36,175 nt of DNA from an uncultured Caryophanales bacterium (GTDB lineage: Bacteria > Bacillota_I > Bacilli_A > RF39 > UBA660): contig CAMOGG010000011.1 of assembly GCA_946614095.1 (NCBI GenBank), positions 1-36,175 of the forward strand. Reading direction: 5' to 3'. The position numbers were made by a program, and so were the translations under genes. Positions 1 to 36,175 of the stretch are shown here, one piece after another (the first letter of the stretch is position 1; every line of letters begins with the position of its first letter). Below the pieces are notes generated by a model, which did not search any database, was not told the origin of the DNA, and saw nothing but the letters and a program-made list of their open reading frames with translations.

Positions 1-1035
1 TGCAATACCATTTTCAGCAACTTCATCCATATCATAAGTACGAATTTGTATTTCAAATAAATAGCCATCTATTCCAAATACTGTTGTATGTAAGGATTGA
101 TACATATTTGGTTTTGGCATAGCAACATAGTCTTTAAATCTTCTAGGAAGTGGTCGAAACTTCGAATGAATTAATCCTAAAGCTAAATAACATTCTTGTT
201 CTGTATTAACAAGGATTCTTAAAGCTAATAAATCATAAATATCACTGAATTTCTTTCCTTTATTTAATTTATTATAAATACTATAAATACACTTTGCTCT
301 TCCTTTAATCTCATGTGGTATATGATGTTCATTTAATAAATTTGTAACTTCTTGTTGCATATCATACACAGTTTTATCTCTCTCTAGTTTAGTTTTATTT
401 AATTTTTCTGCTATATCATAAAAAACGTCTGGTTTTAAATAACGTAATGATAAATCTTCTAATTCACTTTTAATTTTATGAATACCCAAATGATGAGCAA
501 TTGGAGCTAATATTTCTAGAGCTTCTCTTGCTTTTACTTTTTGCCTGTCTTCTGGAATAGCCCAAAGAGTTCGAAGATTATGTAGTCTATCAGCTAATTT
601 GATAATAATCACTCGAACATCTTCACTCATTCCAACAATAATCTTTTTATAATAATCGATTAAATAATCATTTTCTGTTGAAAAATGTATTTTACTAAGT
701 TTAGTAACTCCTTGTACTAACTTAGTAATTTCTTCTCCAAAAGCATCACACATCTCATCCACAGTACAATCACAATCTTCTAATACATCATGTAATAGTC
801 CAGCTGAAATCGTTTGATAATCTGCATAAATAGAAATTAATATCAAAGCTACATTCATTGGATGATAGATATAAGCCTCTCCACTCTTACGATACTGGCC
901 TTCATGTTTTTCTTTAGCAAACACATAAGCCTTCTCAATAACAGCAAGTTGTTCTTCGTCTTCAATATAAGCATGTGCTTTTTCTAATATTTCATCAATT
1001 GTAATATCTTCCCTACTATGTGACAAAGAACTCAT
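1..1035 (-). CDS. relA: Bifunctional (p)ppGpp synthetase/hydrolase Rel, N-terminal 345 residues (runs off left edge)
   Basis: This is the long Rel stringent-response enzyme that makes and degrades (p)ppGpp in the cytoplasm. I translated it by hand because it is cut by the window edge. The HD hydrolase domain shows H58, LLHDVLED with H82-D83, and LADRLHN with D149. The synthetase domain follows, with GRAKCIYSIYNKL near 245, YDLLALRI near 267 and DYVAMPKPNMYQSLHTTV near 302-319. RFKD at 299-302 is the charged motif typical of bifunctional enzymes. The TGS and ACT C-terminal domains would lie beyond position 1. The first ATG (1035) directly abuts a GAGGGGAG ribosome site; an in-frame TTG at 1026 has the better spacing, so the true start may be nine bases later. 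secDF ends ten bases upstream, implying one transcript. The secDF-relA neighbourhood is known from Bacilli. Confidence 0.95.
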   Translation of the reverse strand, partial: MSSLSHSREDITIDEILEKAHAYIEDEEQLAVIEKAYVFAKEKHEGQYRKSGEAYIYHPMNVALILISIYADYQTISAGLLHDVLEDCDCTVDEMCDAFGEEITKLVQGVTKLSKIHFSTENDYLIDYYKKIIVGMSEDVRVIIIKLADRLHNLRTLWAIPEDRQKVKAREALEILAPIAHHLGIHKIKSELEDLSLRYLKPDVFYDIAEKLNKTKLERDKTVYDMQQEVTNLLNEHHIPHEIKGRAKCIYSIYNKLNKGKKFSDIYDLLALRILVNTEQECYLALGLIHSKFRPLPRRFKDYVAMPKPNMYQSLHTTVFGIDGYLFEIQIRTYDMDEVAENGIA

Positions 1036-1044
1036 CTCCCCTCA

Positions 1045-3324
1045 CTAACAATTTATTCCTTTTACCATTTTCTCCTCAAAATCATCTGTATAAACCTTTT
1101 TAGGTTTTGCTTTCTTTCCGATATTCTTCTTCTCCATTGCCATATAAATAACAGTTGCGATAAAGATAGAAGAATAAGTACCTGATAATAAACCAAATAA
1201 CATAGCCATATTAAATGTAAAGATTCCACGTGATCCTAATAAAATTAAGATAATAACAGGAAGTAATGTAGTTACAGTTGTATAAATCGTACGAGTAAAT
1301 GTTTCTTGAATACTACGATTACATATCTCTTCAAACTTCTCTGCGTTCATTTTAGTTCGATTAGCTTCTCCTAAATTCTCACGAATTCTATCAAAAGATA
1401 CAATCGTATCATTAATAGAATATCCAATAATTGCTAAAATTGCTGCAATAAACATAGGATTTACTTCTAAACGGAAGATAGCAAACATACTAAACATCAT
1501 TAATACATCATGAAGTAATGCTACTACTCCTCCTATTGCATAACTATATTTAAATCGAATAGAAATATAAACAATAATTCCAACTAATGCAATAACTACA
1601 GCCATAATTGCATTCTTAATTAATTCTTTTTGTACAATATTTGAAACAACACCAACGTTTACTTTAGCTTCATATTTATCAACAAAGTAATCTTCCACGT
1701 CTTTTACATTGTCTCCATCAATGGTTTTATCTAACGTTATATTAGCATCTTCTCCATTGATTTCAATAGACTCTGCCTTATAACCTAACTTTTTAATATC
1801 TGTTTGTAAATCTTTCTTTGTAATTTTCTTCTCACTCATAATATCAATAGAAGTTCCTGCTTTATAATCAATTCCAAGTACAAGCCCTTTAGTTCCTACA
1901 ATAATTCCGCCAACTAAAAGTAATACTATAGATAACCCAATAAATGCCTTTTTATGTTGAAAGAAATTAACATTATGAAATTTATTGGGAACTCTCTCTT
2001 CATTCTTAGAAACATCTGGAATATCTTCTTCTTTAATATTAATAAATAACTTTGTTTTATCATTAAAATAATCTGTATGAATAAAGATTTTTAATAATGT
2101 TCTTGTTAAAAATACCATAGTAACCATCGTTACAAATACAGTAATCATTAACATAGTAGCAAATCCTTTAATGGTAGATTCTCCAAAGAAGAACATAATT
2201 AAAGCTACTATAAGTGTTGTGATATTAGAGTCGATAATTGCACTAAAGCTTGATTTTGCTCCTTCTCTAAATGCATTCGGTAAACTCTTTCCTTTTAGTA
2301 ATTCTTCTCTAATTCTAGCAAATGTTATAACATTAGAATCTACTGCCATTCCAATACCTAGTACTAATGCTGCAATTCCTGGAAGTGTTAGAACTCCACC
2401 TATTACCCAGAATACAAAGAATACTAAGAAAGTATATAAGAACATAGATACTGATGATATAAATCCTGCAAAATGATAAATAAACATCAATAATATCATA
2501 ATTGCTCCAACCGCAATAATTCCTGCTATCAAAGTTGTTTGTAATGTCTGACTACCAAAAGATGCTCCAACAGTATTAGAAGATATCTCTGTTAATCTAC
2601 TTGGAAGAGATCCACTATTAATTAAATCTACTAAATTGTTGACTTCATCTTGTGTAAAATTACCTTGAATAATAACGTCACTCGCAAATCCTTGTGAAAC
2701 AGTTGCTGCACTTAAACAATTAGATTCACTTGTTCCACATTGACCTTTTTCTTTTTCATAACTATCCATTAATTCGTTATAATCCAACCATATAACAATA
2801 CTATTATTTTCTTGTGAACTTACTTTACTAGTTACTTCATAAAACTTATCTTTATCTTTTACTGTAAGTAATACTGCTGGATTACCAGAAGAATCTTGAC
2901 TAACTTTAGCTCCTCCTGCTTTTAATACATCACTACTCATTAATAAATTATCTTCTGTATCACGGAATGATAAAGTTGCTACTGTTGATAATTGTGCTCT
3001 TGCTTCTTCAGGATTTTTAACTCCTGCTAGCTTTACACGAATCTTATCATTTCCTTCAATAATAATTTCTGGTTCACTAACTCCTAAACTATCAATACGC
3101 TTACTTAAAGTTTTATAAGTAGCTTTAATCTTTTCATTAGTCATTTTAGAACCATCAATAGAACTAGCTCGATACAAGATCTCAAATCCACCCTGTAAAT
3201 CCAACCCAAATTTTAATCCCCCAAAAAGAGGAACAAACAAGAATCCAATTGCTACAACCAATATGATTAAAACAATGGAACGAACAACTACTTGTTTCTT
3301 TTCATTCTTTTGCTTTTTTTTCAT
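1045..3324 (-). CDS. secDF: Protein translocase subunit SecDF (fused)
   Basis: SecDF uses the proton gradient to help the SecYEG channel pull preproteins across the membrane. The 759-residue protein is the single-chain SecD-SecF fusion common in Bacilli. The N-terminal membrane segment is at about 13-33 and is followed by FGLDLQGG, a SecD signature. The large extracytoplasmic P1 region follows. The first transmembrane bundle contains GIGMAVDSNVITFARIREEL, and the second bundle near the C-terminus contains GYSINDTIVSFDRIREN, the equivalent SecF motif. The two halves join near residue 450. The start is supported by GAGGTGG four bases before ATG. It follows the ComN-like gene by 13 bases and precedes rel by 9, so the three probably form one operon driven from the promoter near 3612. 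Confidence 0.97.
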   Translation of the reverse strand: MKKKQKNEKKQVVVRSIVLIILVVAIGFLFVPLFGGLKFGLDLQGGFEILYRASSIDGSKMTNEKIKATYKTLSKRIDSLGVSEPEIIIEGNDKIRVKLAGVKNPEEARAQLSTVATLSFRDTEDNLLMSSDVLKAGGAKVSQDSSGNPAVLLTVKDKDKFYEVTSKVSSQENNSIVIWLDYNELMDSYEKEKGQCGTSESNCLSAATVSQGFASDVIIQGNFTQDEVNNLVDLINSGSLPSRLTEISSNTVGASFGSQTLQTTLIAGIIAVGAIMILLMFIYHFAGFISSVSMFLYTFLVFFVFWVIGGVLTLPGIAALVLGIGMAVDSNVITFARIREELLKGKSLPNAFREGAKSSFSAIIDSNITTLIVALIMFFFGESTIKGFATMLMITVFVTMVTMVFLTRTLLKIFIHTDYFNDKTKLFINIKEEDIPDVSKNEERVPNKFHNVNFFQHKKAFIGLSIVLLLVGGIIVGTKGLVLGIDYKAGTSIDIMSEKKITKKDLQTDIKKLGYKAESIEINGEDANITLDKTIDGDNVKDVEDYFVDKYEAKVNVGVVSNIVQKELIKNAIMAVVIALVGIIVYISIRFKYSYAIGGVVALLHDVLMMFSMFAIFRLEVNPMFIAAILAIIGYSINDTIVSFDRIRENLGEANRTKMNAEKFEEICNRSIQETFTRTIYTTVTTLLPVIILILLGSRGIFTFNMAMLFGLLSGTYSSIFIATVIYMAMEKKNIGKKAKPKKVYTDDFEEKMVKGINC

Positions 3325-3337
3325 GTTACCACCTCTA

Positions 3338-3574
3338 CTATTTTTTATCGTTCAAAAAAGATTTTACTTCATCATATTCCACTTTCATAATATCTCCTAC
3401 AATATCAGAAAGCATCAAATCAGTTCCATGTCTCCATCGATTAGATAAATACTCCCATATATCTTGTATCGATATATTATGGTATCCCATACGATAGAGT
3501 TCTGCTAAACGAGCTTCTAGTGCAGGTAAAACTCGTTCAAACAGTTCCTTTTCAGAGTGAAATTCATTCATCAT
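3338..3574 (-). CDS. ComN-like post-transcriptional regulator family protein
   Basis: This 78-residue protein resembles the small post-transcriptional regulator family that includes Bacillus subtilis ComN (YrzD). Seen in sequence: an N-terminal helix (ELFERVLPALEARLAEL), the family-like LYRMGYHNISIQDIWEYLSN stretch at about 26-45, and a C-terminal part with LSDIVGDIMKVEYDEV. It has no membrane segment. It is the first gene of the operon ahead of secDF and rel, and Bacilli place this family close to secDF, which supports the call. ComN is reported to act on the comE mRNA and DivIVA localisation; no competence gene is visible here, so the exact target is unknown. An AAGGATG ribosome site lies about ten bases upstream. 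Confidence 0.7.
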   Translation of the reverse strand: MMNEFHSEKELFERVLPALEARLAELYRMGYHNISIQDIWEYLSNRWRHGTDLMLSDIVGDIMKVEYDEVKSFLNDKK

Positions 3575-3608
3575 AAAAAGTCACATCCTTTTTTGAACCA
3601 TTACTATC

Positions 3609-3614
3609 ATTATA
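3609..3614 (-). promoter_or_regulatory. -10 element (TATAAT) of the comN-like/secDF/rel operon
   Basis: A perfect TATAAT on the minus strand lies about 35 bases before the ComN-like start, immediately after the xerD terminator. No convincing -35 is visible; the spacer would overlap the terminator stem. Confidence 0.5.
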
Positions 3615-3627
3615 CCGAAATATAAAA

Positions 3628-3656
3628 GAAAATGAAAGTATTTCCCTTTCATTTTC
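3628..3656 (-). terminator. Rho-independent terminator of the xerD transcript
   Basis: An 11-bp inverted repeat (GAAAATGAAAG with CTTTCATTTTC, 7-base loop) is followed on the minus strand by TTTTATA. It sits six bases after the xerD stop codon. Confidence 0.75.
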
Positions 3657-3661
3657 ATGAT

Positions 3662-4579
3662 TTATCTCTTTGCTCTAGGAAAACTATGATAATAAACTTC
3701 TTTCAATCGATCAGTCGTGACATGTGTATAGATTTGAGTTGCTTTAATACTTTCATGTCCTAATAACTTTTGAACAGTAAGTAAATCACATCCTTCATTT
3801 AATAAATGTGTCGCAAAACTATGACGAATCATATGAGGAGAAATTTTCTTATGTATCTCTGTTTTTTTAATTAATTGATCTAAAATATAACGAACTCCTC
3901 TCTCTGTTAAAACACCACCATTATGATTTAAAAATAAATAAGGACTATTCCCTATATTTAATCTCAAATAACCATCACTTAAATATTCTTTTAAAGCATC
4001 TTCACAATATTCTCCATACGTAACAAATCTCTCTTTATTTCCTTTTCCAAGAATAATAATCTGTCTTAAAGATAAATTAATATCAGATACTTTAATCGAT
4101 ATTAATTCTCCTACTCGAACCCCAGTTGCATATAACATTTCTAATAATAATAAATCCCTTTGCCCAGTAGGAGTCCTTCTATCAGGAACAGAAAACAATT
4201 CTTCTAACTCATTATATTCAAAATATCTAGGAAGCTTCTTATCTTTTTTAGGTCCATTCACAAAAGAAAAAACATTACTTTTTACTTTTCCCTCATTTGC
4301 CAAATACTTATAAAAACTTCTTAAAGAACTTAATTTACGATTAATAGATGTATTATGATCTTTCTTTTCATCTTTTAAATACATTAAATAAAATCTTATA
4401 TCACTATATTCTACTGTTAAAAAAGATAAACTCTCTCTCCCCAACCATTCTAAATATTCTAAAATATCATGATAGTAATTCTCTATGGTATACAAAGAAT
4501 AATTTTTTTGGTACTGTAAATAATCTTTATATTGTTCTAATTCTACTGGTATATTATTTTTTTCGGTATTGATATCCAT
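3662..4579 (-). CDS. xerD: Site-specific tyrosine recombinase XerC/XerD type
   Basis: This is a 305-residue tyrosine recombinase of the size of Xer proteins, which resolve chromosome dimers at dif with FtsK. The N-terminal SAM-like core-binding domain spans about 15-100 (YTIENYYHDILEYLEWLG). The catalytic domain carries R155 (ATGVRVGEL), K179 (GKGNKER), H249-x-x-R252 (HMIRHSFATHLL), H275 (LLGHESIKATQIYTHV) and the nucleophile Y284, so all catalytic residues are present. Its start overlaps the 3' end of the 361-residue gene by 26 bases. The context is housekeeping with no phage genes. Which Xer paralogue this is cannot be decided from one copy. No dif-like site was recognised nearby. Confidence 0.85.
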   Translation of the reverse strand: MDINTEKNNIPVELEQYKDYLQYQKNYSLYTIENYYHDILEYLEWLGRESLSFLTVEYSDIRFYLMYLKDEKKDHNTSINRKLSSLRSFYKYLANEGKVKSNVFSFVNGPKKDKKLPRYFEYNELEELFSVPDRRTPTGQRDLLLLEMLYATGVRVGELISIKVSDINLSLRQIIILGKGNKERFVTYGEYCEDALKEYLSDGYLRLNIGNSPYLFLNHNGGVLTERGVRYILDQLIKKTEIHKKISPHMIRHSFATHLLNEGCDLLTVQKLLGHESIKATQIYTHVTTDRLKEVYYHSFPRAKR

Positions 4580-5639
4580 TCATCTCACCCACAATTCTAC
4601 TCTTATATTTTTGATATAATAAACTCCATTGATATGCTTGATTCAAAAGATCTGGGCTTTCATTTAATATATTCATAATATGGAAAACATCTTGTTCTAT
4701 TTGTTTTTCATAATCTGAAACGTCCTTCATAGATTCTAAATCTTTTTGATAATAATAAGTATGTAACGATAATATCTGAATAAGAAAAGCTAATCTACCT
4801 CCTAATAAAGATGATAATTTTTCTAAATCCCCTTCATCATAACTTCCAAATAATTCTTCATTAAAAACAACACTATTTTCTTTTTGATAAAAAACTCCTC
4901 TAGGTAAGCTTTCAATAGTATCCATAACAAAATCATATTTTTCTTCAGCAGAAACCTCTCTCTCAATATCAAAAATAGATTCTTGCGTCTCATCGTATTC
5001 TATATTAGTCACTTCTAATAAAGATTTTTCTAATAATTCACGAAATACATTATCTAATGCATAATGATTATTCACTCCAAAAGAATAATCAAATTGATGA
5101 AAACTATCAACAATATTTCGAAGTAATGGATAAGACTTTCTCACCCAACCACCATCTTGATATTTAATTTGATAATAATCTTGATATCGTTGTTTAGAAA
5201 AATAATGAACAAATTTAGGATACAAATGGGTATCTCCATAGACAACCATATTATAAAATAATGGCTGAAATTTCATCTTCCAACAAAAATGATTTAATAA
5301 ATCATGAATATTCTTCTCTTCATCTTCCATCTTTCCATCTAAAGATGCTCTCGCAATACTACGTATATTAGAACTATTCTTATACAAAACATCAGAAAAA
5401 GATAATTTCTTTTCTCCTTGTTTTTCTTTTTGAGATACAATGAAAAAATCCATATCTTTTTCATCAATCACATTTTGTACATGAAGTGCTTGAATTAACT
5501 CTAATACATTAGAATAATTTGTTGTATATAAATCAATCTCTTCTAAACGGTTTCCCCATTTACCTGCAATAGGAATAATAGTAAAATCATTATTTCTACG
5601 ATCTCTTCCTACTAAATAATATAAACTTTTCTTACTCAT
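4554..5639 (-). CDS. Uncharacterised 361-residue cytosolic protein
   Basis: I do not recognise this family. The protein has no signal peptide or membrane segment and is rich in aromatic residues. It begins SKKSLYYLVGRDRRNNDFTI and has an acidic central region (about 220-250) and a helical C-terminus (LNESPDLLNQAYQWSLLYQ). Translational coupling is likely, because its last 26 bases overlap the xerD start. The upstream gap contains an extended -10 (TGTTATAAT), so this gene appears to open a two-gene transcript with xerD. Nothing in the sequence supports a specific function; a DNA-related role would rest on context alone. Confidence 0.75.
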   Translation of the reverse strand: MSKKSLYYLVGRDRRNNDFTIIPIAGKWGNRLEEIDLYTTNYSNVLELIQALHVQNVIDEKDMDFFIVSQKEKQGEKKLSFSDVLYKNSSNIRSIARASLDGKMEDEEKNIHDLLNHFCWKMKFQPLFYNMVVYGDTHLYPKFVHYFSKQRYQDYYQIKYQDGGWVRKSYPLLRNIVDSFHQFDYSFGVNNHYALDNVFRELLEKSLLEVTNIEYDETQESIFDIEREVSAEEKYDFVMDTIESLPRGVFYQKENSVVFNEELFGSYDEGDLEKLSSLLGGRLAFLIQILSLHTYYYQKDLESMKDVSDYEKQIEQDVFHIMNILNESPDLLNQAYQWSLLYQKYKSRIVGEMNGYQYRKK

Positions 5640-5659
5640 ACCTAATACCTCTTAGAAAG

Positions 5660-5668
5660 ATTATAACA
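5660..5668 (-). promoter_or_regulatory. Extended -10 promoter of the 361-residue gene and xerD
   Basis: The minus strand reads TGTTATAAT about 21 bases before the start codon. The extended TG is present; the -35 region is only a weak ATTGTT-like sequence. Confidence 0.5.
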
Positions 5669-5716
5669 TATCAAAAGAAAAAACAATATAAAGCTTTTTT
5701 ATACTGTTATTACAAA

Positions 5717-6805
5717 TCACTTTTTTTGATATATTTTATCTTGATAAATATCACGATATTCATCTAAAGACTTACTAACATCAATCCAATATACATTTTC
5801 TAAAACATCATTTTCAACTCGACTAGACTCAAGAACTCCACCTAATGCTTGAATGGTTTTATTACTTCCATTATTACCTGCATCACATATTAATTCTACA
5901 GAGTCTAATCCCATTTCTTTCGCTTTTCCTAGTCCTAAATAAAGATTTATTTTATTATATCCTTTTCTCCTTTCACTAGGACGAATTCCATAACCAATAT
6001 GTCCGGCATGTTCAAGCATATCTTCAGATAGATGATGTCTAATATTTATCATTCCAATTAATTTATTATCATTTTTTCTTATTAAAAAATAAGTCATCCC
6101 AGGACAACGTCCAATACTCTTTGCATAAGCAAAATCTTTCGTTTTGATAATTTTCTCTAAGCACTCTTCATAAGTAATACCTTCTAAAATCTTATCTAGT
6201 GAACCACTTCCATGAATAGAAGAATGACATCTTTGATGTTCCCTCATATATTCAACAACATCATCTCTTCTTTGAATAGATGCTTCTTCTAAATAAAACA
6301 ATTCATCTTGTAAATTCTTTTTATAATATAAAACAAAAGCTTCTTCTCCGTTAGGATAAAATTCCATACCTGACTTTAAATATTCTGAAAATCCGTAATG
6401 AAAATAAATCATCATATTTTTAATTTCATTAGGTTCAACTCCTAAAGTAACAAATTGATATCCTTTCTGTTTCAAATCCTGTATCATAAACCAAAATAAC
6501 TTAGAAAAATATCCTTTTCCTTGATATCCTTTTATCGTCCGAAATCCATTCAAATAGGCAATACAATTAGAAACCAAACCATCTCCATTTTGAACCACAC
6601 TAGAGTCTATAGAAGCAGTAGCTTCACAAATAATCTTTCCATCTAATATTCCATAATAAGGAATCTGTTTTCCTTCTTTTTGATTTTCAATAAATTCTTT
6701 TTTCCATTGTATCCAATTTTCTTTAGAATGAGATGCATGTTTGATTTCATAATCCCATTTTTCATTCATTTCTTCTTCATCAGCAATTTTACATATATAA
6801 CTCAT
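5717..6805 (-). CDS. Tandem GNAT acetyltransferase
   Basis: The 362-residue protein contains two GNAT-type modules. The N-terminal module (about 1-165) has the acetyl-CoA loop GYQGKGYFSKLFWFMI near 95-110 and a late FHYGFSEY strand. The C-terminal module (about 170-362) has GYGIRPSERRKGYNKINLYL near 271-290, followed by GLDSVELICDAGNNGSNKTI, the usual helix-turn with Asn residues. GNAT enzymes transfer acetyl from acetyl-CoA to amines; the substrate cannot be inferred. Its ATG directly follows the stop of the 129-residue gene (TAGATG), so the two are translated together. Both loops keep the R/Q-x-x-G-x-G/A-like pattern, though the second is GYN rather than GxG, so one module may be degenerate. 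Confidence 0.85.
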   Translation of the reverse strand: MSYICKIADEEEMNEKWDYEIKHASHSKENWIQWKKEFIENQKEGKQIPYYGILDGKIICEATASIDSSVVQNGDGLVSNCIAYLNGFRTIKGYQGKGYFSKLFWFMIQDLKQKGYQFVTLGVEPNEIKNMMIYFHYGFSEYLKSGMEFYPNGEEAFVLYYKKNLQDELFYLEEASIQRRDDVVEYMREHQRCHSSIHGSGSLDKILEGITYEECLEKIIKTKDFAYAKSIGRCPGMTYFLIRKNDNKLIGMINIRHHLSEDMLEHAGHIGYGIRPSERRKGYNKINLYLGLGKAKEMGLDSVELICDAGNNGSNKTIQALGGVLESSRVENDVLENVYWIDVSKSLDEYRDIYQDKIYQKK

Positions 6806-7195
6806 CTACTTCACCACTGTATCTGTCTCAGAATACTCTTTCCCATCAATAATATAACCAATCGTTTTAATAGGCTCTAAAGTATCCTCATCATCTTCTT
6901 TAATCATAATACAAACATTTTTCTTTTCTTTTTTTTCTGTTTTTACCATAACTTCCACACATTGTTTACCATGAACTGTAGAAATCCATTTCATAAAATT
7001 TTTCAAATCAATAGTTTGAATTTCTCCTAGTTTAGCATTCAAAAAAGTAGACTTTTTAGCATGATGAACAACACTTTGAAAAGTTCGATTACTACGATTC
7101 ATATAAGCCATATAAAATAAAGGAAAAAACATCATATTCCATAGAACAATAATCCCAATAATAATAAGAATAATATTTCTTTTTTTATGTTTCAT
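6806..7195 (-). CDS. Small membrane-anchored protein of unknown function
   Basis: This 129-residue protein has an N-terminal positively charged tail, one membrane segment (NIILIIIGIIVLWNMMFFPL, about 7-30) and a soluble extracytoplasmic part of about 95 residues. That part holds WISTVHGKQCVEVMV and a Lys/Glu-rich hairpin. No known domain was recognised. A GGAGGAG site supports the ATG. It lies between the ASCH and tandem-GNAT genes with gaps of 10 and 0 bases, so the three are likely one transcript. Confidence 0.7.
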   Translation of the reverse strand: MKHKKRNIILIIIGIIVLWNMMFFPLFYMAYMNRSNRTFQSVVHHAKKSTFLNAKLGEIQTIDLKNFMKWISTVHGKQCVEVMVKTEKKEKKNVCIMIKEDDEDTLEPIKTIGYIIDGKEYSETDTVVK

Positions 7196-7205
7196 AACTC
7201 CTCCA

Positions 7206-7547
7206 CTAACTATGATTTTTTTTTATTTCTATCCCCAAAACTCCATATTTTTTTTGCTTATCTTTTGGGTAATACACTTCCATATCTTTAGGATTAGCAA
7301 TTTCATCTTTTAAATAGCCCAAACATTCTGGATCAAAAAATTGATATAATTCATCAAAGCTAGAAAAATGGTGAATTTTAACAATTTTAGTCTGAAGAAT
7401 CTCATGACTAAACCGATTTTGAAATTCTATAATATCTTCTTCTTTTAAAACTCTTCTTTTTTCATCGTTTAAACGCATCTCAATCGTTTTAATTCCACTC
7501 TTAATCAGTTGAAAAGGTTCATCATGTAATCTCATTTTATATTTCAT
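7206..7547 (-). CDS. ASCH-domain protein
   Basis: The 113-residue protein is a stand-alone ASCH fold (PUA-like beta barrel), a family thought to bind RNA or act on modified nucleosides (YqfB-like). Typical features are MRLHDEPFQLIKSGIKTIEM at the N-terminus, RLNDEKRRVLKEEDIIEFQN in the middle and YGVLGIEI at the end. I chose the ATG at 7547 rather than the upstream in-frame ATG at 7577. The upstream codon lies next to the TATAAT (7566-7571) and would not be in the transcript, whereas GGTGATG precedes 7547. It is the first gene of a short operon with the 129-residue protein and the GNAT. Confidence 0.8.
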   Translation of the reverse strand: MKYKMRLHDEPFQLIKSGIKTIEMRLNDEKRRVLKEEDIIEFQNRFSHEILQTKIVKIHHFSSFDELYQFFDPECLGYLKDEIANPKDMEVYYPKDKQKKYGVLGIEIKKNHS

Positions 7548-7565
7548 TTTATCATCACCAATATC

Positions 7566-7571
7566 ATTATA
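7566..7571 (-). promoter_or_regulatory. -10 element (TATAAT) for ASCH operon
   Basis: TATAAT on the minus strand lies directly after the U-tract of the upstream terminator and about 19 bases before the ASCH start. The -35 is not convincing (T-rich). Confidence 0.5.
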
Positions 7572-7580
7572 ATACAAAAA

Positions 7581-7602
7581 GAAAAGAGAAAAAACTCCTT
7601 TC
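7581..7602 (-). terminator. Terminator of the 739-residue repeat-protein gene
   Basis: GAAAGGAG and CTCTTTTC pair (8 bp with one G-T) around a six-T loop, followed by TTTTTG on the minus strand, three bases after the stop codon. Confidence 0.7.
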
Positions 7603-7604
7603 CT

Positions 7605-9824
7605 TTATTTTATTTGATTAATCCCAGGTAATAAGACATCATAAATACGGCTTTCTCCAGAATTTTGGATATAGAGAGAAAAGCAATTCTTTTTAGGATT
7701 ATAGGAAACAGATTCTAACTCTCCATCTGAATTTACAATATAAGTTCCACGATACAATCCATCACTAGCACGATAAACATCAATTGCGTTCTTAACATTA
7801 GTTAAATCAACCTTTCCAGTTCCTTTTCCATCAACAGAAGCTCTAGGACTCCAACGTACTATCAAGACAAGGCCATGATAAGCTCCAATATCTTGTGCAA
7901 TCTCTTTAAATTGTTTTCGAAAGCCTGATATTTTTCGATTTAAATTAGAATCATAGATAGAAACATTCCATCCAGATACAGCATAAAAAAGATTATTGCT
8001 AGAATCATATGCTAATCCAGTAGGATTATAACGATTATTATTAATAGTAAGAGATTTTTCCGTAAGATGTAAAATACCACTACCTATATCAGAATATGGA
8101 AATACTTTAACTTTTTTATTAGTAGTCATAGAAACATAAACTTGCTTTGTATTGGTTTGATAAGCAATGGCATTTCCATGTCCCCAATAATTCTCTTTAT
8201 AAAATTTACGAACAACTTTTCCACTATCCGTATTGATTGCATATATATTGGCTTTTTTTTCATTAGAATCTCTCTTAGCTGCAATATAATAATTACCTGC
8301 CACAGAAAACCCTTGCGCATACTTAATATCTCCATCATGAGGAACAACAACATACTTTGACTTAGATAATTCTACAGTTCCTAAATAAAACTGCCTAGAA
8401 TCAACACTTTTTCTCCAATTAGCATATAAAGTAATTATACAATCTTTCTTGGTTGCTTTGCAAAATACACCTGAATTATAATCAGTATACTGACTATAGC
8501 TTTTTCCACTTCCATCTGGTTTTGTATTCCATTCATTACCATATTCTAAATAATATCCGCTCTTAATTAGATTTAAAGCATCCCTGTTATTACAATCCAT
8601 AAGGCCACTATTAGGTAACAGTTGCCCATACTTAACACTTGTCGTAGCCAAAGTTTGATTATTATAAATAAACTGATTATTAATATAAAAGTTTTTTCCA
8701 TGTGCATTAGAAAATAGAGTTCCACCATTGGCATGATACTTAATTGTTACTTTATAATTTGTTTGAGGATAAACCCAATTAACATATAAAACCACAGTAC
8801 AATCCTTCTTAGAAGCATTACAAAAATCACTTGCTTTATAAACAGTTTCCTGATTATAGCTTTTTCCACTACCATCCGGTTTTGTATTCCATTCAGCACC
8901 ATTTTTCACTATAAAACCATCTTTATTAATATTAATCCATCCAGAATTATTATAATTTACAAGACCTTCTTGTATCATATACTTATTGTATTCTATACTA
9001 TGAGTTGCATAATGATTATCATAATAAACATATCCACTTTTAATAGAAATATGAGGATCGTGTTTCCTAGCCAGACTTCCTCCATTAGCATGATACTTAA
9101 TTGTTACTGTATACTTATTCTTCGTAATTGTAATACGAACAGATGATTTTAATCCACTCTTACTTTTACCAGTAATGGTAACAGTACCAGTACTTACACC
9201 AACTACTTTTCCAGATGAATTGACAGTCGCAACCTTTGTATTAGAACTACTCCAAGTAATAGACTCCTTAGAAGATTCACTTGGTTTAAAAGTAGTTGTT
9301 AAAGAAATACTTTCTCCAACTTTTATCTGATTCTTAGATGCATAAATTGTAAAAGAAGTTGCTTTCTTAGTACTAGATGTTGAAATAGCTTTTCCACTAG
9401 AAATATCTATTCCACTAGTTTTCTTTTTATCATTCCAATTTGCATATAAATCAAAGGAATAAAATTCATCATTAATACCCATTACTTTTAATACATCCTG
9501 CATCTTATATGATTTAGAAATACTAAAGAAATAAGTTTTTCCATCCACTTGAGTATACCATTCTCTACCATTAACAAGACTAGTTCCATTTTTTTCTAAC
9601 TGAAAAGGAACACCACTAATACTATTAATTTTTTTTATCGTAACTTTCTCAGAATAATTAGCATAAAAATTACCATTATAACTCAAATATCCATAATCAC
9701 TCAATTCAAAACCAGATGTCTTTACTTTTCCTCCATTAGGATAAAAATAAAAATTAAACTCTTTAGCAGAAACTGATAAAATACCAACAAAAAAGCAGAA
9801 AAACAAAAAAGAAATTCTTTTCAT
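7605..9824 (-). CDS. Secreted protein with InlB-like repeats, a Big2 domain and a propeller-like C-terminus
   Basis: This 739-residue exported protein opens with a signal peptide (KRISFLFFCFFVGILSVSAK, likely cut after about residue 20). Domain order: a divergent InlB/Listeria-Bacteroides-type repeat (about 22-130, with FYPNGGKV and LYANW); a Big2 Ig-like domain (157-234, KVGESISLTTTF, SSSNTKVATVNSSGKVVGV); two well-conserved repeats (238-350 and 357-470, each with KYHANGG, EWNTKPDGSGKSY and a Cys pair before LY(V/A)NW); and a C-terminal region (478-739) whose YDSSNNLFYAVSG and NTDSGKVVRKFY units resemble a beta-propeller. No LPxTG or C-terminal membrane anchor is seen, so it may be released or held non-covalently. 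AGGGTGA precedes the ATG. The downstream gene in the array shares the repeat. Adhesion is plausible but inferred. Confidence 0.85.
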   Translation of the reverse strand: MKRISFLFFCFFVGILSVSAKEFNFYFYPNGGKVKTSGFELSDYGYLSYNGNFYANYSEKVTIKKINSISGVPFQLEKNGTSLVNGREWYTQVDGKTYFFSISKSYKMQDVLKVMGINDEFYSFDLYANWNDKKKTSGIDISSGKAISTSSTKKATSFTIYASKNQIKVGESISLTTTFKPSESSKESITWSSSNTKVATVNSSGKVVGVSTGTVTITGKSKSGLKSSVRITITKNKYTVTIKYHANGGSLARKHDPHISIKSGYVYYDNHYATHSIEYNKYMIQEGLVNYNNSGWININKDGFIVKNGAEWNTKPDGSGKSYNQETVYKASDFCNASKKDCTVVLYVNWVYPQTNYKVTIKYHANGGTLFSNAHGKNFYINNQFIYNNQTLATTSVKYGQLLPNSGLMDCNNRDALNLIKSGYYLEYGNEWNTKPDGSGKSYSQYTDYNSGVFCKATKKDCIITLYANWRKSVDSRQFYLGTVELSKSKYVVVPHDGDIKYAQGFSVAGNYYIAAKRDSNEKKANIYAINTDSGKVVRKFYKENYWGHGNAIAYQTNTKQVYVSMTTNKKVKVFPYSDIGSGILHLTEKSLTINNNRYNPTGLAYDSSNNLFYAVSGWNVSIYDSNLNRKISGFRKQFKEIAQDIGAYHGLVLIVRWSPRASVDGKGTGKVDLTNVKNAIDVYRASDGLYRGTYIVNSDGELESVSYNPKKNCFSLYIQNSGESRIYDVLLPGINQIK
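8415..9113 (-). repeat. Two tandem InlB-like protein repeats
   Basis: Residues 238-350 (8775-9113) and 357-470 (8415-8756) of the 739-residue protein align end to end. They share KYHANGG at the start, EWNTKPDGSGKSY in the middle and FCxAxKKDC before the final NW. A more divergent copy without the Cys pair lies at 9435-9761. A fourth copy, in the neighbouring nuclease-like gene, lies at 10631-10969. Confidence 0.85.
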
Positions 9825-9892
9825 TTAATCACCCTACCATATATAAATATATTATTACATATAATATACAATATCACAAGAACTAATATTTA

Positions 9893-11065
9893 TTATGATT
9901 TAATATAAAGAGTTGAAGATATAAAATTATGATCAGAATAAATACCATAAGTAAGAATGGTCTTTTCTGATGCAATATCAATACGACCTCTAGGTAAAAC
10001 ATATATAGCATCCATATAACTTTCCTTCCCATCAATACCATGACGTTTCATATCATGTGCCGCTACTTTAAATCCCAAAGGTAATAAAAACTTTTGATAA
10101 TAGTCAGCTGATATACGATTAAAATCACCTGTTAAAATTATAGGATTAGAATCTTTTTGAAGTAAATCGATAATATCTTTCAGATGAACTTCAGCACAAT
10201 CAATATCCTCTCCTCGATTATATGAAAGATGTGTATTATAATAAGATACTTTTTCTCCATGAATGGACAAAATTGCTTTTTGAATTGCTCTTCTCTCTCC
10301 ACAAGATGATAAGATAGTAGAAGTAGTAGAATAAAGAGGATACTTTGAAAGAATAGCATTTACATTAAAAGGACTTGTAAAATAATGATGACGTAAACCA
10401 ACCTCTTTTCCTATTTGCCGAATAATTTCATTAGACCGATTTCTCTTAGAAGAAGATTGATAATAATCCTTTGTTCTTGCTTCCTGTAATCCAATAATAT
10501 CAACAGGATGACTTTTGATAAATTCTGTAAATTTTTCAGGAGTTAATTCACACTGAAAAGAACTAGAACCACAATGAAAAAATCCCATATTAAAAGTTGC
10601 TACCTGAAATTTTGTAAGTTTTGCCTTTTTCCAATTAGCATACAAAGTCACTACACAATTTTTTTTAGAGGCATTACAAAAGTCACTTACCTGATAGACT
10701 TTATTTTGACTAAAACTCTTACCACTTCCGTCTGCTTTTGTATTCCACTCTTGATTTTTTCTAATCGTATATCCTACCCTCTCCAAATGAAGAAACTTCT
10801 CATTATTGTAATTTATCAAACCAGATAAAGGTAAAGAATCACTACCACGTATCTTTTGAATATCGATAGAATCATTAAGATAAACATGACCATCTAAAAC
10901 AGAAATATTATCACGATATGGAGTTGTTAAAACTCCCTGATTAACATGATAACGAATAAAAACATATTTTGGTTCTAATATAGTAGATTTATAAAAATAC
11001 CAAATAAAACTAATCGTAACAATTAAAACCAATGAAAAACAAATAAATAATAATTTCTTTTTCAT
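9893..11065 (-). CDS. Membrane-anchored InlB-like repeat fused to exonuclease/endonuclease/phosphatase domain
   Basis: The 390-residue protein has an N-terminal signal anchor (LLFICFSLVLIVTISFIWYF, about 5-24), one InlB-like repeat (about 33-145) and a DNase I/sphingomyelinase-type EEP domain (about 150-390). The metal and catalytic motifs are intact: ATFNMGF (N159), GLQEA (E195), NTHLS (H279), TGDFN (D314, N316), YMDAIYV (D352) and YSDHNF (D378-H379). The active site would face outside the cell, so extracellular DNA, a nucleotide or a phospholipid are the candidate substrates; the sequence does not choose between them. I used the ATG at 11065 because GAGGTG lies six bases upstream; a GTG nine bases earlier overlaps that site. 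Its repeat is most like those of the next gene. Confidence 0.85.
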   Translation of the reverse strand: MKKKLLFICFSLVLIVTISFIWYFYKSTILEPKYVFIRYHVNQGVLTTPYRDNISVLDGHVYLNDSIDIQKIRGSDSLPLSGLINYNNEKFLHLERVGYTIRKNQEWNTKADGSGKSFSQNKVYQVSDFCNASKKNCVVTLYANWKKAKLTKFQVATFNMGFFHCGSSSFQCELTPEKFTEFIKSHPVDIIGLQEARTKDYYQSSSKRNRSNEIIRQIGKEVGLRHHYFTSPFNVNAILSKYPLYSTTSTILSSCGERRAIQKAILSIHGEKVSYYNTHLSYNRGEDIDCAEVHLKDIIDLLQKDSNPIILTGDFNRISADYYQKFLLPLGFKVAAHDMKRHGIDGKESYMDAIYVLPRGRIDIASEKTILTYGIYSDHNFISSTLYIKS

Positions 11066-11108
11066 AAAAGACACCTCATTTATATCTCATACTAAAGGAA
11101 GACAAAAA

Positions 11109-11127
11109 AGAATGAGTAACTCATTCT
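11109..11127 (-). terminator. Terminator after nfnB
   Basis: AGAATGAG pairs with CTCATTCT around a three-base loop, followed on the minus strand by TTTTTT. It lies eight bases after the nfnB stop codon. Confidence 0.8.
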
Positions 11128-11134
11128 AATTTTT

Positions 11135-12493
11135 TTAAGCTAAAGATTCCATAATTTCTTTTGCTGCTTTTTTACCAGCTTCCATTGCAAGAATTACCGT
11201 AGCAGCACCAGTAACGGCATCTCCACCAGCATAAACGGAATCAAGAGAAGTTTTAGAACCATCTACGACAATTAACCCTCTATCACTAAGCTCTATATTA
11301 CTAGTTTTTAATGCCTCATGATTTGGACTAGTACCAAGTGCCATTACAACCATATCACAGTCCACTCTATGAAGAGATTCCTTATTTTCCGTAACACTGC
11401 GACGACCATCTTCTCCAGCTTCTCCAAGAATCATATCAACAACATTCATACCAACAACATTATTTTCCTCATCTGTTAATATCTCAACTGGATTTGTTAA
11501 AATATCAAATACAATTCCTTCATCAACTGCATGTTCAACTTCCATTTTACGAGCAGGTAATTCATCCAAGCTTCTACGATACATAATATGTGCATCGACC
11601 CCTAAACGTTTTAGAGAACGAACAGCATCCATCGCAACATTTCCTCCTCCAACAACATAAGCAGTTTTTACCTTTTTAACAGGAGTTTTAGAATCTTCCT
11701 TATACCCCCCCATTAAATTAATACGAGTTAAAATTTCGTTAGCAGAAAAAACTTGATTAGCATCCTCACCAGGAATTCCCATAAACTTAGGAAGTCCTGC
11801 TCCTGTGCCCAAGAACACAGCATCATACTCTTTCTGTAAATCAGGAATTGTAATAGCATTACCAACAGGAACATCAGTCTGAATATGAACTCCTAATTTC
11901 TTTAAACTATCTACTTCTTTTTGAACAATCGTTTTTGGAAGACGAAATTCTGGAATACCATAAGTTAAAACACCACCAGCTTTATGTAATACTTCAAATA
12001 TAGTAACATCATAACCAGCTTTTGCCAAATCTCCAGCACAAGTAAGTCCTGCTGGTCCACTACCAACAATAGCAACCCTCTTCCCATTTTTAGGAGCAGG
12101 ATTTACAGAATTAAAACCATTTAAAATAGCTTGATCGGCAACATATCTTTCTAAAGATCCAATAGAAATAGCATCTCCCTTAAGTCCTTTAATACACATT
12201 GCTTCACATTGTTTTTCTTGTGGACAAACTCTTCCACAAACTGCAGGTAGTGAAGATGACTCAGAAATAATTTGATATGCCTCTTCCAAATGATTTTCTT
12301 TAATCGCTTTAATAAAATTAGGAATAGCAATGCTAACAGGACATCCCTTCATACATCTTGGATTCACACATTGTAAACATCTAGAAGCTTCTTTTAAAGC
12401 CTCTTCATCATTATATCCAAATTCTACTTCTTCAAAATTATGAATTCTCTCTTCCGCTTTTTGTAATCTACCTTTTACTTTTTGATCATTCAT
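11135..12493 (-). CDS. nfnB: NfnB, large subunit of electron-bifurcating ferredoxin:NADP+ oxidoreductase (GltD-like)
   Basis: The 452-residue flavoprotein matches the GltD/NfnB family. An N-terminal ferredoxin-like region has eight cysteines (39, 42, 47, 51 and 86, 90, 96, 100) for two 4Fe-4S clusters. An FAD Rossmann motif VAIVGSGPAGLTCAG starts near 140 and a second dinucleotide motif AYVVGGGNVAMDAVRSL follows in the second half. The C-terminal MALGTSPN and VYAGGDAVTGAATVILAM are typical. Alone it could be annotated as glutamate synthase small subunit. Lying ten bases after an NfnA-type gene, with no glutamate synthase large subunit beside it, it is better read as NfnB, which couples NADH and reduced ferredoxin oxidation to NADP+ reduction. 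A sulfide dehydrogenase (SudAB) annotation is the main alternative. The start has a GGAGGG site. Confidence 0.88.
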   Translation of the reverse strand: MNDQKVKGRLQKAEERIHNFEEVEFGYNDEEALKEASRCLQCVNPRCMKGCPVSIAIPNFIKAIKENHLEEAYQIISESSSLPAVCGRVCPQEKQCEAMCIKGLKGDAISIGSLERYVADQAILNGFNSVNPAPKNGKRVAIVGSGPAGLTCAGDLAKAGYDVTIFEVLHKAGGVLTYGIPEFRLPKTIVQKEVDSLKKLGVHIQTDVPVGNAITIPDLQKEYDAVFLGTGAGLPKFMGIPGEDANQVFSANEILTRINLMGGYKEDSKTPVKKVKTAYVVGGGNVAMDAVRSLKRLGVDAHIMYRRSLDELPARKMEVEHAVDEGIVFDILTNPVEILTDEENNVVGMNVVDMILGEAGEDGRRSVTENKESLHRVDCDMVVMALGTSPNHEALKTSNIELSDRGLIVVDGSKTSLDSVYAGGDAVTGAATVILAMEAGKKAAKEIMESLA

Positions 12494-12503
12494 GATATCC
12501 CTC

Positions 12504-13349
12504 CTATTTTTCTTCCTTAGAAAGACGTTCTTTCATTTCTTGCCACTTAACTTTTTCTTCTTCACGATAAACATTCATTCTTTTAAGAGCTAAATCGAAA
12601 TTAACTTGATGTCCATCAAATTCTGGACCATGAATACAAGCAAAACGTGGTTTACCATCTACTTCACACCGACAAGCTCCACACATTCCACTACCATCAA
12701 CCATTAATGGATTCATACTAACAATTGTCTTAAGAGAATATTTTCTAGTTAACTCCGCAACATTCTTCATCATAATTACAGGACCAATTGTTACACAAAT
12801 ATCATAATCGTCAATATATTTTTCTAATATATCTGTAACAAACCCCTTTGTTCCAAAAGAACCATCATCAGTAGCATAACGAATCTTTTTCACAACCTTC
12901 TCAATTTTATCACGAATTAATAATAAATCAGCACTTCTAGAACCATAAATAACATCAATATCAAAACCATGTTCCTTTAAATATTTCACTTGTGGATATA
13001 CAGGAGCAATTCCCACTCCCCCCGCTACATACACAATTCTTTTATCACGATATTCTTCTGGATTTGCACAAATCTCATTAGGATTTCCTAAAGGACCAGC
13101 CACACTAAAAATTTCATCTTTCACATAAGTAAGTTCTTCCGTAGATGCTCCAACCATTTGATAAATTAAATATAAAATTCCTTTTTCTTTATCATAATCA
13201 TAAATTGTCAAAGGAATTCTCTCACTATCCTCATGAGCCATAACAATAACAAATTGTCCTGGAATTGCTTTCTCAATCACCATAGGAGCTTCTATAGCCA
13301 TTTCATATGAATTAGAACTGATTTTCTTATTATATAATACTTTATACAC
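12504..13349 (-). CDS. nfnA: NfnA, FNR-like small subunit of electron-bifurcating ferredoxin:NADP+ oxidoreductase
   Basis: The 281-residue protein belongs to the PyrK/FNR-like family. It has an N-terminal FAD-binding barrel (about 1-95, ERIPLTIYDYD), an NAD-binding fold with VYVAGGVGIAPVYPQ near 107-121, and a C-terminal 2Fe-2S region with MVDGSGMCGACRCEVDG and FACIHGPEFDGH. Cys223, 226 and 238 fit the cluster, and the nearby Asp218 is positioned like the Asp ligand described for NfnA. The GTG at 13349 is preferred because AGGTGA lies about six bases upstream. The partner nfnB follows ten bases later. PyrK or SudB are the alternatives; no pyrD lies beside it. Confidence 0.87.
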   Translation of the reverse strand: MYKVLYNKKISSNSYEMAIEAPMVIEKAIPGQFVIVMAHEDSERIPLTIYDYDKEKGILYLIYQMVGASTEELTYVKDEIFSVAGPLGNPNEICANPEEYRDKRIVYVAGGVGIAPVYPQVKYLKEHGFDIDVIYGSRSADLLLIRDKIEKVVKKIRYATDDGSFGTKGFVTDILEKYIDDYDICVTIGPVIMMKNVAELTRKYSLKTIVSMNPLMVDGSGMCGACRCEVDGKPRFACIHGPEFDGHQVNFDLALKRMNVYREEEKVKWQEMKERLSKEEK

Positions 13350-13399
13350 TATAATCACCTATCCTTACATTAATATTCTAATAAAAAATATCAAAACTA

Positions 13400-14191
13400 T
13401 CAAGAACTTTTCTTCTTAGAAACAACATTCTTACAAAAAGATAAAAAAGAAACAAAATAACCTTGATCAACACTAAATAGAAAATATAGAATTCCAATTA
13501 TAATATCCCACAAATTTAATGTTAAAACTAATAATACACTTACAATTAAACCCAAGTACTTTGTAAAAGATAACTTCTTAACATATCCATATATTGTTAA
13601 TACCAATAAAAGTATTTGAAGAAAAGCTAAGAAAATATCCATCGTATTTCTTACTTGTAAGATTTCTCCCTTCGAAAACAATATTACTTTAATTATAATA
13701 GTTATTATTAAAACAATCCCTGTTACTATAATTGCTCTTTTTCGAAAAACATCATCATTTATATCATTTTTTAACTCTAATACAGGACCTGTCTCAATTG
13801 GTTCTTTTGTTTTTTTCTTTTCTAATTTTTCCTGCATTGTATCTACAGAAACACCCGTAATTTCATTTTCTAATATTCGTAAAACTGGTTCCCATTTCTC
13901 TCCATAAGAATTCACAACAATTCCACAATATACTTCTAAAGAAGGATCATGACATACTTCTCTAATACTAGGACTATACATTCTAGCCATACGAATAACC
14001 TCTTCGTCATAATTAAAGTTAAATCCCTTAAAAAATACAATTTTATGATCAATAACATAACCCCGTACAATAGAATCAAATAAATTAGAATCTAGTCCCA
14101 ATGAATTATACCATTCCCTATGATCCATATTACTATTTTGTAAATACTTTACTTCTTGACCAATAATCATAAAAAGAATTCTATTATTCAT
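13400..14191 (-). CDS. Uncharacterised multi-pass membrane protein
   Basis: This 263-residue protein has an N-terminal cytosolic domain (about 1-150) with FMIIGQEVKYL, HREWYNSLGLD, GYVIDHKIVFFKG and LEVYCGIVVNSYGEKWEPV. About four membrane segments follow from residue 158 on. The soluble domain looks compact and conserved, but I do not recognise the family. The ATG at 14191 is preferred over 14212: the TATAAT at 14217-14222 ends only five bases before 14212, so the upstream codon is at or before the transcript start. It diverges from the glycosyltransferase gene and ends 50 bases before nfnA. Confidence 0.7.
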   Translation of the reverse strand: MNNRILFMIIGQEVKYLQNSNMDHREWYNSLGLDSNLFDSIVRGYVIDHKIVFFKGFNFNYDEEVIRMARMYSPSIREVCHDPSLEVYCGIVVNSYGEKWEPVLRILENEITGVSVDTMQEKLEKKKTKEPIETGPVLELKNDINDDVFRKRAIIVTGIVLIITIIIKVILFSKGEILQVRNTMDIFLAFLQILLLVLTIYGYVKKLSFTKYLGLIVSVLLVLTLNLWDIIIGILYFLFSVDQGYFVSFLSFCKNVVSKKKSS

Positions 14192-14216
14192 ATTACCACG
14201 TCTACCTTCCATATCT

Positions 14217-14222
14217 ATTATA
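14217..14222 (-). promoter_or_regulatory. -10 element of the membrane-protein gene
   Basis: Minus-strand TATAAT, with a TAGATA hexamer 17 bases upstream (4 of 6 match to TTGACA). It is half of a divergent promoter pair. Confidence 0.5.
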
Positions 14223-14296
14223 CAGAAAAAACAAAAGAATATCTACTAATAAATATCATTTCTAATGAAAGAATACCAATTACAATAAAAATAAGT

Positions 14297-14302
14297 TATA
14301 AT
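14297..14302 (+). promoter_or_regulatory. -10 element of the glycosyltransferase gene
   Basis: Plus-strand TATAAT, 20 bases before the start codon, with AAGGAG between at 14310-14315. No good -35 was found. Confidence 0.45.
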
Positions 14303-14322
14303 AATAAGAAAGGAGTATCAAA

Positions 14323-15750
14323 ATGAAAAATATAACAATTTTCTTACTAACAGAAGAAAAAATAACAGATGATTCTATAGAGTTTGTTCATTATGAAGAA
14401 TCCACTTTTCTAAATGATTTATCAAAAGTTCAAGGGAAATATATTTCTTTTATCAAAAATATAGATGAAATAGAAGAATCATTTTTTGATAGGATAAAAC
14501 AAAAATGCTTAGAAGAATTTGACTCTTGTTTTATAAATTATACATTAAAATATGAAAATAAAATTCTTTCTAAGGAAGAATTAGAAGAACCAGAAATTAT
14601 TAAAAAACCATATCAAGGAGATTATATATGGTCTTATATTTGGAAAAAAGAAAAACTACAACTATTACTAGCAACAGAAGAGCCTACAAATGATATGATT
14701 GATGAACTTTTTCAAACAATAACTTATATTAGAGAACCACTCATTCTTCATAAACTAGGACAAGAAAAACTATTAAAAAATAAGATTTATACTGATGAAA
14801 AAGAAGAAATAAGAAGAACAAACATTATCTATGTAGGAAACTTCTGTAATGGAGTATTTAATGGTTATGTATCATGGATTAAAAATATCGGAAAATGTTT
14901 TGGGAATGATTATAAAATAACAGTATTATGTGACGAAATATATGAACCTACTAAGATAGAATTTGAAAAATATGTAGAAGTAATTCAAAGACAAGAAAAT
15001 ACAAACTACATCTGCGATAAATTACTAGTAACATATTCTACATATTATTATCCAAAAAATATTCTCCATCTAGAAGATAACTATTTATTTATTCATGGAA
15101 ACATGAGTGACTATGAACATGCTAGAAAATATTGTTATAATAATTATTCAAAGTATATTGCAGTATCTAAAATTAGCGCACAAAAAGCAAAAGGTTTCTT
15201 TCCAGTAGATACAATTGATTACTTATATAATCCAATTAAAATAGAGACATCAGAATTACAACCTCATTTAAAGCTAATATCTGCTCAAAGAAATGATAAT
15301 ATCAAAAAAGAAAATAGAATTCATATTATCGCAAATATCTTAGAAGAAGAAAACATCCCTTATACATGGAGTATCTTTACAGATTACAATTCTAATGAAA
15401 GAGATGTATATGGGGGAATTATCTATAGACCATGTGTCAAAAATCCTCTTCCTTATATTCAAGATGCAGACTACTATGTACAATTAAGTGATAGTGAAGC
15501 CTATAGTTATTCTGTCTTAGAAGCTCTAACATTAAATACAAAAATTATTGTAACTCCATTAGAATGCTACGAAGAAATGCATATTGATGAAAAACAAGCA
15601 GTAGTGATACCATTTGAATTATTTGAACCAAATCATAAAGAAGAACTAAGAGAAGTAATCAAAAAAGCTTATCATAATAAAGATCAAATCATGCATAACA
15701 AACTATCAGATTCTATGTTTGAAAATTATAAAAACATACTAAAAAAGTAA
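14323..15750 (+). CDS. GT-B glycosyltransferase (GT4-like) with an N-terminal extra domain
   Basis: The 475-residue protein has a C-terminal GT-B nucleotide-sugar-binding half: AVSKISAQKAKGFF near 285, LYNPIK near 306, and YVQLSDSEAYSYSVLEAL near 387-404, which is the E-x7-E motif of GT4 enzymes. The acceptor half begins near 165 with NIIYVGNFCNGVFNGYVSWI. Residues 1-130 read like a reduced GT2-type domain (KYISFIKNIDEI, YIWSYIWKKEKL) without an obvious DxD motif, so it may be a non-catalytic remnant. No signal or membrane segment is present, so it acts on the cytosolic side, probably on a surface glycan. It is one of only two plus-strand genes and stands alone between its own promoter and a bidirectional terminator. 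Confidence 0.8.
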   Translation: MKNITIFLLTEEKITDDSIEFVHYEESTFLNDLSKVQGKYISFIKNIDEIEESFFDRIKQKCLEEFDSCFINYTLKYENKILSKEELEEPEIIKKPYQGDYIWSYIWKKEKLQLLLATEEPTNDMIDELFQTITYIREPLILHKLGQEKLLKNKIYTDEKEEIRRTNIIYVGNFCNGVFNGYVSWIKNIGKCFGNDYKITVLCDEIYEPTKIEFEKYVEVIQRQENTNYICDKLLVTYSTYYYPKNILHLEDNYLFIHGNMSDYEHARKYCYNNYSKYIAVSKISAQKAKGFFPVDTIDYLYNPIKIETSELQPHLKLISAQRNDNIKKENRIHIIANILEEENIPYTWSIFTDYNSNERDVYGGIIYRPCVKNPLPYIQDADYYVQLSDSEAYSYSVLEALTLNTKIIVTPLECYEEMHIDEKQAVVIPFELFEPNHKEELREVIKKAYHNKDQIMHNKLSDSMFENYKNILKK

Positions 15751-15772
15751 ATCACCAAAATGATTTACTTTT
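15743..15772. terminator. Bidirectional terminator between the glycosyltransferase and lepB
   Basis: A 12-bp inverted repeat (AAAAGTAAATCA/TGATTTACTTTT, loop CCAAAA) is flanked by T-rich sequence on both strands. It serves two convergent genes, and the glycosyltransferase TAA stop lies inside the stem. Confidence 0.8.
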
Positions 15773-15773
15773 A

Positions 15774-16286
15774 TTATTCCTGAATACCAAATCGCGAAAA
15801 AGGAAATAGTATTAAACTTGTTTTACCTAGAATATTCTTTTTTGAAAATGCCCCAAAGACTCTGCTATCCATAGAATTAGTACGATTATCTCCTAAAACA
15901 AAATATTTTCCTTTTGGAACTTCTACAGAAAAATCCTCAGTAACATCACTACCATAAGAATCTTTAATCTTTTTCCCATTTACATATAATCGATTATTGT
16001 GATACTCTATTTTCTCACCGGGAAGTCCAATTACTCGTTTAATTAATAATTCATTTTCTTCTTTTACAACTACAATATCAAATCTTTTAATATCATCAAA
16101 ACGATATCCAATAATATTTAATATCATAATATCTCCATCATGAAGAGTAGTCATCATACTCTCTCCATTAACTTTAATAGGAGATACTACATATTTCTTA
16201 ACAAGTATTACAAAGATCAAAATAACCACATATGGTAAATATTCTTTTATAAAACGTTTTCCACGACTTTCTTGTGTATCTTTCAT
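15774..16286 (-). CDS. lepB: Type I signal peptidase
   Basis: This 170-residue membrane protease removes signal peptides from exported proteins. It has one N-terminal membrane segment (about 16-34) and the Ser-Lys dyad of the bacterial P-type enzyme. Ser43 lies in VNGESMMTTLHDGD and Lys83 in LLIKRVIGLPGE, followed by YFVLGDNRTNSMDSR near 129-143. A Lys at the second position makes this the housekeeping type rather than the SipW (Ser-His) type. AGGGTGG precedes the ATG. It follows rplS, as in several low-GC genomes, but the rplS terminator lies between them, so lepB may rely on readthrough. Nearby exported proteins are plausible substrates. Confidence 0.95.
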   Translation of the reverse strand: MKDTQESRGKRFIKEYLPYVVILIFVILVKKYVVSPIKVNGESMMTTLHDGDIMILNIIGYRFDDIKRFDIVVVKEENELLIKRVIGLPGEKIEYHNNRLYVNGKKIKDSYGSDVTEDFSVEVPKGKYFVLGDNRTNSMDSRVFGAFSKKNILGKTSLILFPFSRFGIQE

Positions 16287-16302
16287 ATAGCCACCCTACA
16301 AA

Positions 16303-16326
16303 AAAATAAGGCTTTGGCCTTATTTT
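16303..16326 (-). terminator. Terminator after rplS
   Basis: A 10-bp stem AAAATAAGGC/GCCTTATTTT with a CAAA loop is followed by TTTG on the minus strand. The rplS stop codon lies inside the stem. Confidence 0.75.
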
Positions 16327-16664
16327 CCTCCTCTTTCTTTAATACGATATCCGCCAACCATACCTCTAAGGAATGTAAGTTTTACACGTCTAACTTTACC
16401 TCTACGTACAACTGTTATACCAGCAATTTTTGGTGAATGAATTGGGAATGTTCTTTCAACTCCAACACCACTAGATAATTTACGTACTGTGAAAGTTTCT
16501 GACACACTTCCACCACGGCGAGCAACTACAACTCCTTCAAAAGCTTGGATACGTTCTCTTTTACCTTCAATGATTTTAACATCAACACGAACTGTATCAC
16601 CTACACGGAATTCTGGAATATTAGGATTAATTTGTTTTTCATTAATCTTGTCAATAATATTCAT
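16320..16664 (-). CDS. rplS: 50S ribosomal protein L19
   Basis: L19 sits at the 30S-50S interface. The 114-residue chain has the family signatures [57 protein letters not shown] and [15 protein letters not shown]. The ATG at 16664 is chosen because AGGAG lies seven bases upstream; upstream in-frame codons fall in the untranslated leader. The gene has its own promoter (-10 at 16743-16748) and a leader of about 70 bases, separating it from the upstream surface module. In many Bacilli rplS follows trmD directly; here four genes are inserted. Confidence 0.97.
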
Positions 16665-16736
16665 ACAAAGTCTCCTCTCTATATATATTTTACAAATGAT
16701 CATAATCATACGATAAGCGGATCATTCCACTAGACG
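16665..16736 (-). promoter_or_regulatory. Candidate L19 leader
   Basis: About 70 untranslated bases lie between the promoter and rplS. They include a locally GC-richer stretch (GTCTAGTGGAATGATCCGC) and a palindromic ATGATTATGATCAT. Ribosomal leaders ahead of rplS are known in low-GC Gram-positives (Rfam L19_leader), but I could not confirm the consensus fold by eye. Confidence 0.35.
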
Positions 16737-16742
16737 AATTAA

Positions 16743-16770
16743 ATTATATCATAAATTCTAAAAAATGCAA
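16743..16770 (-). promoter_or_regulatory. rplS promoter
   Basis: On the minus strand TTGCAT (16765-16770), a 16-base spacer and TATAAT (16743-16748) form a sigma-A-type promoter. Confidence 0.6.
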
Positions 16771-16794
16771 TAAAAATAAAAGAAAAAGAAGAAT

Positions 16795-16935
16795 TCAATC
16801 TTCTTTTCCAGGAAATAATTGTGCATAAATAGGAACATTAGTAAACTGAGAAATAGTAATATATGCAAAAGTAGTACCTAAAATAAGCAACAAAATAATC
16901 ATAAAAGAAATATTTTGAATATTTTTACTACTCAT
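16795..16935 (-). CDS. 46-residue single-pass membrane protein
   Basis: This small gene lies between the DUF5305-like gene and rplS. The start codon is preceded by GAGGTGG about five bases upstream, a strong ribosome site. The product begins MSSKNIQNI, has one hydrophobic segment (SFMIILLLILGTTFAYI, about 10-26), and ends with a short polar tail TISQFTNVPIYAQLFPGKED. It starts 14 bases after the DUF5305-like stop codon, so it probably belongs to that operon. TTFAY followed by a polar tail is reminiscent of SipW-type signal sequences. It could be a tiny secreted or membrane accessory subunit; the function is unknown. Confidence 0.65.
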   Translation of the reverse strand: MSSKNIQNISFMIILLLILGTTFAYITISQFTNVPIYAQLFPGKED

Positions 16936-16949
16936 ACCTACCACCTCAA

Positions 16950-18341
16950 TTAAAAATCGGACTCTTTCAAAACATACTTATAAAGTTTTTCATCATCCTC
17001 TACAATAAACTCACTCTTAATAGAATTAACCTTTGAATAAATAATTGGCTTTTCTAAAGCATCCCGTGCATCTAATAACTCATCAAAATTAGCTACTTTA
17101 ATAACTTTTTTAGGAATATTAGACTCATATCCATCACGAGCAACTACTATTATTCTATCATATTTCCTAAGAATTTGCGACAATGTTGCTTGAAAATGAT
17201 TACGATTATTTGTAACTTTTAAAACTAATTTTGCAGTTTTAAAGATTAAAATGATAGATAGTAGTAATAATACTGTAGCAACAATACCATAAAAAGCAGT
17301 ATATTCATTCCACTGATTAACAGGTATTTTTACAGATTGATTAATATTAGATAGAGTATATTTTCCAATAGAGAAAGTATCTTTTCCAAGAGGAATTGTT
17401 ACTGAAGAAACTTTTCTAGTCTCATTTGGTTCATCCAAGTACAAGATGATTTCTAAACTAGCCGATGATTTTAAAGAATAACGGCTATTATAATCTTTCA
17501 CAATTTTATTATAATCAGAATAATTAATATTAACACTAGTATCAATATGAATTTGATTGTTATTATCCACAAGAGACGTTTTTTCTAATAAAGTATCTTC
17601 TTTTTTATATAGAACCTTAGAGTTATCTGCTTGATCATAAATATGAGTTAATCCTACAATATGATAAGATAAATCGTAATCAATATCTGTAGAAAAATTA
17701 ACATTATATTGAAAATCGGCAGAAATATAATTAACTAAAGATGATACATATTGCATTCCTTCACCTAAACAAGATTGTTGATATGTAGAATTCTCGTTTA
17801 AACAGACTTTATACTTAACTTTACTTACTTCATCATAAGTAACAGTTTCACTTCCACCATACTTAATAGCTTTATAAAGCATAAAACAAGAAGCAAGAAT
17901 TAATACAAAAATTCCTATAATCATAAGAGTAACTCTTACTTCAAAACTAAAATAAGGCTTATGAAAGGAAGTTTGATTAGACTTAGATTGATTATTTTGA
18001 TAATAATCATCAGCATCATCTTCTATAAAGTCTTCCACAGTTGTAGTCTCTGGAAGTTCTTCCTCTTCTGGCTTTTCTTCTTTAAAATCAGATTCAATAG
18101 ACTTTTCTTCTGATTTTTCATCTTGAGACTCATTCCTAGAAGATTCCTTATTATCTTCATTCTTTTCTTCTAATTTTTTACGATTAGAATCAATTTCAGT
18201 AGATTTTTTTTCATCGAAAGTATCTTTTTGAGATGTTCCTTTTTCTTTTCCTTCATCTTCTACAACAGAAGAATCAAATAAATCCGCTTCATCTTCTGTA
18301 ATAATATGAAATTTACTTTCCTTCTTATTCTTACTACTCAT
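16950..18341 (-). CDS. DUF5305-like membrane protein
   Basis: The 463-residue protein has a long charged, probably disordered cytosolic tail (1-130), a membrane segment (about 136-157), an extracytoplasmic beta-rich domain (160-348), a second membrane segment (about 350-368) and a cytosolic C-terminal domain. The external part shows VTIPLGKDTFSIGKYTL. The C-terminal YDRIIVVARDGYESNIP and ELLDARDALEKPIIYSK stretches resemble the end of the DUF5305 family. That family is often found beside signal peptidase and TasA-like genes. I used ATG 18341 (GGTGATG upstream); earlier in-frame codons lack a ribosome site. It lies between the TasA-like gene and the 46-residue gene. Role unknown; assembly of the neighbouring secreted protein is a reasonable guess. 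Confidence 0.7.
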   Translation of the reverse strand: MSSKNKKESKFHIITEDEADLFDSSVVEDEGKEKGTSQKDTFDEKKSTEIDSNRKKLEEKNEDNKESSRNESQDEKSEEKSIESDFKEEKPEEEELPETTTVEDFIEDDADDYYQNNQSKSNQTSFHKPYFSFEVRVTLMIIGIFVLILASCFMLYKAIKYGGSETVTYDEVSKVKYKVCLNENSTYQQSCLGEGMQYVSSLVNYISADFQYNVNFSTDIDYDLSYHIVGLTHIYDQADNSKVLYKKEDTLLEKTSLVDNNNQIHIDTSVNINYSDYNKIVKDYNSRYSLKSSASLEIILYLDEPNETRKVSSVTIPLGKDTFSIGKYTLSNINQSVKIPVNQWNEYTAFYGIVATVLLLLSIILIFKTAKLVLKVTNNRNHFQATLSQILRKYDRIIVVARDGYESNIPKKVIKVANFDELLDARDALEKPIIYSKVNSIKSEFIVEDDEKLYKYVLKESDF

Positions 18342-18414
18342 AGTATTCATCACCATCCAAAATACCTTTTTAAATATTAACCAACCCACTAAAGAATATG
18401 ATATTCACCATTAA

Positions 18415-18960
18415 TTATGAATTCTGATGATAAATCATGGCCATATTAAAACCACTAACAGTAACTGTATTTGTAGGAGAAGCCTTAGAAGTCAAAATAA
18501 GACTTACTCTTCTACTACTACCTTTATTTAATAAATCATTATTCGCAACAGTTTTTCCATCATGATATTTTAATTGATAACGAATATTATCACAAACTGC
18601 ATTAGCATCTTTCAAAGCATTACTACCTGTTCCCACACATTTCAAATTACCTTGAAAAATAGTACCTAGCATGGCATCAATATTCCCCTGGTTTTCCACA
18701 TCAAAAACAAATGTCACACTATCGCCAGCACTACTAAAAGTAATCTTTGAATCACTAATAGATGTATCAGAAACAGTAGGTAATTCATAAGTTACTTTTC
18801 CATGTTTTATTGCTTTCAAATTTTCAAATTTAACATTCCACACAGCCGAATCTAACTTTGAAGAATGATGAACAATAGCATAATAAGCTACAATCAAACC
18901 TAAAAGAGATATAAAAAGAGAAACAATCGAAAGGATTTTTAAACCTCTCAACTTCTGCAT
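18415..18960 (-). CDS. TasA/camelysin-like secreted protein
   Basis: This 181-residue protein has an N-terminal membrane signal (LKILSIVSLFISLLGLIVAYYAIV, about 6-30) followed by a beta-rich domain. It carries DSVTFVFDVENQGNIDAMLG, the N-x-G-N-x-D/A pattern common in TasA and SipW-dependent proteins, two cysteines (in LKCVG and AVCDN) that could form a disulfide, and a final SGFNMAMIYHQ strand. Known TasA-like proteins form extracellular fibres after cleavage. Here the signal lacks a clear cleavage site, so it may stay anchored. The ATG at 18960 has GGGGTGG upstream. It precedes the DUF5305-like gene by 73 bases; a TGTTATACT extended -10 lies upstream near 18993-19001. Confidence 0.65.
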   Translation of the reverse strand: MQKLRGLKILSIVSLFISLLGLIVAYYAIVHHSSKLDSAVWNVKFENLKAIKHGKVTYELPTVSDTSISDSKITFSSAGDSVTFVFDVENQGNIDAMLGTIFQGNLKCVGTGSNALKDANAVCDNIRYQLKYHDGKTVANNDLLNKGSSRRVSLILTSKASPTNTVTVSGFNMAMIYHQNS

Positions 18961-18992
18961 ATTAATCCACCCCATCCTACTATAAAAATAGT

Positions 18993-19001
18993 ATAACATA
19001 G
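18993..19001 (-). promoter_or_regulatory. Extended -10 promoter of the surface module
   Basis: Minus strand TGTTATACT, about 32 bases upstream of the TasA-like gene start. The -35 is T-rich and weak. Confidence 0.4.
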
Positions 19002-19046
19002 TTTACCATGAAAAAAAAAGCATTTTTATAGAAAAAAGAGAAAAAA

Positions 19047-19499
19047 CTATTTTCCCTTTTTACTAGAATTCATATATTCCATATAACTATTCTGTATTTC
19101 CATTAATTTTCGTCCCGCTTCTTTCTGCAAAGCCATCAATTGTTTAGACATTTTTTCTAATTCTTTTTTCTTCAAATAAGCACGATACTTATTTTTAATC
19201 TCTAAACGAAACTTTTCAATCTGATTTAATGCTTCTCTGCAACTCTCTCCACCCTCATCATCATCAACCAACAATTCTGTAATAATAGATATTAAACGAT
19301 TATACTTACGAAGTACCTTTTTAGTAACAAGTGGATTTGCTAATTTTTTATTTACTACTTTAATTTCTCGAATAGGGCTACCCTCAATTTGAAAAGTTTT
19401 TTTTCGTGAAGCCATCAAAAAACCATCAAGATCCATAAAAACAGTTTTATCTAATACTTTTCCTTTATTTTTATATGCTCGATTATTAACAGAATACAT
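19047..19499 (-). CDS. Uncharacterised helical protein
   Basis: The 150-residue protein has no membrane segment. The N-terminal half (YSVNNRAYKNKGKVLDKTVFMDLDGFL) is beta-like. The second half is a long charged helix, probably a coiled coil (about 90-145, with KYRAYLKKKELEKMSKQL and LMEIQNSYMEYM). The start at ATG 19499 is preferred over the GTG at 19508 because AGGTG overlaps the latter. It lies nine bases after trmD, so it is probably the last gene of the rimM-trmD transcript. I do not recognise a family; the FMDLDGFL motif is not enough to call a HAD enzyme. Confidence 0.65.
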   Translation of the reverse strand: MYSVNNRAYKNKGKVLDKTVFMDLDGFLMASRKKTFQIEGSPIREIKVVNKKLANPLVTKKVLRKYNRLISIITELLVDDDEGGESCREALNQIEKFRLEIKNKYRAYLKKKELEKMSKQLMALQKEAGRKLMEIQNSYMEYMNSSKKGK

Positions 19500-19508
19500 A
19501 ATATACAC

Positions 19509-20174
19509 CTACTTTTCTAATAAATCTGGTCTTTTTTCCCTCGTAAGTCGAAGACTTTCTTCATACCGATATTTCCGAATATCTTCATGATTTCCAGATA
19601 ATAATACTTCTGGTACTTCCATTCCCTCATATACTCTAGGACGAGTATAAGTTGGATAATCTAATAAATTCTCATGAAAAGAATCATTAATATGAGACTC
19701 ATCTGTAATCACTCCAGGTAATAATCTTGTAATAGAATCTACAAGAACCATTGCTGGAACTTCTCCCCCTGTTAAAACATAGTCTCCAATACTAATCTCT
19801 AAATCACAAATACTACGAATTCGATCATCAAAGCCTTCATAATGTCCACATATTAAGATAAGATGTTTCTCATTTGATAAATGATAGGCCATCTCCTGTT
19901 TATATGGAATTCCACTAGGAGTTAATAAAATAACTTTAGAATCATCTGTACGAATAGACTTTACACAATCAAAAATAGGCTGACATCGTAAAACCATACC
20001 GGCTCCTCCTCCATAAGGAGTATCATCAACTTTTCCATGTGAATCATCCGAATACTCACGAAAATTAATGAAATGAATATTAACCTTTCCCTCATCAATT
20101 GCTCGCCTCAAAATAGACTCCTGAAAAACACCATCAAACATATGAGGAAATAATGTCAAAATATCAATTTTCAT
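19509..20174 (-). CDS. trmD: tRNA (guanine-N1-)-methyltransferase TrmD
   Basis: TrmD methylates G37 next to the anticodon using S-adenosylmethionine, preventing frameshifts. The 221-residue protein carries the SPOUT trefoil-knot motifs VDDTPYGGGAGMVLRCQP, LLTPSGIPYKQ, LICGHYEGFDDRI and GDYVLTGGEVPAMVLVDS, and the C-terminal LLSGNHEDIRKYR. AGGTGATT precedes the ATG. It lies eight bases after rimM, the usual pairing. Confidence 0.97.
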   Translation of the reverse strand: MKIDILTLFPHMFDGVFQESILRRAIDEGKVNIHFINFREYSDDSHGKVDDTPYGGGAGMVLRCQPIFDCVKSIRTDDSKVILLTPSGIPYKQEMAYHLSNEKHLILICGHYEGFDDRIRSICDLEISIGDYVLTGGEVPAMVLVDSITRLLPGVITDESHINDSFHENLLDYPTYTRPRVYEGMEVPEVLLSGNHEDIRKYRYEESLRLTREKRPDLLEK

Positions 20175-20182
20175 ACAATCAC

Positions 20183-20665
20183 CTACATTCCATCTATCAA
20201 CTCAACAATTAAGTATTTCTCCTCTTTATGAATTTCTCGAATCAAAGGAGAATTCATTGGTATCAATACTTCTGTATCAAAAAATACTCTAAGTATTTTA
20301 TTTTGAGGACTAGCATAAAAAACTTCTTGAATCCTTCCTTCTTCACCACTAGTAGTAAATACTTTAAATTCTAGTAAGTCCTCATCTAAAATCTCATCTT
20401 CATCAAGTTCCAATTCTTCTTTTAATACATAAACTTTTTTCTTTAATAAAAATAATACTTCATTAATGTCTTTATAATCATTCAAAGTAATCATATCATA
20501 ATTCTTATGAACACGATAACTACGTATCGTATAAAAAACATCATCAATTATAATTCGTTTTCCCACTACAAACACTTTATCTTTGAAAGGAAAATCACTA
20601 AGTATTCTAATTTCTCCTTTAATACCATGAGTAGAAACAATTTTACCTACATATACTTTCTCCAT
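20183..20665 (-). CDS. rimM: 16S rRNA processing protein RimM
   Basis: RimM assists maturation of the 30S head and binds S19. The 160-residue protein starts KVYVGKIVSTHGIKGEIRI, the family hallmark, and ends with a PRC-barrel domain (about 92-160, EFKVFTTSGEEGRIQEVF and ILIPMNSPLIREI with KEEKYLIVEL). The ATG at 20665 has AGGAG five bases upstream; the in-frame codons further upstream overlap the preceding methyltransferase gene. It is flanked by the SpoU-type methyltransferase (one base gap) and trmD. Confidence 0.95.
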   Translation of the reverse strand: MEKVYVGKIVSTHGIKGEIRILSDFPFKDKVFVVGKRIIIDDVFYTIRSYRVHKNYDMITLNDYKDINEVLFLLKKKVYVLKEELELDEDEILDEDLLEFKVFTTSGEEGRIQEVFYASPQNKILRVFFDTEVLIPMNSPLIREIHKEEKYLIVELIDGM

Positions 20666-20666
20666 A

Positions 20667-21392
20667 TTATCTCCTAAGTTCATATAATAAAATACTACAA
20701 GCAACGCCTACATTTAAACTTTCACATTTATCTTTCATTGGAATATATAAGTTCTGATCACATAATACTTGTATTTCTTCTTTTAGACCATTTCCTTCAT
20801 TACCCATAATTAAGGCATAACTATTTTTATGAGGAATATTTCTAACATCTTCTCCATTATCAACATTAGTACCATAGATAGTAATACCTTTCTCTTTAAT
20901 GATAGAAATAGCTTTTTTGGTATCCATAATTACAATATTAATATGACAAAACATCCCTTCACTAGCCCTAATTACTTTAGGATTGTATAAATCAACTGTA
21001 TCTAAAGATAAAACTATAGTATCAACTCCAAAAGCTACACTACTTCTAATAATGGTACCCAAATTCCCAGGATCTTGAATATTATCTAATAATAATATTT
21101 TTTCTCCTTTAATTTCATTTGAAATTGTCTTTTCACAAACAGCTAATACATCACTAGGAGATTCTAAAGAAGACATCTTTTTCATTACTTCTTCTGTTAC
21201 AAAATAAGTATCATTTTTATCTACAAATTCATCTTCTACTAAAAACAACTCTTTCACAATACCTGCTTTTTCTGCTTCTTCTACTAAATGAGTAGTTTCC
21301 ACAACAAAAGTATTAGTAAGATCACGATACTTCTTACTTTGTAATTTTACTACTTCTTTTACTTTATTATTTTCTAAACTTGTAATTACCAT
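20667..21392 (-). CDS. TrmH/SpoU-family RNA methyltransferase
   Basis: The 241-residue enzyme methylates ribose 2'-O in rRNA or tRNA. It has the SpoU knot motifs DNIQDPGNLGTIIRSS near 103-118, ALIMGNEGNGL near 198-208 and ESLNVGVACSILLYEL near 224-239. The N-terminal substrate-binding domain (1-90, NNKVKEVVKLQSKKYRD, FVVETTHLV) resembles the YsgA/TsnR type. In many Bacilli the ysgA gene lies before pheS; here it is in the rimM-trmD block. Its ATG overlaps the upstream stop by one base (TAATG). Confidence 0.9.
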   Translation of the reverse strand: MVITSLENNKVKEVVKLQSKKYRDLTNTFVVETTHLVEEAEKAGIVKELFLVEDEFVDKNDTYFVTEEVMKKMSSLESPSDVLAVCEKTISNEIKGEKILLLDNIQDPGNLGTIIRSSVAFGVDTIVLSLDTVDLYNPKVIRASEGMFCHINIVIMDTKKAISIIKEKGITIYGTNVDNGEDVRNIPHKNSYALIMGNEGNGLKEEIQVLCDQNLYIPMKDKCESLNVGVACSILLYELRR

Positions 21393-22030
21393 TAAAATTC
21401 CTTCATTTCTTCTCGATATTTTTTATAATTTGGCATATTATCTCCTACTAACTTCCAAAATCTAGTAGAATGATCTCCATGAACTAAATGACTTAATTCA
21501 TGGACAATCACATAATCCAAATATGCAGTATCTCTTTTGATTAATTCTAAATTCAATGTAATAATATGAGTTCGTACATTACAAACTCCCCAACGACTAG
21601 TCATTTTACGAATACGAAGTTTTGGATAAGGAATACTACGCGTAAAATTAGAATACCAATAATCTAATCTTTCTAAAAACAAAGTCTTAGCTTGTTTCTT
21701 ATACCAACTATCTACATCAAAATCATGAGATAGATATACTTTATCATTAGAAAAAGTAATTCCCTTCTGATCCGTATAGATCACAACATATTGTCTTCCT
21801 AAATAATGAAATCCTAAATTATTTTTTATTTTTGTCTCTTGAAAATCAATCATATCACAAATACGATAATAGTTTTCATGAATTAATTTTTCAATAAAAT
21901 GACTACTTGTAAGCATACCCGTTGTTACTGTAACTTTTAAATCTTTTTTTACTCGAATATAGGTATTCTTTTGTCCCCTTTTCTTTATAACAGCAACTTC
22001 ATAATCTTTATCATGATAAGAAAACTTCAT
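21392..22030 (-). CDS. YgjP/SprT-like zinc metallopeptidase family protein
   Basis: The 212-residue protein belongs to the YgjP-like metallopeptidase family (DUF45). It has the HExxH zinc motif in DYVIVHELSHLVHGDHS near 175-191, preceded by RWGVCNVRTHIITLNLELIK. The YgjP family was proposed to act as a metal-dependent hydrolase; its substrate is not established. The N-terminal part (about 1-90) is beta-rich and short. ATG 22030 is chosen because GGTGG lies five bases upstream; a GTG run just ahead of it lacks a site. It overlaps the RNA methyltransferase gene and appears to lead a four- or five-gene operon with rimM and trmD. Confidence 0.88.
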   Translation of the reverse strand: MKFSYHDKDYEVAVIKKRGQKNTYIRVKKDLKVTVTTGMLTSSHFIEKLIHENYYRICDMIDFQETKIKNNLGFHYLGRQYVVIYTDQKGITFSNDKVYLSHDFDVDSWYKKQAKTLFLERLDYWYSNFTRSIPYPKLRIRKMTSRWGVCNVRTHIITLNLELIKRDTAYLDYVIVHELSHLVHGDHSTRFWKLVGDNMPNYKKYREEMKEF

Positions 22031-22060
22031 AAATACCACCACTCATATTTTACAATAAAA

Positions 22061-22090
22061 GAATAGAAAAAGAAAGATTGAATCATAATA
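22061..22090 (+). promoter_or_regulatory. Candidate sigma-G promoter of sspI
   Basis: GAATA (22061-22065), an 18-base spacer and CATAATA (22084-22090) match the forespore sigma-G consensus. The predicted transcript start would be almost at the ribosome site (22096), which is unusually close, so a chance AT-rich match is possible. Confidence 0.35.
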
Positions 22091-22107
22091 AAGATAGGAG
22101 GAATCAT

Positions 22108-22335
22108 ATGGATTTAAATATAAGAGAACATATTATTAATAACTTTCAAGGAGATGACTATCAAACCTTAAAAAAAGCAATCGATGAATCTGTAGAAGCA
22201 AATGATGAAGTAACACTACCAGGCCTTGGAGTATTTTTTGAACTTCTATGGGAAAATTCATCTCAAGAATTAAAAAATGAAATCATAGAAATTATAAGAA
22301 AAAGAGTAAAAAAAGGACTAGAGGAAAATCTCTAG
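22108..22335 (+). CDS. sspI: Small acid-soluble spore protein SspI
   Basis: This 75-residue protein resembles Bacillus SspI, a minor SASP made in the forespore under sigma-G. The family pattern is seen in MDLNIREHIINNFQGD, the helix YQTLKKAIDESVE and the core VTLPGLGVFFELLWEN. The start is fixed by AGGAGG six bases before ATG 22108. It is on the plus strand, opposite its neighbours, and stands alone between the divergent YgjP-like gene and a bidirectional terminator. Its presence implies that this organism, or a recent ancestor, forms endospores; no other sporulation gene is in the window. Confidence 0.9.
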   Translation: MDLNIREHIINNFQGDDYQTLKKAIDESVEANDEVTLPGLGVFFELLWENSSQELKNEIIEIIRKRVKKGLEENL

Positions 22336-22337
22336 TC
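22316..22337. terminator. Bidirectional terminator between sspI and the serpin gene
   Basis: GACTAGAG and CTCTAGTC (8 bp) surround a six-base loop. A T-rich tract follows on the plus strand and CTTTTTTT follows on the minus strand. The sspI TAG stop lies within the stem. Confidence 0.8.
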
Positions 22338-22341
22338 TATT

Positions 22342-24162
22342 TTATTTTTGAATAGGTTCATATACAGTACCAGCAAACCATACTTCTCCACTATCCTTAT
22401 CTCGTACTAAATACATATATGGTTTATCAAAAGTAACATCAATTTCTTTAACAGGCACTTTAAATAAATGTTCAAATTGAGGTCCATGAGTTGATCCAAA
22501 GCCACCAAAAGTTGTAGCAGCAGCAGCTTTAATTCCATCATTAGAAAATTCAATATTTGCTTTATGAATAGCTTTATCAATATAAATTCCAGACTTACTT
22601 GTTAAATTAGATAAATCTGCTTTTGAATCATCAAATACGTCCTTAATACCTAATTTTTTTAAATCATTTAATAATTGTAATTCATATTCAAATTTAAAAA
22701 ATGGAATAAATCCTCTAATTCTAGTAACATATCCTTCTTCAAAACTTTCTATTTTTACTTCTTGTAATCCATTTATTAATTTTGTAAGACTATTTTTGTC
22801 AGATGATTTAATAAATTCAGCAAGTTCAACATTTTTAGGCATAATTCCTATATATTGAAGAGTCTGACCATCATATGTTTGTAAATCTTTAGCAAATACT
22901 TTTTCTTTTTCTGTTTCATTAACAAAAAAATCAGTAGAATTAGCACTTTTTCCATAATTTTCTTTTAACTCGTTAATAAACTTGTTTAAATACTCTTCAA
23001 CATCTAATGGAAAGTCAGTACGACTAGCATTTTTTCCATCTTCTGTTTGTAACCATTGCAGATATTCTGGTCTTATCATTTCTTTTATCTTATCTTCCCC
23101 TAAGTCTTTCACAATATCATACTTATTAAAGTCACCATAAATAGTTCCACCCTTAGTAAACTCCTTACCATTAAACTCCTGTTTCTGATAACTATTTCCA
23201 TAGAAGTCATCTTCTTGCTCATATGGATATACAAAATTACTATAATAATCTGTAGCATCTTCATCTAATTTTTCATGCTTATAATTAATATAGTAAGTTC
23301 CGTTACAAGGAACATTATGGCCCATAGCACAATGAATTTGATTATTCCAATTCATATCAATTGCTAAAGCATTAATTAAGAAAAATTGATTTTTGCTAAC
23401 ATCATCTACTAAATTATTAACTAAATTAAATGTTTTATTACTAACCCAATTATTAATATTATCAGGACTAGCAAACTCATCATAAATAACTTCAGCACTA
23501 TACTTATTAGTAAGATTATTAACATAATCACTCTTAATACTATCTTTGAAGGTATTACGAATAAAAATAGCATTTGCAAAACTCATATGTTCATTATTGT
23601 TATATTTTTTTGCTTTATAGTCCCCTATAACAGCATCTAATTGATTCTTAGTCTCTCCATTTGCACCTTCAGAAAGCATCTCCATTGCATACTTAATAGA
23701 TAAAGGACTATAAACTTTATTCTTTTCTTCATTCTCTAACTTTAAGAAATATAAATCAAAGTCTTCTAAAGAATTACCACTCATTCGATACTTGCTTTTT
23801 ACTTCTTTAGGCTTATTTTCTATTTTAGTAGATTCAACTTTTCTATTCATTACAAAGAAATAATAAGCACATCCTACTCCTATACATAAGATAAGGAATA
23901 AAAGAATAATAAGTGGCCCTTTCCCTTTTTTCTTCTTTTTCTCTTCAACCTTTTCCTCTTCAACTTTCTCATCAGTAGTTTCAGTTTTCTCCTCAATTAC
24001 TTCATGAGATTCATCTTCTTTTTCTGTTTCTTCAACAACATCATGTGACTCTTCTGCTATAGTTTGATCAACAGCAGGAGAATCAGCTTCTTGCATTACT
24101 TCTTCTGTAGATTCTACTACTTCAGATTCAACAGAATTATTTTTCTTATCTTCGTTTTCCAT
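22342..24162 (-). CDS. Membrane-anchored serpin
   Basis: The 606-residue protein has an acidic cytosolic tail (1-75), a membrane segment (about 82-105) and an extracellular serpin domain (about 128-606). Serpin landmarks are VYSPLSIKYAMEMLSEGANG near 150, the shutter strand FLINALAIDMNW, LGIKDVFDDSKADLSNL, IYIDKAIHKANIEF and the final GEVWFAGTVYEP. The reactive-loop hinge reads NDGIKAAAATTFGG: Gly543 (P15) and four Ala (546-549) fit an inhibitor, but P14 is Ile544 where Thr/Ser is usual. By counting, the scissile bond would be near Ser557-Thr558. A region of about 100 residues after the shutter strand is expanded relative to usual serpins. It would trap external serine or cysteine proteases at the cell surface. 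It has its own promoter (24179-24206). Confidence 0.9.
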   Translation of the reverse strand: MENEDKKNNSVESEVVESTEEVMQEADSPAVDQTIAEESHDVVEETEKEDESHEVIEEKTETTDEKVEEEKVEEKKKKKGKGPLIILLFLILCIGVGCAYYFFVMNRKVESTKIENKPKEVKSKYRMSGNSLEDFDLYFLKLENEEKNKVYSPLSIKYAMEMLSEGANGETKNQLDAVIGDYKAKKYNNNEHMSFANAIFIRNTFKDSIKSDYVNNLTNKYSAEVIYDEFASPDNINNWVSNKTFNLVNNLVDDVSKNQFFLINALAIDMNWNNQIHCAMGHNVPCNGTYYINYKHEKLDEDATDYYSNFVYPYEQEDDFYGNSYQKQEFNGKEFTKGGTIYGDFNKYDIVKDLGEDKIKEMIRPEYLQWLQTEDGKNASRTDFPLDVEEYLNKFINELKENYGKSANSTDFFVNETEKEKVFAKDLQTYDGQTLQYIGIMPKNVELAEFIKSSDKNSLTKLINGLQEVKIESFEEGYVTRIRGFIPFFKFEYELQLLNDLKKLGIKDVFDDSKADLSNLTSKSGIYIDKAIHKANIEFSNDGIKAAAATTFGGFGSTHGPQFEHLFKVPVKEIDVTFDKPYMYLVRDKDSGEVWFAGTVYEPIQK

Positions 24163-24178
24163 TCTCTCACTCTCCTCT

Positions 24179-24206
24179 ATTATAAAGATATCATAAAAAA
24201 AAACAA
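24179..24206 (-). promoter_or_regulatory. Serpin promoter
   Basis: On the minus strand TTGTTT, a 16-base spacer and TATAAT (24179-24184) lie just before AGAGGAG and the serpin start. Confidence 0.55.
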
Positions 24207-24211
24207 AATAA

Positions 24212-24234
24212 AAGAGATAATTTACTTATCTCTT
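24212..24234 (-). terminator. Terminator after pheT
   Basis: AAGAGATAA and TTATCTCTT (9 bp) with a five-base loop are followed by TTATTTTG on the minus strand. The pheT stop codon lies in the loop. Confidence 0.75.
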
Positions 24235-26591
24235 AATTCTGCCTTATGAACAGATACAACCTTTTCAATAATTTTATCAAATACTTTCATAACCTCTTCA
24301 TCAGTAAGTGTTTTATCTACTCCGTTGAATACTAAGTTAAAGGCAACACTCTTTTTATCAGAAGAAATATTCTCACCTTCATAAACATCAAATACATCAA
24401 CCATTTGTAAAGTCTTATCTCCTGCCTTCTTAATGGTATTTATTATTTCACTAACATCAATTCCTCTATCTAGTATAAATGCCATATCTTTTGATATACT
24501 TGGATATTTAAATGCTTCCTTATATTTTAATTTAGATGTTTTTCCATATAAATCATTTAAATTAAGTTCAAATACATAAATATCTTTTTTGGTAAGATTA
24601 GGATGAACTTTTCCAAGAATACCTATTTTCTTCTTATCTAATAGAATATTTGCTTGAACTCCAGGATGCATATCAGAGCATTCACTTCTTACAAAAGTAT
24701 AACGTCCTTCATATCCCATATAATTCAGTAAATTTTCTATAATTCCTTTTACAACATAGAAATCAATCATCATATCCTTTTTCCAAGAATTATGAATATA
24801 ACTACCAGTCATAAGACCTGCTATCTTACTTATTTCATTATATTTAGAATCATATGTCTTCGCTATCTCATAAATAGAAACATCTTCTACTCCATGAGAT
24901 TTATTATATTGATAGACATTCATTAAAGATGGAAGTAATGTCGTACGAACAACACTTTTATCCACGCTCATTGGATTTGGTAAAACAACTTGTTCTTTTT
25001 CTTCATAAACAAATTGACTAGCCATATCAGGACTAACTAAAGTATAGGTTTTCACTTCATTAAGTCCTAAACTACGAAGTCTCTTTGATACCATCTTACG
25101 ATATTTAACATCTCCAACATACTCTCCTCTACGTATTGGTACATTAGGTAGAGAAGATACTAAATTATTATATCCATAAAGTCTACCAATTTCTTCAGCA
25201 ATATCATTAACATTGGCATCAATATCAAGTCTTCTTCTAGGAATAGTTACTTCAAATACACCTTTTTTCAAAGTATATGGAAAGTCTAATCGATCTAGTT
25301 CTTTTTCCATATCATTCTCTGATATTGTTATACCAAGAATCTTATCTACATCTTCTGGTCTAAATGATAACTTCTTTTCTTCATGATTTTCATAATCCAC
25401 TAAAACATATCCATCTAATACTTCCGCAGAAGCATACTCCTCAAGTAAATGACAAGCTCTTTTACTAGCCATTTCTGTATATTCATAAGATAATCCTTTT
25501 CCATAACGAATACTAGCCTCACTTGGTAACTCTAACTTACGAGCTGTATAGCGAATTCTTACAGGATCAAAAATAGCAGATTCAATTAAAATATTTTTGG
25601 TATTTTCATCAACCTCTGTATTTTCTCCTCCCATAACACCAGCAATACATACAGGTTTCTTTCCATCTGTAATCACAATATCATCAGAGTTTAATATTCT
25701 CTCCTTACCATCTAAAGTAATGATTTTTTCATCTTTCTTTGCATCTCTAACAACAATTTTTTCACCTAATTTATCTTTATCAAAGAAATGAAGTGGTTGA
25801 CCAAATTCAAGCATAACATAGTTTGAAATATCAACAACATTATTAATTGGTCTCATACCAGCAGCAAGAAGTCTCTTTTTAATAAAATCTGGACTTTCTC
25901 CAATCTTTACATTACGAACTTCTCTTGCCATATAATAACTGCACTTATCAGTTTTTACTTCTAGTTTAAAAGAATCATTTATTTTTTCTTTAATAGTCTT
26001 AAAATCAAGACTAGGTAATGTCACTTTACGATTTAGAATACAAGCAATCTCATAAGCAAATCCAATATGGTAATAACAATCATTATTACGATGCTTATGA
26101 ATATCCAAATCATATAAAGTATCATCAAGTCCTAAATAAGTTAGAGGATCTTCCCCTACTGGAGCATCTTTATCAAATTCATAGATCCCTTTTTCAAAAT
26201 AATCATCTGTTTTCTCTTCAAGGCCTAATTCAAATAATGCACAAAGCATTCCATTAGACTCTACTCCACGAATCTTGCTTTTCTTAATTTCAAAGTCTCC
26301 AGGTAAAACTGCACCAACTTTCGCAACAAGAACTTTCATATTTTCTTTCACATTAGGTGCTCCACATACAATTTGAAGAATCTCACTACCAATATTTACT
26401 TTACATACATGTAAATGATCACTATCTGGATGATTTTCTACTTCCTCAATTTGTCCAATTACTAAGTTATCAATATGATGAGTAATAACTCCTTCAATAT
26501 TAATACCAGCTTTTGTAATTTTCGTAGCCAACTCATGAACATCTTGGTCTTTTATATCAATGTAGTCTCCTACCCAATTTAAGCTAATCAT
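24222..26591 (-). CDS. pheT: Phenylalanine-tRNA ligase beta subunit
   Basis: PheT pairs with PheS to charge tRNA-Phe. The 789-residue chain begins MISLNWVGDYID and has the N-terminal tRNA-binding domain (about 38-150, with VVENHPDSDHLHVCKVNIG-like EVENHPDSDHLHVCKVN), the B3/B4 editing domain (VVDISNYVMLEFGQPLHFFD), the B5 domain (about 400-470) and the C-terminal FDX-ACB anticodon-recognition domain (about 695-789). It overlaps pheS by one base (TAATG) and is the last gene of the T-box operon. Confidence 0.97.
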   Translation of the reverse strand: MISLNWVGDYIDIKDQDVHELATKITKAGINIEGVITHHIDNLVIGQIEEVENHPDSDHLHVCKVNIGSEILQIVCGAPNVKENMKVLVAKVGAVLPGDFEIKKSKIRGVESNGMLCALFELGLEEKTDDYFEKGIYEFDKDAPVGEDPLTYLGLDDTLYDLDIHKHRNNDCYYHIGFAYEIACILNRKVTLPSLDFKTIKEKINDSFKLEVKTDKCSYYMAREVRNVKIGESPDFIKKRLLAAGMRPINNVVDISNYVMLEFGQPLHFFDKDKLGEKIVVRDAKKDEKIITLDGKERILNSDDIVITDGKKPVCIAGVMGGENTEVDENTKNILIESAIFDPVRIRYTARKLELPSEASIRYGKGLSYEYTEMASKRACHLLEEYASAEVLDGYVLVDYENHEEKKLSFRPEDVDKILGITISENDMEKELDRLDFPYTLKKGVFEVTIPRRRLDIDANVNDIAEEIGRLYGYNNLVSSLPNVPIRRGEYVGDVKYRKMVSKRLRSLGLNEVKTYTLVSPDMASQFVYEEKEQVVLPNPMSVDKSVVRTTLLPSLMNVYQYNKSHGVEDVSIYEIAKTYDSKYNEISKIAGLMTGSYIHNSWKKDMMIDFYVVKGIIENLLNYMGYEGRYTFVRSECSDMHPGVQANILLDKKKIGILGKVHPNLTKKDIYVFELNLNDLYGKTSKLKYKEAFKYPSISKDMAFILDRGIDVSEIINTIKKAGDKTLQMVDVFDVYEGENISSDKKSVAFNLVFNGVDKTLTDEEVMKVFDKIIEKVVSVHKAELRDK

Positions 26592-27640
26592 TATTCTTCA
26601 TCCTCCCTATCAAAAGTACTTACTTCACGTAAATCAGTATTATAGAAAGTACGAATATCATTGATATCATACTTCATCATAGCAAGTCTCTCTGCACCAA
26701 ATCCAAAAGCAAAACCACTCCATACTTGAGGATCATATCCACTCATACGAAGAACATTAGGATGAACCACTCCGGCACCAACAACAGTAACCCAACCAGT
26801 ATGTTTGCAAACATTACAACCTTCTCCATGACAATTGACACAAGTAATATCAACTTCTACAGAAGGCTCGGTAAACTGATAATAACTAGGTCTAAAACGA
26901 GTTTCCACATTTTTTCCAAATAAACGTTTAAATAAAACATCCATCGTACCTTTTAAGTCAGATAGTGAAATATCCTTATCAACAAGTAATCCCTCTATTT
27001 GCATAAATTGATGAGAGTGACTTGCATCATCATCATCTCTACGATACGTCTTTCCAGGACAAATCATACGAATCGGTACTTTTCCTTCTCCCTTTAACAT
27101 CGTACGAACTTGTACAGGTGAAGTTTGACTACGAAGTAAAATTTCTTCCCCCTCAATATAAAAAGTATCTTGAGCATCTCTAGCAGGATGTCCCTTAGGA
27201 ATATTTAACATTTCAAAATTATACTTATCAAGTTCAATTTCAGGTCCATCCACAACATCATACCCCATTGACATAAATACTTCTTCTACTTCTTCAATTA
27301 CTTTTTCTAAAATATTAGGAGAACCCATACTAACCTTAGTAGCAGGTAGACTAATATCAACTGCTTCACTCTCTAATCTTTTATTTAATTCTTCTTGATT
27401 AAGTCTTTCTTTTTCAGAATCATAAAATTCATTAAAAGTTTTTCTAAGTTCATTTACTTTCATTCCAAACTCTTTTTTTTCTTCATTAGGAATATTTTTA
27501 ATCTCACTATTTAATTCTGTAATAATACCTTTTTTACCTAAATACTTTACTTTTAAATCATTTAATTCATTTAATGTAATATTTTTTTTCAAATCTTTTT
27601 TTAAGTTTTCTTTTACTTCTAATACCCTTTTATTTTCCAT
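26591..27640 (-). CDS. pheS: Phenylalanine-tRNA ligase alpha subunit
   Basis: PheS is the catalytic class II subunit. The 349-residue protein has the N-terminal coiled coil (about 1-85), motif 1 near MGYDVVDGPEIELDKYNFE, motif 2 with RMICPGKTYRRDDDDASHSHQF, and motif 3 with GFAFGFGAERLAMM. A CVNCHGEGCNVC segment near 270 is a probable zinc knuckle also seen in other Firmicutes PheS. A good ribosome site precedes the ATG. It is ten bases after the HAD gene and overlaps pheT. Confidence 0.97.
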   Translation of the reverse strand: MENKRVLEVKENLKKDLKKNITLNELNDLKVKYLGKKGIITELNSEIKNIPNEEKKEFGMKVNELRKTFNEFYDSEKERLNQEELNKRLESEAVDISLPATKVSMGSPNILEKVIEEVEEVFMSMGYDVVDGPEIELDKYNFEMLNIPKGHPARDAQDTFYIEGEEILLRSQTSPVQVRTMLKGEGKVPIRMICPGKTYRRDDDDASHSHQFMQIEGLLVDKDISLSDLKGTMDVLFKRLFGKNVETRFRPSYYQFTEPSVEVDITCVNCHGEGCNVCKHTGWVTVVGAGVVHPNVLRMSGYDPQVWSGFAFGFGAERLAMMKYDINDIRTFYNTDLREVSTFDREDEE

Positions 27641-27649
27641 AATAACCTC

Positions 27650-28279
27650 CTATAATTTATCAATTAACTCATTCAATCTTTTTACTTTTACAATACTTTT
27701 ATGATATTGATCATTTTTGTCATATAAAACAGAATCCATTTCACATGCTCTAGGGCCTATATAATCTTTATCCAAATTATCTCCAATCACAACACATTCA
27801 CTCGTATCATATTGATCTCTACATCCTAAATATGCCTCTTTTCTAGGCTTTAAAAAACAATCTCCTGCATATATTTCATCAATATATTCTAATAAACCAC
27901 TTTCCCTAAGTCTTGGCTCTTGTGAAGCAAAAAACCAATTAGTAAGAACAATAATACTTTTATCTCTAGACTTTAAATAATCAAAAGTTTCAAAAACTCC
28001 ATCTTCTAATACTCCTGGATCTTTTCCTGTAATCCAAATCCATTCTCGAATAATATTAGGAGTAACTGAAAGTCCTGTTTTATGGCTAAAAAACTTACTT
28101 AATAAATCTACATCATAAAAGGGAAAATTTCTTTCATATTCATCCAATAATTCTCCAACTTTAGGAATAATTAAATAAGCTTTATTCCCAAAATGATGAT
28201 AAAATAAATCCCTTTCTAAATGATAATCACTTGTTAATAAAGTACCATCTAAATCAAATATAAATCTCTCTTTTTCCAT
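27650..28279 (-). CDS. HAD-superfamily hydrolase
   Basis: The 209-residue protein is a phosphatase-like HAD protein. Motif I FDLDGTLL places the nucleophile at Asp9 with Asp11. Motif II is IIVLTNW, a Lys before EAYLGC is motif III, and VIGDNLDKDY is motif IV. The cap (about 20-95) is helical. Substrate is unknown. The ATG at 28279 has GGGGGAG six bases upstream; an earlier TTG lies in the T-box U-tract. It is the first gene of the T-box operon, so it is expressed with pheST when phenylalanine is short. Confidence 0.85.
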   Translation of the reverse strand: MEKERFIFDLDGTLLTSDYHLERDLFYHHFGNKAYLIIPKVGELLDEYERNFPFYDVDLLSKFFSHKTGLSVTPNIIREWIWITGKDPGVLEDGVFETFDYLKSRDKSIIVLTNWFFASQEPRLRESGLLEYIDEIYAGDCFLKPRKEAYLGCRDQYDTSECVVIGDNLDKDYIGPRACEMDSVLYDKNDQYHKSIVKVKRLNELIDKL

Positions 28280-28294
28280 GATAATCTCCCCCAA

Positions 28295-28505
28295 AAAAAA
28301 TAACTATAAACATAAGGACGATTTCTCGCGGTACCACCTTATTTTATAGTTATTACTATACACTTTCCTCTTTTAACGCAAGAAATACGCTTATGATTAA
28401 TAAGAACTCCACAGGCGAATTCATAGACTATTAATGAGTATTTTCACCAAACATACTCTCTCTACAATTAAATCATCTACTACTACTCCTCTTCACAGTC
28501 GATAA
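28295..28505 (-). promoter_or_regulatory. T-box riboswitch (tRNA-Phe) before the HAD-pheS-pheT operon
   Basis: A T-box leader senses uncharged tRNA. The conserved box AAGGTGGTACCGCG is at 28327-28340. The competing terminator pairs 28337-28354 with 28299-28317 and is followed by eight T. Upstream is a long stem I region with a GGTGAAA apical part. A TTC codon within TGAATTCG (28417-28419) fits a Phe specifier, followed by a purine as usual. The specifier assignment is by position and operon content; I did not fold the RNA. Confidence 0.9.
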
Positions 28506-28509
28506 AGAG

Positions 28510-28538
28510 ATTATAACACTTTTAATATTTTAATACAA
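28510..28538 (-). promoter_or_regulatory. Promoter of the T-box/HAD/pheST operon
   Basis: TTGTAT (28533-28538), a 17-base spacer and extended TGTTATAAT (-10 at 28510-28515) form a strong sigma-A-type promoter. The -35 overlaps the end of the 198-residue gene. Confidence 0.75.
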
Positions 28539-29118
28539 GTTCTTTTTCTCTTTGATAACTACGATTAAAGCAATTGATAGCGATAATTTCACCTTCAGGA
28601 AGTTCACCATCCTTTGCTTTAGCATCTTCTTCATACAAATAATCCCGATGATTACGGAAAACACTAGCTTCTTGATGTTGTCCAAGTAAAATATTGAAAT
28701 CTTTTTCTTCACAACTTCCCATCACTAACTCTAAACCAAGTAATAAGTCATCATTGACTCTCTTTTCCAAAAATGTAGCCTGACTAATTTGTAATAATTT
28801 ATAAAACTCATTATACATTGGAGTTCCTTTCTTAGTAAAAAAAACTCCCATTCTAGATATTAGATAAAGTACTCTATCTAACAATACATTATCTTTTTCC
28901 TCATTTAAAGATTTATAAGTAACAAGATAAAACTTTTCAAATAAATAAATCAAATCATCTTTTCCTAATCTTTTTAAAGATTCTTGAAACTGTTTAGTCC
29001 CATAAATATAATAAAAATATTCAGAAGCATTATGTTCTTGATAATAATTCTTTTCTTCACTACTCATATGATCCATACAATCTATAATCATCAAACGTTC
29101 ACAATTATTTTTTTTCAT
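28522..29118 (-). CDS. Uncharacterised 198-residue soluble protein
   Basis: I do not recognise this family. It has no membrane segment or signal. It is helical in the first two-thirds (ERLMIIDCMDHMSSEEKNY, FEKFYLVTYKSL, DRVLYLISRMGVFF) and ends with EGEIIAINCFNRSYQREKEL. An AGGAGG site six bases before ATG makes it a confident gene. It follows frr by 28 bases and precedes the T-box promoter, so it probably shares the frr transcript. A nearby weak hairpin at 29143-29158 may partly end the frr message. Confidence 0.7.
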   Translation of the reverse strand: MKKNNCERLMIIDCMDHMSSEEKNYYQEHNASEYFYYIYGTKQFQESLKRLGKDDLIYLFEKFYLVTYKSLNEEKDNVLLDRVLYLISRMGVFFTKKGTPMYNEFYKLLQISQATFLEKRVNDDLLLGLELVMGSCEEKDFNILLGQHQEASVFRNHRDYLYEEDAKAKDGELPEGEIIAINCFNRSYQREKELVLKY

Positions 29119-29142
29119 AAAATACCTCCTGACAAAAAATCA

Positions 29143-29158
29143 CTTACTAAACAGTAAG
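29143..29158 (-). terminator. Weak hairpin after frr
   Basis: CTTACT pairs with AGTAAG around GTTT, followed by TGATTTTTTG on the minus strand. The frr stop is inside it. The stem is only 6 bp, so termination may be partial. Confidence 0.4.
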
Positions 29159-29695
29159 CAATTCTTGTTCTTTCTCTTTTAATTGTTCATCAATTTTCTT
29201 ATTATACTGATTGACTAAATCTTGAACTTCTTTTTCCATTCCCTTTTCTTCATCTTCAGGTAAATCTTCTTTTTCAATGTCTTCCATAGCTTCATGACGA
29301 ATATTACGAATAGAAACTCTTGCTTCTTCACTGATTGATTTTACTTGTTTTGCTAATTCACGTCTTCTCTCCTCCGTAAGCTCTGGAATCACAATTCGAA
29401 TTGTTTCTCCATCATTACCAGGATTATATCCTAAATTAGAAGCAAGGATTGCTTTCTCAATAGCACCTAAAGAGCTCTTATCAAATGGCTTTATCAACAA
29501 TTGTCTAGCTTCCGGAACTGTTATGGTTGCTAGCTGTTTAAGTGGGGTCATACTTCCATAATACTCAACCATAACTCCATCCAAACTAGATGGATTAGCA
29601 CGACCTGCACGAACAGTAGCAAATCTCTTACCAAGGTTCTCCAAAGTCTTATCCATTTTTTCTGTTACTTCTAGTATAAACATATCACTATCCAA
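29147..29695 (-). CDS. frr: Ribosome recycling factor
   Basis: RRF, with EF-G, splits post-termination ribosomes. The 182-residue chain shows the family signatures KMDKTLENLGKRFATVRAGR, VEYYGSMTPLKQLATITVP, LLIKPFDKSSLGAIEKAI and VIPELTEERRRELAKQVK. I place the start at TTG 29695. AAGGAG (29705-29710) lies nine bases upstream, and the resulting 12 residues before K-M-D-K equal the Bacillus length. The ATG at 29704 directly abuts the ribosome site, and the ATG at 29683 is too far from it. It has its own promoter (-10 at 29717-29722). The usual upstream neighbour pyrH is missing. Confidence 0.93.
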   Translation of the reverse strand: MDSDMFILEVTEKMDKTLENLGKRFATVRAGRANPSSLDGVMVEYYGSMTPLKQLATITVPEARQLLIKPFDKSSLGAIEKAILASNLGYNPGNDGETIRIVIPELTEERRRELAKQVKSISEEARVSIRNIRHEAMEDIEKEDLPEDEEKGMEKEVQDLVNQYNKKIDEQLKEKEQELLTV

Positions 29696-29716
29696 ATCAT
29701 TCATCTCCTTGGTAGT

Positions 29717-29725
29717 ATTATAACA
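29717..29725 (-). promoter_or_regulatory. Extended -10 promoter of frr
   Basis: Minus strand TGTTATAAT lies just downstream of the preceding terminator. The -35 (TTTTAT) is poor. Confidence 0.5.
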
Positions 29726-29751
29726 CAAAATATATACAGATAAAACAAAAA

Positions 29752-29774
29752 AAGTAACTAATAAATAGTTACTT
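29752..29774 (-). terminator. Terminator after the 219-residue gene
   Basis: AAGTAACTA and TAGTTACTT (9 bp) with a five-base loop are followed by TTTTTG on the minus strand. The gene's stop codon begins inside the stem. Confidence 0.75.
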
Positions 29775-30432
29775 AATAAGTACATACAAAAATAATGAAT
29801 CCAATAAACATAATAAACATAATTAAAAATATAACAAACAATATTAAAGCAATAATATTTAAAATACGTCCGCCTCTATCATAAGGCTCTTCTTCTAATT
29901 CTTCTTTATCTTTAACTATAACATCAGTAATAACAAGATTTTCTCCAGAAATAACATCAACTGACTTAGTAGATTCAATATCTTCTACAACATCCTCTAC
30001 CTTATCATATAAAGTACGAATCTCCTCTTCTAATTTTTGAAGACGCATGGTAGATTCTCCTACTTTTTTTTCTTTCTTTACTTTCTTAGGAGCTTCTTTC
30101 TTTTGAATTGGCTTCTTCTTAATTGGTTTTTCTTTTCGTTCCTTTACTACAATAGCTTCTTTTTTTCGCGAATTATTAGATTTTTTCTTTCTTTCTTGCA
30201 CAACAATAGCATCAGACTTACGATTATTCTTTTTAACAGAACGATTCTTAACAGTATTCTTAGAAGTTGTATTCTTCTTAACTTCCTTATGACTAATTTC
30301 TCTTACCTTTTTTTGTATTTCTTTTCGATCAACAGTAGAAGTATCATCAATTTCTCGTTTTTCTTTTAGTAGTTTATCTAATTGCTTATCAATTTTCTTC
30401 ATAGCATTTCTACTACTCTTTTTACTCGCCAT
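29773..30432 (-). CDS. Basic, low-complexity tail-anchored membrane protein
   Basis: The 219-residue protein is rich in Lys, Glu and Ser over residues 1-125, with a short internal repeat: SDAIVVQERKKK at 73-84 and KEAIVVKERKEK at 91-102. A probable coiled coil (128-155, LQKLEEEIRTLYDKVEDVVE) follows, and the protein ends in a single hydrophobic segment (about 189-218). The positive bulk would be cytosolic and could contact nucleic acid or anionic lipid; this is inference. A strong promoter lies just upstream (-10 at 30457-30462). No known family recognised. Confidence 0.65.
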   Translation of the reverse strand: MASKKSSRNAMKKIDKQLDKLLKEKREIDDTSTVDRKEIQKKVREISHKEVKKNTTSKNTVKNRSVKKNNRKSDAIVVQERKKKSNNSRKKEAIVVKERKEKPIKKKPIQKKEAPKKVKKEKKVGESTMRLQKLEEEIRTLYDKVEDVVEDIESTKSVDVISGENLVITDVIVKDKEELEEEPYDRGGRILNIIALILFVIFLIMFIMFIGFIIFVCTY

Positions 30433-30456
30433 ACTTATCCCCTCATTTGCGCTTAT

Positions 30457-30485
30457 ATTATAATAGAAAAAGCAAAAAAATACAA
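30457..30485 (-). promoter_or_regulatory. Promoter of the 219-residue gene
   Basis: TTGTAT (30480-30485), a 17-base spacer and TATAAT (30457-30462) are on the minus strand. A second TATAAT lies about 40 bases further upstream (near 30494-30499) without a clear -35. Confidence 0.7.
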
Positions 30486-30567
30486 GTACTATAAGTATTA
30501 TATCAAATAAAAATAGAAACTTTACATTTTATAACAAAATTATAAGTAAAAAAAATGTCAAAAAAAG

Positions 30568-30586
30568 GCAAGGAATAAATCCTTGC
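30568..30586 (-). terminator. Terminator after the WG-repeat protein gene
   Basis: GCAAGGA and TCCTTGC (7 bp) with a five-base loop are followed by CTTTTTTT on the minus strand, close after the stop codon at 30590. Confidence 0.8.
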
Positions 30587-30589
30587 TTT

Positions 30590-32716
30590 TTAGTAAGTAG
30601 TTCCACCCCATTCAACTGCTACAAATCCATTACGTTTAAAGGTAGATAATTTTTCCTCTTTGATAGAAGTTTTTTTATCAACTTTCTTTACATGAATAAC
30701 AACTCGAAGTAATGAATCTGGTTTAGGAGATATATGAATTTTTTGATAACTTTCTCTCTCTTCCGTAAGTTCAAAATAAACTAAGTTTTTCTCATTTTTT
30801 TCTAGTATTGGTAACCAATACATAATAAATTCATTTGCTTCTTTTCGATTAAATCCAATTTTATCTAATTTTTCTTCTAAGAAAGAAATAGCATTTTCCT
30901 TCTCAACATAGAATCCTGTAGAAAAGTCAACAAAATGAACTTTCTTCTCATCCCAATATAATCCATAGTAATATTGATGATTAGAATCATATAAATCACC
31001 ATTTTTATGAGCCGTTACTTTCCATTGATTATCAAATTTTGGATATGTAGTTTGTAAATACTCTGGATGTTCAAAAGAAACAGTTACATTTGTAGTCTTT
31101 TTTGGATATAAGTATAAAATAGGTTTTGCAATACCACCACATTCACTAGTCTTAACTTCTCCAGACTTTTTAGATGAATCATAGATTACTTCAAGACACT
31201 GTGTAGAATAATCTCCCTCTACAGCATCTTTATTATCAAACTGGAAGATTGCTCCATTATTATAAGTTAATCCATAATGAATAGATCCAATTTCTAATTT
31301 ACCATAATCATAAATCTCTTTTCCTTTAATACTAACTAACTTCGTATTCTCTCCATCTTGTACTAAAATATATTTACCATCAACAATCCAATAAATATCA
31401 TCATAATCATCTGCTAAAAACTCTTTTCCATAATGATCAAAAATATGACCATAACCAAAAGCATCAATTGCCCACAAATATTTTCCACTTTCTAGCATTC
31501 TATTATATTCCATAGGAATGACACTAGTACCATTTCGATAATCAATTAAACCATAAGTAATAGATGAATAATCACTAGTATGATTTTCCACCGCAATGAT
31601 TCCATCTTCTAAACATCTAACAGAAGAAGGAGGTCCACTAATTCCCATATAAAGGATAGGAGTCATAGAATCATATTGATGAGAAACAACTCTCTCATTA
31701 TTATTTAGATTATAAACTCCCCATTTTTCGTTCATCCGTACCGCAACATAATTAGAATCATACTCTTCCCCAAATTGAATTGGTAATATACTTTGATAAG
31801 GAAGCATATCCAATACTTTTTTACCTGTTTTAAAATTAATCATATGATAATAATAATCACTATCAGCATAAAAAACATATGGAGAAGAATTCTCATTTAA
31901 TAAAGTTAAATCACTATAGGCACCATCTATTTCAAAAGCATAAACTTCATAATCATCAATATTCTTTGGCTCTTTTAAAGTAGCTTTCTGATTACTTTTA
32001 GAAACATATACTTTAATGGCATCTTCACTAATTATAACTTCTTCTTTCTTTTCCTGTTTTTCTCCATAAGAATACTTTGTCTTAACTCCATCTATACTAC
32101 ATTGATTTAAATAAACCATGCCATCTTCATAAATTTCATGTTCACTACATTTCACTTTATAATCCGAATGAACTAGTTTTATCGCATCATCATACTCAAG
32201 TAAAACTTTTTGTTTATCATAATAAACAGATAGTACACCCTTTAAAGCATCTCCATATTCAGTAAGAATCTCCTTTTGTTCACTCTTACTAAGTACATCC
32301 TCTTTTTCAACCTCTACAACTTCCTTCTTATCTCTTAAAAGAAAGAATAATAAAGCAATCAAAAGAATTACAAGAACAATAACACTAACAAGAATAATAA
32401 TTTTCTTTTTACTCTTCTTTTTCTTACAATCCTCTAAATCATTTTTATTAGAATTATTATCTTCTTTGTCATCCTTCTCTTCATTCTGTAAATCTTCTAC
32501 TTCTTCTTGCTTCGTATCTTCTACTTTAGATATTCTTTTAGTATCTTCCTCTACCTTAGAATCTTTTTCAATTTCTTCAATATCCTTTACAGAGTTTATT
32601 TTTTTTGTATCTCCTATTTCCTCTTCTACAACAGAAGTCTCTTCCTCTTCATCACTAGAATGTAACAAAGAATCGATCTGTTCATCAATCTTTTCAATAT
32701 TATCCTTCTCACTCAT
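30590..32716 (-). CDS. Surface protein with WG-like repeats and a C-terminal KPILYLYP domain
   Basis: The 708-residue protein has an acidic cytosolic tail (1-95), a Lys-rich stop, and a membrane segment (about 106-127). The extracellular part has WG-type repeat units (KWGVYNLNNNERVVSHQYD; YGLIDYRNGTSVIPMEYN; YGHIFDHYGKEFLADDYD). A distinct C-terminal domain (531-708) begins KPILYLYP and contains GFNRKEANEFIMYWLPILE and a final FVAVEWGG. The KPIxYLYP domain recurs in surface proteins of Firmicutes, but its function is not established as far as I know. GAGGTGA precedes ATG 32716. It lies between the 160-residue gene and the tail-anchored gene. Confidence 0.75.
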   Translation of the reverse strand: MSEKDNIEKIDEQIDSLLHSSDEEEETSVVEEEIGDTKKINSVKDIEEIEKDSKVEEDTKRISKVEDTKQEEVEDLQNEEKDDKEDNNSNKNDLEDCKKKKSKKKIIILVSVIVLVILLIALLFFLLRDKKEVVEVEKEDVLSKSEQKEILTEYGDALKGVLSVYYDKQKVLLEYDDAIKLVHSDYKVKCSEHEIYEDGMVYLNQCSIDGVKTKYSYGEKQEKKEEVIISEDAIKVYVSKSNQKATLKEPKNIDDYEVYAFEIDGAYSDLTLLNENSSPYVFYADSDYYYHMINFKTGKKVLDMLPYQSILPIQFGEEYDSNYVAVRMNEKWGVYNLNNNERVVSHQYDSMTPILYMGISGPPSSVRCLEDGIIAVENHTSDYSSITYGLIDYRNGTSVIPMEYNRMLESGKYLWAIDAFGYGHIFDHYGKEFLADDYDDIYWIVDGKYILVQDGENTKLVSIKGKEIYDYGKLEIGSIHYGLTYNNGAIFQFDNKDAVEGDYSTQCLEVIYDSSKKSGEVKTSECGGIAKPILYLYPKKTTNVTVSFEHPEYLQTTYPKFDNQWKVTAHKNGDLYDSNHQYYYGLYWDEKKVHFVDFSTGFYVEKENAISFLEEKLDKIGFNRKEANEFIMYWLPILEKNEKNLVYFELTEERESYQKIHISPKPDSLLRVVIHVKKVDKKTSIKEEKLSTFKRNGFVAVEWGGTTY

Positions 32717-32805
32717 AAGTCTCACCTCTAGCATAAGTATATCAAACTATTTTTATAAAAAAAGGAAAAAAATACAAAAAAAAACAAATATACATTTTTA
32801 TACAT

Positions 32806-33288
32806 TTATTTTTTTTGATAAGGAAAACTTCTTTCATTTTCAAATTTATGAACACTTTGAATCATTTCGTCATAATAGCGATAAATATCATTACCAAATA
32901 GATTAGAATAATTAACAAATCTCTGAAAAAAAGCTTCTATATATTGATATCTTGAAGAAAACTTTGCCTTAACAGGAAAATCATCTTCTCCACCAAAACT
33001 AATTTGACTACGACTATGCATATTATTTTCAAAAAAAGTAATAACACAATATTGAGAATCCATTTGAAAAGACTCAACATCCATTCCTTCCATTTTCTGA
33101 ATACTATCTAATGCAACAGAAATTTCTTCAATTGGACAAGTAAAAAATACTAAATATTTTTTTAATTCACCATTATCCAATAACTTTACTTCAGAAGTAA
33201 GGACTTCATACTGACCACCCTCAAAAACATCACATAATTGTCTAGTAAGAGAAGTAACATCTGAAATCAATAATCTATCATTTTTCAT
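32806..33288 (-). CDS. Uncharacterised 160-residue soluble protein
   Basis: No signal or membrane segment is present and no family is recognised. The sequence mixes beta strands (KYLVFFTCPIEEISVAL, QYCVITFFENNM) with a C-terminal helix (IEAFFQRFVNYSNLFGNDIYRYYDEM). GGAGG seven bases before the ATG supports the gene. It is placed after tsf, where pyrH is usual, but the sequence lacks UMP-kinase glycine motifs. It has its own -10 (33312-33317) and follows a strong terminator, so it is likely regulated apart from tsf. Confidence 0.7.
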   Translation of the reverse strand: MKNDRLLISDVTSLTRQLCDVFEGGQYEVLTSEVKLLDNGELKKYLVFFTCPIEEISVALDSIQKMEGMDVESFQMDSQYCVITFFENNMHSRSQISFGGEDDFPVKAKFSSRYQYIEAFFQRFVNYSNLFGNDIYRYYDEMIQSVHKFENERSFPYQKK

Positions 33289-33311
33289 ATATTAACCTCC
33301 AAACAGGCTTT

Positions 33312-33317
33312 ATTATA
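33312..33317 (-). promoter_or_regulatory. -10 element of the 160-residue gene
   Basis: TATAAT on the minus strand lies between the tsf terminator and the GGAGG ribosome site; no good -35 was found. Confidence 0.45.
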
Positions 33318-33329
33318 ACACAAAAAGAA

Positions 33330-33358
33330 AAAAAGTGTATTTCTTTTATACACTTTTT
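33330..33358 (-). terminator. Terminator after tsf
   Basis: An 11-bp perfect stem AAAAAGTGTAT/ATACACTTTTT with a seven-base loop is followed by more T on the minus strand, six bases after the tsf stop codon. Confidence 0.85.
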
Positions 33359-33364
33359 AGCATT

Positions 33365-34252
33365 TTATGCAGCATTCATTTGAGCAGCTACTTCTTCAGC
33401 AAAGTTTTCTTGTCTTTTTTCAATTCCTTCTCCTACAGCAAATCTTACCATAGAAACAATTTCTCCTCCAGCATTCTTAACATAAGTTTTAACATTCATA
33501 CCAGAGTCTTTAATAAAGTCTTGTTCTTCTAAACAAATCTCTTTATAGAACTTATTTAATCTTCCAATAGACATTTTTTCAATGATTTCATCAGACTTTT
33601 TAGCATTCTTTTCATCATTTTTAATTTCATTTTTGATTACTTCTTTTTCATGTTCAACCATCTCAGCTGGAACACCGTCACGATTAACAGCCGTTGGATT
33701 CATAGCACAAGCTTGCATAGCAACATCTTTAGCTACTTCTTCATTTCCACCTTTAAGTACTACAATAGTACCAATCTTTCCACCTAAATGCTTATAAGTA
33801 CCAAAGATTTCTTCATCTTCTTTTGTAACTTTTTCAAAACGTCTAAAACTAATTTTTTCTCCAATCTTAGCAGTTAATGCAACTAACTTATCATTAATAG
33901 TTTCCTTGCCATCTTTAACAGCTAAAACATCTTCAACTGTCTCCACATCATTTTTTAAAATTTGATCAACTAAGTAATCAACAAATCCAGTAAATTCATC
34001 ATTCTTCGCAACAAAATCAGTTTCACTATTTACTTCAACGATAACTGCTGTATTACCATCTTCCTTAATTTGACATAATCCTTCAGCAGCAATTCTACTT
34101 TCTTTTTTAGCAGCTTTTGCAATTCCTTTTTCCCTAAGCCAATCAACTGCTTTATCCATATTTCCTTCACATGCTTCTAATGCCTTTTTACAGTCCATCA
34201 TTCCAGCACCTGTTTTTTCTCTTAATTCTTTTACATCACTTGCTTTAAACAT
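33365..34252 (-). CDS. tsf: Elongation factor Ts
   Basis: EF-Ts exchanges GDP on EF-Tu. The 295-residue protein begins FKASDVKELREKTGAGMMDCKK and has VEVNSETDFVAKND, the two signatures of the family, then the dimer-like core with MQACAMNPTAVNRDGVPAE. The ATG at 34252 follows GGGAGG by six bases; the upstream in-frame codons cover the promoter and terminator. A TATAAT (34284-34289) precedes it, so tsf can be expressed separately from rpsB. Confidence 0.97.
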   Translation of the reverse strand: MFKASDVKELREKTGAGMMDCKKALEACEGNMDKAVDWLREKGIAKAAKKESRIAAEGLCQIKEDGNTAVIVEVNSETDFVAKNDEFTGFVDYLVDQILKNDVETVEDVLAVKDGKETINDKLVALTAKIGEKISFRRFEKVTKEDEEIFGTYKHLGGKIGTIVVLKGGNEEVAKDVAMQACAMNPTAVNRDGVPAEMVEHEKEVIKNEIKNDEKNAKKSDEIIEKMSIGRLNKFYKEICLEEQDFIKDSGMNVKTYVKNAGGEIVSMVRFAVGEGIEKRQENFAEEVAAQMNAA

Positions 34253-34283
34253 AGTAATCCTCCCTCTAAATTTTTTCAAATAT

Positions 34284-34289
34284 ATTATA
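34284..34289 (-). promoter_or_regulatory. -10 element of tsf
   Basis: Perfect TATAAT on the minus strand between the rpsB terminator and the tsf ribosome site. The -35 (TTTTTA) is weak. Confidence 0.5.
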
Positions 34290-34313
34290 TCGCATTTTTT
34301 TAATTTTAAAAAG

Positions 34314-34345
34314 AAAAAAGGAGTAATTATCACTACTCCCCTTTA
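34314..34345 (-). terminator. Terminator between rpsB and tsf
   Basis: GGAGTA/TACTCC with an eight-base loop, extended outward by G-T and A-T pairs, is followed by TTTTTT on the minus strand. It may attenuate rather than fully stop readthrough into tsf. Confidence 0.7.
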
Positions 34346-34356
34346 TCAGTAAATTC

Positions 34357-35358
34357 TTATTTCGTTAAAGCTTCTACTAAATCAGCTTTTTTCATAGAAG
34401 AATATCCTTTAATTCCAGCTTCTTTTGCCTTTGCCTTTAAATCAGCCAAAGTTAATTTATTAAGATCATCTGTTTCCTCTACAACTTCAGTTGCTTTTTC
34501 CTCTTTTTTTACTTCTTCCTTAACTTCTTCTTTTTTCTCTTCTACAACTTCTTTAGCTTCTTTTACTGCTTCTTTAACTTCTTTTTCTTCACTTTCAAGA
34601 GAAGCTTTTGCTACTTCTTTTTTAGCTTTCTTTTCTTCTTTATTCTTATCATCTTCGTTAACATAATCAATTATTTCATTTCCATTTACTTCTGCAATGG
34701 CATTTGTTAAAGCTCCAATTAATAACTTAACAGAACGAACAGCATCATCATTACCAGGAATAACATAATCTACCATATCTGGATCACAATTAGTATCTAC
34801 AATTCCAAATACAGGAATTCCTAAAATACGCGCTTCTTTAATAGCAATTTCTTCTTTACGAGGGTCTACAATTACCATAGCTTGAGGCATCTTTTTCATT
34901 TCACGAATACCTCTTAAGTTTCTATTTAATTTATCATATTCTTTGCGAAGACCCATTACTTCTTTTTTAGGTAATGCTTCAAAAGTACCATCAGTTTCCA
35001 TCTTTTCAATTTCTTCCATTCTACGAATTCTAGAACGAATAGTCTTGAAGTTCGTTAAAGTACCTCCCAACCATCTTTCATTTACGAAATACATGTTAGT
35101 ACGTACAGCAGACTCTTCTGCAGCTTCTTGAGCTTGTTTCTTTGTACCTACAAATAATACTTTTCCTTCATTTTGCGCAATTTCTTTTAAAGCTTCATAA
35201 GCTTCTTCTAATTTTTTTACAGTTTTTTGTAAATCGATAATATAAATATCATCTCTTGTTGTGAAGATATACTCCTTCATTTTAGGATTCCATCTTCTCT
35301 TTTGATGTCCAAATTGAACACCGGCCTCTAATAAATAATTCATTGATACTACAGTCAT
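34357..35358 (-). CDS. rpsB: 30S ribosomal protein S2 with C-terminal Rho_N/SAP-like tail
   Basis: The core (1-230) is ordinary S2: [54 protein letters not shown] and [17 protein letters not shown]. Residues 231-297 are a Lys/Glu/Val-rich linker. Residues 298-333 form a two-helix Rho_N/SAP-like motif ([20 protein letters not shown] and [12 protein letters not shown]). Total length is 333, against about 240-260 for the usual S2. AAGGAG precedes the ATG. The tail closely parallels that of L20, the upstream gene. Nucleic-acid binding is suggested by the motif but not shown. Confidence 0.95.
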
Positions 35359-35445
35359 TTTTAAATCTCCTTTTCGTTTTTATCTTCTATTAGTTTCTAA
35401 AACTTATCACCCAACGGCACTCGACAAATCAATTCACTAATATGT
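35359..35445 (-). promoter_or_regulatory. Candidate rpsB leader region
   Basis: The 87 bases between rplT and rpsB hold a GC-rich island (GTCGAGTGCCGTTGGGTGAT) in very AT-rich surroundings, plus a short AGTTT-TAG-AAACT hairpin. It may be a ribosomal-protein leader or promoter. I could not identify a known motif. Confidence 0.3.
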
Positions 35446-36081
35446 TTATTTTTCTAAAGCTTCAATAATTTCAGCTTTTTTCATACCACTAACACTTATT
35501 TTTTTCTTAGCAGCAATTTCTTTTAATTCAGCAACAGTCATTTTAGAATAATCTACTTTTTCTTCTTTTTTTATCTCTTTTTTCGTAGTTTCTTTTTTTG
35601 CTGATTCTTTCTTAGAAGTAGTTTTCTCTTCCTTTACTTCCTTTTTATCAGTTGTTTTCTTTGCTACTTTTTTCTCTCCAATTGTTACTTCATTTCCAAT
35701 AACTTCAGAAGCTGGTTGAATCTTACCTTCTCTACCATCTTTAGAAATTTTAACTAATTCTGCAAATGCTTTTGAATCATTAATAGCAATCTCACTTAAC
35801 ATTTTACGATTAACTTCTACACCAGCTTTTGTAAGACCTTCAATAAATCTAGAATAAGAAATATCATTTTGTCTACAAGCAGCATTGATACGAGTAATCC
35901 ATAATTTTCTGAAATCTCTTTTTCTTTGTTTTCTATCTCTAAATGCATATTGTCCAGAATGCATTAATTGTTCTTTTGCTGTTTTATATAAACGATGTTT
36001 ACTTCCAAAATAACCTTTTGCTTCTTTTAATACTTTTTTATGACGAGCTTTTGTTACTGCTCCATTTTTTACTCTTGCCAT
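35446..36081 (-). CDS. rplT: 50S ribosomal protein L20 with C-terminal Rho_N/SAP-like tail
   Basis: Residues 1-115 are standard L20: [61 protein letters not shown] and [20 protein letters not shown]. The usual protein ends near residue 118. Here a Lys/Glu/Thr-rich linker (about 120-176) and a two-helix motif at 177-211 ([19 protein letters not shown] then [12 protein letters not shown]) follow. The reading frame is continuous with no sign of frameshift. A GGAGGAATTGAC site precedes ATG, and rpmI lies 25 bases upstream. The organism-wide order infC-rpmI-rplT is likely, with infC off the right edge. Confidence 0.97.
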
Positions 36082-36106
36082 GTCAATTCCTCCTTCAAAT
36101 TCTAGA

Positions 36107-36175
36107 CTAGATTATATTCTTTAATCTATTTTGATCTGCCTTACTAAGGTTAGATCCCTTTCTACAACTTCTATT
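36107..36175 (-). CDS. rpmI: 50S ribosomal protein L35, last 22 residues (runs off right edge)
   Basis: Only the C-terminus is in the window. Translation on the minus strand gives [20 protein letters not shown] then TAG, matching the L35 ending (R-K-x-x-x-V/L-S-x-x-D-x-x-R-I/L-K). It is followed by rplT 25 bases later, the conserved rpmI-rplT pair. Confidence 0.85.

What the first reader, a model, noticed from the sequence alone, without database searches (positions are those of the whole stretch)
7605..11065. Paired InlB-repeat proteins, one fused to an EEP nuclease-like domain
Two adjacent genes share an unusual long InlB-like repeat (about 112 residues) with EWNTKxDGSGKS and a Cys pair before the final NW. 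One protein has three copies plus Big2 and a propeller-like end. The other has one copy behind a membrane anchor, followed by an intact DNase I/sphingomyelinase-type catalytic domain facing outward. A repeat fused to such an enzyme suggests a surface hydrolase positioned by the repeat. The shared repeat may allow the two proteins to work on the same ligand.
Basis: partly seen in the sequence, partly recalled or inferred. Interest (0 to 1): 0.65.

Follow-up and report, generated by a model that had tools for sequence, protein, structure and literature searches.

The report
Head-swapping secreted proteins, one nuclease-like
A membrane-anchored, outward-facing enzyme of the DNase I-like superfamily and its propeller-tipped neighbour belong to a family of secreted bacterial proteins that keep one stalk but swap the working domain at its tip, so the shared repeat looks like a common mount rather than a common target.

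Summary
Gene A (7605-9824): signal peptide, Cys-less long repeat, Big_2, two Cys-pair long repeats, SGL propeller. Gene B (9893-11065): membrane anchor, one long repeat, and an EEP (Exo_endo_phos) domain with all canonical catalytic residues. The 111-residue repeat is an InlB B-repeat (Flg_new) relative with an N-terminal extension; in the samples searched it was found only in this bacterial family.

The inferred shared ligand is not supported. The stalk is a generic platform: in this genome and in congeners it carries unrelated heads (ComEC-like metallo-beta-lactamase, GH114, acetylesterase, propellers, others), and EEP heads also sit on stalks without the long repeat. Between this genome and its nearest relative, one orthologous gene has had its head replaced in place, with the break at the end of the repeat. 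The gltD-ASCH site holding A and B is empty in two congeners.

B is most likely a surface-tethered phosphodiesterase. A nuclease scavenging nucleotides is my best guess (purH found in none of 39 genus genomes; TDP2 among the nearest structures), but sphingomyelinases and a mannosyl-6-phosphatase fit the fold almost as well, so the substrate is open. This is C-terminal displacement, known from Rhs and polymorphic toxins, on a new stalk with different heads.

The parts
9893..11074 (-). Gene B: membrane anchor + long repeat + EEP (ATG start at 11065 likelier than GTG 11074)
10988..11065 (-). B: N-terminal membrane anchor (MKKKLLFICFSLVLIVTISFIWYFYK), predicted N-in/C-out, no obvious signal-peptidase site
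   Evidence: sequence; AF2 helix 2-32; orientation inferred from the Lys cluster
10631..10963 (-). B: long InlB-like repeat with Cys pair
   Evidence: HMM
9896..10618 (-). B: EEP catalytic head, all canonical residues present
   Evidence: PF03372 5e-11; invariants; structural Z up to 22.8 to solved EEP enzymes
7605..9824 (-). Gene A: secreted stalk with propeller head
9765..9824 (-). A: signal peptide (MKRISFLFFCFFVGILSVSA/KE)
   Evidence: sequence; inference
9435..9758 (-). A: N-terminal Cys-less long repeat
9150..9362 (-). A: Big_2 domain
   Evidence: PF02368 2.6e-12
8775..9107 (-). A: long repeat 2 (Cys pair)
8415..8750 (-). A: long repeat 3 (Cys pair)
7608..8414 (-). A: SGL/NHL-type beta-propeller head
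   Evidence: PF08450 1.8e-7, above cut-off; head 73% identical in G481
11109..11127 (-). terminator-like hairpin between gltD and B (B likely has its own promoter)
   Evidence: 3 terminator-like sites found in the region against 1.0 expected
7577..7606 (-). terminator-like hairpin after A
11135..12493 (-). gltD-like oxidoreductase, border of the insertion site (upstream of B in the direction of transcription)
7206..7577 (-). ASCH-domain gene, other border of the insertion site

Best explanation
A and B are two members of a family of exported proteins in one uncultured Bacilli-type genus. The family is built as a fixed stalk (signal peptide or anchor, long InlB-like repeats, Big_2) plus an exchangeable C-terminal head. 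Heads are exchanged by recombination, with sharp breaks seen after the last repeat and in other cases further upstream in the stalk, and copies often sit in tandem arrays at chromosomal sites such as gltD-ASCH. B is the membrane-tethered version with an EEP phosphodiesterase head held outside the cell; its extra cysteines suggest disulphides. It probably cleaves phosphodiester or phosphomonoester bonds in extracellular material; my preferred substrate is nucleic acid or nucleotides, feeding a purine-auxotrophic cell. Shown by computation: domain composition, intact catalytic residues, EEP fold, stalk sharing, an in-place head swap, array presence and absence, no purH found in the genus. Inferred: export and topology, disulphides, recombination mechanism, substrate (nucleic acid or nucleotide about 0.5; phosphorylated glycan or teichoic-type polymer about 0.25; phospholipid about 0.1; other about 0.15).
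For: Stalks are similar in 246 of 253 protein pairs, heads in 24. In-place swap between G000 C15 and G481 C3: flanks 86-91% nt, stalk 84% aa, identity falling from 28/30 to 4/30 just after ...LYVNW. In G479 an EEP protein and an unrelated-head protein share 82% nt over the first ~720 nt. The N-terminal repeat tree needs 5 changes of genome but 11 of head. Heads assigned by Pfam or NCBIfam: ComEC-like MBL 5.5e-18, GH114 1.6e-24, SASA 8.5e-7, EEP 1.1e-9, SGL 1.8e-7. EEP head on other stalks in other genera. Catalytic residues invariant. EEP model matches TDP2 at Z 22-23, Bacteroides EEPs 3g6s and 3mpr at about 22, nSMase 22.1, a mannosyl-6-phosphatase 21.5. purH in 0 of 39 genus genomes while the control rings in 13 of 14. 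gltD and ASCH are adjacent without an array in G477 and G480; occupied in G000, and both edges of an occupied site are seen in G481.
Against: No biochemical data; the EEP fold does not fix the substrate. The genomes are drafts in many contigs: the 100% identical stretches in G481 C54 could be assembly artefacts. The tree of the last repeat does not separate by genome (11 genome against 10 head changes), so the last repeat often travels with its head and the break is not always at one point. B lacks the N-terminal half of the stalk, so it is a shortened variant. ATCase is present in this genome, so any auxotrophy is for purines only, and it rests on one gene family. A-type proteins have no recognised anchor and may be freely secreted.
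Confidence: 0.68

Rival explanations
1. One reading: the repeat is a ligand-binding module that brings the EEP enzyme and the propeller protein to the same surface ligand, and the two work as a pair.
For: The two genes are adjacent with a 68-nt gap and no terminator-like site found between them; both carry the Cys-pair repeat.
Against: The same repeat is on at least six further head types and on pilin-like proteins; relatives of the EEP head lack the repeat or the propeller partner; in G479 the EEP genes have a different neighbour.
Confidence: 0.12
2. Polymorphic-toxin-like system: the conserved stalk delivers variable C-terminal toxins (EEP nuclease, MBL nuclease) to competitors.
For: Conserved N-terminus with displaced C-terminus is the signature of Rhs and polymorphic toxins (PMC2935791, PMC3482391); an EEP and a ComEC-like MBL could both be nucleases.
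Against: No room for an immunity gene between B and A (68-nt gap) and none evident beside other members (by eye); several heads are GH114, acetylesterase or propeller types; the N-terminus is a plain signal peptide or anchor.
Confidence: 0.1
3. B is a glycan or teichoic-acid phosphatase/phosphodiesterase working alongside the glycan-active heads rather than a nuclease.
For: A Bacteroides mannosyl-6-phosphatase (4c1r) matches the model at Z 21.5; sibling heads include GH114 and SASA types.
Against: TDP2, nSMase, nocturnin and sugar-phosphatase EEPs lie within about 2 Z units, so the fold does not favour it; the sequence profile ranks 3g6s, 3teb and TDP2 first.
Confidence: 0.25

Closest known systems
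Exo_endo_phos superfamily enzymes (TDP2 catalytic domain; BVU_0621 3g6s; neutral sphingomyelinase; DNase I-like)
   Same: Fold (Z about 19-23) and the canonical catalytic residues
   Different: 13-22% identity in the structural alignments; extra cysteines; predicted export on a repeat stalk; substrate untested
SpnA / SsnA surface nucleases of streptococci (PMC10818452)
   Same: C-terminal endo/exonuclease domain displayed on the surface behind N-terminal modules
   Different: SpnA has OB-fold DNA-binding modules and is cell-wall associated; B has one InlB-like repeat, an N-terminal membrane anchor and no visible C-terminal sorting signal
InlB B-repeat (Flg_new, PF09479)
   Same: C-terminal half: GY..W.TK.DG.G.SY....LYANW
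   Different: About 50 extra residues on the N-terminal side, a Cys pair, no Pfam hit on the window copies; found only in the window's own family in a class-wide sample
Rhs / polymorphic toxin C-terminal displacement (PMC2935791, PMC3482391)
   Same: Conserved N-terminal carrier, C-terminus replaced at a sharp boundary
   Different: No immunity genes seen and no Rhs-type carrier; heads include a glycosidase, an esterase and propellers

Membership tests
Exo_endo_phos (PF03372) | Profile score over curated cut-off | tested here: met
   43.1 bits against 24.5
Exo_endo_phos (PF03372) | Catalytic N, E, H, D/N, D, DH residues | tested here: met
   Invariant in six surface EEPs
Exo_endo_phos (PF03372) | EEP fold | tested here: met
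   AF2 model, Z 19-23 to many EEP structures over about 220 residues
Neutral sphingomyelinase | Closest by sequence or fold among EEP enzymes | tested here: inconclusive
   Human nSMase Z 22.1, bacterial SMases 19-20, TDP2 22.8; differences too small to decide
Neutral sphingomyelinase | Hydrolysis of sphingomyelin | not testable with these tools
   Needs an assay
InlB B-repeat (Flg_new PF09479) | Pfam match over cut-off | tested here: not met
   No Flg_new hit on A or B at E<=1
InlB B-repeat (Flg_new PF09479) | Profile-level homology to classic repeats | tested here: met
   hhalign 95% over 40 columns with nine classic copies; C-terminal part only
Polymorphic toxin / Rhs | Conserved N-terminus with swapped C-terminus | tested here: met
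Polymorphic toxin / Rhs | Immunity gene directly downstream of the toxin head | tested here: not met
   68-nt gap between B and A; no small gene directly after B
SpnA-type surface nuclease | OB-fold DNA-binding modules before the nuclease | tested here: inconclusive
   B has a long InlB-like repeat there and no OB hit in Pfam; the fold of the repeat was not compared with OB folds

The most novel reading that the evidence does not exclude
A small-genome uncultured lineage runs a head-swapping display system: a lineage-specific InlB-like stalk on which EEP, ComEC-like MBL, glycosidase, esterase and propeller heads are exchanged in tandem arrays and in place between close species, giving fast turnover of surface or secreted enzymes without immunity genes.
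Probability: 0.5. Interest if true: 0.7.

Novelty: new variant of a known kind. Interest (0 to 1): 0.5.

Why it matters
It turns an isolated two-gene curiosity into a recognisable family with one rule: constant stalk, exchangeable head. If right, it shows one way in which small-genome, uncultured bacteria change their exported enzymes, and gives a handle (the 111-aa repeat) for finding unannotated exported enzymes, some with heads that no family model names.

Tried and rejected
Shared-ligand pairing of A and B: rejected as a general rule, since heads, partners and stalks vary independently. Immunity genes around family members: none evident by eye. Viral-contig scan for the EEP head: no relative. 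AlphaFold2 of A from a single sequence: pLDDT 32, unusable, so the propeller rests on Pfam. Inverted repeats for a phase-variation switch around A and B: only imperfect or AT-rich pairs, nothing convincing. Literature searches found no paper describing the architecture, but only open-licence PMC papers are searched. My working label 'helv' in the scripts for the 440-aa head of C15 is a memory-based guess that neither Pfam nor NCBIfam supports; treat it as unassigned. The VIA-align list did not cover the repeat, so its fold was not tested.

Full report
What is there. The window is contig 11 of a 1.38-Mb draft genome, 76% complete. EEP relatives from the same family are MAGs deposited as uncultured Erysipelotrichaceae or Firmicutes, so I infer an uncultured Bacilli lineage, possibly the order RF39, which is described as thin-walled (PMC10868615); the order itself was not tested. 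Genes B and A lie in one direction, 68 nt apart, between a gltD-like gene and an ASCH gene, with terminator-like hairpins on both sides and none found between them.

Anatomy. A has a signal peptide, a Cys-less long repeat, Big_2, two Cys-pair long repeats and a C-terminal SGL propeller. B has an N-terminal membrane helix, one Cys-pair repeat and an EEP domain. B probably starts at ATG 11065 behind GAGGTG. The catalytic set (N162, E198, H282, D317, N319, D355, D381, H382 in GTG numbering) is invariant in six surface EEPs. The AlphaFold2 model (mean pLDDT 75.5, higher in much of the head) aligns over residues 151-393 with TDP2 (Z 22.8), bacterial EEPs, human neutral sphingomyelinase (22.1), a mannosyl-6-phosphatase (21.5) and bacterial sphingomyelinases (about 19.5). 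By sequence profile the nearest solved structures are 3g6s, 3teb and TDP2. The fold is secure; the substrate is not.

The repeat. Forty-eight distinct copies align over 111 columns. The C-terminal part matches classic InlB B-repeats by profile comparison (95% probability over 40 columns); the first ~55 residues are an extension. There are two subtypes: the first copy after the signal peptide lacks the Cys pair, all other copies have it. In a class-wide sample of 395 genomes only four match at E 1e-10, all in the window's own family.

A family with exchangeable heads. In the window's own genome the long repeat also carries a ComEC-like metallo-beta-lactamase (C5) and an unassigned ~450-aa C-terminal part (C15), and occurs in two proteins with a type IV prepilin N-terminus (C4, C2). 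In congeners the same stalk carries GH114, SASA esterase, SGNH-like, TIM-barrel-like, CHAP-like, MBL, EEP and propeller heads, often in tandem arrays; the SGNH-, TIM- and CHAP-like labels are by eye from sequence motifs. Stalks are similar in 246 of 253 pairs, heads in 24. The clearest case is the C15 gene and its orthologue in the closest relative, G481: flanking genes 86-91% identical in DNA, stalk 84% in protein, then identity drops to background right after ...LYVNW, the end of the repeat, and the heads are unrelated. In G479 an EEP protein and its array neighbour share 82% DNA identity over the first ~720 nt and then differ. The N-terminal repeat follows the genome rather than the head (5 against 11 changes), while the last repeat is mixed, so the exchange point varies.

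The EEP head elsewhere. G479 has two tandem EEP members at about 50% identity with the full stalk. Genomes of other genera (G115, G229, G092) have the same head on a membrane anchor with Big_2 or classic InlB repeats, at unrelated loci. So the head recurs with changing stalks, and a propeller partner is not part of the arrangement.

The site. gltD and ASCH are directly adjacent in G477 and G480, while G000 has B and A between them and G481 has three family genes next to ASCH on one contig and another starting after gltD at the end of a second contig. The array is therefore an insertion or deletion at a fixed site. In the other congeners read, no ASCH homologue was found in the stretch taken downstream of gltD.

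How it most likely works. B is held in the membrane with its head outside, raised by one repeat, and cleaves a phosphoester in extracellular material. Because purH was found in none of 39 genus genomes (control 13 of 14), salvage of purines from nucleic acid is a reasonable purpose; ATCase is present here, so pyrimidines may be made. This part is inference. The nearest functional analogue I know is SpnA, a surface nuclease with N-terminal DNA-binding modules (PMC10818452).

Caveats. The genomes are drafts and unnamed; identical stretches in G481 C54 may be assembly artefacts. Head labels rest on family models where given, and on no assay. Absence of a published description was tested only in open-licence PMC papers.

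Noticed in passing
G000 contigs C4 (L066:918-3209) and C2 (L067:615-3875): Proteins with a type IV prepilin N-terminal methylation motif followed by classic and long InlB-like repeats; similar ones in G157, G123 and G209.
   Followed up: partly
L071:5980-7212 (G234): The propeller head of A recurs (38% identity) on a protein whose N-terminus weakly resembles a T4SS-type pilin or DUF4870 membrane segment.
   Followed up: no
L065:2029-4470 and L179:4523-6919: A C-terminal part of about 450 aa shared at 52% between two species with no Pfam match beyond Big_2; the window-genome copy has no NCBIfam match either.
   Followed up: no
L064:2-2572: ComEC-like metallo-beta-lactamase head on the same stalk (TIGR00361, 5.5e-18); possible second exported nuclease.
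   Followed up: partly
window 28311-28505: T-box leader on the minus strand (117.6 bits).
   Followed up: no
window 3662-4579: Tyrosine recombinase with XerC/D-like domains about 3 kb downstream of gene A; no link to head exchange shown.
   Followed up: no
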